Assembly: GCA_903927955.1 (NCBI GenBank)
Contig: CAIYOW010000013.1
Coordinates: forward strand, 1 to 40,485
Direction: 5' to 3'
Source of the DNA: an uncultured Methylococcaceae bacterium
GTDB taxonomy: Bacteria; Pseudomonadota; Gammaproteobacteria; Methylococcales; Methylomonadaceae
Length of the DNA: 40,485 bases
Shown: positions 1 to 40,485 of the stretch, one piece after another
Layout: the number at the start of each line of letters is the position of its first letter
Numbering within the stretch: the stretch's first letter is position 1
Program-made: the position numbers and the translations under genes
Notes under the pieces: generated by a model
The model's input: the letters and a program-made list of their open reading frames with translations, nothing else
Told to the model about the DNA's origin: nothing
Databases searched by the model: none

Positions 1-122
1 ACGCCATTGACGTAAGACCAACCTATCTGACCAACGTCAGTCTGTACATCTTCGGAATTAAGCGGAAAATCCGAAACGTATAGATTGCTTACAACTCCAT
101 CTACTATAACAGCATAGTTCAT
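1..122 (-). CDS. 5' fragment of tail-fibre assembly gene (redundant copy)
   Basis: Minus-strand start codon at 120-122, reading leftwards off the edge of the window. It is the same sequence as the 5' end of the complete gene at 40110-40466. On the circular map the gene starts 7 bp after the stop of the tail fibre gene (130-132), so the fibre and its putative chaperone form one unit. This is not an independent gene. Confidence 0.85.
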   Translation of the reverse strand, partial: MNYAVIVDGVVSNLYVSDFPLNSEDVQTDVGQIGWSYVNG

Positions 123-141
123 AAAAACCTCACGCGCTTAA
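1..141. repeat. Left copy of 141-bp exact terminal direct repeat
   Basis: Bases 1-141 are identical to 40345-40485; identity stops at base 142. The copy carries the start codon (cat at 120-122) and first 40 or so codons of the tail-fibre assembly gene that is complete at the other end. This is what a circular contig cut at an arbitrary point gives, and 141 is the top default k-mer of MEGAHIT. A genuine short terminal repeat cannot be excluded from sequence alone. Confidence 0.97.
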
Positions 142-1656
142 GAATTCAGTTATGATTACCAGTCCGGGGGTACCATTACCACCAGCAACATTGGTTGCGC
201 TATTATACACGGCTCCACCGCTACCTCCGGCGGCATAACCGGCGGCATTGTTTCCTGCAGCTAAACTAGGGGTTTGGATCATTTGACCACCCCCCCCAAC
301 AGCCGATGATGCACCGATTGCTCCAACAGCGGCAAGATTTGCAGCAGAAATAACATAATTAAAGCTAGAACCACCGGGTGCTCCTGTGCCAGTTATATCC
401 CCAGTTCCACTACCGGCACCAGCACCCCCGCCGGGGCCTGCGGATGCTCCACCTCCGCCATTGGCAACACATAATGTTCCTACGGAAGTCACTCCACCAG
501 ATGAACCGCCATTATTACCGGCTGCACCGCCAGATCCTGCTGCGCCTATTGTAATTGTTTGAGAAGAACCTATAGTGGATTTTGTTACTGTTACCCGTGA
601 ATACCCCCCAGCACCGCCACCACTACTACCATTACTATTGCCAACTGCGCCAGCAACACCTCCGCCGCCACCACCGCCACCCCAGCATTCAATAACACAG
701 TAAACCATTCCCGTAGTCGGCGTGTAGGTTCCCGAAGATGTAAACTTCTGAATATTAATTTTGTCAAAAACTGGAACGGTGACTGAATTTCCATTAATCG
801 TAGGGCTTGTAAGTGTTTTATTCGTCAGCGTTTGCGTTGCTGTTAATGTAGCGACGGTGTCTGTAATAGCTGGTAAAGTTAAAGTGTAATTTGTTGCAGT
901 GCTGTTAGCAGAAGAAATAGTCGTAGCCCCAGTAGAACTACCCAGCAGCGCGATAGTGCTGTTATTATGAGTCTGTACACCACTCCATGTATTCGCAGCA
1001 CTTAATAAAGGTATAGCCGCCCCAGAAGTTCCAACCGCATTACCTGTAAGTGTTGAAGCATTAAGATTAGGTACATTAGTAGTTGAGGTTACCGAAAGAG
1101 GAGCCGTACCTGTAGCCACCGAAGAAACAAGCTGTGTCCCAGTAACAGTGCTGGTAGAAGTTAAAGTCGTAAAAGCCCCTGTATTTGGTACAGATGAGCC
1201 AATAGCCCCAGGAGAAGCAAAAGTAGCTCCGCCTAAATACCCCGCACTTAAATTGGTAACAGTTGTAGTGCTGCTAACTAAGAAAGGAGCCGTGCCCGTA
1301 GCTAGGGTGCTAGTAATTTGCCCTGAAAAAGAAGCACTAGTAAATGAAGGAGCCGTGTTAAGGACTACTGACCCTGTACCCGTAGAAGTTGTAACCCCTG
1401 TACCCCCATTAGCTACGGAAAGCTGTGTGCCTGACCAATTAGAGTTATTAATAGAGCTAAGAACAGCTAAAGATCCTAATCCAAGATTACTTCTAGAAAC
1501 AGAAACACTAGCTACATCACTCAAATTATTGCTGCCTAGTAAAATCCCAAAAGGAGAAGGGCTAGTTCCAAACCCATTATTTAGCTGTACTACCAACTGG
1601 TTAAGCCCGTCTGTAGGGTTATTTACTTGCCCAAATAAAGGAATATAAGCTGTCAT
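130..1656 (-). CDS. Tail fibre with glycine-rich C-terminal domain
   Basis: A 508-residue receptor-binding fibre candidate. The N-terminus (about 1-60) would anchor to the virion. An ANGGTG motif at 82-87 is typical of phage fibres. Residues 114-139 and 176-200 are two divergent copies of a segment containing ATGTAP and STT.V.NL. A fibre motif TNKTLTSPTING lies at 278-289. From about residue 301 (FTSSGTYTP, then ECWGGGGGGGG) to the end the protein is a glycine-rich domain with many GG and GGG runs, like domains at phage fibre tips. The body is Ser/Thr/Ala/Gly-rich and lacks obvious enzymatic motifs. The assembly protein follows on the same strand across the contig junction, and spanins lie upstream. 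Receptor specificity cannot be read from the sequence. Confidence 0.85.
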   Translation of the reverse strand: MTAYIPLFGQVNNPTDGLNQLVVQLNNGFGTSPSPFGILLGSNNLSDVASVSVSRSNLGLGSLAVLSSINNSNWSGTQLSVANGGTGVTTSTGTGSVVLNTAPSFTSASFSGQITSTLATGTAPFLVSSTTTVTNLSAGYLGGATFASPGAIGSSVPNTGAFTTLTSTSTVTGTQLVSSVATGTAPLSVTSTTNVPNLNASTLTGNAVGTSGAAIPLLSAANTWSGVQTHNNSTIALLGSSTGATTISSANSTATNYTLTLPAITDTVATLTATQTLTNKTLTSPTINGNSVTVPVFDKINIQKFTSSGTYTPTTGMVYCVIECWGGGGGGGGVAGAVGNSNGSSGGGAGGYSRVTVTKSTIGSSQTITIGAAGSGGAAGNNGGSSGGVTSVGTLCVANGGGGASAGPGGGAGAGSGTGDITGTGAPGGSSFNYVISAANLAAVGAIGASSAVGGGGQMIQTPSLAAGNNAAGYAAGGSGGAVYNSATNVAGGNGTPGLVIITEFLSA

Positions 1657-1662
1657 TTTACC

Positions 1663-1908
1663 CTACTTGCTAGACCAAAGGCGAATTGCGTCCAATCTGG
1701 ACGCACAAATAGCTAAAGCTTGTTCTTCTTTAACTATAAAAGATGCCACACAACTGTCAGTTTTACAATCAGGAACAACGGGTTTTTCTACATTTACCAA
1801 TAAGCTGTCGTCGGGCTTAACTTTTTCTATTTTAGTGATCACCACTGGCACGGTGGGAGCGCAACCAATTAAGGGTATTAGCAATAATAGGGCTAACCAT
1901 TTTATCAT
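1663..1908 (-). CDS. Outer-membrane spanin (Rz1-like lipoprotein)
   Basis: An 81-residue lipoprotein starting MIKWLALLLLIPLIGC. The lipobox LIGC puts the lipidated cysteine at position 16. The mature part is short, with a proline-rich start and two close cysteines in PDCKTDSC, and a helical C-terminus. The gene starts inside the 3' end of the i-spanin gene in another frame, the classic Rz/Rz1 nested arrangement. The start at 1908 was chosen over an upstream in-frame start at 1974 because it places the signal sequence at the N-terminus. With the i-spanin it would fuse inner and outer membranes at the last step of lysis, which implies a Gram-negative host. Confidence 0.85.
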   Translation of the reverse strand: MIKWLALLLLIPLIGCAPTVPVVITKIEKVKPDDSLLVNVEKPVVPDCKTDSCVASFIVKEEQALAICASRLDAIRLWSSK

Positions 1909-2224
1909 CACTGGGCTTAATTGTTTTAATGCTATCCAGCTGCTGTTGGGCTTGTAAATTAATGTAAATGGCATCGTCCCTCTCCTTTTTAAGGGCTAAT
2001 ATATTAGCTTCAGCCGCAGCTTGTGCTGCTTTTAGAGATTCTTCATTTTGCTTTTGTTGTTGCTGCGTGTCTTTTTCGAGTTGTTTAATAATTTCAGATT
2101 GCTGGCCATAAACTATAATGCCATGAATTCCTGCAAAAATCGCGCCTATAATAGCAGCACCAATACCCACTTTTACCCAAGATATAGTTGGAATAAAATT
2201 TGTTATCTTTGAAATAAAATCCAT
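1832..2224 (-). CDS. Inner-membrane spanin (Rz-like)
   Basis: A 130-residue protein with one N-terminal membrane segment (about residues 17-40, VKVGIGAAIIGAIFAG) followed by a long Gln/Lys/Glu-rich coiled coil (about 42-105). This is the layout of i-spanins: cytoplasmic N-terminus, periplasmic coiled coil. The ATG at 2224 was chosen over 2275 because GAGG stands 8 bases upstream and the longer form adds an unlikely basic leader. The o-spanin gene begins within its 3' end in another frame. It lies downstream of the jelly-roll structural gene and far from holin and endolysin, which are on the other strand. Confidence 0.85.
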   Translation of the reverse strand: MDFISKITNFIPTISWVKVGIGAAIIGAIFAGIHGIIVYGQQSEIIKQLEKDTQQQQKQNEESLKAAQAAAEANILALKKERDDAIYINLQAQQQLDSIKTIKPSDDKMVSPIIANTLNWLRSHRASGDH

Positions 2225-2283
2225 TTTCGAAACCTCAAAAAAGGGAGGGTTTTTACGCCCTCCCCTAATGCACATTCAAAAGT

Positions 2284-2832
2284 TTAGGAAATACGGATCA
2301 AATTAAAGTATGACCCGATAACAACTGTAGTAGATGAAGCGTTTGAAGTATTCTGAGCAGCCTGTACGTTCAAAACACCTGCTGCGTTAACTACAAAACT
2401 GCCACTAAAATACAGATTCGTGTAAACAGCAGAAGAACTCGAGAAGTCAGAACCCAAAGCTGTTACGTTAGTCTGAGCATTAATAGTCGTGCCGTTATAG
2501 TTAATACCCGTCACGTTCAAAGAAGTTACAGTCAACCCGCTGGAAGCTACCAAAGCAGCTTTAATACCACCCGATGCCGCCGCAGTGCCCTGTAACATAC
2601 CCGAAATTTGATAAGTCCCACCGGCTACCAAAGTTGTTGAGGTTAAACCAGTGGCAGTTGCCAAAGTCGTGCTACTTGTGGCAGTAAGAGTAGCTGTCGA
2701 AGCATACGACAAAACCGAATAAGGTTGTCCTGAGAGCGTAGCGTTAGCATTAATCTGATTGACTAATCCATAAACGTAATCGGTAAGTCCTTCACCGGGG
2801 ATAACGCCCGAAGGCAAAGTAATTAAAGCCAT
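2284..2832 (-). CDS. Virion structural protein, jelly-roll-like (fibre or decoration)
   Basis: A 182-residue Ser/Thr/Ala-rich protein predicted to be mostly beta. The C-terminal half has the pattern GGIKAAL, then YFSGSFVVNAAGVLNVQAAQ and NTSNASSTTVV.GSY, which I recognise from TNF/C1q-like jelly-roll domains of phage structural proteins. The N-terminus (LPSGVIPGEGLTDYVYGL) could be the virion attachment part. AGGAG lies 8 bases before the ATG. It is the first gene after the promoter at 2882-2910 and heads the late minus-strand unit with the spanins and tail fibre. Fibre, head fibre and decoration protein are all possible. Confidence 0.6.
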   Translation of the reverse strand: MALITLPSGVIPGEGLTDYVYGLVNQINANATLSGQPYSVLSYASTATLTATSSTTLATATGLTSTTLVAGGTYQISGMLQGTAAASGGIKAALVASSGLTVTSLNVTGINYNGTTINAQTNVTALGSDFSSSSAVYTNLYFSGSFVVNAAGVLNVQAAQNTSNASSTTVVIGSYFNLIRIS

Positions 2833-2881
2833 GTCTAGTACTCCTAATTTTGGTTATACCGGACAATCCCGGCGATAGAAT

Positions 2882-2910
2882 ATATTACCCTTTTACAATT
2901 CTGTTTTCAA
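2882..2910 (-). promoter_or_regulatory. Sigma70-like promoter for the late minus-strand unit
   Basis: Reading the minus strand: TTGAAA (2910-2905), a 17-base spacer, then TAATAT (2887-2882). Both hexamers are close to consensus and the spacing is optimal. It lies across the 3' end of the primase-helicase gene, about 50 bases before the ATG at 2832. A weak CCGG-GATTGT-CCGG hairpin sits in the leader. It would give the structural, spanin and fibre genes expression separate from early replication genes. No experimental support. Confidence 0.55.
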
Positions 2911-5694
2911 CGGCTCAATACCCTCCATTTTAGGGTGAGAAAGGTCTATTTCCCAACAAGGTGTTGTAACTGGTGTCAAAATATCGACACCGGCGGCTAG
3001 TTTAGTCTGCCTATTCCTGTTTCTGACGACCCCATCGCGCACAAGCTCCCTTGAAAGCTCCTGGTAAGAAATACGATTTTCCGCTGCATATTTATGCATA
3101 AGGTCATTAGGTATAAATAGACGTTGCTCTTTTTTTTCGTATCTGCCCATTAAGGCAAATTTTGGCTGGTGTACAAGAATAGTAGGTATTTTAGGGTTAA
3201 AAGAATCCTCAACAATAACAAAATTCTGCATGTTGTCTTTAATAAAGCAGCTAAGGTAATCAGCCGCAGTTTTAACACCTCTTTTGGCAGTTTTGTTTTC
3301 CTTAATGATGTCCATAGCATGACTAATATAAGGTTTAGGGTAAAAAGTTAATAAAGGGTCCCCAAACTTCTCGCTTGTGAGAATATTAGCAGCAACAGTC
3401 CAGCAGGATAGCCACCTTATATTGTAGCGATAATCCTGGTCTTTAATGCCCATATGCTTGGTGTAAATATTAACTAAATTGTATAAATCGGATCGGATAG
3501 AGTTAAGATTATAGTTCTTCATCAGGTGTACTAAAAAAGCTGGGCCGGCATATCCTGCATTCAGCTGAAACTCATCTTGTAACTCAGAAGTATTTGAAGC
3601 ACTTAAGTTTTTAGGAAGGCTTAATTCAATCTCCATAATACGAATAGCTTTAGCATGTTCGTTAGCATTATTTAGAATATCAACAATAGGGGCGTTAGTG
3701 CTACCGATGAAAATATTCTTCCATACTCCTTGGGTTTTTATATCCTCGGCAGAAATAGCTAATCGCCTAATATCACGACCACTAGTAAAAGTATCAATCT
3801 GCCCGGCTAGAATATTAGTATCCATACGGCCCCATTCGTCGTTAAAAACGGGTAGGTTCTTTCTATTTGCAATAGCCTTAAACTTAGCTTTAACACTCTC
3901 GCCGTTGGTAAGGGTCAAAGCCCCCGAAAGGCCCCAAACACTTTCACCTGCTATAAGTGCTGTTGTTTTACCTTGACCTGACTTGCTACTATAAAGAGAC
4001 ACCATTGCGCCGCCTTCATTATCACTGGTGGCGAACTGCATAAGTATAGAGGCAAAAGAAGAAACGACTGCAAGCCCTTGGGCTTCGTTACCAGCCGAAA
4101 AAAGCTTATTGGCCGCCCGTCTCCAACCATTGAGAGAACCTTTAGGATTGCGCCTTAGTAAATCAGCTGCTTTTTCTACTTCTGGTGTACCAGATATTTC
4201 ACCAATAGAACCTCCAACCTTGTAACCTTCTCGACCAAGGACGAAAATTTGGTTGTCATCTTTCCAGCCAAAAGAATTGTAGCTAATATCTAGTTCACGC
4301 ATTTTCTTTCTCCCGTTTATCATCCCTTTCACAAGCTTAACAAATTGCTTTTCCATGCCAGTCTCACACATAGGCCCATAAGCACTTAAAACAGACATAC
4401 CATTTGAACTATTTAGGGTTTCTACTGGTATTGTAAAAGACTTCCATTTGCTAAAAGGCGTACGGGTTTTAAACTTTACAGATTGTTTACCTTGCTCGCC
4501 TAAGGTTTCTTCTTCCCGCATAGTGTCAATGTAAAATGGCTGATCACATACAATTACTTCTTTCTCGACCTCCTCAATTTTTACCTTACACATAATTTGC
4601 ATGTTAGGACCCCAATAATAGGGGGTAGGAAGCCAAGGTTTCTTTTCTTCGACTATTAAAGGAGGTTTTTCTTCTACTTCTTTACCAGCCTGAGTTGGGG
4701 TCGTAACCGCAAAGGGGCATCCGGTGCAGCCTTCTTCGTTAAGTTCTTTGAACCTTGCGCAAGTTGTAGGTCCGGTTTGTTTCCTTCTCGCTTGGTCGAG
4801 TTTTGCAGAGGTTTCGGCTTCACTATAATTAGAATGACCTGAAGACCATCGTTGCGCCAGTTCCTCTCCATCCTCGCAATATGCCAACACTCCAAGATTA
4901 GCATACCAGACTTGTTCAGAAACAACGCCCCGAAGTTCAGCGAAACTTTTGAGTTGATTGCATTTTTTAGCAACCATACTGCCGTAGTTCGGTGGAAATT
5001 CCCTATCATTAAGTCCTCCCAGAATTGATTGCCCGACTTCGTCGTTAGAAACTGCGGGTAGCCAATTAGGGTTAATCTTGTCCACAAATAAAGAGTTCTC
5101 AAAAGAAGGTGCGTCCTTAATGATATAGACATCTAGGGGGTGCTCTTTGTTTTTTCTGTTTTTTGTCTCAATTGGTCTGAGGATACTTGCAGAGTCAGAT
5201 GTTCTAGCATGGTCAGCAAATAATCCACTCCTGCGAACGCTTCCCTTAAAAGCTTTTGCTGTTTTTTTCCAATCCGGTTCTGACATAGGATTATCCAATA
5301 CAAAATAAGCATGGACACCATTGCCAGAACAAACCAGTAGAGGGGTAATAATATTGGCGTCTGCAACAAATTTAATAACAGCATCTTCAGCCTCCTTGAC
5401 ATTAGCGTAAGGTTTACCGTCACCAGCATCAATATCCAGCCAAAAAGCCTTAATGGACTTGACGTTAGTTTGCAACCTACCCTTGTTTGGATCAACGTAA
5501 GACGAACAAGCAAAATAGGCAGAGGCACCAGCCTTGTCAGTTGCGACAATAAAGTTCGCTAGTTCAAGATTGGTTTTGTAAAACCTATTAAAAGTTTTAC
5601 CTTCTCTGCCTATTGCTGTGCCACATCTATACCCATCTCCTTCAGGTGGTAGTATTTTTCCCAGAAAGTTTAGAAGGGCGTCCATTGATTGCAT
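2893..5694 (-). CDS. Primase-helicase: AEP-type primase fused to an SF3/DUF927-like helicase
   Basis: A 933-residue replication protein. The N-terminal part resembles archaeo-eukaryotic (RepB/prim-pol) primases: FWLDIDAG has the D87-I-D89 metal pair and GNGVHAYFVLD supplies H128. A cysteine cluster follows (C312, C323, C326), as in PriCT-like linkers. The C-terminal ATPase has a Walker A at about 572-577 (SGQGKTT) and a Walker B at about 617-622 (FNDEWG), with the DUF927-like context LYSSKSGQGKTTAL. It would prime and unwind DNA for the family A polymerase encoded upstream in the same unit. Its 5' end overlaps the HTH gene by 53 bases; ATGs at 5694 and 5685 are both possible. No T7-type TOPRIM primase is present, so this is the only primase candidate. 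Confidence 0.8.
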   Translation of the reverse strand: MQSMDALLNFLGKILPPEGDGYRCGTAIGREGKTFNRFYKTNLELANFIVATDKAGASAYFACSSYVDPNKGRLQTNVKSIKAFWLDIDAGDGKPYANVKEAEDAVIKFVADANIITPLLVCSGNGVHAYFVLDNPMSEPDWKKTAKAFKGSVRRSGLFADHARTSDSASILRPIETKNRKNKEHPLDVYIIKDAPSFENSLFVDKINPNWLPAVSNDEVGQSILGGLNDREFPPNYGSMVAKKCNQLKSFAELRGVVSEQVWYANLGVLAYCEDGEELAQRWSSGHSNYSEAETSAKLDQARRKQTGPTTCARFKELNEEGCTGCPFAVTTPTQAGKEVEEKPPLIVEEKKPWLPTPYYWGPNMQIMCKVKIEEVEKEVIVCDQPFYIDTMREEETLGEQGKQSVKFKTRTPFSKWKSFTIPVETLNSSNGMSVLSAYGPMCETGMEKQFVKLVKGMINGRKKMRELDISYNSFGWKDDNQIFVLGREGYKVGGSIGEISGTPEVEKAADLLRRNPKGSLNGWRRAANKLFSAGNEAQGLAVVSSFASILMQFATSDNEGGAMVSLYSSKSGQGKTTALIAGESVWGLSGALTLTNGESVKAKFKAIANRKNLPVFNDEWGRMDTNILAGQIDTFTSGRDIRRLAISAEDIKTQGVWKNIFIGSTNAPIVDILNNANEHAKAIRIMEIELSLPKNLSASNTSELQDEFQLNAGYAGPAFLVHLMKNYNLNSIRSDLYNLVNIYTKHMGIKDQDYRYNIRWLSCWTVAANILTSEKFGDPLLTFYPKPYISHAMDIIKENKTAKRGVKTAADYLSCFIKDNMQNFVIVEDSFNPKIPTILVHQPKFALMGRYEKKEQRLFIPNDLMHKYAAENRISYQELSRELVRDGVVRNRNRQTKLAAGVDILTPVTTPCWEIDLSHPKMEGIEPLKTEL

Positions 5695-5935
5695 CCAATA
5701 GGTATTGTTTACGTTGGAACTGGGTTACTGATAAAGGTACAGGGAAATGCTTCCTAGCCTTAACAATAGCCGCCATTTTTTCTTCTAAAAGCCCTAGCTT
5801 TGTACCCATAGGCTCAACACCATTTAACCAAGTTCGCACTGTGGAACTATCACAGCCCAGCAAATGACTAAGATCTGCAATGGTCAAACTATATTGAGCC
5901 TGTAGATAAGCTAACCTATCTCTGATTGAAGCCAT
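5642..5935 (-). CDS. Small HTH DNA-binding protein
   Basis: A 97-residue protein with a helix-turn-helix of Xre/Cro type at about residues 17-37 (LTIADLSHLLGCDSSTVRTW), where CDSSTVRTWL is the recognition helix. The rest is basic and helical. The start overlaps the stop of the gene upstream (TAATG), so translation is coupled; the 3' end overlaps the primase-helicase start by 53 bases. It may be a transcription regulator acting on the iteron-like motifs at 17518-17754, or an origin-binding partner for the primase; the sequence does not decide. It is the only clear HTH regulator in the genome. Confidence 0.7.
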   Translation of the reverse strand: MASIRDRLAYLQAQYSLTIADLSHLLGCDSSTVRTWLNGVEPMGTKLGLLEEKMAAIVKARKHFPVPLSVTQFQRKQYLLDAINGRPSKLSGKNTTT

Positions 5936-6930
5936 TATAAAATACCCGAAAGAAGGTTGTCCAATTCTGGGTCAGTTAAATCAGGGTTAATTGTCGTGGC
6001 CTGGGCCGCTGGCTGTCCCCCTGGAAGGTCAAAGTCCAACTGTTTCTCAGCAGGTTCGACAACTGTTTTTTCTGATTTAGTGGGTCTTCCGCGTTTCTTA
6101 GGTTCTTCCGGGGCTGCTTCATTAATAAAAGCCATTGGATCTTGTTGCGCGGGTTCTACTTTTTCTACTTTTGGCACTGTACCATTAGTGCTAGAAATAG
6201 CAGAGGTATGGGCAGGAGCAACAGAGACATTAACAGGAACGTCATTAGCACCAACCACATTTTTAGCTTCCTCCGAACCTATCCATTTCCGTACCCCAAC
6301 TGCTTGATCTTCGCTAACATAACCCATGGCCTTAAATACCAGCTTGGGGTAATCTACCTTGGCATCAAACGAAAGCTGAAATACTACTGTGGGGATTGGA
6401 ATATTATTGCCCGTCAAGCGTACCATGACCTTATTAAGCTCGTCCAGAGAAGCACCCGGAACACGTAGCTCATAAACATTACGTTCTGGATCATCAGCAA
6501 GCACAACTGCTAACTTTTTATAATCCGCACAGGCTTTAGACTGTTTACCAGCTGGAGTAATTTTAGAACCCCACACATTATGAGGACACGCAGCACAGGT
6601 TTTACTTTGTGGATTACTAGCTTGTGAACTTGGCCCTATGCCATTGTCTGAATAGCAATTAGGACTTTTGTTGTCTTCACCAGTATAAGCTTCGGCATAA
6701 TATGTTTTTGACTTATGCTTATTAGCATTAACAATTATGACATCTAAAGTGAAGCTGTTAACTAATTGCTCGTCGCCATTTTCGCGGATACGAAATTTTG
6801 AAGCTTTGATGCCAATAGTAGCATGGCTCTTAGATGTTGAGGAAAAAGCCTCATTAAGAGAAAGATCCATTGCTCCAAAATCTTGTAGATAGGCTGGCAG
6901 CTTAGTGTTGGTTGTAGCAGGTACTGACAT
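5935..6930 (-). CDS. Putative ssDNA-binding protein with zinc motif and AT-hook
   Basis: A 331-residue protein. Residues 40-220 form the conserved core with four cysteines (C92, C112, C115, C134) in the pattern NCYSDNGIGPSS ... TCAACPHNVWGSKI ... KAC, which suggests a bound zinc. Residues 277-285 are an AT-hook-like KKRGRPTKS in a low-complexity Pro/Glu/Ala linker. The last 15 residues are acidic and hydrophobic (DLTDPELDNLL), like the protein-interaction tails of SSB proteins. Together with its place between helicase and primase this suggests the phage SSB; family membership is inference. AAGGAG precedes the ATG. Alternative: another zinc-bearing recombination mediator. Confidence 0.5.
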   Translation of the reverse strand: MSVPATTNTKLPAYLQDFGAMDLSLNEAFSSTSKSHATIGIKASKFRIRENGDEQLVNSFTLDVIIVNANKHKSKTYYAEAYTGEDNKSPNCYSDNGIGPSSQASNPQSKTCAACPHNVWGSKITPAGKQSKACADYKKLAVVLADDPERNVYELRVPGASLDELNKVMVRLTGNNIPIPTVVFQLSFDAKVDYPKLVFKAMGYVSEDQAVGVRKWIGSEEAKNVVGANDVPVNVSVAPAHTSAISSTNGTVPKVEKVEPAQQDPMAFINEAAPEEPKKRGRPTKSEKTVVEPAEKQLDFDLPGGQPAAQATTINPDLTDPELDNLLSGIL

Positions 6931-6931
6931 A

Positions 6932-7324
6932 TTATTTGCTCCTTACGTTTACGGTTGTTACTCTGGTTATATTTAATCCGGGAGGGATCTCCTCGGAGTC
7001 TTCTAGGAATTCTTCTACTCCTTTTTTAGACGCTCTAAAATCTACTAAGTTCCACAAGGGGACAGAAGAACTAAAAACAAAGTCTTTGAACATATCCCTG
7101 TCTGCCATGGTTACGCTAGTTTTAATAGTTTTGTAGGCTGTGCCAAACTCGGTTTTATAGTTCTCAACACCGTCTTCATTCATACGCCCAAGTAGCCATG
7201 TCTCAATCTTATTTAATTTATCGTCAATAGGTTTAAGAGCTTCTTCATGCTCCCTGACCATTGTGCGTTTTTGGTCCCTAAGGGCAACGTACTTGTCAAT
7301 AACCTCACTCAGATTGTAGCTCAT
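6932..7324 (-). CDS. Conserved phage protein of unknown function
   Basis: A 130-residue protein. The N-terminal half is a charged helical region (about 1-48), likely coiled coil. The C-terminal half has a pattern I recall from replication modules of other phages: YKTEFGTAYKTI, SVTMADRD.FK.FV, WNLVDFRASKKGVEEFL, then PPGLNITR. Its function is not known to me. The start overlaps the helicase stop (ATGA), and one base separates its stop from the start region of the next gene, so it belongs to the replication operon. A role beside the helicase or the SSB candidate is guesswork. Confidence 0.75.
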   Translation of the reverse strand: MSYNLSEVIDKYVALRDQKRTMVREHEEALKPIDDKLNKIETWLLGRMNEDGVENYKTEFGTAYKTIKTSVTMADRDMFKDFVFSSSVPLWNLVDFRASKKGVEEFLEDSEEIPPGLNITRVTTVNVRSK

Positions 7325-8904
7325 TCTATTTCACCTCTTTTAATGGATGTGAGGACTGCACCTTGCATGCTTTCTTTGTTGTCAAGCCTTTTGTAGATTT
7401 CTCTTTCAAGGGTAGTGGCTGCAAGCCTAACCACCAGCATCGACTTGACTTGTCCGGGGCGGTTGATACGGCCATTTGCTTGAGTATAAACTTCTGGCAT
7501 GTCAGTGGGTCCGTACCAGATAATTGTACTTGCAGCCGTGAGAGTAAGTCCGTGGGCCATTGTCCTAGGGTCTGCAACAATAATTCTGGGGGCTTTTTCG
7601 TGCTGAAAGGCTCGGAAGATTTCGTTTCTCTTACTCGGACTGACTTCGCCATTTATCATCTCCACTGTGTAATCGTTGCGTAGGTTACTATAGATCAAGT
7701 TTATTACGGATGTCAAGGGGGCGAAGATAAGTATTTTATCTTTTGTTTGTTCAATAATTTCCCGCATAACTGCAATTCGAGGTGCACAATCTATTTTATG
7801 GGTATCGTGTTTTACGTCATAAACTGCACCCAAAGATACTTGTAAGAGTTTCATCCGCAAAGCTGCTTCGTTGACTGCATTAATAGCTCCGTTTCCAATT
7901 GCCGCAGCCAATGCCGTTTTTAAAGCTTTTTGAGCTTTTTCTTGTTCTTTAGTCAGATCCACATCACGCATAACAAATTGACATGGAGGTAAATCTATAC
8001 ATTCTTCCCTATGAAACCTTATCGCTGGTTGTAGAGCATTAGCGGCTATTCGTGTAGATTCTGGTTTAGGAACCCACTTAAAATTAGTAACCCGCATCAT
8101 AGTACGATCTTGGAATGATTTATAGCTTTCTGTGTAGTCTTTTCTAACAATTCTTGCTTGCGCCCAAGCGTCCGTTGGCCCATTTGGTATAGGTGTTCCC
8201 GTTAGCCACCATATATAGTCTTTATCCTGAACGACTTGTTTTAAAACTTTATAACGCATAGTATTTGAATCTTTATAAACTGATCCTTCATCGACTATAA
8301 CCATATTTATATCTTCACGTTCTTTTAAGGTGTTAGCCAATTCCCCAAGAACCAAACCACGTAGCCCCCGATGACAGCCCACACCAAGACCATCGTGATT
8401 AATAATGTAAAAATCAGCGTCAGTTTTACTAAGAAGCTGTATTCTTTTTTCTCTTGATCCATGAAGCACAACGGCCTTTCTATTGCCTAAGAAATGTTGG
8501 AAAACTTCGTCATGCCATACCCGATGCAGTGTACTTAATGGACTAAGGATAATTGCTTTTTTTACTACACCTTTGGACATTAAATAATCGGCAGCCCAAA
8601 GAGTACCTAGCGTTTTTCCTGTGCCTATATCAGCAAGATTAAAAGCCCTTGGATGCAAAGTAAGAAAAGCACTCATATGTTTTTGGTGCTCAAAAGGCTT
8701 ATAACGCCCCTGCCATTGATATTCATGTAGTATAGGAGAAATAGCATTAAATCCCATAGCTCGCATAACCTGCATATTCCACAAAGTACAAGGCACAGCT
8801 ATTGTGTTAGAGTTTATAATTGTTGCTGTTTTTATAATTTGTACAATGCGTTGCGGCTCATCGCTCTGGTATATGCATACGTTATGTTTTTCCGAATAGA
8901 GCAT
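7321..8904 (-). CDS. SNF2-type DEAD/DEAH-box helicase
   Basis: A 527-residue superfamily 2 helicase. Motif I is ADIGTGKT (91-98), motif II is DEGS (205-208, in place of the more usual DEAH), motif III is TGTP (235-238), and motif VI is QANGRINRPGQ (475-485). The order and the GRINRPGQ motif are those of Rad54/SNF2-like helicases common in phages. It probably remodels DNA or unwinds recombination intermediates. AGGA lies 6 bases before the ATG at 8904. Its 5' end overlaps the VRR-NUC gene by 23 bases, and helicase plus VRR-NUC is a recurrent phage gene pair. Confidence 0.85.
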   Translation of the reverse strand: MLYSEKHNVCIYQSDEPQRIVQIIKTATIINSNTIAVPCTLWNMQVMRAMGFNAISPILHEYQWQGRYKPFEHQKHMSAFLTLHPRAFNLADIGTGKTLGTLWAADYLMSKGVVKKAIILSPLSTLHRVWHDEVFQHFLGNRKAVVLHGSREKRIQLLSKTDADFYIINHDGLGVGCHRGLRGLVLGELANTLKEREDINMVIVDEGSVYKDSNTMRYKVLKQVVQDKDYIWWLTGTPIPNGPTDAWAQARIVRKDYTESYKSFQDRTMMRVTNFKWVPKPESTRIAANALQPAIRFHREECIDLPPCQFVMRDVDLTKEQEKAQKALKTALAAAIGNGAINAVNEAALRMKLLQVSLGAVYDVKHDTHKIDCAPRIAVMREIIEQTKDKILIFAPLTSVINLIYSNLRNDYTVEMINGEVSPSKRNEIFRAFQHEKAPRIIVADPRTMAHGLTLTAASTIIWYGPTDMPEVYTQANGRINRPGQVKSMLVVRLAATTLEREIYKRLDNKESMQGAVLTSIKRGEIE

Positions 8905-9166
8905 GTACGTCCTGTATCCTATAAACTACACAAGCAAGACCACCAGAAGCTAATATTTTTTCCCGCACTGATTTTTGCCACGGGGTTTCTTTTCCGTTTG
9001 CCGCTTTAGTTTCTATAGAGAAAAAGCGTCCCTCCCAAACCCCTATGAAATCCGCTATACCTCGAACTCCATAACCTGTAGGCACTGGCATAAAATACCA
9101 ACATCTATCTAGGTTCGAAAGAAACGCTTTTACTTCCTCTTTAAGTTTGCCTTCCGGCGTTTTCAT
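8882..9166 (-). CDS. VRR-NUC domain nuclease
   Basis: A 94-residue PD-(D/E)XK nuclease of the minimal VRR-NUC type. Residues 34-41 are VRGIADFI (D39), and the E-x-K signature is FSIETKA (E52, K54), followed by the usual GKETPWQ and the helix RE.ILA.GG. Stand-alone phage VRR-NUC proteins are thought to cut branched DNA, matching the adjacent helicase. Its ATG overlaps the stop of the 53-aa basic protein (ATGA). The length is normal for the family. Confidence 0.85.
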   Translation of the reverse strand: MKTPEGKLKEEVKAFLSNLDRCWYFMPVPTGYGVRGIADFIGVWEGRFFSIETKAANGKETPWQKSVREKILASGGLACVVYRIQDVHALFGKT

Positions 9167-9324
9167 ACTTCGATATCATCTGTGCTAATTTTAGTGCGCT
9201 TACCTTTTGGCATTTTATTTACCATTTTTGATGCGCTGGCACGCGAGTCTGGCTTACCAGGTTTAACTGGTGCTGTCTTTGTAGGGGCTTTAGTCGTTTT
9301 ACCTGTGCTTACACCTTTACTCAT
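9163..9324 (-). CDS. 53-aa very basic small protein
   Basis: A small reading frame of 53 residues, starting MSKGVSTGKTTKAPT and ending STDDIEV. It is rich in Lys, Thr, Pro and Ala with almost no hydrophobic core, so probably disordered. It is joined on both sides: the start overlaps the upstream gene by 8 bases and the stop overlaps the VRR-NUC start (ATGA), which supports real translation. Function unknown; a nucleic-acid-binding accessory is a guess from charge. Confidence 0.6.
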   Translation of the reverse strand: MSKGVSTGKTTKAPTKTAPVKPGKPDSRASASKMVNKMPKGKRTKISTDDIEV

Positions 9325-9532
9325 CTTTTTCATAGTCTTCCTCCAAGTTGATAAACATTAGTTTTAGTTTGGCGTAGCTCTCTTGTGCCACTACTTCCGC
9401 AGGGACACCGTCATTATCGGCTACGTTCATATACAATATGCTTTGGTTGTCCGGTGTCGGAGCAATCCACATAACACGTTGTACATTTATTAAGACGGGG
9501 TATCCGTCAATATGGTTTAACTCTACAAACAT
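9317..9532 (-). CDS. Small protein resembling FlbD-type fold
   Basis: A 71-residue protein. The beginning, MFVELNHIDGYPVLINVQRV, then MWIAPTPDNQSIL and a final ESYAKLKLMF, resembles the short beta proteins of the FlbD-like family seen in phages, where a conserved hydrophobic strand is followed by a V.ES motif. Function unknown. AGAGG lies about 6 bases before the ATG, and it follows the Cas4-like nuclease by 2 bases. Confidence 0.65.
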   Translation of the reverse strand: MFVELNHIDGYPVLINVQRVMWIAPTPDNQSILYMNVADNDGVPAEVVAQESYAKLKLMFINLEEDYEKDE

Positions 9533-9534
9533 TT

Positions 9535-10197
9535 TCAGCCTCTGTTATGGGGACAGGTTTTCACATAGCAGAACCCGCAAATCCCCGATGGTTTTGGATC
9601 AAAAGAATCTTTTCTAGCAGCAAGTTCTATACGGCTAATTTTGTACAAAATATCTTGCCAAATAATAGGCTCTCCTTTCTCCCTTGTGAAACTGTAAGCA
9701 TCGCCAATCTTACCAGCCTGAAGCCATATATTGTTCCCGTGGATTTCTTCAACTTCTGGAAACAGCTTAAAAAGAAAACCAGCGAAAACTTGTATCTGAA
9801 ACAGCTTCTCCCTAACCTTGCCAGTTTTCCAATCGCCGATCCACATTTTACTACCTTTATGAACTACCACATCGGCTTTACCACGACCCCAAACGTCAGC
9901 CCCAAAAAAATCGCAAGGCCTAAAGTCTTTAGTAATAGCTAAAGGGTACTCAACCATAACAACCCCACCCTGACCCGCTTTCTCTACTGACTTGGCAAAC
10001 TTTTCATACATGTAATAAGGTTTAGGTAAAGGCTTCTTGTCTTTTACTCTTTCCTCCAAGGCTTTATGGACTTCTGTACCATGTTTATTTGATTCATTTT
10101 CTGGTTCTTTCTCTTTAAGGATATACCTGTGATAATACCGTTTAGGGCAAGTATCAAAACATTCCAAAGCACTATAAGACCAGGGGGGTATCTTCAT
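9535..10197 (-). CDS. RecB/Cas4-like PD-(D/E)XK exonuclease with Fe-S cysteines
   Basis: A 220-residue nuclease of the PDDEXK_1 (RecB) family. Visible motifs: GTEVHKALE (H44), GKADV (D109), the catalytic IGDWKTGK (D122, K124) and a glutamine in LFQIQVFAG. One cysteine near the N-terminus (C17 in FDTCPKRYY) and three at the C-terminus (C207, C210, C215) match the 4Fe-4S ligands of Cas4/AddB-type nucleases. Start at 10197 was chosen because the ATG overlaps the previous stop (ATGA); a longer form from 10245 would overlap that gene by 50 bases. It probably resects DNA ends during replication or recombination. No cas genes are present, so a CRISPR role is unlikely. Confidence 0.8.
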   Translation of the reverse strand: MKIPPWSYSALECFDTCPKRYYHRYILKEKEPENESNKHGTEVHKALEERVKDKKPLPKPYYMYEKFAKSVEKAGQGGVVMVEYPLAITKDFRPCDFFGADVWGRGKADVVVHKGSKMWIGDWKTGKVREKLFQIQVFAGFLFKLFPEVEEIHGNNIWLQAGKIGDAYSFTREKGEPIIWQDILYKISRIELAARKDSFDPKPSGICGFCYVKTCPHNRG

Positions 10198-10559
10198 GCT
10201 AGATCCTTGACCACTAAAGAGGCATAACCTGATATATCCTGCCACGAATCTTTATAGTTAGGGTCGCCATTAAGAATTCTGGATATTTTAGCTGCTATCA
10301 TGTCTAAAGCTTCTTTTTGTACATCCGAAAGCAAATCCCAATTGCTTGAATTGTGCGTCACAAATTTAAGTTCTTGCGCTACTGAAGCGTTATCACTGAA
10401 ATCACCATATCTTTTACCGCGATCTCGGATAATCTTATCAACACTATCTACAGTCTCCCGCTCGGGCTGATTCATAGCTTGACGAATTTCTTTCTCCCTT
10501 TGACGTGTAAATTCTACGGCATCTGGCAAATTATCATCAAGTGGTGTAAGCCCGTACAT
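10194..10559 (-). CDS. DUF6378-like phage protein
   Basis: A 121-residue protein. The C-terminal two thirds match a domain common in phages: RGKRYGDFSDNA, then EALDMIAAKISRILNGDP, then DSWQDISGYASLV. This is the DUF6378 pattern, all-helical with acidic residues and reminiscent of MazG-like NTP pyrophosphohydrolases, though the enzymatic role is not established. AGGAG stands 5 bases before the ATG. It lies between DNA polymerase and the RecB-like nuclease and is coupled to the latter (ATGA). Confidence 0.7.
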   Translation of the reverse strand: MYGLTPLDDNLPDAVEFTRQREKEIRQAMNQPERETVDSVDKIIRDRGKRYGDFSDNASVAQELKFVTHNSSNWDLLSDVQKEALDMIAAKISRILNGDPNYKDSWQDISGYASLVVKDLA

Positions 10560-10567
10560 AATAACTC

Positions 10568-12346
10568 CTACTTGCTATAGTTAACTGCGTATCCGCCTTC
10601 TGCACTTAAAGGCAAACCCTCGCACCATGCGGGGGTCAATTTCATTATATTTAGCCCAAATTCAAGAGCCTCGGCTCCGGTTTTTTCTGGTGCTACCCAG
10701 ATTAGTTCATCATGTACAGTCAACGCTACTTTATAACGCTTGCTAATTCTTAACATAGCTTGAGATATAACTACTCTCGCTGTTGCCTGTGTTGTATTCT
10801 CGATAAGCTTCGCTCCATATATTTTAACTGTCCCTTTAGTGCTGTCTAGGCAATAGCCCTCTTTACCCCTTTTTAAACTACTATAGTCCAAAAATGCCCC
10901 ATTGGGGAGGATAACCTTCTTCCCTCTAATTTTTAATGGGTGCCAATTATACTCAAAATTATCATCGGTACACATTTTACCAAGCACCCAGTCGGCTACA
11001 TCCCAAAGCCTGACTATTTTAGGGTGAGACTGTCTATAAGCGTTAATAGCCGCCTGGGCTTGTATATCACTGAGTGTTACACCTTTTAGCTTAACAGTAG
11101 CTTGTAGTTTTTTCCATCCGGTTCCGAAGCCAGCTCCTAACTCTACAGTTTTCCCCAAAAATCTTTCTATTGCGTCTGCTTTAGTTATAACTTTAACATA
11201 TATCCTAGTGGCAAGTTCGCAGTATAGATCCCGTCCGTCTTTGAAAGCTTCAAGCACCCAATCCTCTTTAGCGTGGTAGGCTAATATACGACACTCGACT
11301 TGAGATAAATCACCAACACAAACAACATAGCCTTCTGGGGCTAAAATTGACTTTCTTAGTTCTCCTCCCCTTGGAAAATTCTGGAAGTTAACTTTATCTC
11401 CTCCTGACCAGCGGCCTGTGTGTGCCCCATAGTATTTAAGGTAGATAGGCAAGTCCCCTCTCGCTGAGATACTAAGAAGGCGTCCTGCTCTTGTCTCACC
11501 AATCGTGCTTTTAGTTGCAAGCCTCGCCTCCGCCAATAGTCTTGTTTGCTCGTCCTCATGGTTTAATAGCTCCAAAAAAGATTGATCCGTTTTAGCAAAA
11601 GCAAATGTTTCTTTGCCCGTCCTAGGTGATATTTTACGTGGGGGTGACACACCTAGTTTTTCTAGTATCGCCGAAAATTTGTCCGCACTTGCCAAGTCTT
11701 TTTTAGCGACACCAAGTTGAGACAGCAGTTCTTCTTGTTTATCTATAGTCTCGTCCATGTAGTTTTGTACTCGGTCTACGTCTAATTGCAACACTGGCTC
11801 CGTGAACATGCGAATTGTTAAATCTATTACTTGTAGCTCCTCCTTTGGTACCAAAGGCAGCATTTTCTTAAATATTAAATAAGTTAGCTCCACATCGTGT
11901 TTGCACCCTTCCATAAGTTCTTCTAGTAAATCACTGTCTTGGTATAAATCTGCCAAAGTCTTATTTTTGAACTTTTCGTAAGGTACTATTTTTGAGCCAA
12001 AGCCAAATTTTTTAGCTAGAGTTTCTAACGAATGCGATTTGTCGTGTGGGTAAAGTAGCCTCGCCATTGATAAGGTATCAAACCAAAACTTAGGCTTAAC
12101 GTCATAGTGATAGTTCAAAATTAATCCGTCAAAATGGGCATGGTGACATAGCAGAGCGTTATCTTTTAAAAGTCTTTCTGTATAATCTGGCATAACTGCA
12201 TGACATATCGCTGGGTTATCATTGAGCTTATAACCAAAACAAAGTGTGCTAAACATATCACCACGGATATATTCTTCGGTTGTAAGCTTTTTAAGGCTCC
12301 AATCTTTACTGAAGAACGTCTCAAAATCGCCGGTTATAAGATGCAT
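10568..12346 (-). CDS. DNA polymerase, family A, with 3'-5' exonuclease
   Basis: A 592-residue replicative polymerase. The proofreading domain has ExoI GDFET (D7, E9), ExoII HAHFDGLILN (D73) and ExoIII CKHDVELTY (D151). The polymerase domain has motif A GDLSQVECRIL (D346), motif B ERFLGKTVELGAGFGTG (R395, K399) and motif C TVHDELI (H545, D546, E547). There is no 5'-3' exonuclease domain. The O-helix residue four after the lysine, equivalent to E. coli Phe762, is Leu403, and the Tyr766 equivalent is Phe407. Length is close to other phage polymerases of this group. It works with the primase-helicase and SSB candidate of the same unit. Confidence 0.93.
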   Translation of the reverse strand: MHLITGDFETFFSKDWSLKKLTTEEYIRGDMFSTLCFGYKLNDNPAICHAVMPDYTERLLKDNALLCHHAHFDGLILNYHYDVKPKFWFDTLSMARLLYPHDKSHSLETLAKKFGFGSKIVPYEKFKNKTLADLYQDSDLLEELMEGCKHDVELTYLIFKKMLPLVPKEELQVIDLTIRMFTEPVLQLDVDRVQNYMDETIDKQEELLSQLGVAKKDLASADKFSAILEKLGVSPPRKISPRTGKETFAFAKTDQSFLELLNHEDEQTRLLAEARLATKSTIGETRAGRLLSISARGDLPIYLKYYGAHTGRWSGGDKVNFQNFPRGGELRKSILAPEGYVVCVGDLSQVECRILAYHAKEDWVLEAFKDGRDLYCELATRIYVKVITKADAIERFLGKTVELGAGFGTGWKKLQATVKLKGVTLSDIQAQAAINAYRQSHPKIVRLWDVADWVLGKMCTDDNFEYNWHPLKIRGKKVILPNGAFLDYSSLKRGKEGYCLDSTKGTVKIYGAKLIENTTQATARVVISQAMLRISKRYKVALTVHDELIWVAPEKTGAEALEFGLNIMKLTPAWCEGLPLSAEGGYAVNYSK

Positions 12347-12348
12347 GA

Positions 12349-12573
12349 TTATCTTTCAAAAGTGCCAAGGGCATAATTTATTTTAAGAGCTAGGAACTTC
12401 TTTTTAGAAGGGTTAAATGTACCATAGGCGGGGTCTGTTGCCTTAACTTTTAGCTTCTGTTTCTCGATTAACTTTCTACGCATAACTACATACCCACATT
12501 TTTTGCTACAAGTATAACGTGCTACTTTTGTAATAGGACTGCCACATATAATACACAGCTTATTAGAAGGCAT
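12349..12573 (-). CDS. Zinc-ribbon small protein
   Basis: A 74-residue basic protein. C7, C10, C22 and C26 (LCIICGSP ... YTCSKKCGYVV) form a CxxC...CxxxC zinc finger at the N-terminus. The rest is lysine-rich and may bind nucleic acid. It is 2 bases before the DNA polymerase gene on the same unit, so a polymerase or host RNA polymerase partner is conceivable, but I do not recognise the family. Confidence 0.65.
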   Translation of the reverse strand: MPSNKLCIICGSPITKVARYTCSKKCGYVVMRRKLIEKQKLKVKATDPAYGTFNPSKKKFLALKINYALGTFER

Positions 12574-12575
12574 TT

Positions 12576-12749
12576 TTAGTCTCTTTCTGGCTGTGTCATT
12601 TCAATATAAGACCGTTCTTTAACATCAAACATGTTTAGCCACATATCGCATAACTGTATTACAGCTTCCCCATAAGGCTTTCCAGCGTCTCTTAAGGACA
12701 CCTCTTCATAACGCGCGATTGCTATTGCTGCTCTATCTGAAAGTGTCAT
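12576..12749 (-). CDS. 57-aa hypothetical protein
   Basis: A short helical, acidic reading frame of 57 residues: MTLSDRAAIAIARYEEVSLR to MTQPERD. GAGG lies 8 bases before the ATG and the start overlaps the stop of the 51-aa gene upstream (ATGA); its stop is 2 bases from the zinc-ribbon gene start. It fills what would otherwise be a 170-base gap. Function unknown. Confidence 0.65.
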   Translation of the reverse strand: MTLSDRAAIAIARYEEVSLRDAGKPYGEAVIQLCDMWLNMFDVKERSYIEMTQPERD

Positions 12750-12901
12750 TTTGTTTCCTCACTGATTTCTTTGGTTGGTTCGTGAGCGATAATCTGGTCT
12801 GGGTGAATAAGCAATAACACGTCAATGTTGCCACTGTTCAGCATTTGCATATCAACATTATCCAAAACAATCGTCACTTTATCCCCTTTGCGGTATTTCA
12901 T
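12746..12901 (-). CDS. 51-aa small beta protein
   Basis: A 51-residue protein starting MKYRKGDKVTIVLDNVDM, a pattern of short strands typical of a KOW/SH3-like barrel. The C-terminus is acidic. Start chosen at 12901 because it follows the previous stop by 4 bases; the much longer open frame upstream (to 13045) is lysine-rich readthrough of the neighbouring gene in another frame. Function unknown. Confidence 0.6.
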   Translation of the reverse strand: MKYRKGDKVTIVLDNVDMQMLNSGNIDVLLLIHPDQIIAHEPTKEISEETK

Positions 12902-12905
12902 GGTT

Positions 12906-13109
12906 TTACTTCTTTCTTTTAAGTGCATTTTTTGCCAGCTTTTCCAACAGAATTTTTGTAAGCTCTTTGCCCAATAAAGGTGGGCCTTCTTCGCCAAAAA
13001 TTTTATTTTCTTGTTTAGCCCGTTTTGCCACATTGGCAAGTTCAATACCCCTTATATTATCCGGATTACTATAAAAAATATAAAGTGGCAGTTTTCTTTT
13101 GCGTTGCAT
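12906..13109 (-). CDS. 67-aa basic hypothetical protein
   Basis: A lysine-rich protein (MQRKRKLPLYIFYSNPDNIR at the start, KNALKRKK at the end). ATG at 13109 is preceded by AAGGA inside the end of the upstream gene, 12 bases away; a GTG at 13112 has better spacing (9 bases). Probably an early phage accessory protein; I do not recognise the family. Confidence 0.6.
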   Translation of the reverse strand: MQRKRKLPLYIFYSNPDNIRGIELANVAKRAKQENKIFGEEGPPLLGKELTKILLEKLAKNALKRKK

Positions 13110-13117
13110 CACTATAA

Positions 13118-13309
13118 CTAATCCTTCCAAGCAAAATCCTGCAAAACGGCATCGATGCGATCTTTTGTTTTCTTATCCCAATCCGATAAAAGCTGCTGAT
13201 TATGCTCTTGCACTCCGGAAATAGCCTTGCCTAAAGCAATCCGCCTTTCTTGACTGCCATAGCACCTTATGTTGTCGAGTTGATTTTTTGCGCCGCGTGA
13301 AACCCTCAT
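13118..13309 (-). CDS. 63-aa hypothetical protein
   Basis: A helical charged protein (MRVSRGAKNQLDNIRCYGSQ at the start, LQDFAWKD at the end). The start at 13309 is fixed by GGAGG 7 bases upstream and by overlap with the preceding 31-aa frame (ATGA). A longer in-frame start at 13351 would ignore both signals. Function unknown. Confidence 0.6.
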   Translation of the reverse strand: MRVSRGAKNQLDNIRCYGSQERRIALGKAISGVQEHNQQLLSDWDKKTKDRIDAVLQDFAWKD

Positions 13310-13401
13310 TTTTTGTCCTCCAACCTTTTGATCTCGTCTTCGATGCACCATATCGCCTTGCGGTGCAGATTGTCATAGCAGACTCGTGGTTTTAGATTCA
13401 T
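13306..13401 (-). CDS. 31-aa coupled miniprotein
   Basis: A 31-codon frame (MNLKPRVCYDNLHRKAIWCI to KRLEDKK). Its start overlaps the stop of the zinc miniprotein and its stop overlaps the start of the 63-aa gene, both as ATGA, and it carries the next gene's Shine-Dalgarno. Such exact double coupling argues for translation. Function unknown. Confidence 0.45.
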   Translation of the reverse strand: MNLKPRVCYDNLHRKAIWCIEDEIKRLEDKK

Positions 13402-13493
13402 TCTTCATCTTCTAATTCCACAAAATGTTGGCCGCATGTGTCGCAATACAAATGTCCATCATCTTTAAAAATAGTTTTCCCGACACACCCCAT
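13398..13493 (-). CDS. 31-aa zinc-ribbon-like miniprotein
   Basis: A 31-residue frame reading MGCVGKTIFKDDGHLYCDTC and then GQHFVELEDEE. Cys3, Cys17, Cys20 and His23 could hold one zinc, and a DGHLYCDTCGQ.F pattern is typical of zinc ribbons. It begins 2 bases after the stop of the 101-aa gene and overlaps the next start (ATGA). No strong Shine-Dalgarno is seen, so it would depend on coupling. Confidence 0.5.
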   Translation of the reverse strand: MGCVGKTIFKDDGHLYCDTCGQHFVELEDEE

Positions 13494-13495
13494 AT

Positions 13496-13801
13496 TTAAG
13501 CAAGGCTCGCCTTCTTCATAGATATTTTCTGTGGTTTGTGGATTAGAATGCCGTTTACCTCCTCCGGTGATGGTATTAACTTTTCATCAATCTTGATTAT
13601 TAGATCAAGCATTTCTTCCCAGTAAGCCTCTGGTGTTTTTCCGTAACAAATCCTATCGGCTCGGATCATTTCTTTTAGATTTGCCAAGTCTTTGTCGATG
13701 GGTTGTTTCAAGGCACGCAGTTCGCGCTTGTTGTAAAGCTTAACACCATCATTGGAATAGATAATTTTATCCCAATCTTCCGTGGTTTGAGGATTTGACA
13801 T
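13496..13801 (-). CDS. 101-aa hypothetical protein
   Basis: A charged, largely helical protein (MSNPQTTEDWDKIIYSNDGV at the start). Start taken at 13801, where TAATG overlaps the previous stop; an in-frame ATG at 13813 lies inside the upstream gene. No Shine-Dalgarno of note. Part of the early small-gene cluster; function unknown. Confidence 0.65.
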   Translation of the reverse strand: MSNPQTTEDWDKIIYSNDGVKLYNKRELRALKQPIDKDLANLKEMIRADRICYGKTPEAYWEEMLDLIIKIDEKLIPSPEEVNGILIHKPQKISMKKASLA

Positions 13802-14091
13802 TAGATACACCATTCTATGTTAAGTGTTAGTTCGCCTATGTTGGTCGCTCTGCCAACAAACTCACGTTGAAAATTCGGTGATGTTCCATCAAAAACATAC
13901 TGTCCGTACTTGGCGCATGAGGTTATATTTCCTTCTGCGCTAATGCCAAGCATGATAGCCATTCCATCGTGTATGCCAATGACAACCCAAAACTTCTGCG
14001 GGTATCTTGCGCCACCCTTACAGCGGTAAACATTACCGACCATAAATTCATCGTCGGGAAAATTGGGCTTATTTTCTGTATTGAATTTCAT
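13801..14091 (-). CDS. 96-aa hypothetical protein
   Basis: A 96-residue protein with a beta-rich look: GNVYRCKGGARYPQKFWVVI, then GMAIMLGISAEG and REFVGRA. GGGGGAA precedes the ATG at a good distance. It follows a truncated MIKY-type gene by 16 bases. The family is familiar from other phages only as hypothetical. Confidence 0.7.
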   Translation of the reverse strand: MKFNTENKPNFPDDEFMVGNVYRCKGGARYPQKFWVVIGIHDGMAIMLGISAEGNITSCAKYGQYVFDGTSPNFQREFVGRATNIGELTLNIEWCI

Positions 14092-14107
14092 TTATTCCCC
14101 CTAAAGA

Positions 14108-14179
14108 TCACAAGCATGGAATCGTGCTCGCCGAAAGCACTTCGCCAGAAAAATGGTTTAATACGATGTATTTAATCAT
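14108..14179 (-). pseudogene. Truncated MIKY-family fragment (23 codons), locus a
   Basis: Reads MIKYIVLNHFSGEVLSASTI and ends three residues later. It is homologous to the N-terminus of the intact pentapeptide-repeat gene at 15068-15262 (MIKYNVLNRSTGGVQFTAVI) but stops before the helical and pentapeptide parts. The start overlaps the stop of a pentapeptide fragment upstream (ATGA) after GTGGAGG. Probably a remnant of recombination between paralogues, though a 23-aa product is possible. Confidence 0.55.
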
Positions 14180-14253
14180 GACCTCCACCCCTCTGTTAGT
14201 TTGACAGCGCTCAGATCAGCTTCGCACAGATCGGCATCGCACAGATTAGCAAA
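14176..14253 (-). pseudogene. Out-of-frame pentapeptide-repeat fragment
   Basis: In the -1 frame relative to the gene at 14211-14462 the DNA reads FANLC DADLC EADLS AVKLT and then a short tail to a TGA at 14176-14178. These are clear A(D/N)LXX pentapeptide repeats. No start codon is available in this frame; the frame closes upstream at a TAG near 14300. A frameshift within the AAAAA run near 14280 would fuse it to the upstream protein. I read it as a broken or recombined pentapeptide gene. Confidence 0.55.
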
Positions 14254-14462
14254 CTCTTGCAGCGGGTCTGTGGTTTTTGATACTCCAATGATCTAATGTG
14301 GTCGATTGCCCAAGTTAAAATCTTGGCGTCTCCGCTTCCGCTATCCCTGTAAAGAAGATAATCCCGTAAAGTGACGAGATTATCCATTGGCGTTGAATTA
14401 GATGCTTGCTCGGCGACTCTTGGATCAACTGCTATTTCTGGCGTGGTTACTGGATCAGGCAT
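14211..14462 (-). CDS. 83-aa hypothetical protein with frameshifted C-terminus
   Basis: Residues 1-65 (MPDPVTTPEIAVDPRVAEQA onwards, then DNLVTLRDYLLYRDSG) look like a normal Pro/Asp-rich N-terminus plus helical region. The last 18 residues (CKSLLICAMPICAKLI) are the wrong-frame translation of a pentapeptide-repeat segment, so the gene has probably lost its original end. Start overlaps the preceding gene by 8 bases. Function unknown. Confidence 0.55.
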   Translation of the reverse strand: MPDPVTTPEIAVDPRVAEQASNSTPMDNLVTLRDYLLYRDSGSGDAKILTWAIDHIRSLEYQKPQTRCKSLLICAMPICAKLI

Positions 14463-14640
14463 GTTTCACCCCCAGATAAACGGCCAACACTTTTAGAATG
14501 TCATTCGCATCATCAACGCTATCGACAACACTTATGAGTTCCAACCATTTGTCTTGGTTGTGCCGCTTAACTTTGTGGTTGAGCCACATATCCAAAACTT
14601 TTTTGGCTTTCTCGATGCCCTCTAGAGTGGTTTGAATCAT
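14455..14640 (-). CDS. 61-aa helical hypothetical protein
   Basis: A small all-helical protein (MIQTTLEGIEKAKKVLDMWL at the start, LKVLAVYLGVKHA at the end). Its ATG overlaps the stop of the nucleotidyltransferase-like gene (ATGA), so the two are probably made together. Function unknown. Confidence 0.65.
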   Translation of the reverse strand: MIQTTLEGIEKAKKVLDMWLNHKVKRHNQDKWLELISVVDSVDDANDILKVLAVYLGVKHA

Positions 14641-15029
14641 TTTATGTTTACCCCCTCGATCATGCCCATAGCGTTACGCGGCTGCCCCTTAAATTCTCTA
14701 TTGCAATCTGTCTGACGTTGAACCTGAAAATCTATCGGTAGGTTGGTTCGTCTTTGTAGCCACTCTGAAATTGCGACATTGAAAAGAAGATGCAGACCGC
14801 TTCGCTCTTTAACAAAAAGCCTATCAAATTCTTCGTCCTTCATTATGAAGCGTAGATCAACGTCTCTATAATCTTTTTTAGTAAGACAGCTACCGACCAT
14901 GTACGTCCCGTATCCAAGATCGCTTAAAACGGCATCGACAGGAATAACCGCAGCATTGAGTGCGTAAGTCTCGGACACACCTAAATAGCTTGCTCTATAC
15001 TTTTCCAGCGTGGTTATTGTTTTGCACAT
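14637..15029 (-). CDS. Nucleotidyltransferase-like protein
   Basis: A 130-residue protein with the pol-beta-type signature VGSCLTKKDYRDVDLRFIM: GS at 46-47 and D56-V-D58. This is the G-S-x(n)-D-h-D pattern of minimal nucleotidyltransferases. A later acidic residue could complete the triad, as in IDFQVQ (D99). Phage proteins of this kind are often annotated only as nucleotidyltransferase; the substrate is unknown. AAGGAG precedes the ATG. In the early region it might modify a host factor, which is guesswork. The downstream 61-aa protein is coupled and could be a partner. Confidence 0.6.
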   Translation of the reverse strand: MCKTITTLEKYRASYLGVSETYALNAAVIPVDAVLSDLGYGTYMVGSCLTKKDYRDVDLRFIMKDEEFDRLFVKERSGLHLLFNVAISEWLQRRTNLPIDFQVQRQTDCNREFKGQPRNAMGMIEGVNIK

Positions 15030-15067
15030 TGGCTCTCCTTGTGTCCTCTGATTTTAGGAAGTTCACG

Positions 15068-15262
15068 TCAATATATCAATAAATTAGCACCGCTCAAATC
15101 GGCATCGCTCAGATTAGCTTCGCTCAGGTTAACACTGTTTTTTAACGCCCATTTGACCGCAAGGGCGAGTTTTACCGAGGTTAATTCATCCTCCTCGCAA
15201 TCAATGACAGCGGTAAATTGCACGCCACCAGTAGATCGGTTTAGCACGTTGTATTTAATCAT
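15068..15262 (-). CDS. Pentapeptide-repeat protein, intact MIKY paralogue (locus b)
   Basis: A 64-residue protein. The N-terminal 40 residues (MIKYNVLNRSTGGVQFTAVI, then CEEDELTSVKLALAVKWA) are a conserved beta plus helix unit found in short phage pentapeptide proteins. The last part has about four repeats: VNLSE ANLSD ADLSG ANLLI. It is shorter than relatives, whose repeats run on for dozens of units. Truncated copies occur at 14108-14253 and 15942-16089. Function unknown; a pentapeptide DNA-mimic role would need many more coils than here. Confidence 0.75.
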   Translation of the reverse strand: MIKYNVLNRSTGGVQFTAVIDCEEDELTSVKLALAVKWALKNSVNLSEANLSDADLSGANLLIY

Positions 15263-15266
15263 GGTT

Positions 15267-15731
15267 TTAATCCATCAACAGGTTAAGGCGTTCGCCAAAT
15301 TCTTCGATTAAGCCTTCGATTTCTGCTGAAAAATAGCCCGAACGTGGGCATGTATCGTAAATGCAATTCCACTCCCACGTCCATTCTTTGCTTAAGGTCT
15401 CATATACAAGATAATAATTATGAGTATTACCATCCCATACAGGCTTGTAATGCCCAGCACGTTCGCGCAATTCGGGGATCAAGGCCCTGCGGTCGCTTTC
15501 GTGTCGTGCTTCCGCTTCGGTGCGGAATACGTTGCCTTGGGATTTACGGGCACAATCTATTAAGTCATCTTGCCATGTTACTTTGTGAAAAGCGCCTGAG
15601 GCTGAGACCACCCAACATGTATTACCTTTTTTTAGCCACTCTTTGTTGGGCGGATACTTAAGCCCAGCAATCTCTGCCTGTAACTTGGATAGTTTTACTT
15701 CCAAGGCGGTGATTTGTTCTGTTGTAGACAT
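15267..15731 (-). CDS. 154-aa hypothetical protein with N-terminal coiled coil
   Basis: Residues 1-26 form a short coiled coil (TTEQITALEVKLSKLQAEIA). The C-terminal domain is aromatic-rich (WEWNCIYDTCPRSGYFSAEI, then EEFGERL), a pattern seen in phage early proteins. Start at ATG 15731, with GTGAGG 9 bases upstream; a GTG at 15746 is the in-frame alternative. It precedes the pentapeptide gene by 4 bases. Function unknown. Confidence 0.7.
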   Translation of the reverse strand: MSTTEQITALEVKLSKLQAEIAGLKYPPNKEWLKKGNTCWVVSASGAFHKVTWQDDLIDCARKSQGNVFRTEAEARHESDRRALIPELRERAGHYKPVWDGNTHNYYLVYETLSKEWTWEWNCIYDTCPRSGYFSAEIEGLIEEFGERLNLLMD

Positions 15732-15732
15732 T

Positions 15733-15945
15733 TTATTTAACCTCACTAGCTAGAAGCTGATTAATGTTTGTGTAGTGGTGGCGCTGTTTAACGTGTGCTG
15801 AGCCGTGTATCGGCAAGGGTAGGCATGTGTTTACGTAAGACACTACGGGTTTTTCCACTACCAGCGGCGTCGCATCCGCGTGGCCTAAACAGTAAGACCC
15901 TATACCAGTGCCCAGTAGGATGATGATTAGTTGATAGCGTTTCAT
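15733..15945 (-). CDS. 70-aa membrane-anchored or secreted protein
   Basis: N-terminus MKRYQLIIILLGTGIGSYCL is a signal anchor or signal peptide (about residues 4-20); a cleavage after HADA near residue 26 is plausible. The remainder is a short polar tail with several histidines. The start overlaps the truncated MIKY frame (ATGA). Could be an early membrane protein for exclusion or an anti-host role; the family is not recognised. Confidence 0.6.
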   Translation of the reverse strand: MKRYQLIIILLGTGIGSYCLGHADATPLVVEKPVVSYVNTCLPLPIHGSAHVKQRHHYTNINQLLASEVK

Positions 15946-15986
15946 TTCTGTTGAACCTCTTCAAATTGTACGCGGTATTTAATCAT
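15942..15986 (-). pseudogene. Truncated MIKY-family fragment (14 codons), locus c
   Basis: Reads MIKYRVQFEEVQQK, beginning like the intact MIKY gene at 15262 and then cut short. Its stop overlaps the next start (ATGA). The upstream bases AACTAACAAAGGAATAGAACC match the sequence before locus a (AACTAACAGAGGGG). Probably a recombination remnant that still serves as a coupled leader for the membrane protein. Confidence 0.5.
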
Positions 15987-15990
15987 GGTT

Positions 15991-16089
15991 CTATTCCTTT
16001 GTTAGTTTGGCATCGCTCAGATCGGCATACCCTCAACCATTGGGTAAGTCTGGAATTTCTCTCTGGTTCGTTGTTTGTGACTCTTTCAT
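15991..16089 (-). pseudogene. Broken pentapeptide-repeat frame with internal TGA
   Basis: One frame reads MKESQTTNQREIPDLPNG, a TGA at 16033-16035, then GYADLSDAKLTKE to TAG. The part after the stop has the pentapeptide signature and nearly the same end as locus a (AVKLTEGWRS). A start ATG follows GAGGACAAA. Most simply a pentapeptide gene that decayed by deletion; readthrough cannot be excluded. Confidence 0.45.
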
Positions 16090-16460
16090 TTTGTCCTCAA
16101 CTTGTAAACGTAAGTGAACTTTCCGGCAGTTTTTGCATAGACCGCTTCGCCAGCATCAAGCGCGGCTTTTAATTTAACGGCAAATGGTTTTAACTCGCCT
16201 TTGTATTTCGTGCGTATGGCCTTATCGTGATATTTCTTTCCGTTCCACATTATCACCTTCGCGCCGGGTCTTTTTCCCAGACCCTCGAAGTTCGACGCTT
16301 TGTATATCGTTCCTTGGTGTCCGTATTCAGCATCGGCAATTAAGTCATAAAACGCATCCCTACGGTTTGATAAATCATCCAAATCTGTACCTGTTAAGTC
16401 TGCATATTGTTTCCGCAAATTCTGAAAGCCCTGATTGTTCATCACGTAAGTTTTTGTCAT
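16086..16460 (-). CDS. 124-aa hypothetical early protein
   Basis: A 124-residue protein, basic at the C-terminus (KFTYVYKLRTK). The N-terminal half is helical (NNQGFQNLRKQYADLTGTDL), the second half has short strands around AKVIMWNGKKY. AAAGGAA precedes the ATG. No family recognised; early accessory gene. Confidence 0.65.
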   Translation of the reverse strand: MTKTYVMNNQGFQNLRKQYADLTGTDLDDLSNRRDAFYDLIADAEYGHQGTIYKASNFEGLGKRPGAKVIMWNGKKYHDKAIRTKYKGELKPFAVKLKAALDAGEAVYAKTAGKFTYVYKLRTK

Positions 16461-16464
16461 GATT

Positions 16465-16719
16465 TTATTCCTTTTGCATTAACAACGCGGTTAATTTTTC
16501 TGCACATTCACCAGCGTTTCGCATCAGTGCGTTTTGGTAGTGCAATGTGGCCAGTACTTCAGAATTTAACTTTTCTACTGCGTAACCATACTCATGGGCT
16601 AATTCTAAACTCTCCATAAGACTAGGATCATTCTTAGAGAGGTACTCAATAGCACGGGCGTAATAAATTATTTCTTGCTCGCTTGATATATATATATAGT
16701 AGCTTTTCTTCAATGTCAT
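16465..16719 (-). CDS. Hypothetical protein, probable 3' part of a split gene
   Basis: An 84-residue frame from MTLKKSYYIYISSEQEIIYY to LTALLMQKE. The stretch SSEQEIIYYARAIEYL resembles the S.EWVIYY.KA motif of a common phage hypothetical family, in which the motif lies in mid-protein, not at the N-terminus. The frame overlaps the 59-aa frame upstream by 74 bases and both cross a 13-base (AT)n tract at 16686-16698. One extra TA, or a -1 slip, would join them into one protein. The start at 16719 has no good Shine-Dalgarno, which also argues against an independent gene. Confidence 0.5.
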   Translation of the reverse strand: MTLKKSYYIYISSEQEIIYYARAIEYLSKNDPSLMESLELAHEYGYAVEKLNSEVLATLHYQNALMRNAGECAEKLTALLMQKE

Positions 16720-16825
16720 AATTATTCTTGCGCCACTCCTCGATTTCCCAAGCGTCAATAAAGTCAAAATTCAGATTGTCCAGAATAGCCCGTATTTCTT
16801 TTTGAACTTCCGTAAGCTGTGTCAT
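16646..16825 (-). CDS. Hypothetical protein, probable 5' part of a split gene
   Basis: A 59-residue frame (MTQLTEVQKEIRAILDNLNF to LLRPCY). GGGGAG precedes the ATG at 16825, so this is the translated start. The last 13 residues after the (AT)n tract look random. Joined in frame to the next gene the product would run EEKLLYIYI-SSEQEIIYYA and be about 126 residues. Confidence 0.55.
   Translation of the reverse strand: MTQLTEVQKEIRAILDNLNFDFIDAWEIEEWRKNNYDIEEKLLYIYIKRARNNLLRPCY
16686..16698. repeat. (AT)n dinucleotide tract inside a gene
   Basis: Thirteen bases of alternating A and T, at the exact place where the reading frame changes between the two halves of a probable single gene. Gain of one TA unit restores one frame. 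Slippage-prone in replication. Confidence 0.9.
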
Positions 16826-16829
16826 GATT

Positions 16830-17177
16830 TTACTCCCCTTTCGCTTTAGCGATTGCGGCGCGCGCCTCGTCAAAAATTGCTACCGTGTCGTGCTCCCATT
16901 CGGCGTTTTCTTGCGTGTCGGGCAAGCGTTCTATTGTCACTTCCAGACGGTCTAAAACGCTTTGTAGCTGATAAAGCAAGTCAGGCGCGGCACTAATCAG
17001 CCGGGCGTTTGCTTCCCGTCTTTCACGCTTGCCAGTTATCTTGCCGATGAAGGCGCCTCTATGTGGTAGATTATCCTCATTGCCGTTAGGCGTTCCGATG
17101 ATTGCCAGATATTCATCACCGTTATCGACAACGGTTAGGGCGTAATGCCAAGGGCCTTTTGTGTGTTGTGTTGTCAT
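16830..17177 (-). CDS. Conserved early phage protein (TKGPWH/EANARLI family)
   Basis: A 115-residue protein with a start motif HTKGPWHYAL and a central REANARLISAAPDLLYQLQS, a family very common in phages and prophages with no known function. Start at 17177 follows AAAGGA at the right distance; the longer form to 17228 would run over the 28-aa gene upstream. The C-terminal part is helical. Confidence 0.8.
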   Translation of the reverse strand: MTTQHTKGPWHYALTVVDNGDEYLAIIGTPNGNEDNLPHRGAFIGKITGKRERREANARLISAAPDLLYQLQSVLDRLEVTIERLPDTQENAEWEHDTVAIFDEARAAIAKAKGE

Positions 17178-17208
17178 GATGAATTTTCCTTTCAAAGTTA
17201 TAAATTTG

Positions 17209-17295
17209 TTAAGCGTACGGCAGTGCATAAACGCTCATGGCCTTACGCAAGGCGCTGTCAATATGGCTATTATAATCTTCTTTTTTCATCTTCAT
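17209..17295 (-). CDS. 28-aa leader miniprotein, first early gene
   Basis: Reads MKMKKEDYNSHIDSALRKAM and ends eight residues later at TAA. AAAGGAGAT stands 4 bases before the ATG, the strongest ribosome site of the leftward unit. It is the first open frame after the intergenic control region and is followed by another well-placed Shine-Dalgarno for the next gene. Amphipathic helix; could be a host-takeover peptide or simply a translation leader. Confidence 0.5.
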   Translation of the reverse strand: MKMKKEDYNSHIDSALRKAMSVYALPYA

Positions 17296-17387
17296 AATTA
17301 TCTCCTTTTGTGTGCGTTGTGTTAAAGACACCATAGCCGCCTGGTAAAATATAGGCAAATTAATTATGGGATATAATATTGCGAAGA

Positions 17388-17427
17388 ATAATTACCTTAA
17401 GCAACTTAATTAGCATAATTACCTTAA
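17388..17427 (+). repeat. 13-bp direct repeat ATAATTACCTTAA
   Basis: Exact copies at 17388-17400 and 17415-17427, 27 bases apart start to start, between the quasi-palindrome and the first leftward gene. This spacing and place fit a tandem operator near the leftward promoter, but no protein is known to bind it. Confidence 0.75.
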
Positions 17428-17481
17428 TTATATGTAGCCACGATATCAATGTTTTCGGTTTTTAAGGCCAGAAATAGCAAT

Positions 17482-17729
17482 AAAAAAAGTTGTAATGATT
17501 TCAATAGGTTATTTTTACGCTATGAACGATATGAACGGTCTCAACAAAGTTTTCACTACACAGTAAGTTTTTTATTTTTGAAAATTGTGAAAATTCCAGC
17601 GGAGTAAGAAATTCTGGAAAATTGGAAAAACTAAAAATTTTTCTATCTGTATACTATATTTCTTTATCTATAGCGTTAATATCGTTCATAGCGATTCACT
17701 AACCCACTGGAATCATTACAACTTTTTTT
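17482..17729. repeat. 248-bp quasi-palindrome (nested inverted repeat)
   Basis: Outer arms AAAAAAAGTTGTAATGATT (17482-17500) and its exact reverse complement (17711-17729); inner arms CGCTATGAACGATAT (17518-17532) and its exact reverse complement (17679-17693). The arms are 51 bases on each side with about 43 of 51 paired. An inner TTCCAG (17594-17599) and CTGGAA (17614-17619) pair is centred at 17606.5, one base from the centre of the outer arms. Partial pairing continues between them with small indels. Candidate origin or bidirectional promoter/operator. Confidence 0.85.
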
Positions 17730-17866
17730 TGCCTCCCACTGGTACGCTATGAACACTTTTACGAAAATTACAAAATTAAATATTTCGCGAATTAAAAAAT
17801 ATGTTTTAGAATTTATTTTGTAATTTTATTTCGCAATTAATTATTCTTAACGCCTAACAATAATCA

Positions 17867-17893
17867 AGATAATTCAGATAATTCAGATAATTC
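17867..17893 (+). repeat. Three tandem copies of AGATAATTC
   Basis: Exact 9-bp units at 17867, 17876 and 17885. AT-rich tandem units beside an inverted repeat are typical of DNA-unwinding parts of origins; the role here is inference. Confidence 0.85.
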
Positions 17894-17974
17894 ACTTAAC
17901 AACCTTAATAGACCTTAAAACAGTAATAATATCTAGTTTATAGGTATGTGCATAACTTTATTAATTATTTGTGA

Positions 17975-18007
17975 TATAAATGTCACTGTTGTATAAATGT
18001 CACTGTT
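17975..18007 (+). repeat. Tandem 16-bp repeat TATAAATGTCACTGTT
   Basis: Exact copies at 17975-17990 and 17992-18007, period 17. Each begins with a TATAAA hexamer, so they could be paired -10 elements or operators of the rightward unit, about 140-175 bases before the first rightward gene. Confidence 0.85.
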
Positions 18008-18148
18008 TTTCGTAACTCAGGATAAGGGTAAGGAGGGACGGGGAGGAAATAAAATTCCAGAGGACACTCTAAAACCGCGGCATGTTTGAAATTTTTAATA
18101 CCCATAACTGGTAAAACCGTATAGAGTGCAAAAAGACTTGGAGGCCTA

Positions 18149-18415
18149 ATGGCAAGAGGCATTAAGTGTAATCATCCAGATGACCGCATTTACAAAAATC
18201 CCAATTATAGAACTACTCATGGCGTAGTAAAAGCTATACGTGCTAAACCTTGTGAAATTTGTGGGGCAACTAAAAACATTCAAATAGATCATTGCCACCT
18301 CACTGGTAAAATACGGGGAGGACTTTGTAGAAGCTGTAATATATTATTGGGCTGGATTGAAAAGCATAAAAGCAAATTAAAGAAAGTGTTTGCGTATATT
18401 AAAAAACACAAGTAG
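18149..18415 (+). CDS. Endonuclease VII-like HNH nuclease
   Basis: An 88-residue protein of the recombination endonuclease VII type. Zinc ligands C35, C38 (PCEICG) and C60, C63 (LCRSCN); catalytic D47-H48 in IDHCHLTGKIRGGLC and N64. T4 gp49 is longer (157 residues), but phage and prophage relatives of this short size are common. It would resolve branched DNA before packaging. GGAGG stands 5 bases before the ATG. First gene of the rightward unit, followed by a hairpin with a T run that may limit readthrough. Confidence 0.85.
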   Translation: MARGIKCNHPDDRIYKNPNYRTTHGVVKAIRAKPCEICGATKNIQIDHCHLTGKIRGGLCRSCNILLGWIEKHKSKLKKVFAYIKKHK

Positions 18416-18424
18416 TATCTTTGG

Positions 18425-18457
18425 GAGATTGCCCCACACAATCTCAACCAATTTTTT
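18425..18457 (+). terminator. Hairpin with T-run after endonuclease VII gene
   Basis: GAGATTG (18425-18431), 7-base loop, CAATCTC (18439-18445), then six bases and TTTTTT. Stem of 7 bp with moderate GC, so perhaps an attenuator more than a full terminator. It lies between the endonuclease gene and the first structural gene. Confidence 0.5.
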
Positions 18458-18469
18458 GCAGGAGCAATC

Positions 18470-18682
18470 ATGCCAGGTGCATTGTCACAAATCATTGAGA
18501 TTCAAACAGCACTGGCGGCAGTGCAAAATGCCGTAAACAATCTGGTACAGGCTAATACAGCTTATTCTTCTGGTAGTTTAATTTCTACAACCTCGTTACA
18601 ATCAGCACTCAATACCTTGGTAACTACGGTTAATACCGCGGCTACTACTTCTTCGAACAACACAATTGTAGGGAACCAATAA
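18470..18682 (+). CDS. 70-aa Ala/Thr/Asn-rich protein, tandem paralogue 1
   Basis: A 70-residue protein with an amphipathic helix (SQIIEIQTALAAVQNAVNNL), a central VQANTAYSSGSLIS, then a second helix. It aligns with the next gene (ALQLAYNSVLTANTQSGNLV), so the two arose by duplication. AGGAG precedes the ATG. The composition and position before the 506-aa structural gene suggest a minor virion or fibre-base component. Family not recognised. Confidence 0.65.
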   Translation: MPGALSQIIEIQTALAAVQNAVNNLVQANTAYSSGSLISTTSLQSALNTLVTTVNTAATTSSNNTIVGNQ

Positions 18683-18683
18683 G

Positions 18684-18884
18684 ATGCCAACACAAGCTAT
18701 GTCTATTTCAGATTTGCAAGCCCATGTGACAGCTCTTCAGTTGGCCTATAATAGCGTCCTTACAGCCAATACCCAATCAGGTAACTTGGTAACAAGCTCA
18801 ACTGTAACAGCAGTACAAACGGCTATTACGACCCTTCAGACAGCAGTAAGTGCTTTGACCCCGGTATTTCAAGGTAATAACTAA
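18684..18884 (+). CDS. 66-aa tandem paralogue 2
   Basis: Same layout as the preceding gene: helix DLQAHVTALQLAYNSVL, the shared ANTQSGNLVTSSTV segment, then helix AVQTAITTLQTAVSAL. It begins 1 base after the previous stop and its last base is shared with the following ATG (TAATG), so all three genes are translated in sequence. Function unknown, possibly a trimeric coiled-coil part of the virion. Confidence 0.65.
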   Translation: MPTQAMSISDLQAHVTALQLAYNSVLTANTQSGNLVTSSTVTAVQTAITTLQTAVSALTPVFQGNN

Positions 18885-20404
18885 TGGCAAGTTTTCCGTA
18901 CGCCCCTGGATCCCAATTCGAGAACGAAACAGCAGTAAAACCTCAGCGTCTTCGGGATGTAACCGGGCGACAACTTGTTGTGCAGCACCAGAATATTTAT
19001 GAAGCTGATTTTGAATACGGGCTACAGCCTTTGCGTTGGGAAGGTTTTACAGCAGGTAGCGGAGCTATTAGTGCCGTATCTTTTTCTGGCGGCGTACAGA
19101 TGTCTGTTACAACAGGGTCTACGGATATTGCTATTCGGCAATCGCGCCCTTATCATAGGTATCAACCTGGTAAAACAATGAAGATGGCCACCGCCGCTAA
19201 CTTTGGTGGGGCTACTACTAATCAACGGCAACGCGTTGGGTTTTTTGATGATGGCAATGGTATATTCTTTGAACAGGCTGATCCAACAACAACTAATCCA
19301 AGTGGTATGTTTTGTGTTTATCGGTCTAACATTAACGGTTTACCTATAGATACTCGCGTTAGCATTGAACAGTGGAATGGGAACCAAGCAGTAATTGCTG
19401 CGCTTAATTGGTCTAACATCCAAATGCTATGGATTGAGTATGCATGGTATGGTGCGGGTGGCCTGCGTTGGGGTGTCACAATTAACGGTGAACAATATAT
19501 TTTGCATCAATTTGGCACTGGCAATAATCTGGCTAATCCTTGGTGTCGGACTGGTAACCTTCCTGTTAGGTATGAACTTCGCAACATTGGAACGGTTACA
19601 GCAGGGACAACTTTTTATCATTACGGTGTATCTGTTTTGGTTGAAGGCGGCGTGGATGAACAGCGTGGGTTTACCTATTCGTATGGGATGGCAGCTCAGA
19701 CGCCCCAAAGAACGGTGTCGTCAAACACAGTAAGGTATCCGGTTCTTTCTATTCAGCCTCGTGCGATGGGCACGCAAGAGTATACTCAGGCAACAGCGGC
19801 TATTACAGCGGGTACGACTACGACCATGACAGCTTCTTCGGCGGCGTGGACTGTTAACCAGTGGAAGGGCAAATATGTTATATTTCCTTCTTTAGGCACA
19901 AATGGCTTGATGGCTTTGATTACTAGCAACACTGCAACCGTGTTGACTTTTCAAGATGCTATTACAGGCCTTGCTTTGGCGTCGGCTCCTACAGCGGGTA
20001 TTAATTATACTATTGGATATCCTAACCGGGGGCAATTACTACCGCGCACATTAATCTTGACATCATCGGCTATTTGCCAAGTAGAATTAATTGTAAGCAC
20101 ACCAGGTAGTCCAGTGGTTTTAACAGGTGCTTCATTTGTGGCCTTGTCGACTCTTGGGTCTGCTAACTCTTTTGCTACACGAGATGTTTCAGCCACGGCT
20201 ATGACTGGGGGAGAAGTAGTTTATGCTTTTGCGGCTCCTGCGGGTGGTTCTGGGTTACAAACATTTGATTTGAAAGACTTCTTCCCATTGGTCAATCTTA
20301 TTAAGGGGAATTACCCAGACATCCTTACTGTGGCAGTGACAACTCCTTCGGGGACAGCAGCAAACGTAGGTGCAAACCTTATTTGCCAGGAAAAGATGTC
20401 ATAA
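18884..20404 (+). CDS. 506-aa virion structural protein (minor structural or spike)
   Basis: N-terminus PGSQFENETAVKPQRLRDVT, then mostly beta with Gly/Thr/Asn-rich turns. Residues 55-230 look like a lectin-type beta-sandwich; a second beta region around 300-365 (ITAGTTTTMTASSAAWTVNQ, then GKYVIFPS) has the look of a small repeated phage domain. No enzymatic motif or signal peptide. Placed between the small paralogues and the terminase, ahead of the head genes. Structural role is inferred from composition and context; head fibre and capsid spike are possibilities. Confidence 0.55.
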   Translation: MASFPYAPGSQFENETAVKPQRLRDVTGRQLVVQHQNIYEADFEYGLQPLRWEGFTAGSGAISAVSFSGGVQMSVTTGSTDIAIRQSRPYHRYQPGKTMKMATAANFGGATTNQRQRVGFFDDGNGIFFEQADPTTTNPSGMFCVYRSNINGLPIDTRVSIEQWNGNQAVIAALNWSNIQMLWIEYAWYGAGGLRWGVTINGEQYILHQFGTGNNLANPWCRTGNLPVRYELRNIGTVTAGTTFYHYGVSVLVEGGVDEQRGFTYSYGMAAQTPQRTVSSNTVRYPVLSIQPRAMGTQEYTQATAAITAGTTTTMTASSAAWTVNQWKGKYVIFPSLGTNGLMALITSNTATVLTFQDAITGLALASAPTAGINYTIGYPNRGQLLPRTLILTSSAICQVELIVSTPGSPVVLTGASFVALSTLGSANSFATRDVSATAMTGGEVVYAFAAPAGGSGLQTFDLKDFFPLVNLIKGNYPDILTVAVTTPSGTAANVGANLICQEKMS

Positions 20405-20425
20405 ACTAACTGGTATAAACAAAAT

Positions 20426-20650
20426 ATGTTAGGGGTACTAAAAGACATATTTACTGGACCTGATAATCAAACTTTTGAGATAGCTCACTTTTTATGGGCA
20501 CTTGGGGTTATTGTATTTCTTGCTTCAGTAGTTTATTTTGTTGTTCATACTGGTAGTTATCCTACTAATTTTGGGCAGGACTTTCTTACGTTAAATGCCG
20601 GTGGGGCGGCAGGGGCTTACGCTAGAGCTAGATCGGATGTGACTAAATGA
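20426..20650 (+). CDS. 74-aa single-pass membrane protein
   Basis: One strong transmembrane segment (about residues 20-41, IAHFLWALGVIVFLASVVYF) followed by a glycine/alanine-rich tail (LNAGGAAGAYARARSD). Proteins of this form are frequent near phage packaging genes. It could be a second holin or anti-holin, but the coupled 50-aa gene and packaging context do not decide. The stop overlaps the next start (ATGA). Confidence 0.6.
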   Translation: MLGVLKDIFTGPDNQTFEIAHFLWALGVIVFLASVVYFVVHTGSYPTNFGQDFLTLNAGGAAGAYARARSDVTK

Positions 20651-20799
20651 CTGAACGTGTAATTAACTCATTGAAATCTTTGGCTGAAAGCCTTAAAAAG
20701 AAACCAGAACCATTAGCTTTTGATTTTAAGCCTGTAGTGCCAAGTACTACAGTGCCGCCTACAGAAGATTTACCTTTGGAAGCTAAGAATGAGCACTGA
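20647..20799 (+). CDS. 50-aa small protein
   Basis: Reads MTERVINSLKSLAESLKKKP, then a Pro/Thr-rich tail ending LEAKNEH. Start overlaps the stop of the membrane protein (ATGA) and its end overlaps the KTSC gene by 11 bases, so it is tightly embedded in the operon. Function unknown. Confidence 0.6.
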   Translation: MTERVINSLKSLAESLKKKPEPLAFDFKPVVPSTTVPPTEDLPLEAKNEH

Positions 20800-21043
20800 T
20801 TGGACTAAATTAGATAGTAATTCGATATCTTCAGTAGCTTATGACACAGATAAGCATTTGCTAAAAGTTCATTTTAATGATGGTGACACTTGGGCTTATA
20901 GTGATGTACCATTCCAGAAATTTAAATCTTTGGTTTATGCTGGATCTTCAGGCTCTTATTTGCGTAACCAAATAATTCCACACCACGAAGGGATTAAGTT
21001 ACATGACGGAGCACCAGAAGAACTTTCCGACAGTGGAACCTGA
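20789..21043 (+). CDS. KTSC domain protein
   Basis: An 84-residue protein matching the KTSC domain: SISSVAYDTDKHLLKVHFND, then YSDVPFQKFKSL and GSYLRNQI. KTSC (lysyl-tRNA synthetase C-terminal-like) domains occur alone in many phages; the function is not known. Its 3' end overlaps the terminase start by 41 bases in another frame. Confidence 0.8.
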   Translation: MSTDWTKLDSNSISSVAYDTDKHLLKVHFNDGDTWAYSDVPFQKFKSLVYAGSSGSYLRNQIIPHHEGIKLHDGAPEELSDSGT

Positions 21044-23003
21044 CGACGACAAAATAGAAATAATTACAAAATTATATAAAGACAGATACCTAGCTCATCA
21101 GGTATTATTCCCTCATAGACATAAAAACAAAGACCCAGAATTCCATAAAGAGCTTAAGGAGTTATTATATTCGCCTGAACCTTGGGTTGCAGCTGAGGCT
21201 TTTCGTGGGGCTGCTAAAAGTACTTTGATGGAAGAAATTATAATTCTTTGTGCGCTATTTGGAGACTTCAAATATGCAATCATTTTGGGAAATAGCTACG
21301 ATAGAGCTTGCGAACGATTGGCAGCTATCAAAAACGAGCTTGTACAAAATGATGATATTAACGAGTTGTTTGGAACACAGTCAGGAGGAACTTGGGCCGC
21401 TGACCAAATTGTTTTACCCAACGGATGTAAGATTCAAGCCTTCGGTGCAAGGCAGTCACTACGTGGTGCTAAACATAATGACCAACGACCCGATTTCTTA
21501 TTCGTGGACGACTTGGAAGACGAAGACAACGTGGCAACTGAAGACGCTCGCCGCAAACTCAAGCGTTGGTTTAACGGTGCTTTAATACCTGCTTTAGACC
21601 CCTCTGGCAAAATACGATTGGTGGGCACACCTTTGCACCCTAAAAGTCTGCTTGAAGAAAAAATGCGGGATGACGCTTGGAAAAGTTTAAGATTCCCAGT
21701 GATGTACTTTGATGCCGAAGGCAAACGTGTTAGTGCCTGGCCTGATCGGTTTACTATTGAATACCTTGAAAAACTTGAACAGAACTATATTAACGACGGA
21801 AACTACACTGAATTTATGCAAGAATATATGTGTATATCAGAAGATGTGGCCGCTAAACCTTTTCACGCAAATATGATAAAAGTAGAAGCCAGGTCGCATG
21901 CAATGGTGCCTATACAAATTATGGTCGACCCTGCGCGTACTGTTAACAAAACAACTTCTGCTAGAACTGGGTATGCCGTTTGGGCTTGGGTGGGTAATAA
22001 ATTAGAAGTACATGAGGCTTTTGGGGCGTTTCATAGACCCGATGAAGTCATTCAAACTATTTTTGACCTTGACGAGAAATATAACCCCGTAGAAATTGGT
22101 GTCGAAGCCGATGGTCTTGAGGAGTGGCTGCTACAACCTCTTAGAATAGAAATGACCAAACGTGGTCGTCCTATACCTTTAGTTAAACAAAAAGCCCCTA
22201 GAGACAAGAACGGGTTTATTAAGGGGCTGCAACCGTTTTATATTGCCGGAGAAGTGGTGCATGCGAAAGACTTACCTGATTTGGTGTCCGAACTATTGCA
22301 GTTCCCCACTGGTCGGAAGGACGTGCCCAATGCACTTGCCTATGCTCTTAAAATGCGAGGGGGGAAGCCTGTCTATGAAGACTTTTGTTTTGCAAATATA
22401 TCTCCGGCTCTTGACATACCAGAAAAAAGATATCCGGTGTATTTGGTCTTATCAGCCAGAGCAAGTTTAGTTGCGGGCATCATAGTTCAAATTATTAATA
22501 ATCGAATAATAGTTTATAAAGATTGGATTTTAGAAGGCCAACCAAACGACATGGTTGAACAGTTAGTACGTGATGCGATCATGTACTCTAATAAAGAAGT
22601 TATACCTGTGGCTCCTAAAGATCAATTTAGCAAATATACAAATAATGGGCTAGAACCAGCTATACGGAAATTAAGATTAACTTTACGCGGTTCTGCGGAA
22701 ACTATAAAAGCTAGAGGTTGTATTGCTCCGTGGCTAAGAAAAACTATTCAAGGCAACCCAGCTCTGATAGTATCTGATGAAGCAAGATGGACGTTAAATG
22801 GATTTGCTCGTGGGTATGCCCGTAAACTTAATGCGGCCGGGTTGCTGAGCGAGCATCCTGACGAAAACCTTTACGCCGTAGTTATGGAAGCTTTAGAAAG
22901 TTTTGTTATGTGGTTTGATGTAAGCCAAAAAAGTGATGCAAACGAAAACCTTAGATACGCCACCACGCCCGATGGTAGGCAATACTTAACTACGAGGTCT
23001 TAA
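21003..23003 (+). CDS. terL: Terminase large subunit
   Basis: A 666-residue packaging motor. ATPase: Walker A-like FRGAAKST (67-74) and Walker B FLFVDD (165-170) followed by LED. Nuclease: IMVDPA (D309) and a GVEADG segment (E368, D370) give the RNase H-type acidic residues. The protein is longer than T7 gp19 (586 residues). The added C-terminal part (about 430-645) carries alternating strands (YPVYLVLSARASLVAGIIVQ) and ends with the helix ENLYAVVMEALESF, and looks like a second, degenerate RNase H-like or accessory domain. Start at 21003 is inside the KTSC gene. Portal follows 1 base after the stop. Confidence 0.92.
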   Translation: MTEHQKNFPTVEPDDDKIEIITKLYKDRYLAHQVLFPHRHKNKDPEFHKELKELLYSPEPWVAAEAFRGAAKSTLMEEIIILCALFGDFKYAIILGNSYDRACERLAAIKNELVQNDDINELFGTQSGGTWAADQIVLPNGCKIQAFGARQSLRGAKHNDQRPDFLFVDDLEDEDNVATEDARRKLKRWFNGALIPALDPSGKIRLVGTPLHPKSLLEEKMRDDAWKSLRFPVMYFDAEGKRVSAWPDRFTIEYLEKLEQNYINDGNYTEFMQEYMCISEDVAAKPFHANMIKVEARSHAMVPIQIMVDPARTVNKTTSARTGYAVWAWVGNKLEVHEAFGAFHRPDEVIQTIFDLDEKYNPVEIGVEADGLEEWLLQPLRIEMTKRGRPIPLVKQKAPRDKNGFIKGLQPFYIAGEVVHAKDLPDLVSELLQFPTGRKDVPNALAYALKMRGGKPVYEDFCFANISPALDIPEKRYPVYLVLSARASLVAGIIVQIINNRIIVYKDWILEGQPNDMVEQLVRDAIMYSNKEVIPVAPKDQFSKYTNNGLEPAIRKLRLTLRGSAETIKARGCIAPWLRKTIQGNPALIVSDEARWTLNGFARGYARKLNAAGLLSEHPDENLYAVVMEALESFVMWFDVSQKSDANENLRYATTPDGRQYLTTRS

Positions 23004-23004
23004 T

Positions 23005-25206
23005 ATGGCAAAGAAATCACCTAAACCTGAAGAGCTAGAAGAAAAAGCGCAACAACTTGCCGCGCCTTCAGATATGAAAGACGACGATATTGAGGAAGAA
23101 GAACAAGACCTTGATTTAGAAAATCGCAAAAAAGACTATTCCGGGCTAGTAAAAGTACGCGAGCAAATGAGTGAGATATATCAAGCTGTTGTCCGAGGAT
23201 TTGAAGATAAACAAGATCAAAATTCTACCATTGACGCTAATTGGGATATGTATAATTGTGTCCTAAATGAAAACCAAGCTTATTCCGGGTATAGTAACAT
23301 TTATATACCCTTAGTGCGCGATGCTATTGAAGCTCGAGTTACTCGTTTTTCTAATCAGTTATTTCCACAAAGCGGTCAATATTCTCAAGTTGTTGGTACA
23401 GGGGATCCCGCTTGGGACTTAATGGCTATTTTAAATTATTATGTGACCCAATCAAAATTAAAAAGTATTGTAGTTCCTTCGCTTATGCGGGAAGGAGATT
23501 GCTCGGGCCAGTATAGCCTTCATATTGATTGGACAGAAACAACAAGGCACACAGTTAAAAAAGTAAAAAAACCCGTAACAGTATCACCTGAACTTGGGGT
23601 TGCTGCTGATAGTGAAGAGACCTACGAAGATCGGGAATACGAAGAAATTGTAGAAGGTAAACCTGATGTAATGGTTATAGACGCACGCAACCTAGTCTTT
23701 TTACCTGCAAGTGTTGATGATGCCGAAGATGCAGAAACAACGGCAATTGCTATTTGGATGACTAAAGCTAAAATTAAAAAATTAGCTAAAAAAGGTATTT
23801 TTGACAAAGATGTGGCCGATGATCTTTTAGAAAACTTTGATCAAACTAATTCTGGCAATACTCAAATGCCTGACACCGAAAAAAAGGCAATGAACCACGC
23901 TGGCATTAAAGCGGATAGTAAAGGGCAAAAACGGTGTTTAGTTTATAAAGTTTGGAGCAAGATTAAAATTAAAGGCGAATACCGCCTAATGGAAATGCAC
24001 TTTGCTGGTGAGGACAAATATCTTTCTTGTAAACGTGTACCTTATTGGACTGATCGGGTTCCTGTAATTTCTAAACCTGTTGTAAAAGTCCCTGGTAGTA
24101 TTTGGGGTAAATCTCCTGCTTCAGCTGTGGCAAAATTACAATATCAGGCTAATGACGCTGTAAATATGGGTATGGACAGTGCACAGTATGCGCTTATGCC
24201 TATTGTTATGACCAACCCAGAAAGCAACCCTAAAATAGGCTCAATGATTCTTGCGCAAGCGGCTATTTGGGAAACTAATCCTAAAGATACTCAATTTGCC
24301 AGTTTTCCACCGTTGTATAAAGATGCGCTAAACATTGTAGCGGTATGCAAAGACCAAATTATGCAATCTCTTGGGGTTAATTCGGCAATGATGCCTCATG
24401 CTTCGGGTGGAGGAAGTAAAAAACCTTCTCAAGCGCAAGTAGCCCAAGAGCAGCAAGTAGCTTTAGAAAGCACCAATAATGTTGTTTCGATTATTGAAGA
24501 AGGTATCCTTAATGAAGTTTTACGGTGGTTTTATGAATTAGATTATCAATATCGTAAAGAGCCACTAACAATACAGAAATTTGGGCAAATGGGGCTTCAA
24601 GCAGACCTACAACAAATTCCTCTTATCGAAGTAGGAGCACATTACGAATTTCGTTGGAATGGTACAGAAGCAAATAAAACTGTGCAAGAAATCCAACAAA
24701 TGATTGCAGCTATGAATGTTATCCGCGGTATTCCTCCGCAACAACTAAACGGCCTAAAATTAGACATAACACCTATTTTAGAAAAACTTGCGGGAGCTGC
24801 TTTTGGTCCTCGTGTAGCCCCTCGTGTATTAATTGATCAAAGGCACCAAATGTCTTTGTCTCCTGAATTAGAAAATCAACTTATGTCTGGGGCTTTTCCC
24901 ACACCTGTACACCCGGGAGATAACGACGTTGAACATATTCAGGTACATATGACGGCACAGGCAAATGATCAATTAGGCTTTGTACATCAACACATTATGG
25001 AGCACATGAGCCAAATGCAAGCTAAGAACCAAGCTATGCAGCCTCCTCAACAAGGAGCACCCGGAGTACCCGGTGGCTCAGGCCCAGGTGTAGCAGGAAC
25101 TCCTCGGATGGGTGCACAACCAGGAAACCCGAGGCCCCAACAACCACCAGGAGCCATGTCTACTGATCAAATGCCTTTATCAATGCCAAGAAAAGCAAAC
25201 ATGTAA
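23005..25206 (+). CDS. Portal protein
   Basis: A 733-residue head-tail portal of the podovirus type. The N-terminal 45 residues are acidic; the core has NWDMYNCVLNENQAYSGYSN and YIPLVRDAIEARVTR, then WGKSPASAVAKLQYQANDAV, typical of portals, followed by the helical wing and stem. The last 60 residues are Gly/Pro/Gln-rich and probably disordered. Position between large terminase and scaffold is the standard order. Confidence 0.88.
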   Translation: MAKKSPKPEELEEKAQQLAAPSDMKDDDIEEEEQDLDLENRKKDYSGLVKVREQMSEIYQAVVRGFEDKQDQNSTIDANWDMYNCVLNENQAYSGYSNIYIPLVRDAIEARVTRFSNQLFPQSGQYSQVVGTGDPAWDLMAILNYYVTQSKLKSIVVPSLMREGDCSGQYSLHIDWTETTRHTVKKVKKPVTVSPELGVAADSEETYEDREYEEIVEGKPDVMVIDARNLVFLPASVDDAEDAETTAIAIWMTKAKIKKLAKKGIFDKDVADDLLENFDQTNSGNTQMPDTEKKAMNHAGIKADSKGQKRCLVYKVWSKIKIKGEYRLMEMHFAGEDKYLSCKRVPYWTDRVPVISKPVVKVPGSIWGKSPASAVAKLQYQANDAVNMGMDSAQYALMPIVMTNPESNPKIGSMILAQAAIWETNPKDTQFASFPPLYKDALNIVAVCKDQIMQSLGVNSAMMPHASGGGSKKPSQAQVAQEQQVALESTNNVVSIIEEGILNEVLRWFYELDYQYRKEPLTIQKFGQMGLQADLQQIPLIEVGAHYEFRWNGTEANKTVQEIQQMIAAMNVIRGIPPQQLNGLKLDITPILEKLAGAAFGPRVAPRVLIDQRHQMSLSPELENQLMSGAFPTPVHPGDNDVEHIQVHMTAQANDQLGFVHQHIMEHMSQMQAKNQAMQPPQQGAPGVPGGSGPGVAGTPRMGAQPGNPRPQQPPGAMSTDQMPLSMPRKANM

Positions 25207-25213
25207 AATAATA

Positions 25214-25244
25214 TTGCTTGATTAACAAATCGTGGTAATATAAT
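25214..25244 (+). promoter_or_regulatory. Candidate promoter before scaffold and capsid
   Basis: TTGCTT (25214-25219), 16-base spacer, TAATAT (25236-25241); an overlapping alternative is TTGATT (25218-25223) with TATAAT (25239-25244) at a short 15-base spacing. It lies in the 103-base gap between portal and scaffold genes. It would boost head-protein expression. Confidence 0.4.
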
Positions 25245-25255
25245 TCAAATCGAAT

Positions 25256-25272
25256 GGTTCCCGTAAGGAACC
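25256..25272 (+). promoter_or_regulatory. Hairpin in the scaffold leader
   Basis: GGTTCC, loop CGTAA, GGAACC: a perfect 6-bp stem just after the promoter candidate and before AAGGAG. Without a T run it is more likely an mRNA-stabilising or processing hairpin than a terminator. Confidence 0.6.
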
Positions 25273-25309
25273 CCGAGCCACCAGCCGTAAGCGGTACAAG
25301 GAGAGCATT

Positions 25310-26068
25310 ATGGACGAAGATATGGAACTTTACGCCCCCGAAAACACAAATGTAGAGGGTAACGAGGCCGAAGTCCCCGAGGATGAACTCCCGGAAAATG
25401 ATGCTGATAGCGACGATGCTGACGAAGCCGATGGTGATGTAGGCGAAGAAGAAAGTAGCGAACCTGTTCAAAAAGGGAGAGCTGCTAACAGAATTCAAAC
25501 CTTGCGCAATCGTGAAAAGGAAGCGTTAACTAAGGCAGAAAAGGCAGAGCAAGAAGTTGCAGCCCTTAGACGCCAGATGGAAGATGTCCAAAGACGTTTA
25601 CACACTGGTACTATTCAACAGGACGCCGCAGCTAGACAAGCAGCCTTAGAAGCAATGGATCCTTATGAAAGGGTTCGTTTTGAAGCAGATGAAAAGTTTA
25701 ATACTCTTCAGCGTGAGCTTCAACAAGTTAAAATGTCGGCTGCTGACAGTACGGACAGAGCAAATTTCCTATCCAAAGCCAATGTAGATCCAACTCGTGC
25801 AGAATTGGCCGCTAAGGTTGAGACTGAGTTGGCTAACATGAGGGAAAAAAACCTCAATGCTCCCAGAGAAGATATTTATTACTATTTGCTTGGTAAAAGC
25901 TTAGCCGAGAAAAAGGCAAAATCTGGTGGAAAAACCCCAGAAAAACAAGCAGCCAGAGCAAGAGTAGAACAAACTCAGGGGCGGTCATCTTCTGCAAGAA
26001 GTGATGCAGCATCGGGGGGGCGTAAAGGCAAAACAGCCGAAGAACGGCTGGACGGTATAGTGTTTTAA
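25310..26068 (+). CDS. Scaffolding protein
   Basis: A 252-residue protein directly before the capsid gene. Residues 1-55 are extremely acidic (long Asp/Glu runs), 60-150 form a coiled coil (NREKEALTKAEKAEQEVAAL), and the C-terminal 50 residues are basic and Gly/Ser-rich (GGRKGKTAEERLDGIVF). An acidic N-terminus, coiled coil and basic capsid-binding tail are the hallmark of phage scaffolds. AAGGAG precedes the ATG. Confidence 0.85.
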   Translation: MDEDMELYAPENTNVEGNEAEVPEDELPENDADSDDADEADGDVGEEESSEPVQKGRAANRIQTLRNREKEALTKAEKAEQEVAALRRQMEDVQRRLHTGTIQQDAAARQAALEAMDPYERVRFEADEKFNTLQRELQQVKMSAADSTDRANFLSKANVDPTRAELAAKVETELANMREKNLNAPREDIYYYLLGKSLAEKKAKSGGKTPEKQAARARVEQTQGRSSSARSDAASGGRKGKTAEERLDGIVF

Positions 26069-26074
26069 TAGTCT

Positions 26075-26091
26075 CCGGCGATTCCCGCCGG
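26075..26091 (+). promoter_or_regulatory. GC-rich hairpin between scaffold and capsid genes
   Basis: CCGGCG, loop ATTCC, CGCCGG, followed by GGGG and AAGGAG of the capsid gene. No T run. Together with the hairpins before scaffold and after capsid it brackets the most expressed gene, which suggests a role in mRNA stability or stoichiometry. Confidence 0.7.
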
Positions 26092-26115
26092 GGGTCGCAA
26101 CTAAGGAGATAAGAC

Positions 26116-27462
26116 ATGACGACAGCAGTAAATTATCAAGCCACGTTTAATTCAGATGTAGAAAACTACATTCAGGATAAAACCCTTCCTTTGACACAGC
26201 GTCAATTGGTAGCTTATCAGTTTGGTGATATGCTTCGCCTTCCAAAAGGTCGTGGCCTGACTTACACTGCATCGCGTTATGATCGTGTTAATTTGCCTTT
26301 TGCTCCTTTGTCAGAAGGTGTTCCACCTGTAGGTGAAGCTCTTAATTTGACTCAGGTTACCGCAACTGCGCAACAGTGGGGTGATACAATTACCATTACT
26401 GACGTAGCGGATATGACAATTAAACATCCGCTGTTCCAGAAAGCTATTGAACTTATCTCTATGTCACTGGCTGAAACACTTGAGCGTAATACGTTCAATA
26501 ATTTGTTGGCAGGTACTCAGATCAACTATGTAAATACCCGTGGGGCTCGCGCTTCCCTGGTAGCCGGTGACGTATTAAATCCTCATGAACTGAACCGCGC
26601 CGCTGCTTCGCTCTATACAATTGGTGCTCCTCAGTTTATGGGGCAGCAGGAAGAAGATGCCAAGATTGCTGCTGACAAACCAACGATGGCTTCGGCTTCG
26701 CCTAAGGGTAAATCGCACTATGTGGCACTTATCCATCCACTGCCAGAACAAGACTTGCGTGAAAATGCTACAATTGTTACCGCATGGTCGTATAGTGATT
26801 TGAACCGTTTGTATAACAACGAACTTGGCGAGTGGGCGGGTATTCGTTTCTGCCGTTCTAACATGGTGCCTTTCTTTACAGGTGTTGCGGCGGTTTCAGG
26901 TACAGCAGGTACAGCAGGTACTTTAGCAACAGGTACTTACTACGTGCAGGTAACTGGGTCGGTTCAGCAGAATGGTTATGAACAACGTATTTATCAGGTT
27001 TCTAGTAGTATTTCAGTAACGGGTCCTAACGGTTCGATCTCGGTAACTGTTCCTACTCTCGCTGGGTACACTTTTAACGTATATGTTGGAACCACTACAA
27101 GTCCTGTTAACTTAGGTTTGTCGACTTCTGGCCCGACTTCGGGTTCACTTGCTGGCAACGCAGTTAGCATTGCTTCTGGTTCTACCATTGTTATCACTGG
27201 TACGGGTACTTCGCGTACTCCCCCTGCGGCCCCTGCAACTGGCGTCACTGTGTATCCTACCTTTATTATCGGTAAGAGTGCTTATGGTCAGGTTGTTCTT
27301 GACGATGCTAAGTTCACCTATCTGAAACAGGCTGACAAGAGTGATCCTTTGAACCAGTTGCGGATTGTAGGTTGGAAGGTTATGTACGGTACGCTAATTG
27401 AAAACCAAAACTTCTTTATGCGTATTGAAAGTGCATCAAGCTTCAGTGCCTCATTTGGTTAA
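26116..27462 (+). CDS. Major capsid protein, N4-gp56 type, with inserted beta domain
   Basis: A 448-residue HK97-fold coat protein. The N-terminal half has the family pattern KGRGLTYTASRYDRVNLPFA (45-64), then PLSEGVPPVGEALNLTQVTA and TITITDVADM. The C-terminal part resumes with TVYPTFIIGKSAYGQVVLDD and KVMYGTLIENQNFFMRIESA. Between residues about 254 and 377 lies a Gly/Ser/Thr-rich beta segment (GTAGTAGTLATGTYYVQVTG, YTFNVYVGTTTSPVNLGL) that looks like an Ig/FN3-type domain inserted between the two conserved halves. It may stand on the capsid surface. AAGGAG precedes the ATG. Confidence 0.85.
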   Translation: MTTAVNYQATFNSDVENYIQDKTLPLTQRQLVAYQFGDMLRLPKGRGLTYTASRYDRVNLPFAPLSEGVPPVGEALNLTQVTATAQQWGDTITITDVADMTIKHPLFQKAIELISMSLAETLERNTFNNLLAGTQINYVNTRGARASLVAGDVLNPHELNRAAASLYTIGAPQFMGQQEEDAKIAADKPTMASASPKGKSHYVALIHPLPEQDLRENATIVTAWSYSDLNRLYNNELGEWAGIRFCRSNMVPFFTGVAAVSGTAGTAGTLATGTYYVQVTGSVQQNGYEQRIYQVSSSISVTGPNGSISVTVPTLAGYTFNVYVGTTTSPVNLGLSTSGPTSGSLAGNAVSIASGSTIVITGTGTSRTPPAAPATGVTVYPTFIIGKSAYGQVVLDDAKFTYLKQADKSDPLNQLRIVGWKVMYGTLIENQNFFMRIESASSFSASFG

Positions 27463-27473
27463 TAGCTGACTGG

Positions 27474-27504
27474 AACCCGGGGTACTACCCCCGGGTTACC
27501 TCTT
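27474..27504 (+). terminator. Strong hairpin after the capsid gene, partial terminator candidate
   Basis: AACCCGGGG (27474-27482), 6-base loop, CCCCGGGTT (27489-27497): a perfect 9-bp GC-rich stem, then ACCTCTTTTTAAGGAG. The T run begins 5 bases after the stem, so termination is likely incomplete; it also stands just before the next gene's ribosome site. Confidence 0.6.
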
Positions 27505-27520
27505 TTTAAGGAGAACTACT

Positions 27521-27814
27521 ATGGCAACCAAGACACTTGGAACCAATGCAACAACCTCATTAACTGCCTTGCCTTTTGCTCGCGGGGGCTTAGCCGCTGC
27601 TGATGTAGCTACAATCACTAACGGTATCTTGAATGACCAGGTAAACGGAACACCAATTTTTCCGGGGGCTTTTTCTTCACAAGGTTTATTGTACATCCCT
27701 AACCGGGGTATTCTTCAAGTTCTCCCTGGTGACTATGTTGCGATTGATAACAAAGGTTGGCCTGTGCTAATATCCGCTTATTCCATTGCTAATGGAGCAT
27801 GGACTCACAGTTAA
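27521..27814 (+). CDS. Decoration or head-stabilising protein candidate
   Basis: A 97-residue protein right after the capsid gene. Motifs LYIPNRGILQVLPGDYVAID and GWPVLISAYSIANGAWTH form a small beta-barrel-like pattern that I recall only as conserved hypothetical in podophages. AAGGAG is well placed. The place after MCP and the size fit a decoration protein, but this is inference. Confidence 0.6.
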   Translation: MATKTLGTNATTSLTALPFARGGLAAADVATITNGILNDQVNGTPIFPGAFSSQGLLYIPNRGILQVLPGDYVAIDNKGWPVLISAYSIANGAWTHS

Positions 27815-27826
27815 CAGGAGTAAAAT

Positions 27827-28261
27827 ATGGCTCGCCCACCTAAAAACAAGTCGGAAACTGAATATAAAGTTCCGGCTGATACCAGCTTGCTTTCTGATCA
27901 AGAATTGCTTGAAATTGAACTACAGGCTCAAAAAGAATATGAAGCAGAAATAAAAGAGCAAACTATTGCGGCTATTAAAGAAGAAAAAAAGAAAGAACTG
28001 GCACGTAAATCTCTTTTTTCTGCTGGTAAAGACGCCGAAGGTGAGGAAATTGAGTCAATTACTATTGATTTGGCCCCACATTCGCCAGACATTACTTTGG
28101 ATGGCCGTAAATTTTTCCACGGTATGACTTATAAGTTTACTAAAGCACAAGCAGCGACTATTAAAGAAGCTATGTTCCGCACTTGGCAGCATGAACGGGA
28201 AATCGGTGGTGCTAATATGAACGCGGAACGCGGGTATCGTGCCCTTAATTCTCGCATTTAA
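27827..28261 (+). CDS. 144-aa hypothetical protein in the head region
   Basis: N-terminal charged helix with Lys/Glu runs (about 20-65, EIELQAQKEYEAEIKEQTIA), then a small domain (ITIDLAPHSPDITLDGRKFF, KFTKAQAATIKEAMFRTW). AGGAG precedes the ATG. Possibly a head-assembly helper; family not recognised. Confidence 0.65.
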   Translation: MARPPKNKSETEYKVPADTSLLSDQELLEIELQAQKEYEAEIKEQTIAAIKEEKKKELARKSLFSAGKDAEGEEIESITIDLAPHSPDITLDGRKFFHGMTYKFTKAQAATIKEAMFRTWQHEREIGGANMNAERGYRALNSRI

Positions 28262-28272
28262 TAGGAGCTAAC

Positions 28273-28683
28273 ATGACTAAAGAAACTGCACCAGAAAAGC
28301 TGATTGGCTATGTATTCCAGCTTGTTACTAGTCTAAGTGATCGACAACAACTAACCATTTCTGGCAATCTTGGGCTTAATGCTGCAAAAGAAGAAATGGG
28401 TGTTGAATTTGACAAACTAGTAGCTGTTACAAGTCGCTTGTCAGCACGTCATAGGGCTGTAGAGAAAAAAGCCCAAATAGCAGATGGTAAAATTAAACTT
28501 AATGCCCTTGAAGAAGATATGAAGCACGCAGATGCTACAATTGATTTGAGTAAAAAGACTAGCCCAGAACGTATTGCTGAAGAAAATGCTCGTCAATCAA
28601 ATGTGCGTTTGATGCGTAATCTTAAAGGCACTATCGCTGGTTATGAGGCAGAACTTATAGAAATTGAGAAAGAAGCGGAGTAG
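28273..28683 (+). CDS. 136-aa coiled-coil protein
   Basis: Mostly helical: GYVFQLVTSLSDRQQLTISG, then a long charged coil from about residue 45 to the end (RLSARHRAVEKKAQIADGKI). It lies between the head proteins and the adaptor; a head-completion or assembly role is plausible but not shown. AGGAG precedes the ATG. Confidence 0.6.
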   Translation: MTKETAPEKLIGYVFQLVTSLSDRQQLTISGNLGLNAAKEEMGVEFDKLVAVTSRLSARHRAVEKKAQIADGKIKLNALEEDMKHADATIDLSKKTSPERIAEENARQSNVRLMRNLKGTIAGYEAELIEIEKEAE

Positions 28684-28686
28684 CAT

Positions 28687-29391
28687 ATGGCATACACCTG
28701 CCAACAGATTATCACTCTTGCGACACAAATAGCAAAAGCCCCAGGATATACGTCTCTCGCTGGGCAATTGCTAAATGTTGTACTTGAGGAACTGTGGCAG
28801 GTGTATGATTTTGCTTTTTCTCGACAGAAAACTTACATTGACCTAACGGTAACACAGCCTACTGATTCTTATGGTCAGCCCTTAGGATATAGTTTACCTA
28901 CATTACATGAACGCACTTTGGAAGCTTTTTACATAGTTAACGGTGCTCCTAGAACTGTTACTCAACTACCTATTGAGCAATATGATAACCTTTTTCTGGG
29001 TGTTACTGGGTCTTCATATCCTGAATTTTACTGTATTGATGTAGCTCAAACACCTCACACTGTTCTGGTTTACCCTTTGCCTCCTTTAGCTACCGGAATA
29101 TATGTTAGGTATTTGCCTGAACAAAATGCTATTACGACCCCTGAAACTTCTTCAACAATACCGTGGTTTCCTCAACAGCTTTATCTTATTACCCGGCTTG
29201 CTGCAGAAGTAATGATGGTAACTGATGATGCTCGTAGAGATAAGTTTTTGGACGACGCAGCTAAATTACTAGAAAAGTTCTTGACTATGGGTGCAGATGA
29301 CCGCGAGAATTATGTACAACAGGTTAAATTAGACCCCCGTACATTTCGCTCTGGTGGGGCGCAAAGGCCTACTAAAACTATGCCGCTGTAG
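28687..29391 (+). CDS. Head-to-tail adaptor (P22 gp4 / T7 gp11-like)
   Basis: A 234-residue protein. The N-terminal helical pattern YTCQQIITLATQIAKAPGYT and LNVVLEELWQVYDFAF, then a beta part with LPTLHERTLEAFYIVNGAPR and VYPLPPLATGIYVRYLPEQN, followed by a helical end, fits the adaptor proteins that attach below the portal. Order portal - capsid - adaptor - nozzle supports it. Confidence 0.7.
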   Translation: MAYTCQQIITLATQIAKAPGYTSLAGQLLNVVLEELWQVYDFAFSRQKTYIDLTVTQPTDSYGQPLGYSLPTLHERTLEAFYIVNGAPRTVTQLPIEQYDNLFLGVTGSSYPEFYCIDVAQTPHTVLVYPLPPLATGIYVRYLPEQNAITTPETSSTIPWFPQQLYLITRLAAEVMMVTDDARRDKFLDDAAKLLEKFLTMGADDRENYVQQVKLDPRTFRSGGAQRPTKTMPL

Positions 29392-29401
29392 GAGCTAATT
29401 T

Positions 29402-31414
29402 ATGCCCTTACGCAATGCCAATGCTTTCAAATATAAGCCAAGAGGTGTAGTAGATAGCTGGGATGGGATGAATAGTATTCCCGGGGGCATGCAATCTTTA
29501 CAAAACCTTATTCCAGATCCTTCTACACCTATGGCGTTCCAATGTCGCCCAGCGATGACTTCTGTTTCTACTTTTTCGGGGTTTTCTTCCCCTGGCGTAG
29601 TGTCTGCAGCATACGAGATTAATAATGTAGTTTATGGATTAATTGCTAGTTCTTTAAACGCTGGATATGACCAACCTTTTGCATATAACTTACTAACAAG
29701 TACATTTTTGACTATACAGGGTATTACTTCTGGAAATGTACCTACAACTCAGGCCTCTACTGGAACTTGGACACCACCTACTGCAGCTGTTAATGGGACT
29801 TTTATAGCATTTACACACCCAGGATTCAACGGAACTAATGGCTATTTTGGTTATTTTGATATTTCTAACTATTCTGTAACTTCTAACGGAAATATAGCTT
29901 CTGGTAGCGCCACGGTCACTGGTGCTTTCCCTATTACAGGGATTCAAGTTGGATATAAAATATCAGGTACAGGTATTCCTTCAAGTACACGAGTTACAAA
30001 TGTTGCAAATGTTACACAGCAAGGAACGGGCACAACCAACTCAACAACTTCGGTAACATCTGTAACAGTTTATATTCCCGTTGGCTCAGCTATTACAGGA
30101 ACAGGTATCCCCTCTGGCACAACAGTATCAAATATAACTGGTTCTTCAGGGAATTATACAATAACGCTCTCGCAAGCTGCTACGGCTTCGGCTTCCGGTG
30201 TTACTCTTTATGGCACTGGCACAACTATTACAATGTCGGCCAGTGCTACAGCTACGACTAATGGGCTATCAATAACTGTGGCAGGTGGTACGACTACAAG
30301 TCCTTTATGGTCTTCTGGCAATACAACTATGAACGGCTTAACTGCTGTCCCTACGTCGGTACAGTTATTTTATAATCGGTTTTATTTTGCAGTAAATAAC
30401 ACACTTCAATATACAGATACTTTATCGTTAAATCGTACTAATACTTCTCAATCTTTGACCGCTGGGGAGACTAGCCCTATTACGGCTTTATCATTATTTA
30501 CTCTTACCACAACAACACAAGGTGTCTTACAAGGGCTTTTGGTTTTTAAATCAAATACTGTCTTTCAGGTAACAGGAGACGCAGCACTTAGTACTTTGGC
30601 TATCAATTCTTTAAATACCGCCGCTGGCACTATTGCGCCTAGTTCGGTTGTGCCTACGCCTTCAGGCGTATTTTTTATGGCTCCCGATGGTATTCGAGTT
30701 GTGCAAGCAGACGGAACAGTTTCAGAACCAAACGAAGATTTAAGGCTTCCTTTTTTAGGGGCTTTATACCCTTCGCGTGTTAATGCGGCTTACAATTCAG
30801 ATGTTTACCGAATTTCCGTACAGAATACTAATGCTACTAATTCTCCTTGGCAAGAATACTGGTATGATATTGGCAAAGAAATATGGACAGGCCCACATAC
30901 TTGTCAGCAAGATATTGCGCTACCTTACGGCTCTGGTTTTATTTGCTTTTCACATCTTCACTCCGCAACTATGTATAGTTCGTATACCACACAAGTTTCG
31001 GGTGTTTCATTTACTGAATACGGTTCTGCACTGCAATGGTACTTTATTACAGCCCCTATAGGTGAAGACGATAGTATGTATGTAAATTCAGTTAATGTTA
31101 CTACAATTAATATGGCTTTTACGTCGGCTTCACCTAATGTTACATGCACGGCTTCTGATGAAAGTTCAGGGTTTTTAGCCACAGCTTCAGTCGCTCCGCC
31201 AGCTATATACGCGCCTATATGGGGTTCTGTAACTTGGGGCAGTTTTATATGGGGTTCTGTACAATATGGCATGCGGCCACATTTAATACCTTGGACAAAT
31301 CCTATTGTTTTTACTAAGATGGTGTTCCAAGCTACTGCACTTTCATCGCTAGGGTTTAAGGTGAGTAACTTGAGGATTATGGTTCAACTTGTTGACTATT
31401 TAGCCCCGGTGTAA
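29402..31414 (+). CDS. Tail nozzle / tail tubular protein B-like, with inserted repeat domains
   Basis: A 670-residue protein. Ends are conserved nozzle-like parts: DSWDGMNSIPGGMQSLQNLI near the start, and FFMAPDGIRVVQADGTVSEP with WQEYWYDIGKEIWTGPHTCQ in the second half. Residues about 155-310 hold inserted Thr/Ser/Gly-rich modules with two copies of a (I/K)(S/T)GTGIPS(S/G)T motif, a small beta repeat common in phage structural proteins. Large size and place after the adaptor fit a P22 gp10- or T7 gp12-like nozzle. Confidence 0.7.
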   Translation: MPLRNANAFKYKPRGVVDSWDGMNSIPGGMQSLQNLIPDPSTPMAFQCRPAMTSVSTFSGFSSPGVVSAAYEINNVVYGLIASSLNAGYDQPFAYNLLTSTFLTIQGITSGNVPTTQASTGTWTPPTAAVNGTFIAFTHPGFNGTNGYFGYFDISNYSVTSNGNIASGSATVTGAFPITGIQVGYKISGTGIPSSTRVTNVANVTQQGTGTTNSTTSVTSVTVYIPVGSAITGTGIPSGTTVSNITGSSGNYTITLSQAATASASGVTLYGTGTTITMSASATATTNGLSITVAGGTTTSPLWSSGNTTMNGLTAVPTSVQLFYNRFYFAVNNTLQYTDTLSLNRTNTSQSLTAGETSPITALSLFTLTTTTQGVLQGLLVFKSNTVFQVTGDAALSTLAINSLNTAAGTIAPSSVVPTPSGVFFMAPDGIRVVQADGTVSEPNEDLRLPFLGALYPSRVNAAYNSDVYRISVQNTNATNSPWQEYWYDIGKEIWTGPHTCQQDIALPYGSGFICFSHLHSATMYSSYTTQVSGVSFTEYGSALQWYFITAPIGEDDSMYVNSVNVTTINMAFTSASPNVTCTASDESSGFLATASVAPPAIYAPIWGSVTWGSFIWGSVQYGMRPHLIPWTNPIVFTKMVFQATALSSLGFKVSNLRIMVQLVDYLAPV

Positions 31415-31415
31415 A

Positions 31416-32186
31416 ATGTCAATTATATCATCTTTGCCTTATACCTTAACAAACGGTAGTACCGCCGATGCTTCGCAGGTAATGGCTAATTTCACTCAGA
31501 TTTATAATAACGTAAATAATAATGCTGCAACTGCGGGAGCCAATTCTTCTATTACGTCTTTGACTGGTCTTACAACTCCTTTATCAGCCGCCCAAGGGGG
31601 GACTGGCAATTCATCACCAACTGCTAATTGTGTGGCTATAGGTGAAGGCACCTCTGCGGCATTTAATTTTGTGGGTCCGGGAACTTCAGGGCAAGCTTTG
31701 GTTTCTAACGGTACTGGGGCTGATCCTAGTTTTCAATCAATAAATACAGTCCCTTCTGGTGCAATGATGATGTGGCCTACTGCTTCGGTTCCTTCGGGTT
31801 GGCTTGAGGCTAATGGACAATCTACAACAGGCTATCCAAACCTTGTTAGTATTTATGGTTCTACCTTACCTGATATGCGGGGTTATTTTCCTCGCGGTTG
31901 GGATCATAGTCGTGGTTTGGATCCTAATACGCCTTCACTTTTGCAAACAGTTACGGATCAATTTAAGTCACATAGCCATACTGTTACAGACCCCCAACAT
32001 CAACACGGCAGCACAGCAGGTCAGTTCGTTACAGCCGGTTCATCTGGTGGTTCATATGGTGCTGGCTCTAACGGCCTTGGAGTGTCTGCTACAGCCTTAG
32101 CCTCAACTGGAATTAGCATTAACAACACTGGTGGAACTGAAACTGCGCCTAAATATATGGCGTGGATGTTTATTATTAAAACATGA
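31416..32186 (+). CDS. Tail fibre with tail-collar domain
   Basis: A 256-residue protein. The N-terminus binds the tail presumably (PYTLTNGSTADASQVMANFT). AAQGGTGNS is a fibre motif. The C-terminal collar domain has PSGAMMMWPTASVPSGWLEA, PDMRGYFPRGWDHSRG, FKSHSHTVTDPQHQHG and ends ETAPKYMAWMFIIKT, as in short tail fibres and T4 gp12-like tips; the histidines may hold a metal. The following gene is probably its assembly protein. Confidence 0.85.
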   Translation: MSIISSLPYTLTNGSTADASQVMANFTQIYNNVNNNAATAGANSSITSLTGLTTPLSAAQGGTGNSSPTANCVAIGEGTSAAFNFVGPGTSGQALVSNGTGADPSFQSINTVPSGAMMMWPTASVPSGWLEANGQSTTGYPNLVSIYGSTLPDMRGYFPRGWDHSRGLDPNTPSLLQTVTDQFKSHSHTVTDPQHQHGSTAGQFVTAGSSGGSYGAGSNGLGVSATALASTGISINNTGGTETAPKYMAWMFIIKT

Positions 32187-32194
32187 GGAATGTT

Positions 32195-32566
32195 ATGTTT
32201 GCCTACGTACCAGAAGTTCCGGGGTTAGTTGTAGCTGTATCTAAAGATGATAAATCTTCATTGCGGGAATGGTATCATTTTAATGGAGATGTGCAACCTG
32301 GGTGGTCTTTTGATGGGTCAACTTTTGTTTCTCCTCCTGAAGTAATTATTCCGCCGCCTTTACCAACTATTGAGGAAATAGAACAGGTTACACAAGAGAA
32401 TGAAGTTGGGTTAAAGTACAATATTGAATTAGCTAAACAAATTGCCGCATTAGAAACAAAGCAACAGCGTGCTGTAAGAGAAGCCCTTTTAGGAAGACCA
32501 GAAGCGTTAAAAGAATTACAACGTATTGATATAGATATCACTTTGCTACGTTCTAAAATATTGTGA
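32195..32566 (+). CDS. Tail fibre assembly protein candidate
   Basis: A 123-residue protein: an N-terminal beta part (MFAYVPEVPGLVVAVSKDDK, then FDGSTFVSPPEVIIPPP), a proline linker and a C-terminal helix (ELAKQIAALETKQQRAVREA). This two-part build and the place after the collar fibre fit phage fibre chaperones. Start at 32195 has GAGGA 5 bases upstream; an ATG at 32183 overlaps the previous stop but lacks a Shine-Dalgarno. Confidence 0.6.
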   Translation: MFAYVPEVPGLVVAVSKDDKSSLREWYHFNGDVQPGWSFDGSTFVSPPEVIIPPPLPTIEEIEQVTQENEVGLKYNIELAKQIAALETKQQRAVREALLGRPEALKELQRIDIDITLLRSKIL

Positions 32567-32573
32567 GGCAATT

Positions 32574-32801
32574 ATGCAAGAATCATTAGAAGCTAGAGTT
32601 AGAGCAGCAGAAGTGTACATAGAAGGTCACGCAGAAAAACTCGGTGACTTAAACAAAACACTTGAAAAAACTAACATAAAGTTAGATAAAATGATCAATG
32701 CTCTGACTGAAGTTAAAACAACTCAGAAAGTTACTCATGCCATTGCAGGTGGTTTAGGCTCTTTTATAGCTCTAATATTTGATCATTTTTGGAAGCATTA
32801 A
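32574..32801 (+). CDS. Holin candidate (XhlA-like, coiled coil plus one TM)
   Basis: A 75-residue protein: charged coiled coil at 1-50 (VRAAEVYIEGHAEKLGDLNK, then LEKTNIKLDKMINAL) and a single C-terminal membrane helix (about 54-71, AIAGGLGSFIALIFDHFW). This is the layout of XhlA-type haemolysin/holin proteins. It ends directly before the lysozyme gene, so together they make a lysis pair. Confidence 0.65.
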   Translation: MQESLEARVRAAEVYIEGHAEKLGDLNKTLEKTNIKLDKMINALTEVKTTQKVTHAIAGGLGSFIALIFDHFWKH

Positions 32802-33227
32802 ATGTCTATTGACTTAGATAAGCTAGAAATGCAGCTGACTGATGAAGAAGGCCGCAGACTTAAATTCTATTTTGATACCCGCGGTATTCCCAGCATTGGC
32901 ATAGGCAGAAATCTTCGTGATGTTGGCCTTACTGGAAATGAAGTTACTTATCTTTTTCGTAATGATATAGACCGTGTGGGGCAGGAGCTTAATGATAACT
33001 TACCATGGGTTTTAGATCTTGACGATGTAAGACAAAGAGTTTTTTATGATTTGTGTTTTAATATGGGTATTTCTAAACTGCTTACTTTTGTACGAATGTT
33101 AAGCTATGCACAAACGGGCGATTTTGGCAATGCTGCTATTGAATTACATCATTCTATTTGGGATAGCCAAGTAGGTGACCGTGCTCGTAGACTTGAGTCA
33201 ATGCTTAAAACAGGAGAAGATCCATGA
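32802..33227 (+). CDS. Endolysin, T4-type lysozyme (GH24)
   Basis: A 141-residue muramidase. Catalytic region DEEGRRLKFYFDTRGIPSIG: E16 and D25 match T4 lysozyme E11 and D20; the T26 equivalent is S31, and H31 is R36 (IGIGRNL). The C-terminal lobe has FYDLCFNMGISKLLTF and HHSIWDSQVGDRARRLESML. No signal peptide, so it needs the holin. The stop overlaps the next start (ATGA). Confidence 0.9.
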   Translation: MSIDLDKLEMQLTDEEGRRLKFYFDTRGIPSIGIGRNLRDVGLTGNEVTYLFRNDIDRVGQELNDNLPWVLDLDDVRQRVFYDLCFNMGISKLLTFVRMLSYAQTGDFGNAAIELHHSIWDSQVGDRARRLESMLKTGEDP

Positions 33228-33823
33228 TATTTTCGACTATTCAGTTCCTAGTAGTTTGTGCTTTTTTTGTGTTTGCTTATCACTATGAGCGAAATGGTAA
33301 TCCAGTGAATTTGGGTGATTTCTTGAGTAGGGCCGTTTGGGCTTTTGTATTTAGCGCAGGATACATAATTTTAGCTCTTACTAATACTCAATCTTTTGTG
33401 CTTGCCTATCTTCTATTTGCAGCTTTTGTGGCTATTCTTATCCCCCATGGATTTGCTCAACGAATGGGGAACCGGGATAACACCTGGCAGGAAGCTACTG
33501 GATCTTGGCAAAAATATTGGCCGGGTTATTGGGTAGTATGGATCAAAAACCTTTCGAATCTACAACAAGACTTTTTAGGTATGCTATCGGTAGGTATCTT
33601 ACGCGGTTTTGTGGTTTTTGCCCCCACCCTTTTTTTGGGTACAAGCTTTATAGGTGTTTTAGCTGCGATCGTGACAACGAGCCTGGGGCAGACTTTTAGC
33701 TATTATGTTGGTTGGAAATTTCCATTATCTATTTGGGGTAATACAGCAAAATCTTCTGAATGGGGCGAATTTTTTGTAGGGGTTATTTGGGCCATCAGCT
33801 TATCTTTGTTTGTATGGCTATAA
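33224..33823 (+). CDS. Multi-pass membrane protein, unknown function
   Basis: A 199-residue protein with about five hydrophobic segments (near 4-20, 36-52, 57-74, 125-150, 180-199). Motif LIPHGFAQRMGNRDNTWQEA sits in a loop. I recall similar sequences as phage membrane proteins without function. Starts on the stop of the lysozyme gene (ATGA), and could modulate lysis or act in superinfection exclusion. Confidence 0.65.
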   Translation: MIFSTIQFLVVCAFFVFAYHYERNGNPVNLGDFLSRAVWAFVFSAGYIILALTNTQSFVLAYLLFAAFVAILIPHGFAQRMGNRDNTWQEATGSWQKYWPGYWVVWIKNLSNLQQDFLGMLSVGILRGFVVFAPTLFLGTSFIGVLAAIVTTSLGQTFSYYVGWKFPLSIWGNTAKSSEWGEFFVGVIWAISLSLFVWL

Positions 33824-34272
33824 CGTACCAAAAAGAATTATTCCGTAACATAATGTCGGAATTGCCAGAACTCTTTTACGCTCATTGGGTAGAACTTGAA
33901 AGCCATTTAGCTGAATGTCCTATTGATGTTGACTGGGAACGGTATCTTAAGGCCGAAAATTTAGGGAAATTACATATACTTACAGTACGAGACAATGTTG
34001 TTTTAATTGGATATTTTTTCTGCTACGTAGATACAAGCGCGCAAAGTAGACTTGTTAAAAGAGCCGTTTCTGATCTTTTATACTTAAAGCCGGAATATCG
34101 TAGGAAACTTTCTGGAATAGGTATAAAATTAATAAAACATGCCGAACAAATGGCGCGTGACTTGGGTGCTAAAAAGCTTTATATTCTTGGGAAGGCTAAC
34201 GCCTCATTAAAGGTCATCCTTGGCCGTTTGCAGTATAACTTGGAAGAAGAAGTAATGTCCAAGCTATTATAG
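33814..34272 (+). CDS. GNAT-family acetyltransferase
   Basis: A 152-residue protein with the GNAT pattern: VVLIGYFFCYV strand, VSDLLYLKPEYRRKLSGIGI (the R-x-x-G-x-G/A acetyl-CoA loop, here RRKLSGIG) and KLIKHAEQMARDLGAKKLYI. Similar proteins stand between nozzle and ejection genes in many podophages, at the place of T7 gp13. Start chosen at 33814, overlapping the membrane gene by 10 bases; an upstream start at 33760 would add a leader from another frame. The substrate is unknown. Confidence 0.7.
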   Translation: MAITYQKELFRNIMSELPELFYAHWVELESHLAECPIDVDWERYLKAENLGKLHILTVRDNVVLIGYFFCYVDTSAQSRLVKRAVSDLLYLKPEYRRKLSGIGIKLIKHAEQMARDLGAKKLYILGKANASLKVILGRLQYNLEEEVMSKLL

Positions 34273-34280
34273 GGGGTTTC

Positions 34281-35201
34281 ATGTCAGGTATTATAGATAT
34301 TATTGGCAGCGCCACATCATCTAGCTATAACGCACCTACTCAACAGAATGTGTGGCAGCCCTCAAACCAAAATGGATTAGACACTTCTTTTAACAACGCT
34401 ATTTCTCAATCACAAAATAATAACCCATATGTAACTAACCAAGGTATGTATCAAAACGTACTTAACCAGCAGTACAACAATCCGTATGCTTCTGGATACC
34501 AAAACGCAGCTAATACAGCAGGGCAAACATACAACACAGTAGGTAATCAGGCTTTACAAAGTTCCCAGAACCTTAACGGGGCTTCTACAGCCTTACTCAA
34601 TACAGCAATGAACCCACAAAGCGCACTTTATAACCAACAACAGCAAATGAATACTGATCAAACTAATGCTTCTTTAGCCGCAAGAGGATTGAACAGCTCA
34701 GGGTATGGGGCGGATTTGGCTAACCAGTCTAACCAAAATTTTAATATGAATTGGATGAACAACCTTCAAAGTGCGCAAACAAACGCTCTTAATGCTGCGG
34801 GTCAAGGTTATACTAATGCCGGGCAACTTGGTTCGGGTGCTGCACAAGCTCAAACTCTTGGCGGTCAATCTGGTTACAACGCTGCTAATACAATTTCTGG
34901 TGACCAGTTATCGGCTTTATCTAATTATGGACAGCAGACAGGTAATCAAGCTAATACCCTTACTAATCAAAATCTTTCGGCAATGCTTAGCTATCTTGGG
35001 CTAGGATCACAGCAATCTGATAGCCAAGCTAATCTTAACAACCAATATTGGCAGAACCAAAATGCCTATACTTCTAATAAAAATAACCAAAACCAACAAT
35101 TTTGGGGTGATATTGGTAATTTTGCTAATTATGGAGCTATAGGAAAAAGTGGTACACAAACTTTAATCTCGGCCCTAAACGCAGCACACGGGGCCAATTA
35201 G
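34281..35201 (+). CDS. Internal virion (ejection) protein, Gln/Asn-rich
   Basis: A 306-residue protein of low complexity: Asn, Gln, Ser, Ala and Tyr make up most of it (NQQYNNPYASGYQNAANTAG). The middle has DQTNASLAARGLNSSGYGAD, a pattern found in P22 gp7/T7 gp14-like ejection proteins. GGGG(G) lies before the ATG. Would travel with the DNA into the host envelope. Confidence 0.7.
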   Translation: MSGIIDIIGSATSSSYNAPTQQNVWQPSNQNGLDTSFNNAISQSQNNNPYVTNQGMYQNVLNQQYNNPYASGYQNAANTAGQTYNTVGNQALQSSQNLNGASTALLNTAMNPQSALYNQQQQMNTDQTNASLAARGLNSSGYGADLANQSNQNFNMNWMNNLQSAQTNALNAAGQGYTNAGQLGSGAAQAQTLGGQSGYNAANTISGDQLSALSNYGQQTGNQANTLTNQNLSAMLSYLGLGSQQSDSQANLNNQYWQNQNAYTSNKNNQNQQFWGDIGNFANYGAIGKSGTQTLISALNAAHGAN

Positions 35202-35221
35202 CTGGAAGAGTTAGGTAAGTC

Positions 35222-36529
35222 ATGGACCAATTTGGATATAATCCCCCGGGTGTTGCTTCTGACATACGCCAAAAGATAGAGCAGCTGCAAAATGCTCGGC
35301 AGACTAATGCTCAAAATATGTATAATTTTAATACTCAGAGATCTTTAGATCAAGCTTTAGGAAGTGATAATACTGCACAAGCTATTATGGCGTTATCACA
35401 ATATCAGCAAAACGCACCTATGCCCGGGCAATCCTCGATGCCCCAACAGCAACCACAATTTCAGCCCCCTATGGGTGGGACACAGCCTCCAATTATTCCT
35501 GTCCAGTCAGCACCTATTGGTGCCCCAGCTCCTGCTATTCCTCAAATATCAGCATCACAATTACAGACCCAACCTCAAGGCAATCCTAATCAAGGTGTTG
35601 CAGCTAATATTAGCCAAATGCCTGTACCTCCTATGCCTCAACAAATACCGCAAGGGCTGACTCCTCAAATGGTACAAACATTACAACAACCAGGCGGGGT
35701 CAATCAGATATATCAAGCTATTCTGCAAGAACCAGGCGGGGTCAATCAGATATATCAAGCTATTCTGCAAGCTAACCCAAATATGGAACCTGCAGCCCGT
35801 AGCCAAGTTGTCCAAAAACTAATGGAAGCCCAAAAGAGTGATCCTTATAAACAAATGCTTGAAATGCAAAAATTAGGCATGGGTCAATACGCCCCCGATC
35901 CCGCAGTAGTTGCTGCAGCGGTAAAACAGATTAAGAGCACTGGCAATTTTCAAGTATTGAGCCGTTTGCCAGCACCAATCAGGGAAGCAGTTCTAGCTAA
36001 GTTACAAGATTTTGATTCAGGCAACGCTCAAGTCGAACTTACTGGCAGAAAAGCACAAGCCGGTTCAGAAGGTCGTCAAACTGGGCAATTGGATGTTGCT
36101 GGTGAAGGTTATGCTAAAATTATGCCTGATGCCCTAGCCGCTTCTGCTAAAGTACCAAGAGAAAGCTGGAAGTTTGCCAATCAAGTAACTAACTGGCTAA
36201 GAGAACAATCAAATGACCCAGATTTTGCAGAATTTCAGAATTATAATCTTGGGCTAGTGCGGGAATACGCACGCTCAATGGGTGGTACTGTTTCAGCTCA
36301 AACTAAAGCTGAAGTGGCTCTAGGAACTGCCAAAAATGAAGCAGCTTATGATAGAGCAGTTAAAACTCTTTATAGAGAAATACAAGATGCTGCTCGCGGC
36401 GGCCAAAAAGCTCTTGCTAAAACTTCTGGTTCAATCCCTAGAGAAGATGTGGATTTAAGTGAAGGCAGTGGTATAAAGGTAAATAGCACCAATCCTAATG
36501 GCGATGATTTTTCGCATTTATGGCAATAG
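35222..36529 (+). CDS. Internal virion protein, Pro/Gln-rich, with 42-bp tandem duplication
   Basis: A 435-residue protein. Residues about 60-155 are Pro/Gln-rich and disordered; the C-terminal half is helical (APIREAVLAKLQDFDSGNAQ, then VPRESWKFANQVTNWLREQS). A perfect 42-bp tandem duplication (35688-35771) doubles PGGVNQIYQAILQ. Place between two ejection proteins suggests the same role. Confidence 0.65.
   Translation: MDQFGYNPPGVASDIRQKIEQLQNARQTNAQNMYNFNTQRSLDQALGSDNTAQAIMALSQYQQNAPMPGQSSMPQQQPQFQPPMGGTQPPIIPVQSAPIGAPAPAIPQISASQLQTQPQGNPNQGVAANISQMPVPPMPQQIPQGLTPQMVQTLQQPGGVNQIYQAILQEPGGVNQIYQAILQANPNMEPAARSQVVQKLMEAQKSDPYKQMLEMQKLGMGQYAPDPAVVAAAVKQIKSTGNFQVLSRLPAPIREAVLAKLQDFDSGNAQVELTGRKAQAGSEGRQTGQLDVAGEGYAKIMPDALAASAKVPRESWKFANQVTNWLREQSNDPDFAEFQNYNLGLVREYARSMGGTVSAQTKAEVALGTAKNEAAYDRAVKTLYREIQDAARGGQKALAKTSGSIPREDVDLSEGSGIKVNSTNPNGDDFSHLWQ
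35688..35771 (+). repeat. Perfect 42-bp tandem duplication in a coding region
   Basis: 35688-35729 equals 35730-35771 exactly and keeps the frame (14 codons). Perfect identity suggests a recent event or an assembly artefact. Confidence 0.95.
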
Positions 36530-36532
36530 CCC

Positions 36533-38425
36533 ATGGCAAAATCGTGGAACGACGTAGCTTCTAGTATTGAATATCAAAGCTTGCCAGAGGACAGGAAAGA
36601 AGTTGCGCGTACCCAATATTTTAATTCTGTTGTAGCCCCAAAAGTGCCTCAAGAAAAATTAGATGTAGCGCGTCAGCAATTTGATACTTCTAGTAAAGCA
36701 CCTATTAAAGACGACAGAAGTTTTGTTTCTAAAGCTTTAGGATTACCTATTCTTACTCCTGAAGACAAAAAAATGGGTCTAGGAAGTGCTTTAGCCTCAG
36801 ATGCAAAGACTATTGGCTCAGGCCTTATAAATACAGTCGCCGCACCTTTATTAATGACTAAAGCTGGTTTAGAAAATCCCGGAACTGAAAAAGGCTATGA
36901 TGCCGCTAGAAATCTAGCTATGACCGCCGCTGGGGGAATGGGTGGGGCAAAAGGGGCTACAGCTAAAATTACAGAGACTCCTTTGCAAAAATCTCTCACA
37001 GAGTTAGGCGTAGGTAAACTTAAAAAGAACCCCAACCAAATACAGGGAGCTTTAAAAGCAGGGCTTGAGAATACTACTTCTTCTCTAGCAAAAATGGGCG
37101 GGGGCACACCAAATCCTTCGCCTTCAAACCTTGCCGAGAATGTAACAGGTAGTATGGGCAAAGCTTATAGACAGTTAAATGATATTGTACGCAAACAATA
37201 TGATGTTGCCCGGGAATATGGTAAAAATGTAGACGCTAGTTCTGTATCAAATAAAGAAGCTTTAGAAAATATCATATCCCAAGAAAAAGACGTAATGGGG
37301 TTTGACATAAAACAAAAAGTGCAAAAACTGCGCGATCAAAGGCTTACCGATGAATCTGATATTATTGGTCTAAGGCAGCAATTACACGATTTGGAGTACG
37401 CAGGAACCCACGAGTCTCCCAAGACACAAGTAAAGGCTGAGTTGTCGCAACGACGCATACAAGCGGCAAAAGACCAGATGGCTAAAAAACAAGAATTAGC
37501 TGCTTCTCGCGACAACCAATTACAGGAGTTGGAAAAGAAAATGGCGTTGGCTCCTAAAGGAGGGATGCCCACAGAAATAAAAACAGCTGAAGATCTGGTT
37601 AATGCCAAACAAGCCCTTAATAAAGTCAGAACTATGAATATGTCGGATGCAGAATTAAAAATGCACCAGTCAAAAATAGAAGAAGTGAATAAAGCCCTAG
37701 AAGAAGTCAAAAAAGCTAGTCCTCAATTTGCTAATTACATAAACAAGGCAAATAAAACTTATGCCACTAAGCTAGACCGATATGAAGGAAAAGCAGCCTC
37801 TTCTCTTGGTGTAGACGAAAGTTTATTGGAAGCCTCGCACAATGGTTCTAAAGAAGCTTTACAAAATGCCCTTGCCTCGTCTTCAAAACTTTCCCAAAAA
37901 ATATATGCTCCTTTTCAGGTAGACTGGCTTAAGACGGCCATGAAACCTAAAGAATTCAAAGAACTTATGTCCACCAAAGTAAACGAGCTTTTGTCTAATT
38001 CAGTAAAAAGTGCTGAATATTATAAAGAAAACAGAGAACTTATTGAGCATATACTTGCTAACGGGCTAGGAGTTAAGGAAGGACTTTATAAACCGAAGCT
38101 GGAAGCAATAGACACAGTACTTAAAGAGTTAGAAAATGGTAAGATTTCTCTGCAAATGTCCCCTAAAGAGTATAGAGACGCCCTCGGTTTGGCTGCAAGA
38201 AGTGTAAATGCTCTTAAGGCTACAGTGTCTACTGTCACTTCCGGTGGTAGACCAAATGCTTATGGTATGTCTAAAGCTGCTGAAGCAGTAGGAGTAGATC
38301 ATTCTGGTGAAGCTAAAAGACTTCTTACTTTACGGAAAAAAGTACAAGAGCAAAGTCAAAATCTCTCTGGGCCAGTGGTAGGGGGGGCTATTGGTGGGGC
38401 TATTGGACAAAGGGAAAATCAATGA
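36533..38425 (+). CDS. Large internal virion (ejection) protein
   Basis: A 630-residue, mostly helical protein. N-terminus KSWNDVASSIEYQSLPEDRK resembles the start of many phage internal proteins (W..V..S..Y..L....). Residues 80-145 are hydrophobic with Gly/Ala (GSGLINTVAAPLLMTKAGLE, TAAGGMGGAKGAT), 260-420 a long coiled coil, and the end is a glycine-zipper-like VVGGAIGGAIGQ. These are properties of a pore-forming ejection protein. No lytic transglycosylase motif seen. Confidence 0.65.
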   Translation: MAKSWNDVASSIEYQSLPEDRKEVARTQYFNSVVAPKVPQEKLDVARQQFDTSSKAPIKDDRSFVSKALGLPILTPEDKKMGLGSALASDAKTIGSGLINTVAAPLLMTKAGLENPGTEKGYDAARNLAMTAAGGMGGAKGATAKITETPLQKSLTELGVGKLKKNPNQIQGALKAGLENTTSSLAKMGGGTPNPSPSNLAENVTGSMGKAYRQLNDIVRKQYDVAREYGKNVDASSVSNKEALENIISQEKDVMGFDIKQKVQKLRDQRLTDESDIIGLRQQLHDLEYAGTHESPKTQVKAELSQRRIQAAKDQMAKKQELAASRDNQLQELEKKMALAPKGGMPTEIKTAEDLVNAKQALNKVRTMNMSDAELKMHQSKIEEVNKALEEVKKASPQFANYINKANKTYATKLDRYEGKAASSLGVDESLLEASHNGSKEALQNALASSSKLSQKIYAPFQVDWLKTAMKPKEFKELMSTKVNELLSNSVKSAEYYKENRELIEHILANGLGVKEGLYKPKLEAIDTVLKELENGKISLQMSPKEYRDALGLAARSVNALKATVSTVTSGGRPNAYGMSKAAEAVGVDHSGEAKRLLTLRKKVQEQSQNLSGPVVGGAIGGAIGQRENQ

Positions 38426-38556
38426 AAATATATTATTTAAAAAACAGAGACCAGTCTGATCCTTTAAAAATACTTCACATGTGGGCGATAGGACGCACGT
38501 TTGCAGTAAAATTGTTTGTCGGCCCTAAGTTCTATAATATTAGGTTAAAAATATGA
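38422..38556 (+). CDS. 44-aa basic miniprotein coupled to both neighbours
   Basis: Reads MKIYYLKNRDQSDPLKILHM and goes on to FYNIRLKI. Its ATG overlaps the ejection-protein stop and its stop overlaps the ATP-grasp start, both as ATGA, so translation is likely. Family not recognised. Confidence 0.55.
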   Translation: MKIYYLKNRDQSDPLKILHMWAIGRTFAVKLFVGPKFYNIRLKI

Positions 38557-39869
38557 AAATACTTATTATAGACGCCAGCGGGGCTTCATTAGACTGGACT
38601 ATGCGGTGCCTTAAAGATGGACACCAAGTTAAATGGTATCTTCCCGCCATGAAAAGCAAACTTATGCCTTGTAAAATCGGGAAAGGGCTTGTGGAAATAG
38701 TTAATGACCCTCGTGATTGGTATCGCTGGGCGGATCTTATATTCTATACCGATAACACCAAATGGATTGAGTATGCTGATATATGGCGTTCTCAAGGCTG
38801 GCCGGTTATTTCTCCTTCTGCCATTACAAGGGAATGGGAATTAGACCGTGATTTAGGGCAAACAATTCTTAAAAAAGCGGGTGTTAAAACTATCCCCGGC
38901 AAGGGCTTTAACGACTACGATACCGCTATAAATTATGTAAAAAAAGAAATGAAACGGTTTGTGTCAAAACCAAGCGGAGATGCTGATAAAGCTTTGTCTT
39001 ACGTATCTAAATCTCCTGCTGATATGGTTTATATGCTGCAAAGGTGGAAAAAGACCAATAAGCTAAAAAGAGAGTTCATTCTGCAATCTTTCTGTCCAGG
39101 GGTAGAGATGGCCGTTGGAGGGTGGTTTGGGCCAGGGGGATTTAATGAGGGCTGGTGTGAGAACTGGGAATTCAAAAAACTTATGAACGATGATTTAGGC
39201 GTTGCCACGGGGGAGCAAGGTACGGTAGTTCGATACACTAAAAAGTCTCTATTGGCTGATAAAGTCCTTAGGCCTGTTGAAGAAGCTTTAGCTAAAGAAA
39301 ACTATGTGGGCTATGTAGATGTTAACTGTATTATTTCTGAAGATGGTACTCCATGGCCTTTAGAATTTACTATGCGCCCCGGCTGGCCATTATTTAATAT
39401 TCAGCAACCTTTACACATTGGGGACCCTGCTGAGTGGTTATATGATCTGGCGGTTGGCAGAGACGCCAAAAACTTTAAGATTAACGAAATAGCGGTTGGT
39501 GTGGTATTATCAATTCCAGATTACCCTTATAGCCAGTTGACTCGCCGCGAAGTACAAGGGATACCTGTCTACGGGTTTGAACTAAACGAGGATATACATC
39601 CATGCGAAATGATGATGGGCGTAGCCCCGCAGGAGAAAGATGGGAAGATACTGGATTTACCTTGCATGGTGACAGCTGGCGATTACGTACTAGTGACGAC
39701 AGGGACATCCTCAACAATATCTTCAGCGAAGAAAAAAGCCTATGCAACAATGAAGAAGTTACAAGTACCGAACAGCCCGATGTATCGGACGGATATTGGG
39801 AGCAGATTGAAAAAACAATTACCCGAACTTCAAGCAATGGGGTACGCAAAAGATCTGATCTACCAATAG
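38553..39869 (+). CDS. ATP-grasp enzyme, PurD (GAR synthetase)-like
   Basis: A 438-residue protein with the length and order of phosphoribosylamine-glycine ligase. N-terminal Rossmann-like start MKILIIDASGASLDWTMRCL; ATP-grasp strands at FVSKPSGDADKALSYV (136-151) and FILQSFCPGVEMAVGG (175-190); Mg/ATP site WPLEFTMRPGWPLFNIQ (E271), matching the LEFN.R.GDPE site of GARS, with Thr and Trp replacing Asn and Asp. It ends MYRTDIGSRL as GARS often does. It may make purines for phage DNA, or ligate an amino acid in DNA or protein modification; substitutions leave the substrate open. No other pur gene is present. Its last 268 bases also encode the next gene. Confidence 0.75.
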   Translation: MKILIIDASGASLDWTMRCLKDGHQVKWYLPAMKSKLMPCKIGKGLVEIVNDPRDWYRWADLIFYTDNTKWIEYADIWRSQGWPVISPSAITREWELDRDLGQTILKKAGVKTIPGKGFNDYDTAINYVKKEMKRFVSKPSGDADKALSYVSKSPADMVYMLQRWKKTNKLKREFILQSFCPGVEMAVGGWFGPGGFNEGWCENWEFKKLMNDDLGVATGEQGTVVRYTKKSLLADKVLRPVEEALAKENYVGYVDVNCIISEDGTPWPLEFTMRPGWPLFNIQQPLHIGDPAEWLYDLAVGRDAKNFKINEIAVGVVLSIPDYPYSQLTRREVQGIPVYGFELNEDIHPCEMMMGVAPQEKDGKILDLPCMVTAGDYVLVTTGTSSTISSAKKKAYATMKKLQVPNSPMYRTDIGSRLKKQLPELQAMGYAKDLIYQ

Positions 39870-40126
39870 AGGCTATTACTCTTGATAGTTTAACTCCCTT
39901 GGCTTTAGCGGCATTTAAAGAAATTCTTGAAGCCCCTTTGGACTTAGAAGACCCTAACTACTCTCGTCTTATAGCTACCAAGAATGGGGCTGCTGTTGCT
40001 GTGGTTAATGCGGTAATAAAATCAGATGAAAATAGCTTTAAGAAACGTAATAACACAGTTTTAGAAAATTTGCTTCTCAGAATGAAACAAGCAGAAAAAC
40101 CCGTTATTACTATTGAGCAGAACTAA
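39602..40126 (+). CDS. Possible terminase small subunit, overprinted N-terminus
   Basis: A 174-residue frame whose first 89 codons lie inside the 3' end of the PurD-like gene in another frame. CGAGGA about 9 bases before the ATG supports the start, and I see no ATG nearer to the PurD stop. The unique C-terminal half (ITLDSLTPLALAAFKEILEA, SRLIATKNGAAVAVVNAVIK, KKRNNTVLENLLLRM) resembles helical small-terminase proteins of podophages. No other small-terminase candidate stands before the large terminase. The overprinted N-terminus is hydrophilic and probably disordered. Its 3' end overlaps the opposing gene by 17 bases. Confidence 0.5.
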   Translation: MRNDDGRSPAGERWEDTGFTLHGDSWRLRTSDDRDILNNIFSEEKSLCNNEEVTSTEQPDVSDGYWEQIEKTITRTSSNGVRKRSDLPIEAITLDSLTPLALAAFKEILEAPLDLEDPNYSRLIATKNGAAVAVVNAVIKSDENSFKKRNNTVLENLLLRMKQAEKPVITIEQN

Positions 40127-40466
40127 TTTGTACCCTCAATGCCGCAATTTTTGCCTCTAAGGTAGCTAAAGCCTGGGCCGAGGTCATGCTGGGAAAATTA
40201 GGATCCGTTGATGAAAAAGTACTTGTTGAACCTGTTTGTGCCCCTCGCACCATGCGAGGTGTTTGTAAAGCCTCTAAGGCTGCAATTTGGTCTAAAATGG
40301 TAGGTTGTTGCACCGCAGTTTGAGAAGGAGTAGGGGGCGTAAAAACGCCATTGACGTAAGACCAACCTATCTGACCAACGTCAGTCTGTACATCTTCGGA
40401 ATTAAGCGGAAAATCCGAAACGTATAGATTGCTTACAACTCCATCTACTATAACAGCATAGTTCAT
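40110..40466 (-). CDS. Tail fibre assembly protein
   Basis: A 118-residue protein. N-terminus MNYAVIVDGVVSNLYVSDFP, then QIGWSYVNGVFTPPTPS: the V.NG.V.N and G..Y.NG.F..P pattern of phage tail-fibre assembly proteins. The C-terminal half is helical (AQALATLEAKIAALRVQIS). On the circular map it starts 7 bases after the tail fibre stop (130-132). Convergent with the plus-strand unit and overlapping its last gene by 17 bases. Confidence 0.75.
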   Translation of the reverse strand: MNYAVIVDGVVSNLYVSDFPLNSEDVQTDVGQIGWSYVNGVFTPPTPSQTAVQQPTILDQIAALEALQTPRMVRGAQTGSTSTFSSTDPNFPSMTSAQALATLEAKIAALRVQISSAQ

Positions 40467-40485
40467 AAAAACCTCACGCGCTTAA
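40345..40485. repeat. Right copy of 141-bp exact terminal direct repeat
   Basis: Identical to 1-141. The unique genome length is therefore 40344 bp if circular. See the left copy for interpretation. Confidence 0.97.

Follow-up and report, generated by a model that had tools for sequence, protein, structure and literature searches.

What kind of site lies in the intergenic region from which the two gene blocks of this phage diverge, and why is it built as a mirror image of itself? The window analysed here, i.e. the whole stretch of 40,485 nucleotides from an uncultured Methylococcaceae bacterium (contig CAIYOW010000013.1), begins and ends with the same 141 bases (1-141 = 40345-40485; 30-mers recur as expected, and the rest was compared by eye), identical ends such as a circular assembly should give, so that the contig probably represents a phage genome of ~40.3 kb, either circular or circularly permuted. 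The leftward block includes genes encoding DNA polymerase, helicase, and a primase-like protein; the rightward one includes those for terminase, head-tail adaptor, and major head protein. Between the two diverging blocks lie 920 bp of intergenic DNA (17229-18148), which shrink to 853 bp should a possible 28-aa ORF at 17209-17295 be genuine. On its left, the mirrored element is 186 bp away from this possible ORF and 253 bp away from the ORF starting at 17228; on its right, the first rightward gene (18149) follows after 419 bp. Thus the placement of the element exactly between the operons, as proposed in the sequence-only reading, is only roughly right.

Four phage proteins matched phage records at less than 60% identity in every case, and the head-tail adaptor, the fifth protein compared, matched none of these records; the control region therefore has no studied counterpart in that phage collection. 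The 3-kb stretch around the element matched 27 phage records, and the 20 matches listed all lie left of the intergenic region, while the intergenic DNA itself has no match in plasmids. Relatives of the major capsid protein were found in 4 of 369 genomes of the host class, one being the window itself and the others weak, and the protein encoded at 18884-20404 is present in the window alone among 101 host relatives. We found no published description of the mirrored intergenic element, which does not show that it is unpublished. Two other genes of this genome deserve mention. In the product of 38553-39869, two phosphoribosylglycinamide synthetase (PurD-like) domains score above the Pfam cut-offs, which is unexpected next to phage structural genes, and 16086-16460 encodes a Mom-like DNA modification protein, the surrounding DNA matching Mom-like genes of Klebsiella, Vibrio, and Enterococcus phages.

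The inverted repeat is genuine and far above chance. On recount, the arms 17482-17532 and 17679-17729 agree at 43 of 51 positions (19 exact, 9/17 in the spacer, 15 exact) around a centre at 17605.5, exactly as first described from the sequence. The best ungapped run (17482-17537/17674-17729) scores 33.5, the runner-up inverted repeat in the whole window only 13.0, and the shuffling check proposed with the original description, made here with 200 dinucleotide shuffles of the 920-bp intergenic region, gave a mean of 10.9 and a maximum of 15.0, which rules out a chance origin. The additional TTCCAG/CTGGAA pair reported at almost the same centre is present (17594-17599/17614-17619, centre 17606.5), but it is probably a chance occurrence since it is short, one base off-centre, and not found by eye in the nearest relative, L053. 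Both arms can be read in one frame as KKSCND..RYERY; this coding reading was rejected by inspection because L053 has stop codons in the matching stretch (by eye) and the arm differences show no third-position preference.

From outside inward, each arm consists of an A-tract block, a spacer, and three 9-bp units (Table 1), so that short tandem repeats at constant spacing are found in both arms, as they are in L053, and repeated sites lie between diverging operons. In place of the IHF-like TCAATAGGTTA of the left arm, the right arm has just a degenerate TCCAGTGGGTTA-like form. Two copies of the 20-mer CGCTATGAACGATATKAACG are present in the window (up to 3 mismatches) against 0.01 expected, with no exact match in viral_contigs. 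The most weakly paired stretches lie right of the centre, from ~17790 to 17996, near the tandem AT-rich 9-mers and the DnaA-box match.

Table 1. Mapped features of the mirrored element and the adjoining intergenic DNA (window coordinates)
Feature	Position	Strand	Remarks
Left arm of inverted repeat	17482..17549	+	Longer arm call: 68 nt, 79% complementarity; score 33.5; gapped alignment
Right arm of inverted repeat	17662..17729	-	Same basis as left arm
Outer 19-bp exact block, left (A-tract, AAAAAAAGTTGTAATGATT)	17482..17500	+	Arm comparison
Outer 19-bp exact block, right	17711..17729	-	Arm comparison
TCAATAGGTTA	17501..17511	+	With the two preceding bases, one mismatch to IHF consensus WATCAANNNNTTR
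Left array CGCTATGAA CGATATGAA CGGTCTCAA	17518..17544	+	Three tandem 9-bp units
AT-rich centre between arrays	17545..17666	.	122 bp; overlaps the window's second least stable 120-bp stretch (17564-17683)
Right array CGCTATGAA CGATATTAA CGCTATAGA	17667..17693	-	Three 9-bp units, mirrored
Additional lone unit CGCTATGAA	17745..17753	+	Outside right arm
Tandem 9-bp AT-rich repeats (AGATAATTC)	17860..17895	+	Weakly paired DNA, same intergenic region
DnaA box, one exact match TTATGCACA	17947..17955	-	Absent from the gaps of 13 relatives
17-bp repeat TATAAATGTCACTGTTG, about two copies	17970..18007	+	Repeat detection

Judged by sequence, L053, a 14.8-kb viral contig (identities: terminase 71%, head-tail adaptor 73%, major head protein 89%), is the nearest relative found and carries a homologous element of the same layout. 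The window element aligned with the divergent region of L053 at a score of 107, against at most 71 in 200 shuffles. In L053, the A-tract block is followed by CACTATTAA CAATCTCAA CAGAATCAA in the left arm (from 1572) and by CAATATTAA CACTATTAA CAATATCAA, mirrored, in the right arm (1711-1685). Over the four arrays of the two phages, which were picked by eye, identity at a lag of 9 is 53/72, a value reached by none of 5000 single-base shuffles; the L053 left array was placed one base off the correct start in this count. L053 is the only relative with this type of 9-bp unit.

The arms of one phage resemble each other more in alignment score (81 and 62) than they resemble either the orthologous arms of the other phage (59 for the left and 42 for the right) or the cross-arm pairs (49 and 29), which is what one would expect of two arms that change with a single protein. 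These scores suggest a paired change of both arms, and it is on score that the suggestion turns because raw identity fails to separate the left-arm orthologues (56/68) from arms within one phage (57 identities over 71 aligned positions in the gapped alignment of the window's two arms, and 58/76).

Taken together, we consider the chances about even that the element is a symmetric protein-docking site which coordinates both outward-running operons from one place. A DNA-binding protein of the phage or the host would fill the three units of each arm cooperatively; the arms would then pair across the centre, aided by DNA bending at the A-tracts and at the IHF-like site of the left arm; and the paired-arm complex would hold or release both operons together. 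The comparison with L053 suggests that both arms follow one such protein, and the binder of the window's 9-bp units may be host-encoded or the product of an unassigned early gene. A regulator is favoured by the HTH genes that three relatives carry next to the gap. However, no adjacent gene for a cognate regulator, HTH or RHH, was found among the scanned early genes of the window, a set that leaves aside the 28-aa ORF and the frame 16646-16873. Two further points against a docking site are that the best-scoring promoter candidates are found beyond the arms and that, in L053, the best leftward candidate coincides with a palindrome separate from the mirrored element.

A small protein encoded at 5642-5935 has sub-threshold HTH matches and, in relatives, its gene sits before that of the primase-like protein; it is possibly a terminase small subunit or a replication factor. 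We do not favour it as the binder because relatives with other motifs keep the gene. The first early gene of L053 seems, by eye, to encode a ribbon-helix-helix (RHH) protein, with profile support only below threshold (NikA-like, E 0.014). Its structural model, made with no alignment, is of low confidence (mean pLDDT 54.6), and none of 40 Foldseek matches reached E 0.001 or better, the weak top matches including proteins that we take to be RHH; a PDB sequence search returned two weak unrelated matches. The separate L053 palindrome (1418-1475), which coincides with the best leftward promoter candidate of that contig, is possibly the operator of this RHH-like gene.

How widely is such symmetry shared? 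At least 113 terminase loci (at least 80 viral and 33 genomic, most of the genomic ones weak) were collected, and 62 were screened for inverted repeats and gaps, 33 with a gap and 29 without. Gap borders were set by eye for 13 relatives: 12 of them are loci with terminase identity of at least 48% whose contig extends to a clear divergent gap, and the thirteenth is L049, taken from the polymerase set. The repeats of L058, L059, and L060 share score and geometry with those of L057 and L061, and these three loci were therefore counted as duplicates; L068 (no clear divergent gap) and L054, L055, L062, L064, and L067 (too short upstream) were left out. The best inverted repeat beats all 100 shuffles in nine of the 13 gaps (L053, L056, L057, L061, L066, L069, L072, L080, and L049), that of L072 being a TA run, and no significant repeat was found with the same number of shuffles in the other four (L063, L065, L070, and L071). 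Thus the finding named from the outset as one that would refute the sequence-only reading, relatives with the same genes and no symmetry, is borne out in part, by four of the 13. Since a cruder automatic gap finder gave 8 of 33 loci above 40 shuffles, the mirrored pattern is common, not universal, and partly dependent on gap borders. Among the window and the 13 relatives, the best inverted repeat of the locus falls in the gap in 12 of 14 (by a margin of only 0.5 in L063 and L065), and 13 of the 14 gaps contain more repeated 9-mers than any of 100 shuffles.

Outside L053, the repeats of the relatives are mostly of unrelated sequence, as compared by eye. L042 and L057 are the same contig, whose arms are pairs of palindromic operator-like sites (TTATCACAAATTGTGATAA-like palindromes); one arm (L042 5971-6007) overlaps the mechanical start of an HTH gene (6002-6274) and, with a later start codon, would lie ~30-50 bp upstream of it. 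Cro/CI-type HTH genes adjoin the gap in this contig, L049, and L056, and Pfam gave no HTH in nine gap-side proteins of L061, L063, L066, L069, L070, and L080. Another 39 loci, found via the protein at 18884-20404, were dropped as not syntenic by the ORF maps of 29; none of the 39 has an inverted repeat with a score of at least 16. A leader at 18015-18085 (AACTCAGG..GGGACGGGG..AAACCGCG), upstream of the rightward operon, is conserved in L053 and partly, by eye, in L063, L042, and L056; it is possibly a promoter, leader, or packaging signal.

The main rival of the docking site is a replication origin, where an initiator would bind the inverted arrays and open the AT-rich DNA between or beside them, with replication leaving both ways. 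The inverted arrays do surround AT-rich DNA with a near-IHF site, and the same intergenic region contains very weakly paired stretches, the DnaA-box match, and the tandem AT-rich 9-mers, although an AT-rich unwinding region beside repeats says little where the whole intergenic region is AT-rich. The GC skew changes sign at ~18-19 kb, but gene direction confounds this signal, almost every predicted gene being oriented along the skew. The DnaA box has no second copy in the 14 gaps, where 0.73 is expected by shuffling, no Rep-like initiator was found among the scanned proteins (part of the window's ORFs), and the HTH genes next to the gap of three relatives would suit operators equally well. Because of the AT-rich centre, the skew change, and the iteron form, we retain an origin as a possible, if doubtful, explanation. 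A combined form, in which inverted 9-bp initiator arrays, one for each direction of replication, flank the melting region and also time both operons, seems to us rather unlikely.

Alternatively, the element may be an IHF-dependent architectural site or enhancer that needs no dedicated phage protein. In the 14 gaps we counted 18 exact copies of the consensus WATCAANNNNTTR, where shuffles give 1.5 (largest 5); its density is 1.37 per kb in gaps and 0.06 outside (~20-fold). The motif TCAATRGSTTA was found 17 times against 0.02 expected, though this count was made on the very gaps in which the motif had first been spotted. It is reasonable to suppose that host IHF may read the gap sites. In the host genome, TCAATRGSTTA occurs 19 times (one in the window) against twice for the reversed control, and three of the 18 sites outside the window (L252, L263, and L266) lie in short frames after A-rich letters; 13 of the 18, however, fall in open frames of at least 124 codons. 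The inner four bases are TRGS in 19 of the 48 TCAANNNNTT sites of the gaps, which we take to be unusual for IHF. For the element itself, this explanation is very unlikely: the window's gap has no exact IHF match, its IHF-like content being the one left-arm TCAATAGGTTA, none lies in the right arm, and IHF leaves the 9-bp units unexplained.

The sequence-only reading had proposed an inverted duplication through which the diverging operons may each carry the same promoter/operator. Its first part, the duplication of a module with a regulatory look, finds support because both arms share the A-tract and the 9-bp array and L053 has the same design. The promoter part is not supported: in a consensus scan, the arms yielded no promoter-like site (4 across the region against 5.5 in shuffles), and the leftward candidates ranked best by a rough sigma-70 matrix fall outside the arm, at 17358-17330 in the window and 1490-1462 in L053. 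Mirror copies naturally share much of their content, and weaker promoter candidates (score ~6) do overlap the arms in both phages, prediction being weak in AT-rich DNA; nevertheless, we give mirrored promoters very little credence. An equally improbable explanation is a structural element, a cruciform or single-strand hairpin serving initiation, packaging, or recombination: the single-strand DNA folds well (-45.3 kcal/mol, where shuffles average -18.7; z -8.1), as does the RNA (z -9.2), but equally good folding is expected of any long inverted repeat, the centre differs in length (86 bp in L053), no Rfam family reached its gathering score anywhere in the window, which also rejects a known RNA, and the cruciform extrusion suggested earlier is unlikely because of the long distance between the arms, 112-146 bp depending on the arm cut and 112 bp for the 68-nt arms, where long arms with a short spacer would be looked for.

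None of the known systems compared here corresponds fully to the window element. Lambda-type OL/OR are phage operator sets for divergent operons; as in these, sites of one kind recur in the window on either side of a divergent region, and three relatives have HTH genes next to the gap. The units of the window, however, are direct 9-bp repeats in tandem and not palindromes, a repressor gene was not found in the window, and no integrase was found among the scanned proteins. In herpesvirus oriS/oriL and E. coli oriC, initiator sites are oppositely oriented around AT-rich DNA, an arrangement to which the element may be likened by analogy and not by homology. Iteron-type origins of plasmids and phage satellites, such as the PLE origin, also have short repeated sites near AT-rich or A-tract non-coding DNA. 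In PLE1, RepA binds three semi-palindromic iterons of ~30 bp each (PMC8263062, PMC7145576), unlike the 9-bp units in two inverted arrays found here, with no initiator among the scanned proteins. The sites of pSM19035 ParB (omega), a ribbon-helix-helix protein, are heptads whose partition function needs four or more contiguous repeats (PMC9499535); they resemble the window element in their contiguous short repeats, and L053 has an RHH-like first early gene, but the units here are of 9 bp and no RHH gene was found among the scanned early genes of the window.

In summary, the symmetric docking site that we favour, like the origin that rivals it, is confined to a small testable fragment for finding the switch or origin of these phages. 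If the combined, two-sided iteron origin were true, one symmetric complex would switch both replication and transcription, and the family would keep the geometry while the recognised sequence is replaced by lineage. A geometry that is often mirrored at the same place, with letters that differ, would point to co-evolution with fast-changing DNA-binding proteins.
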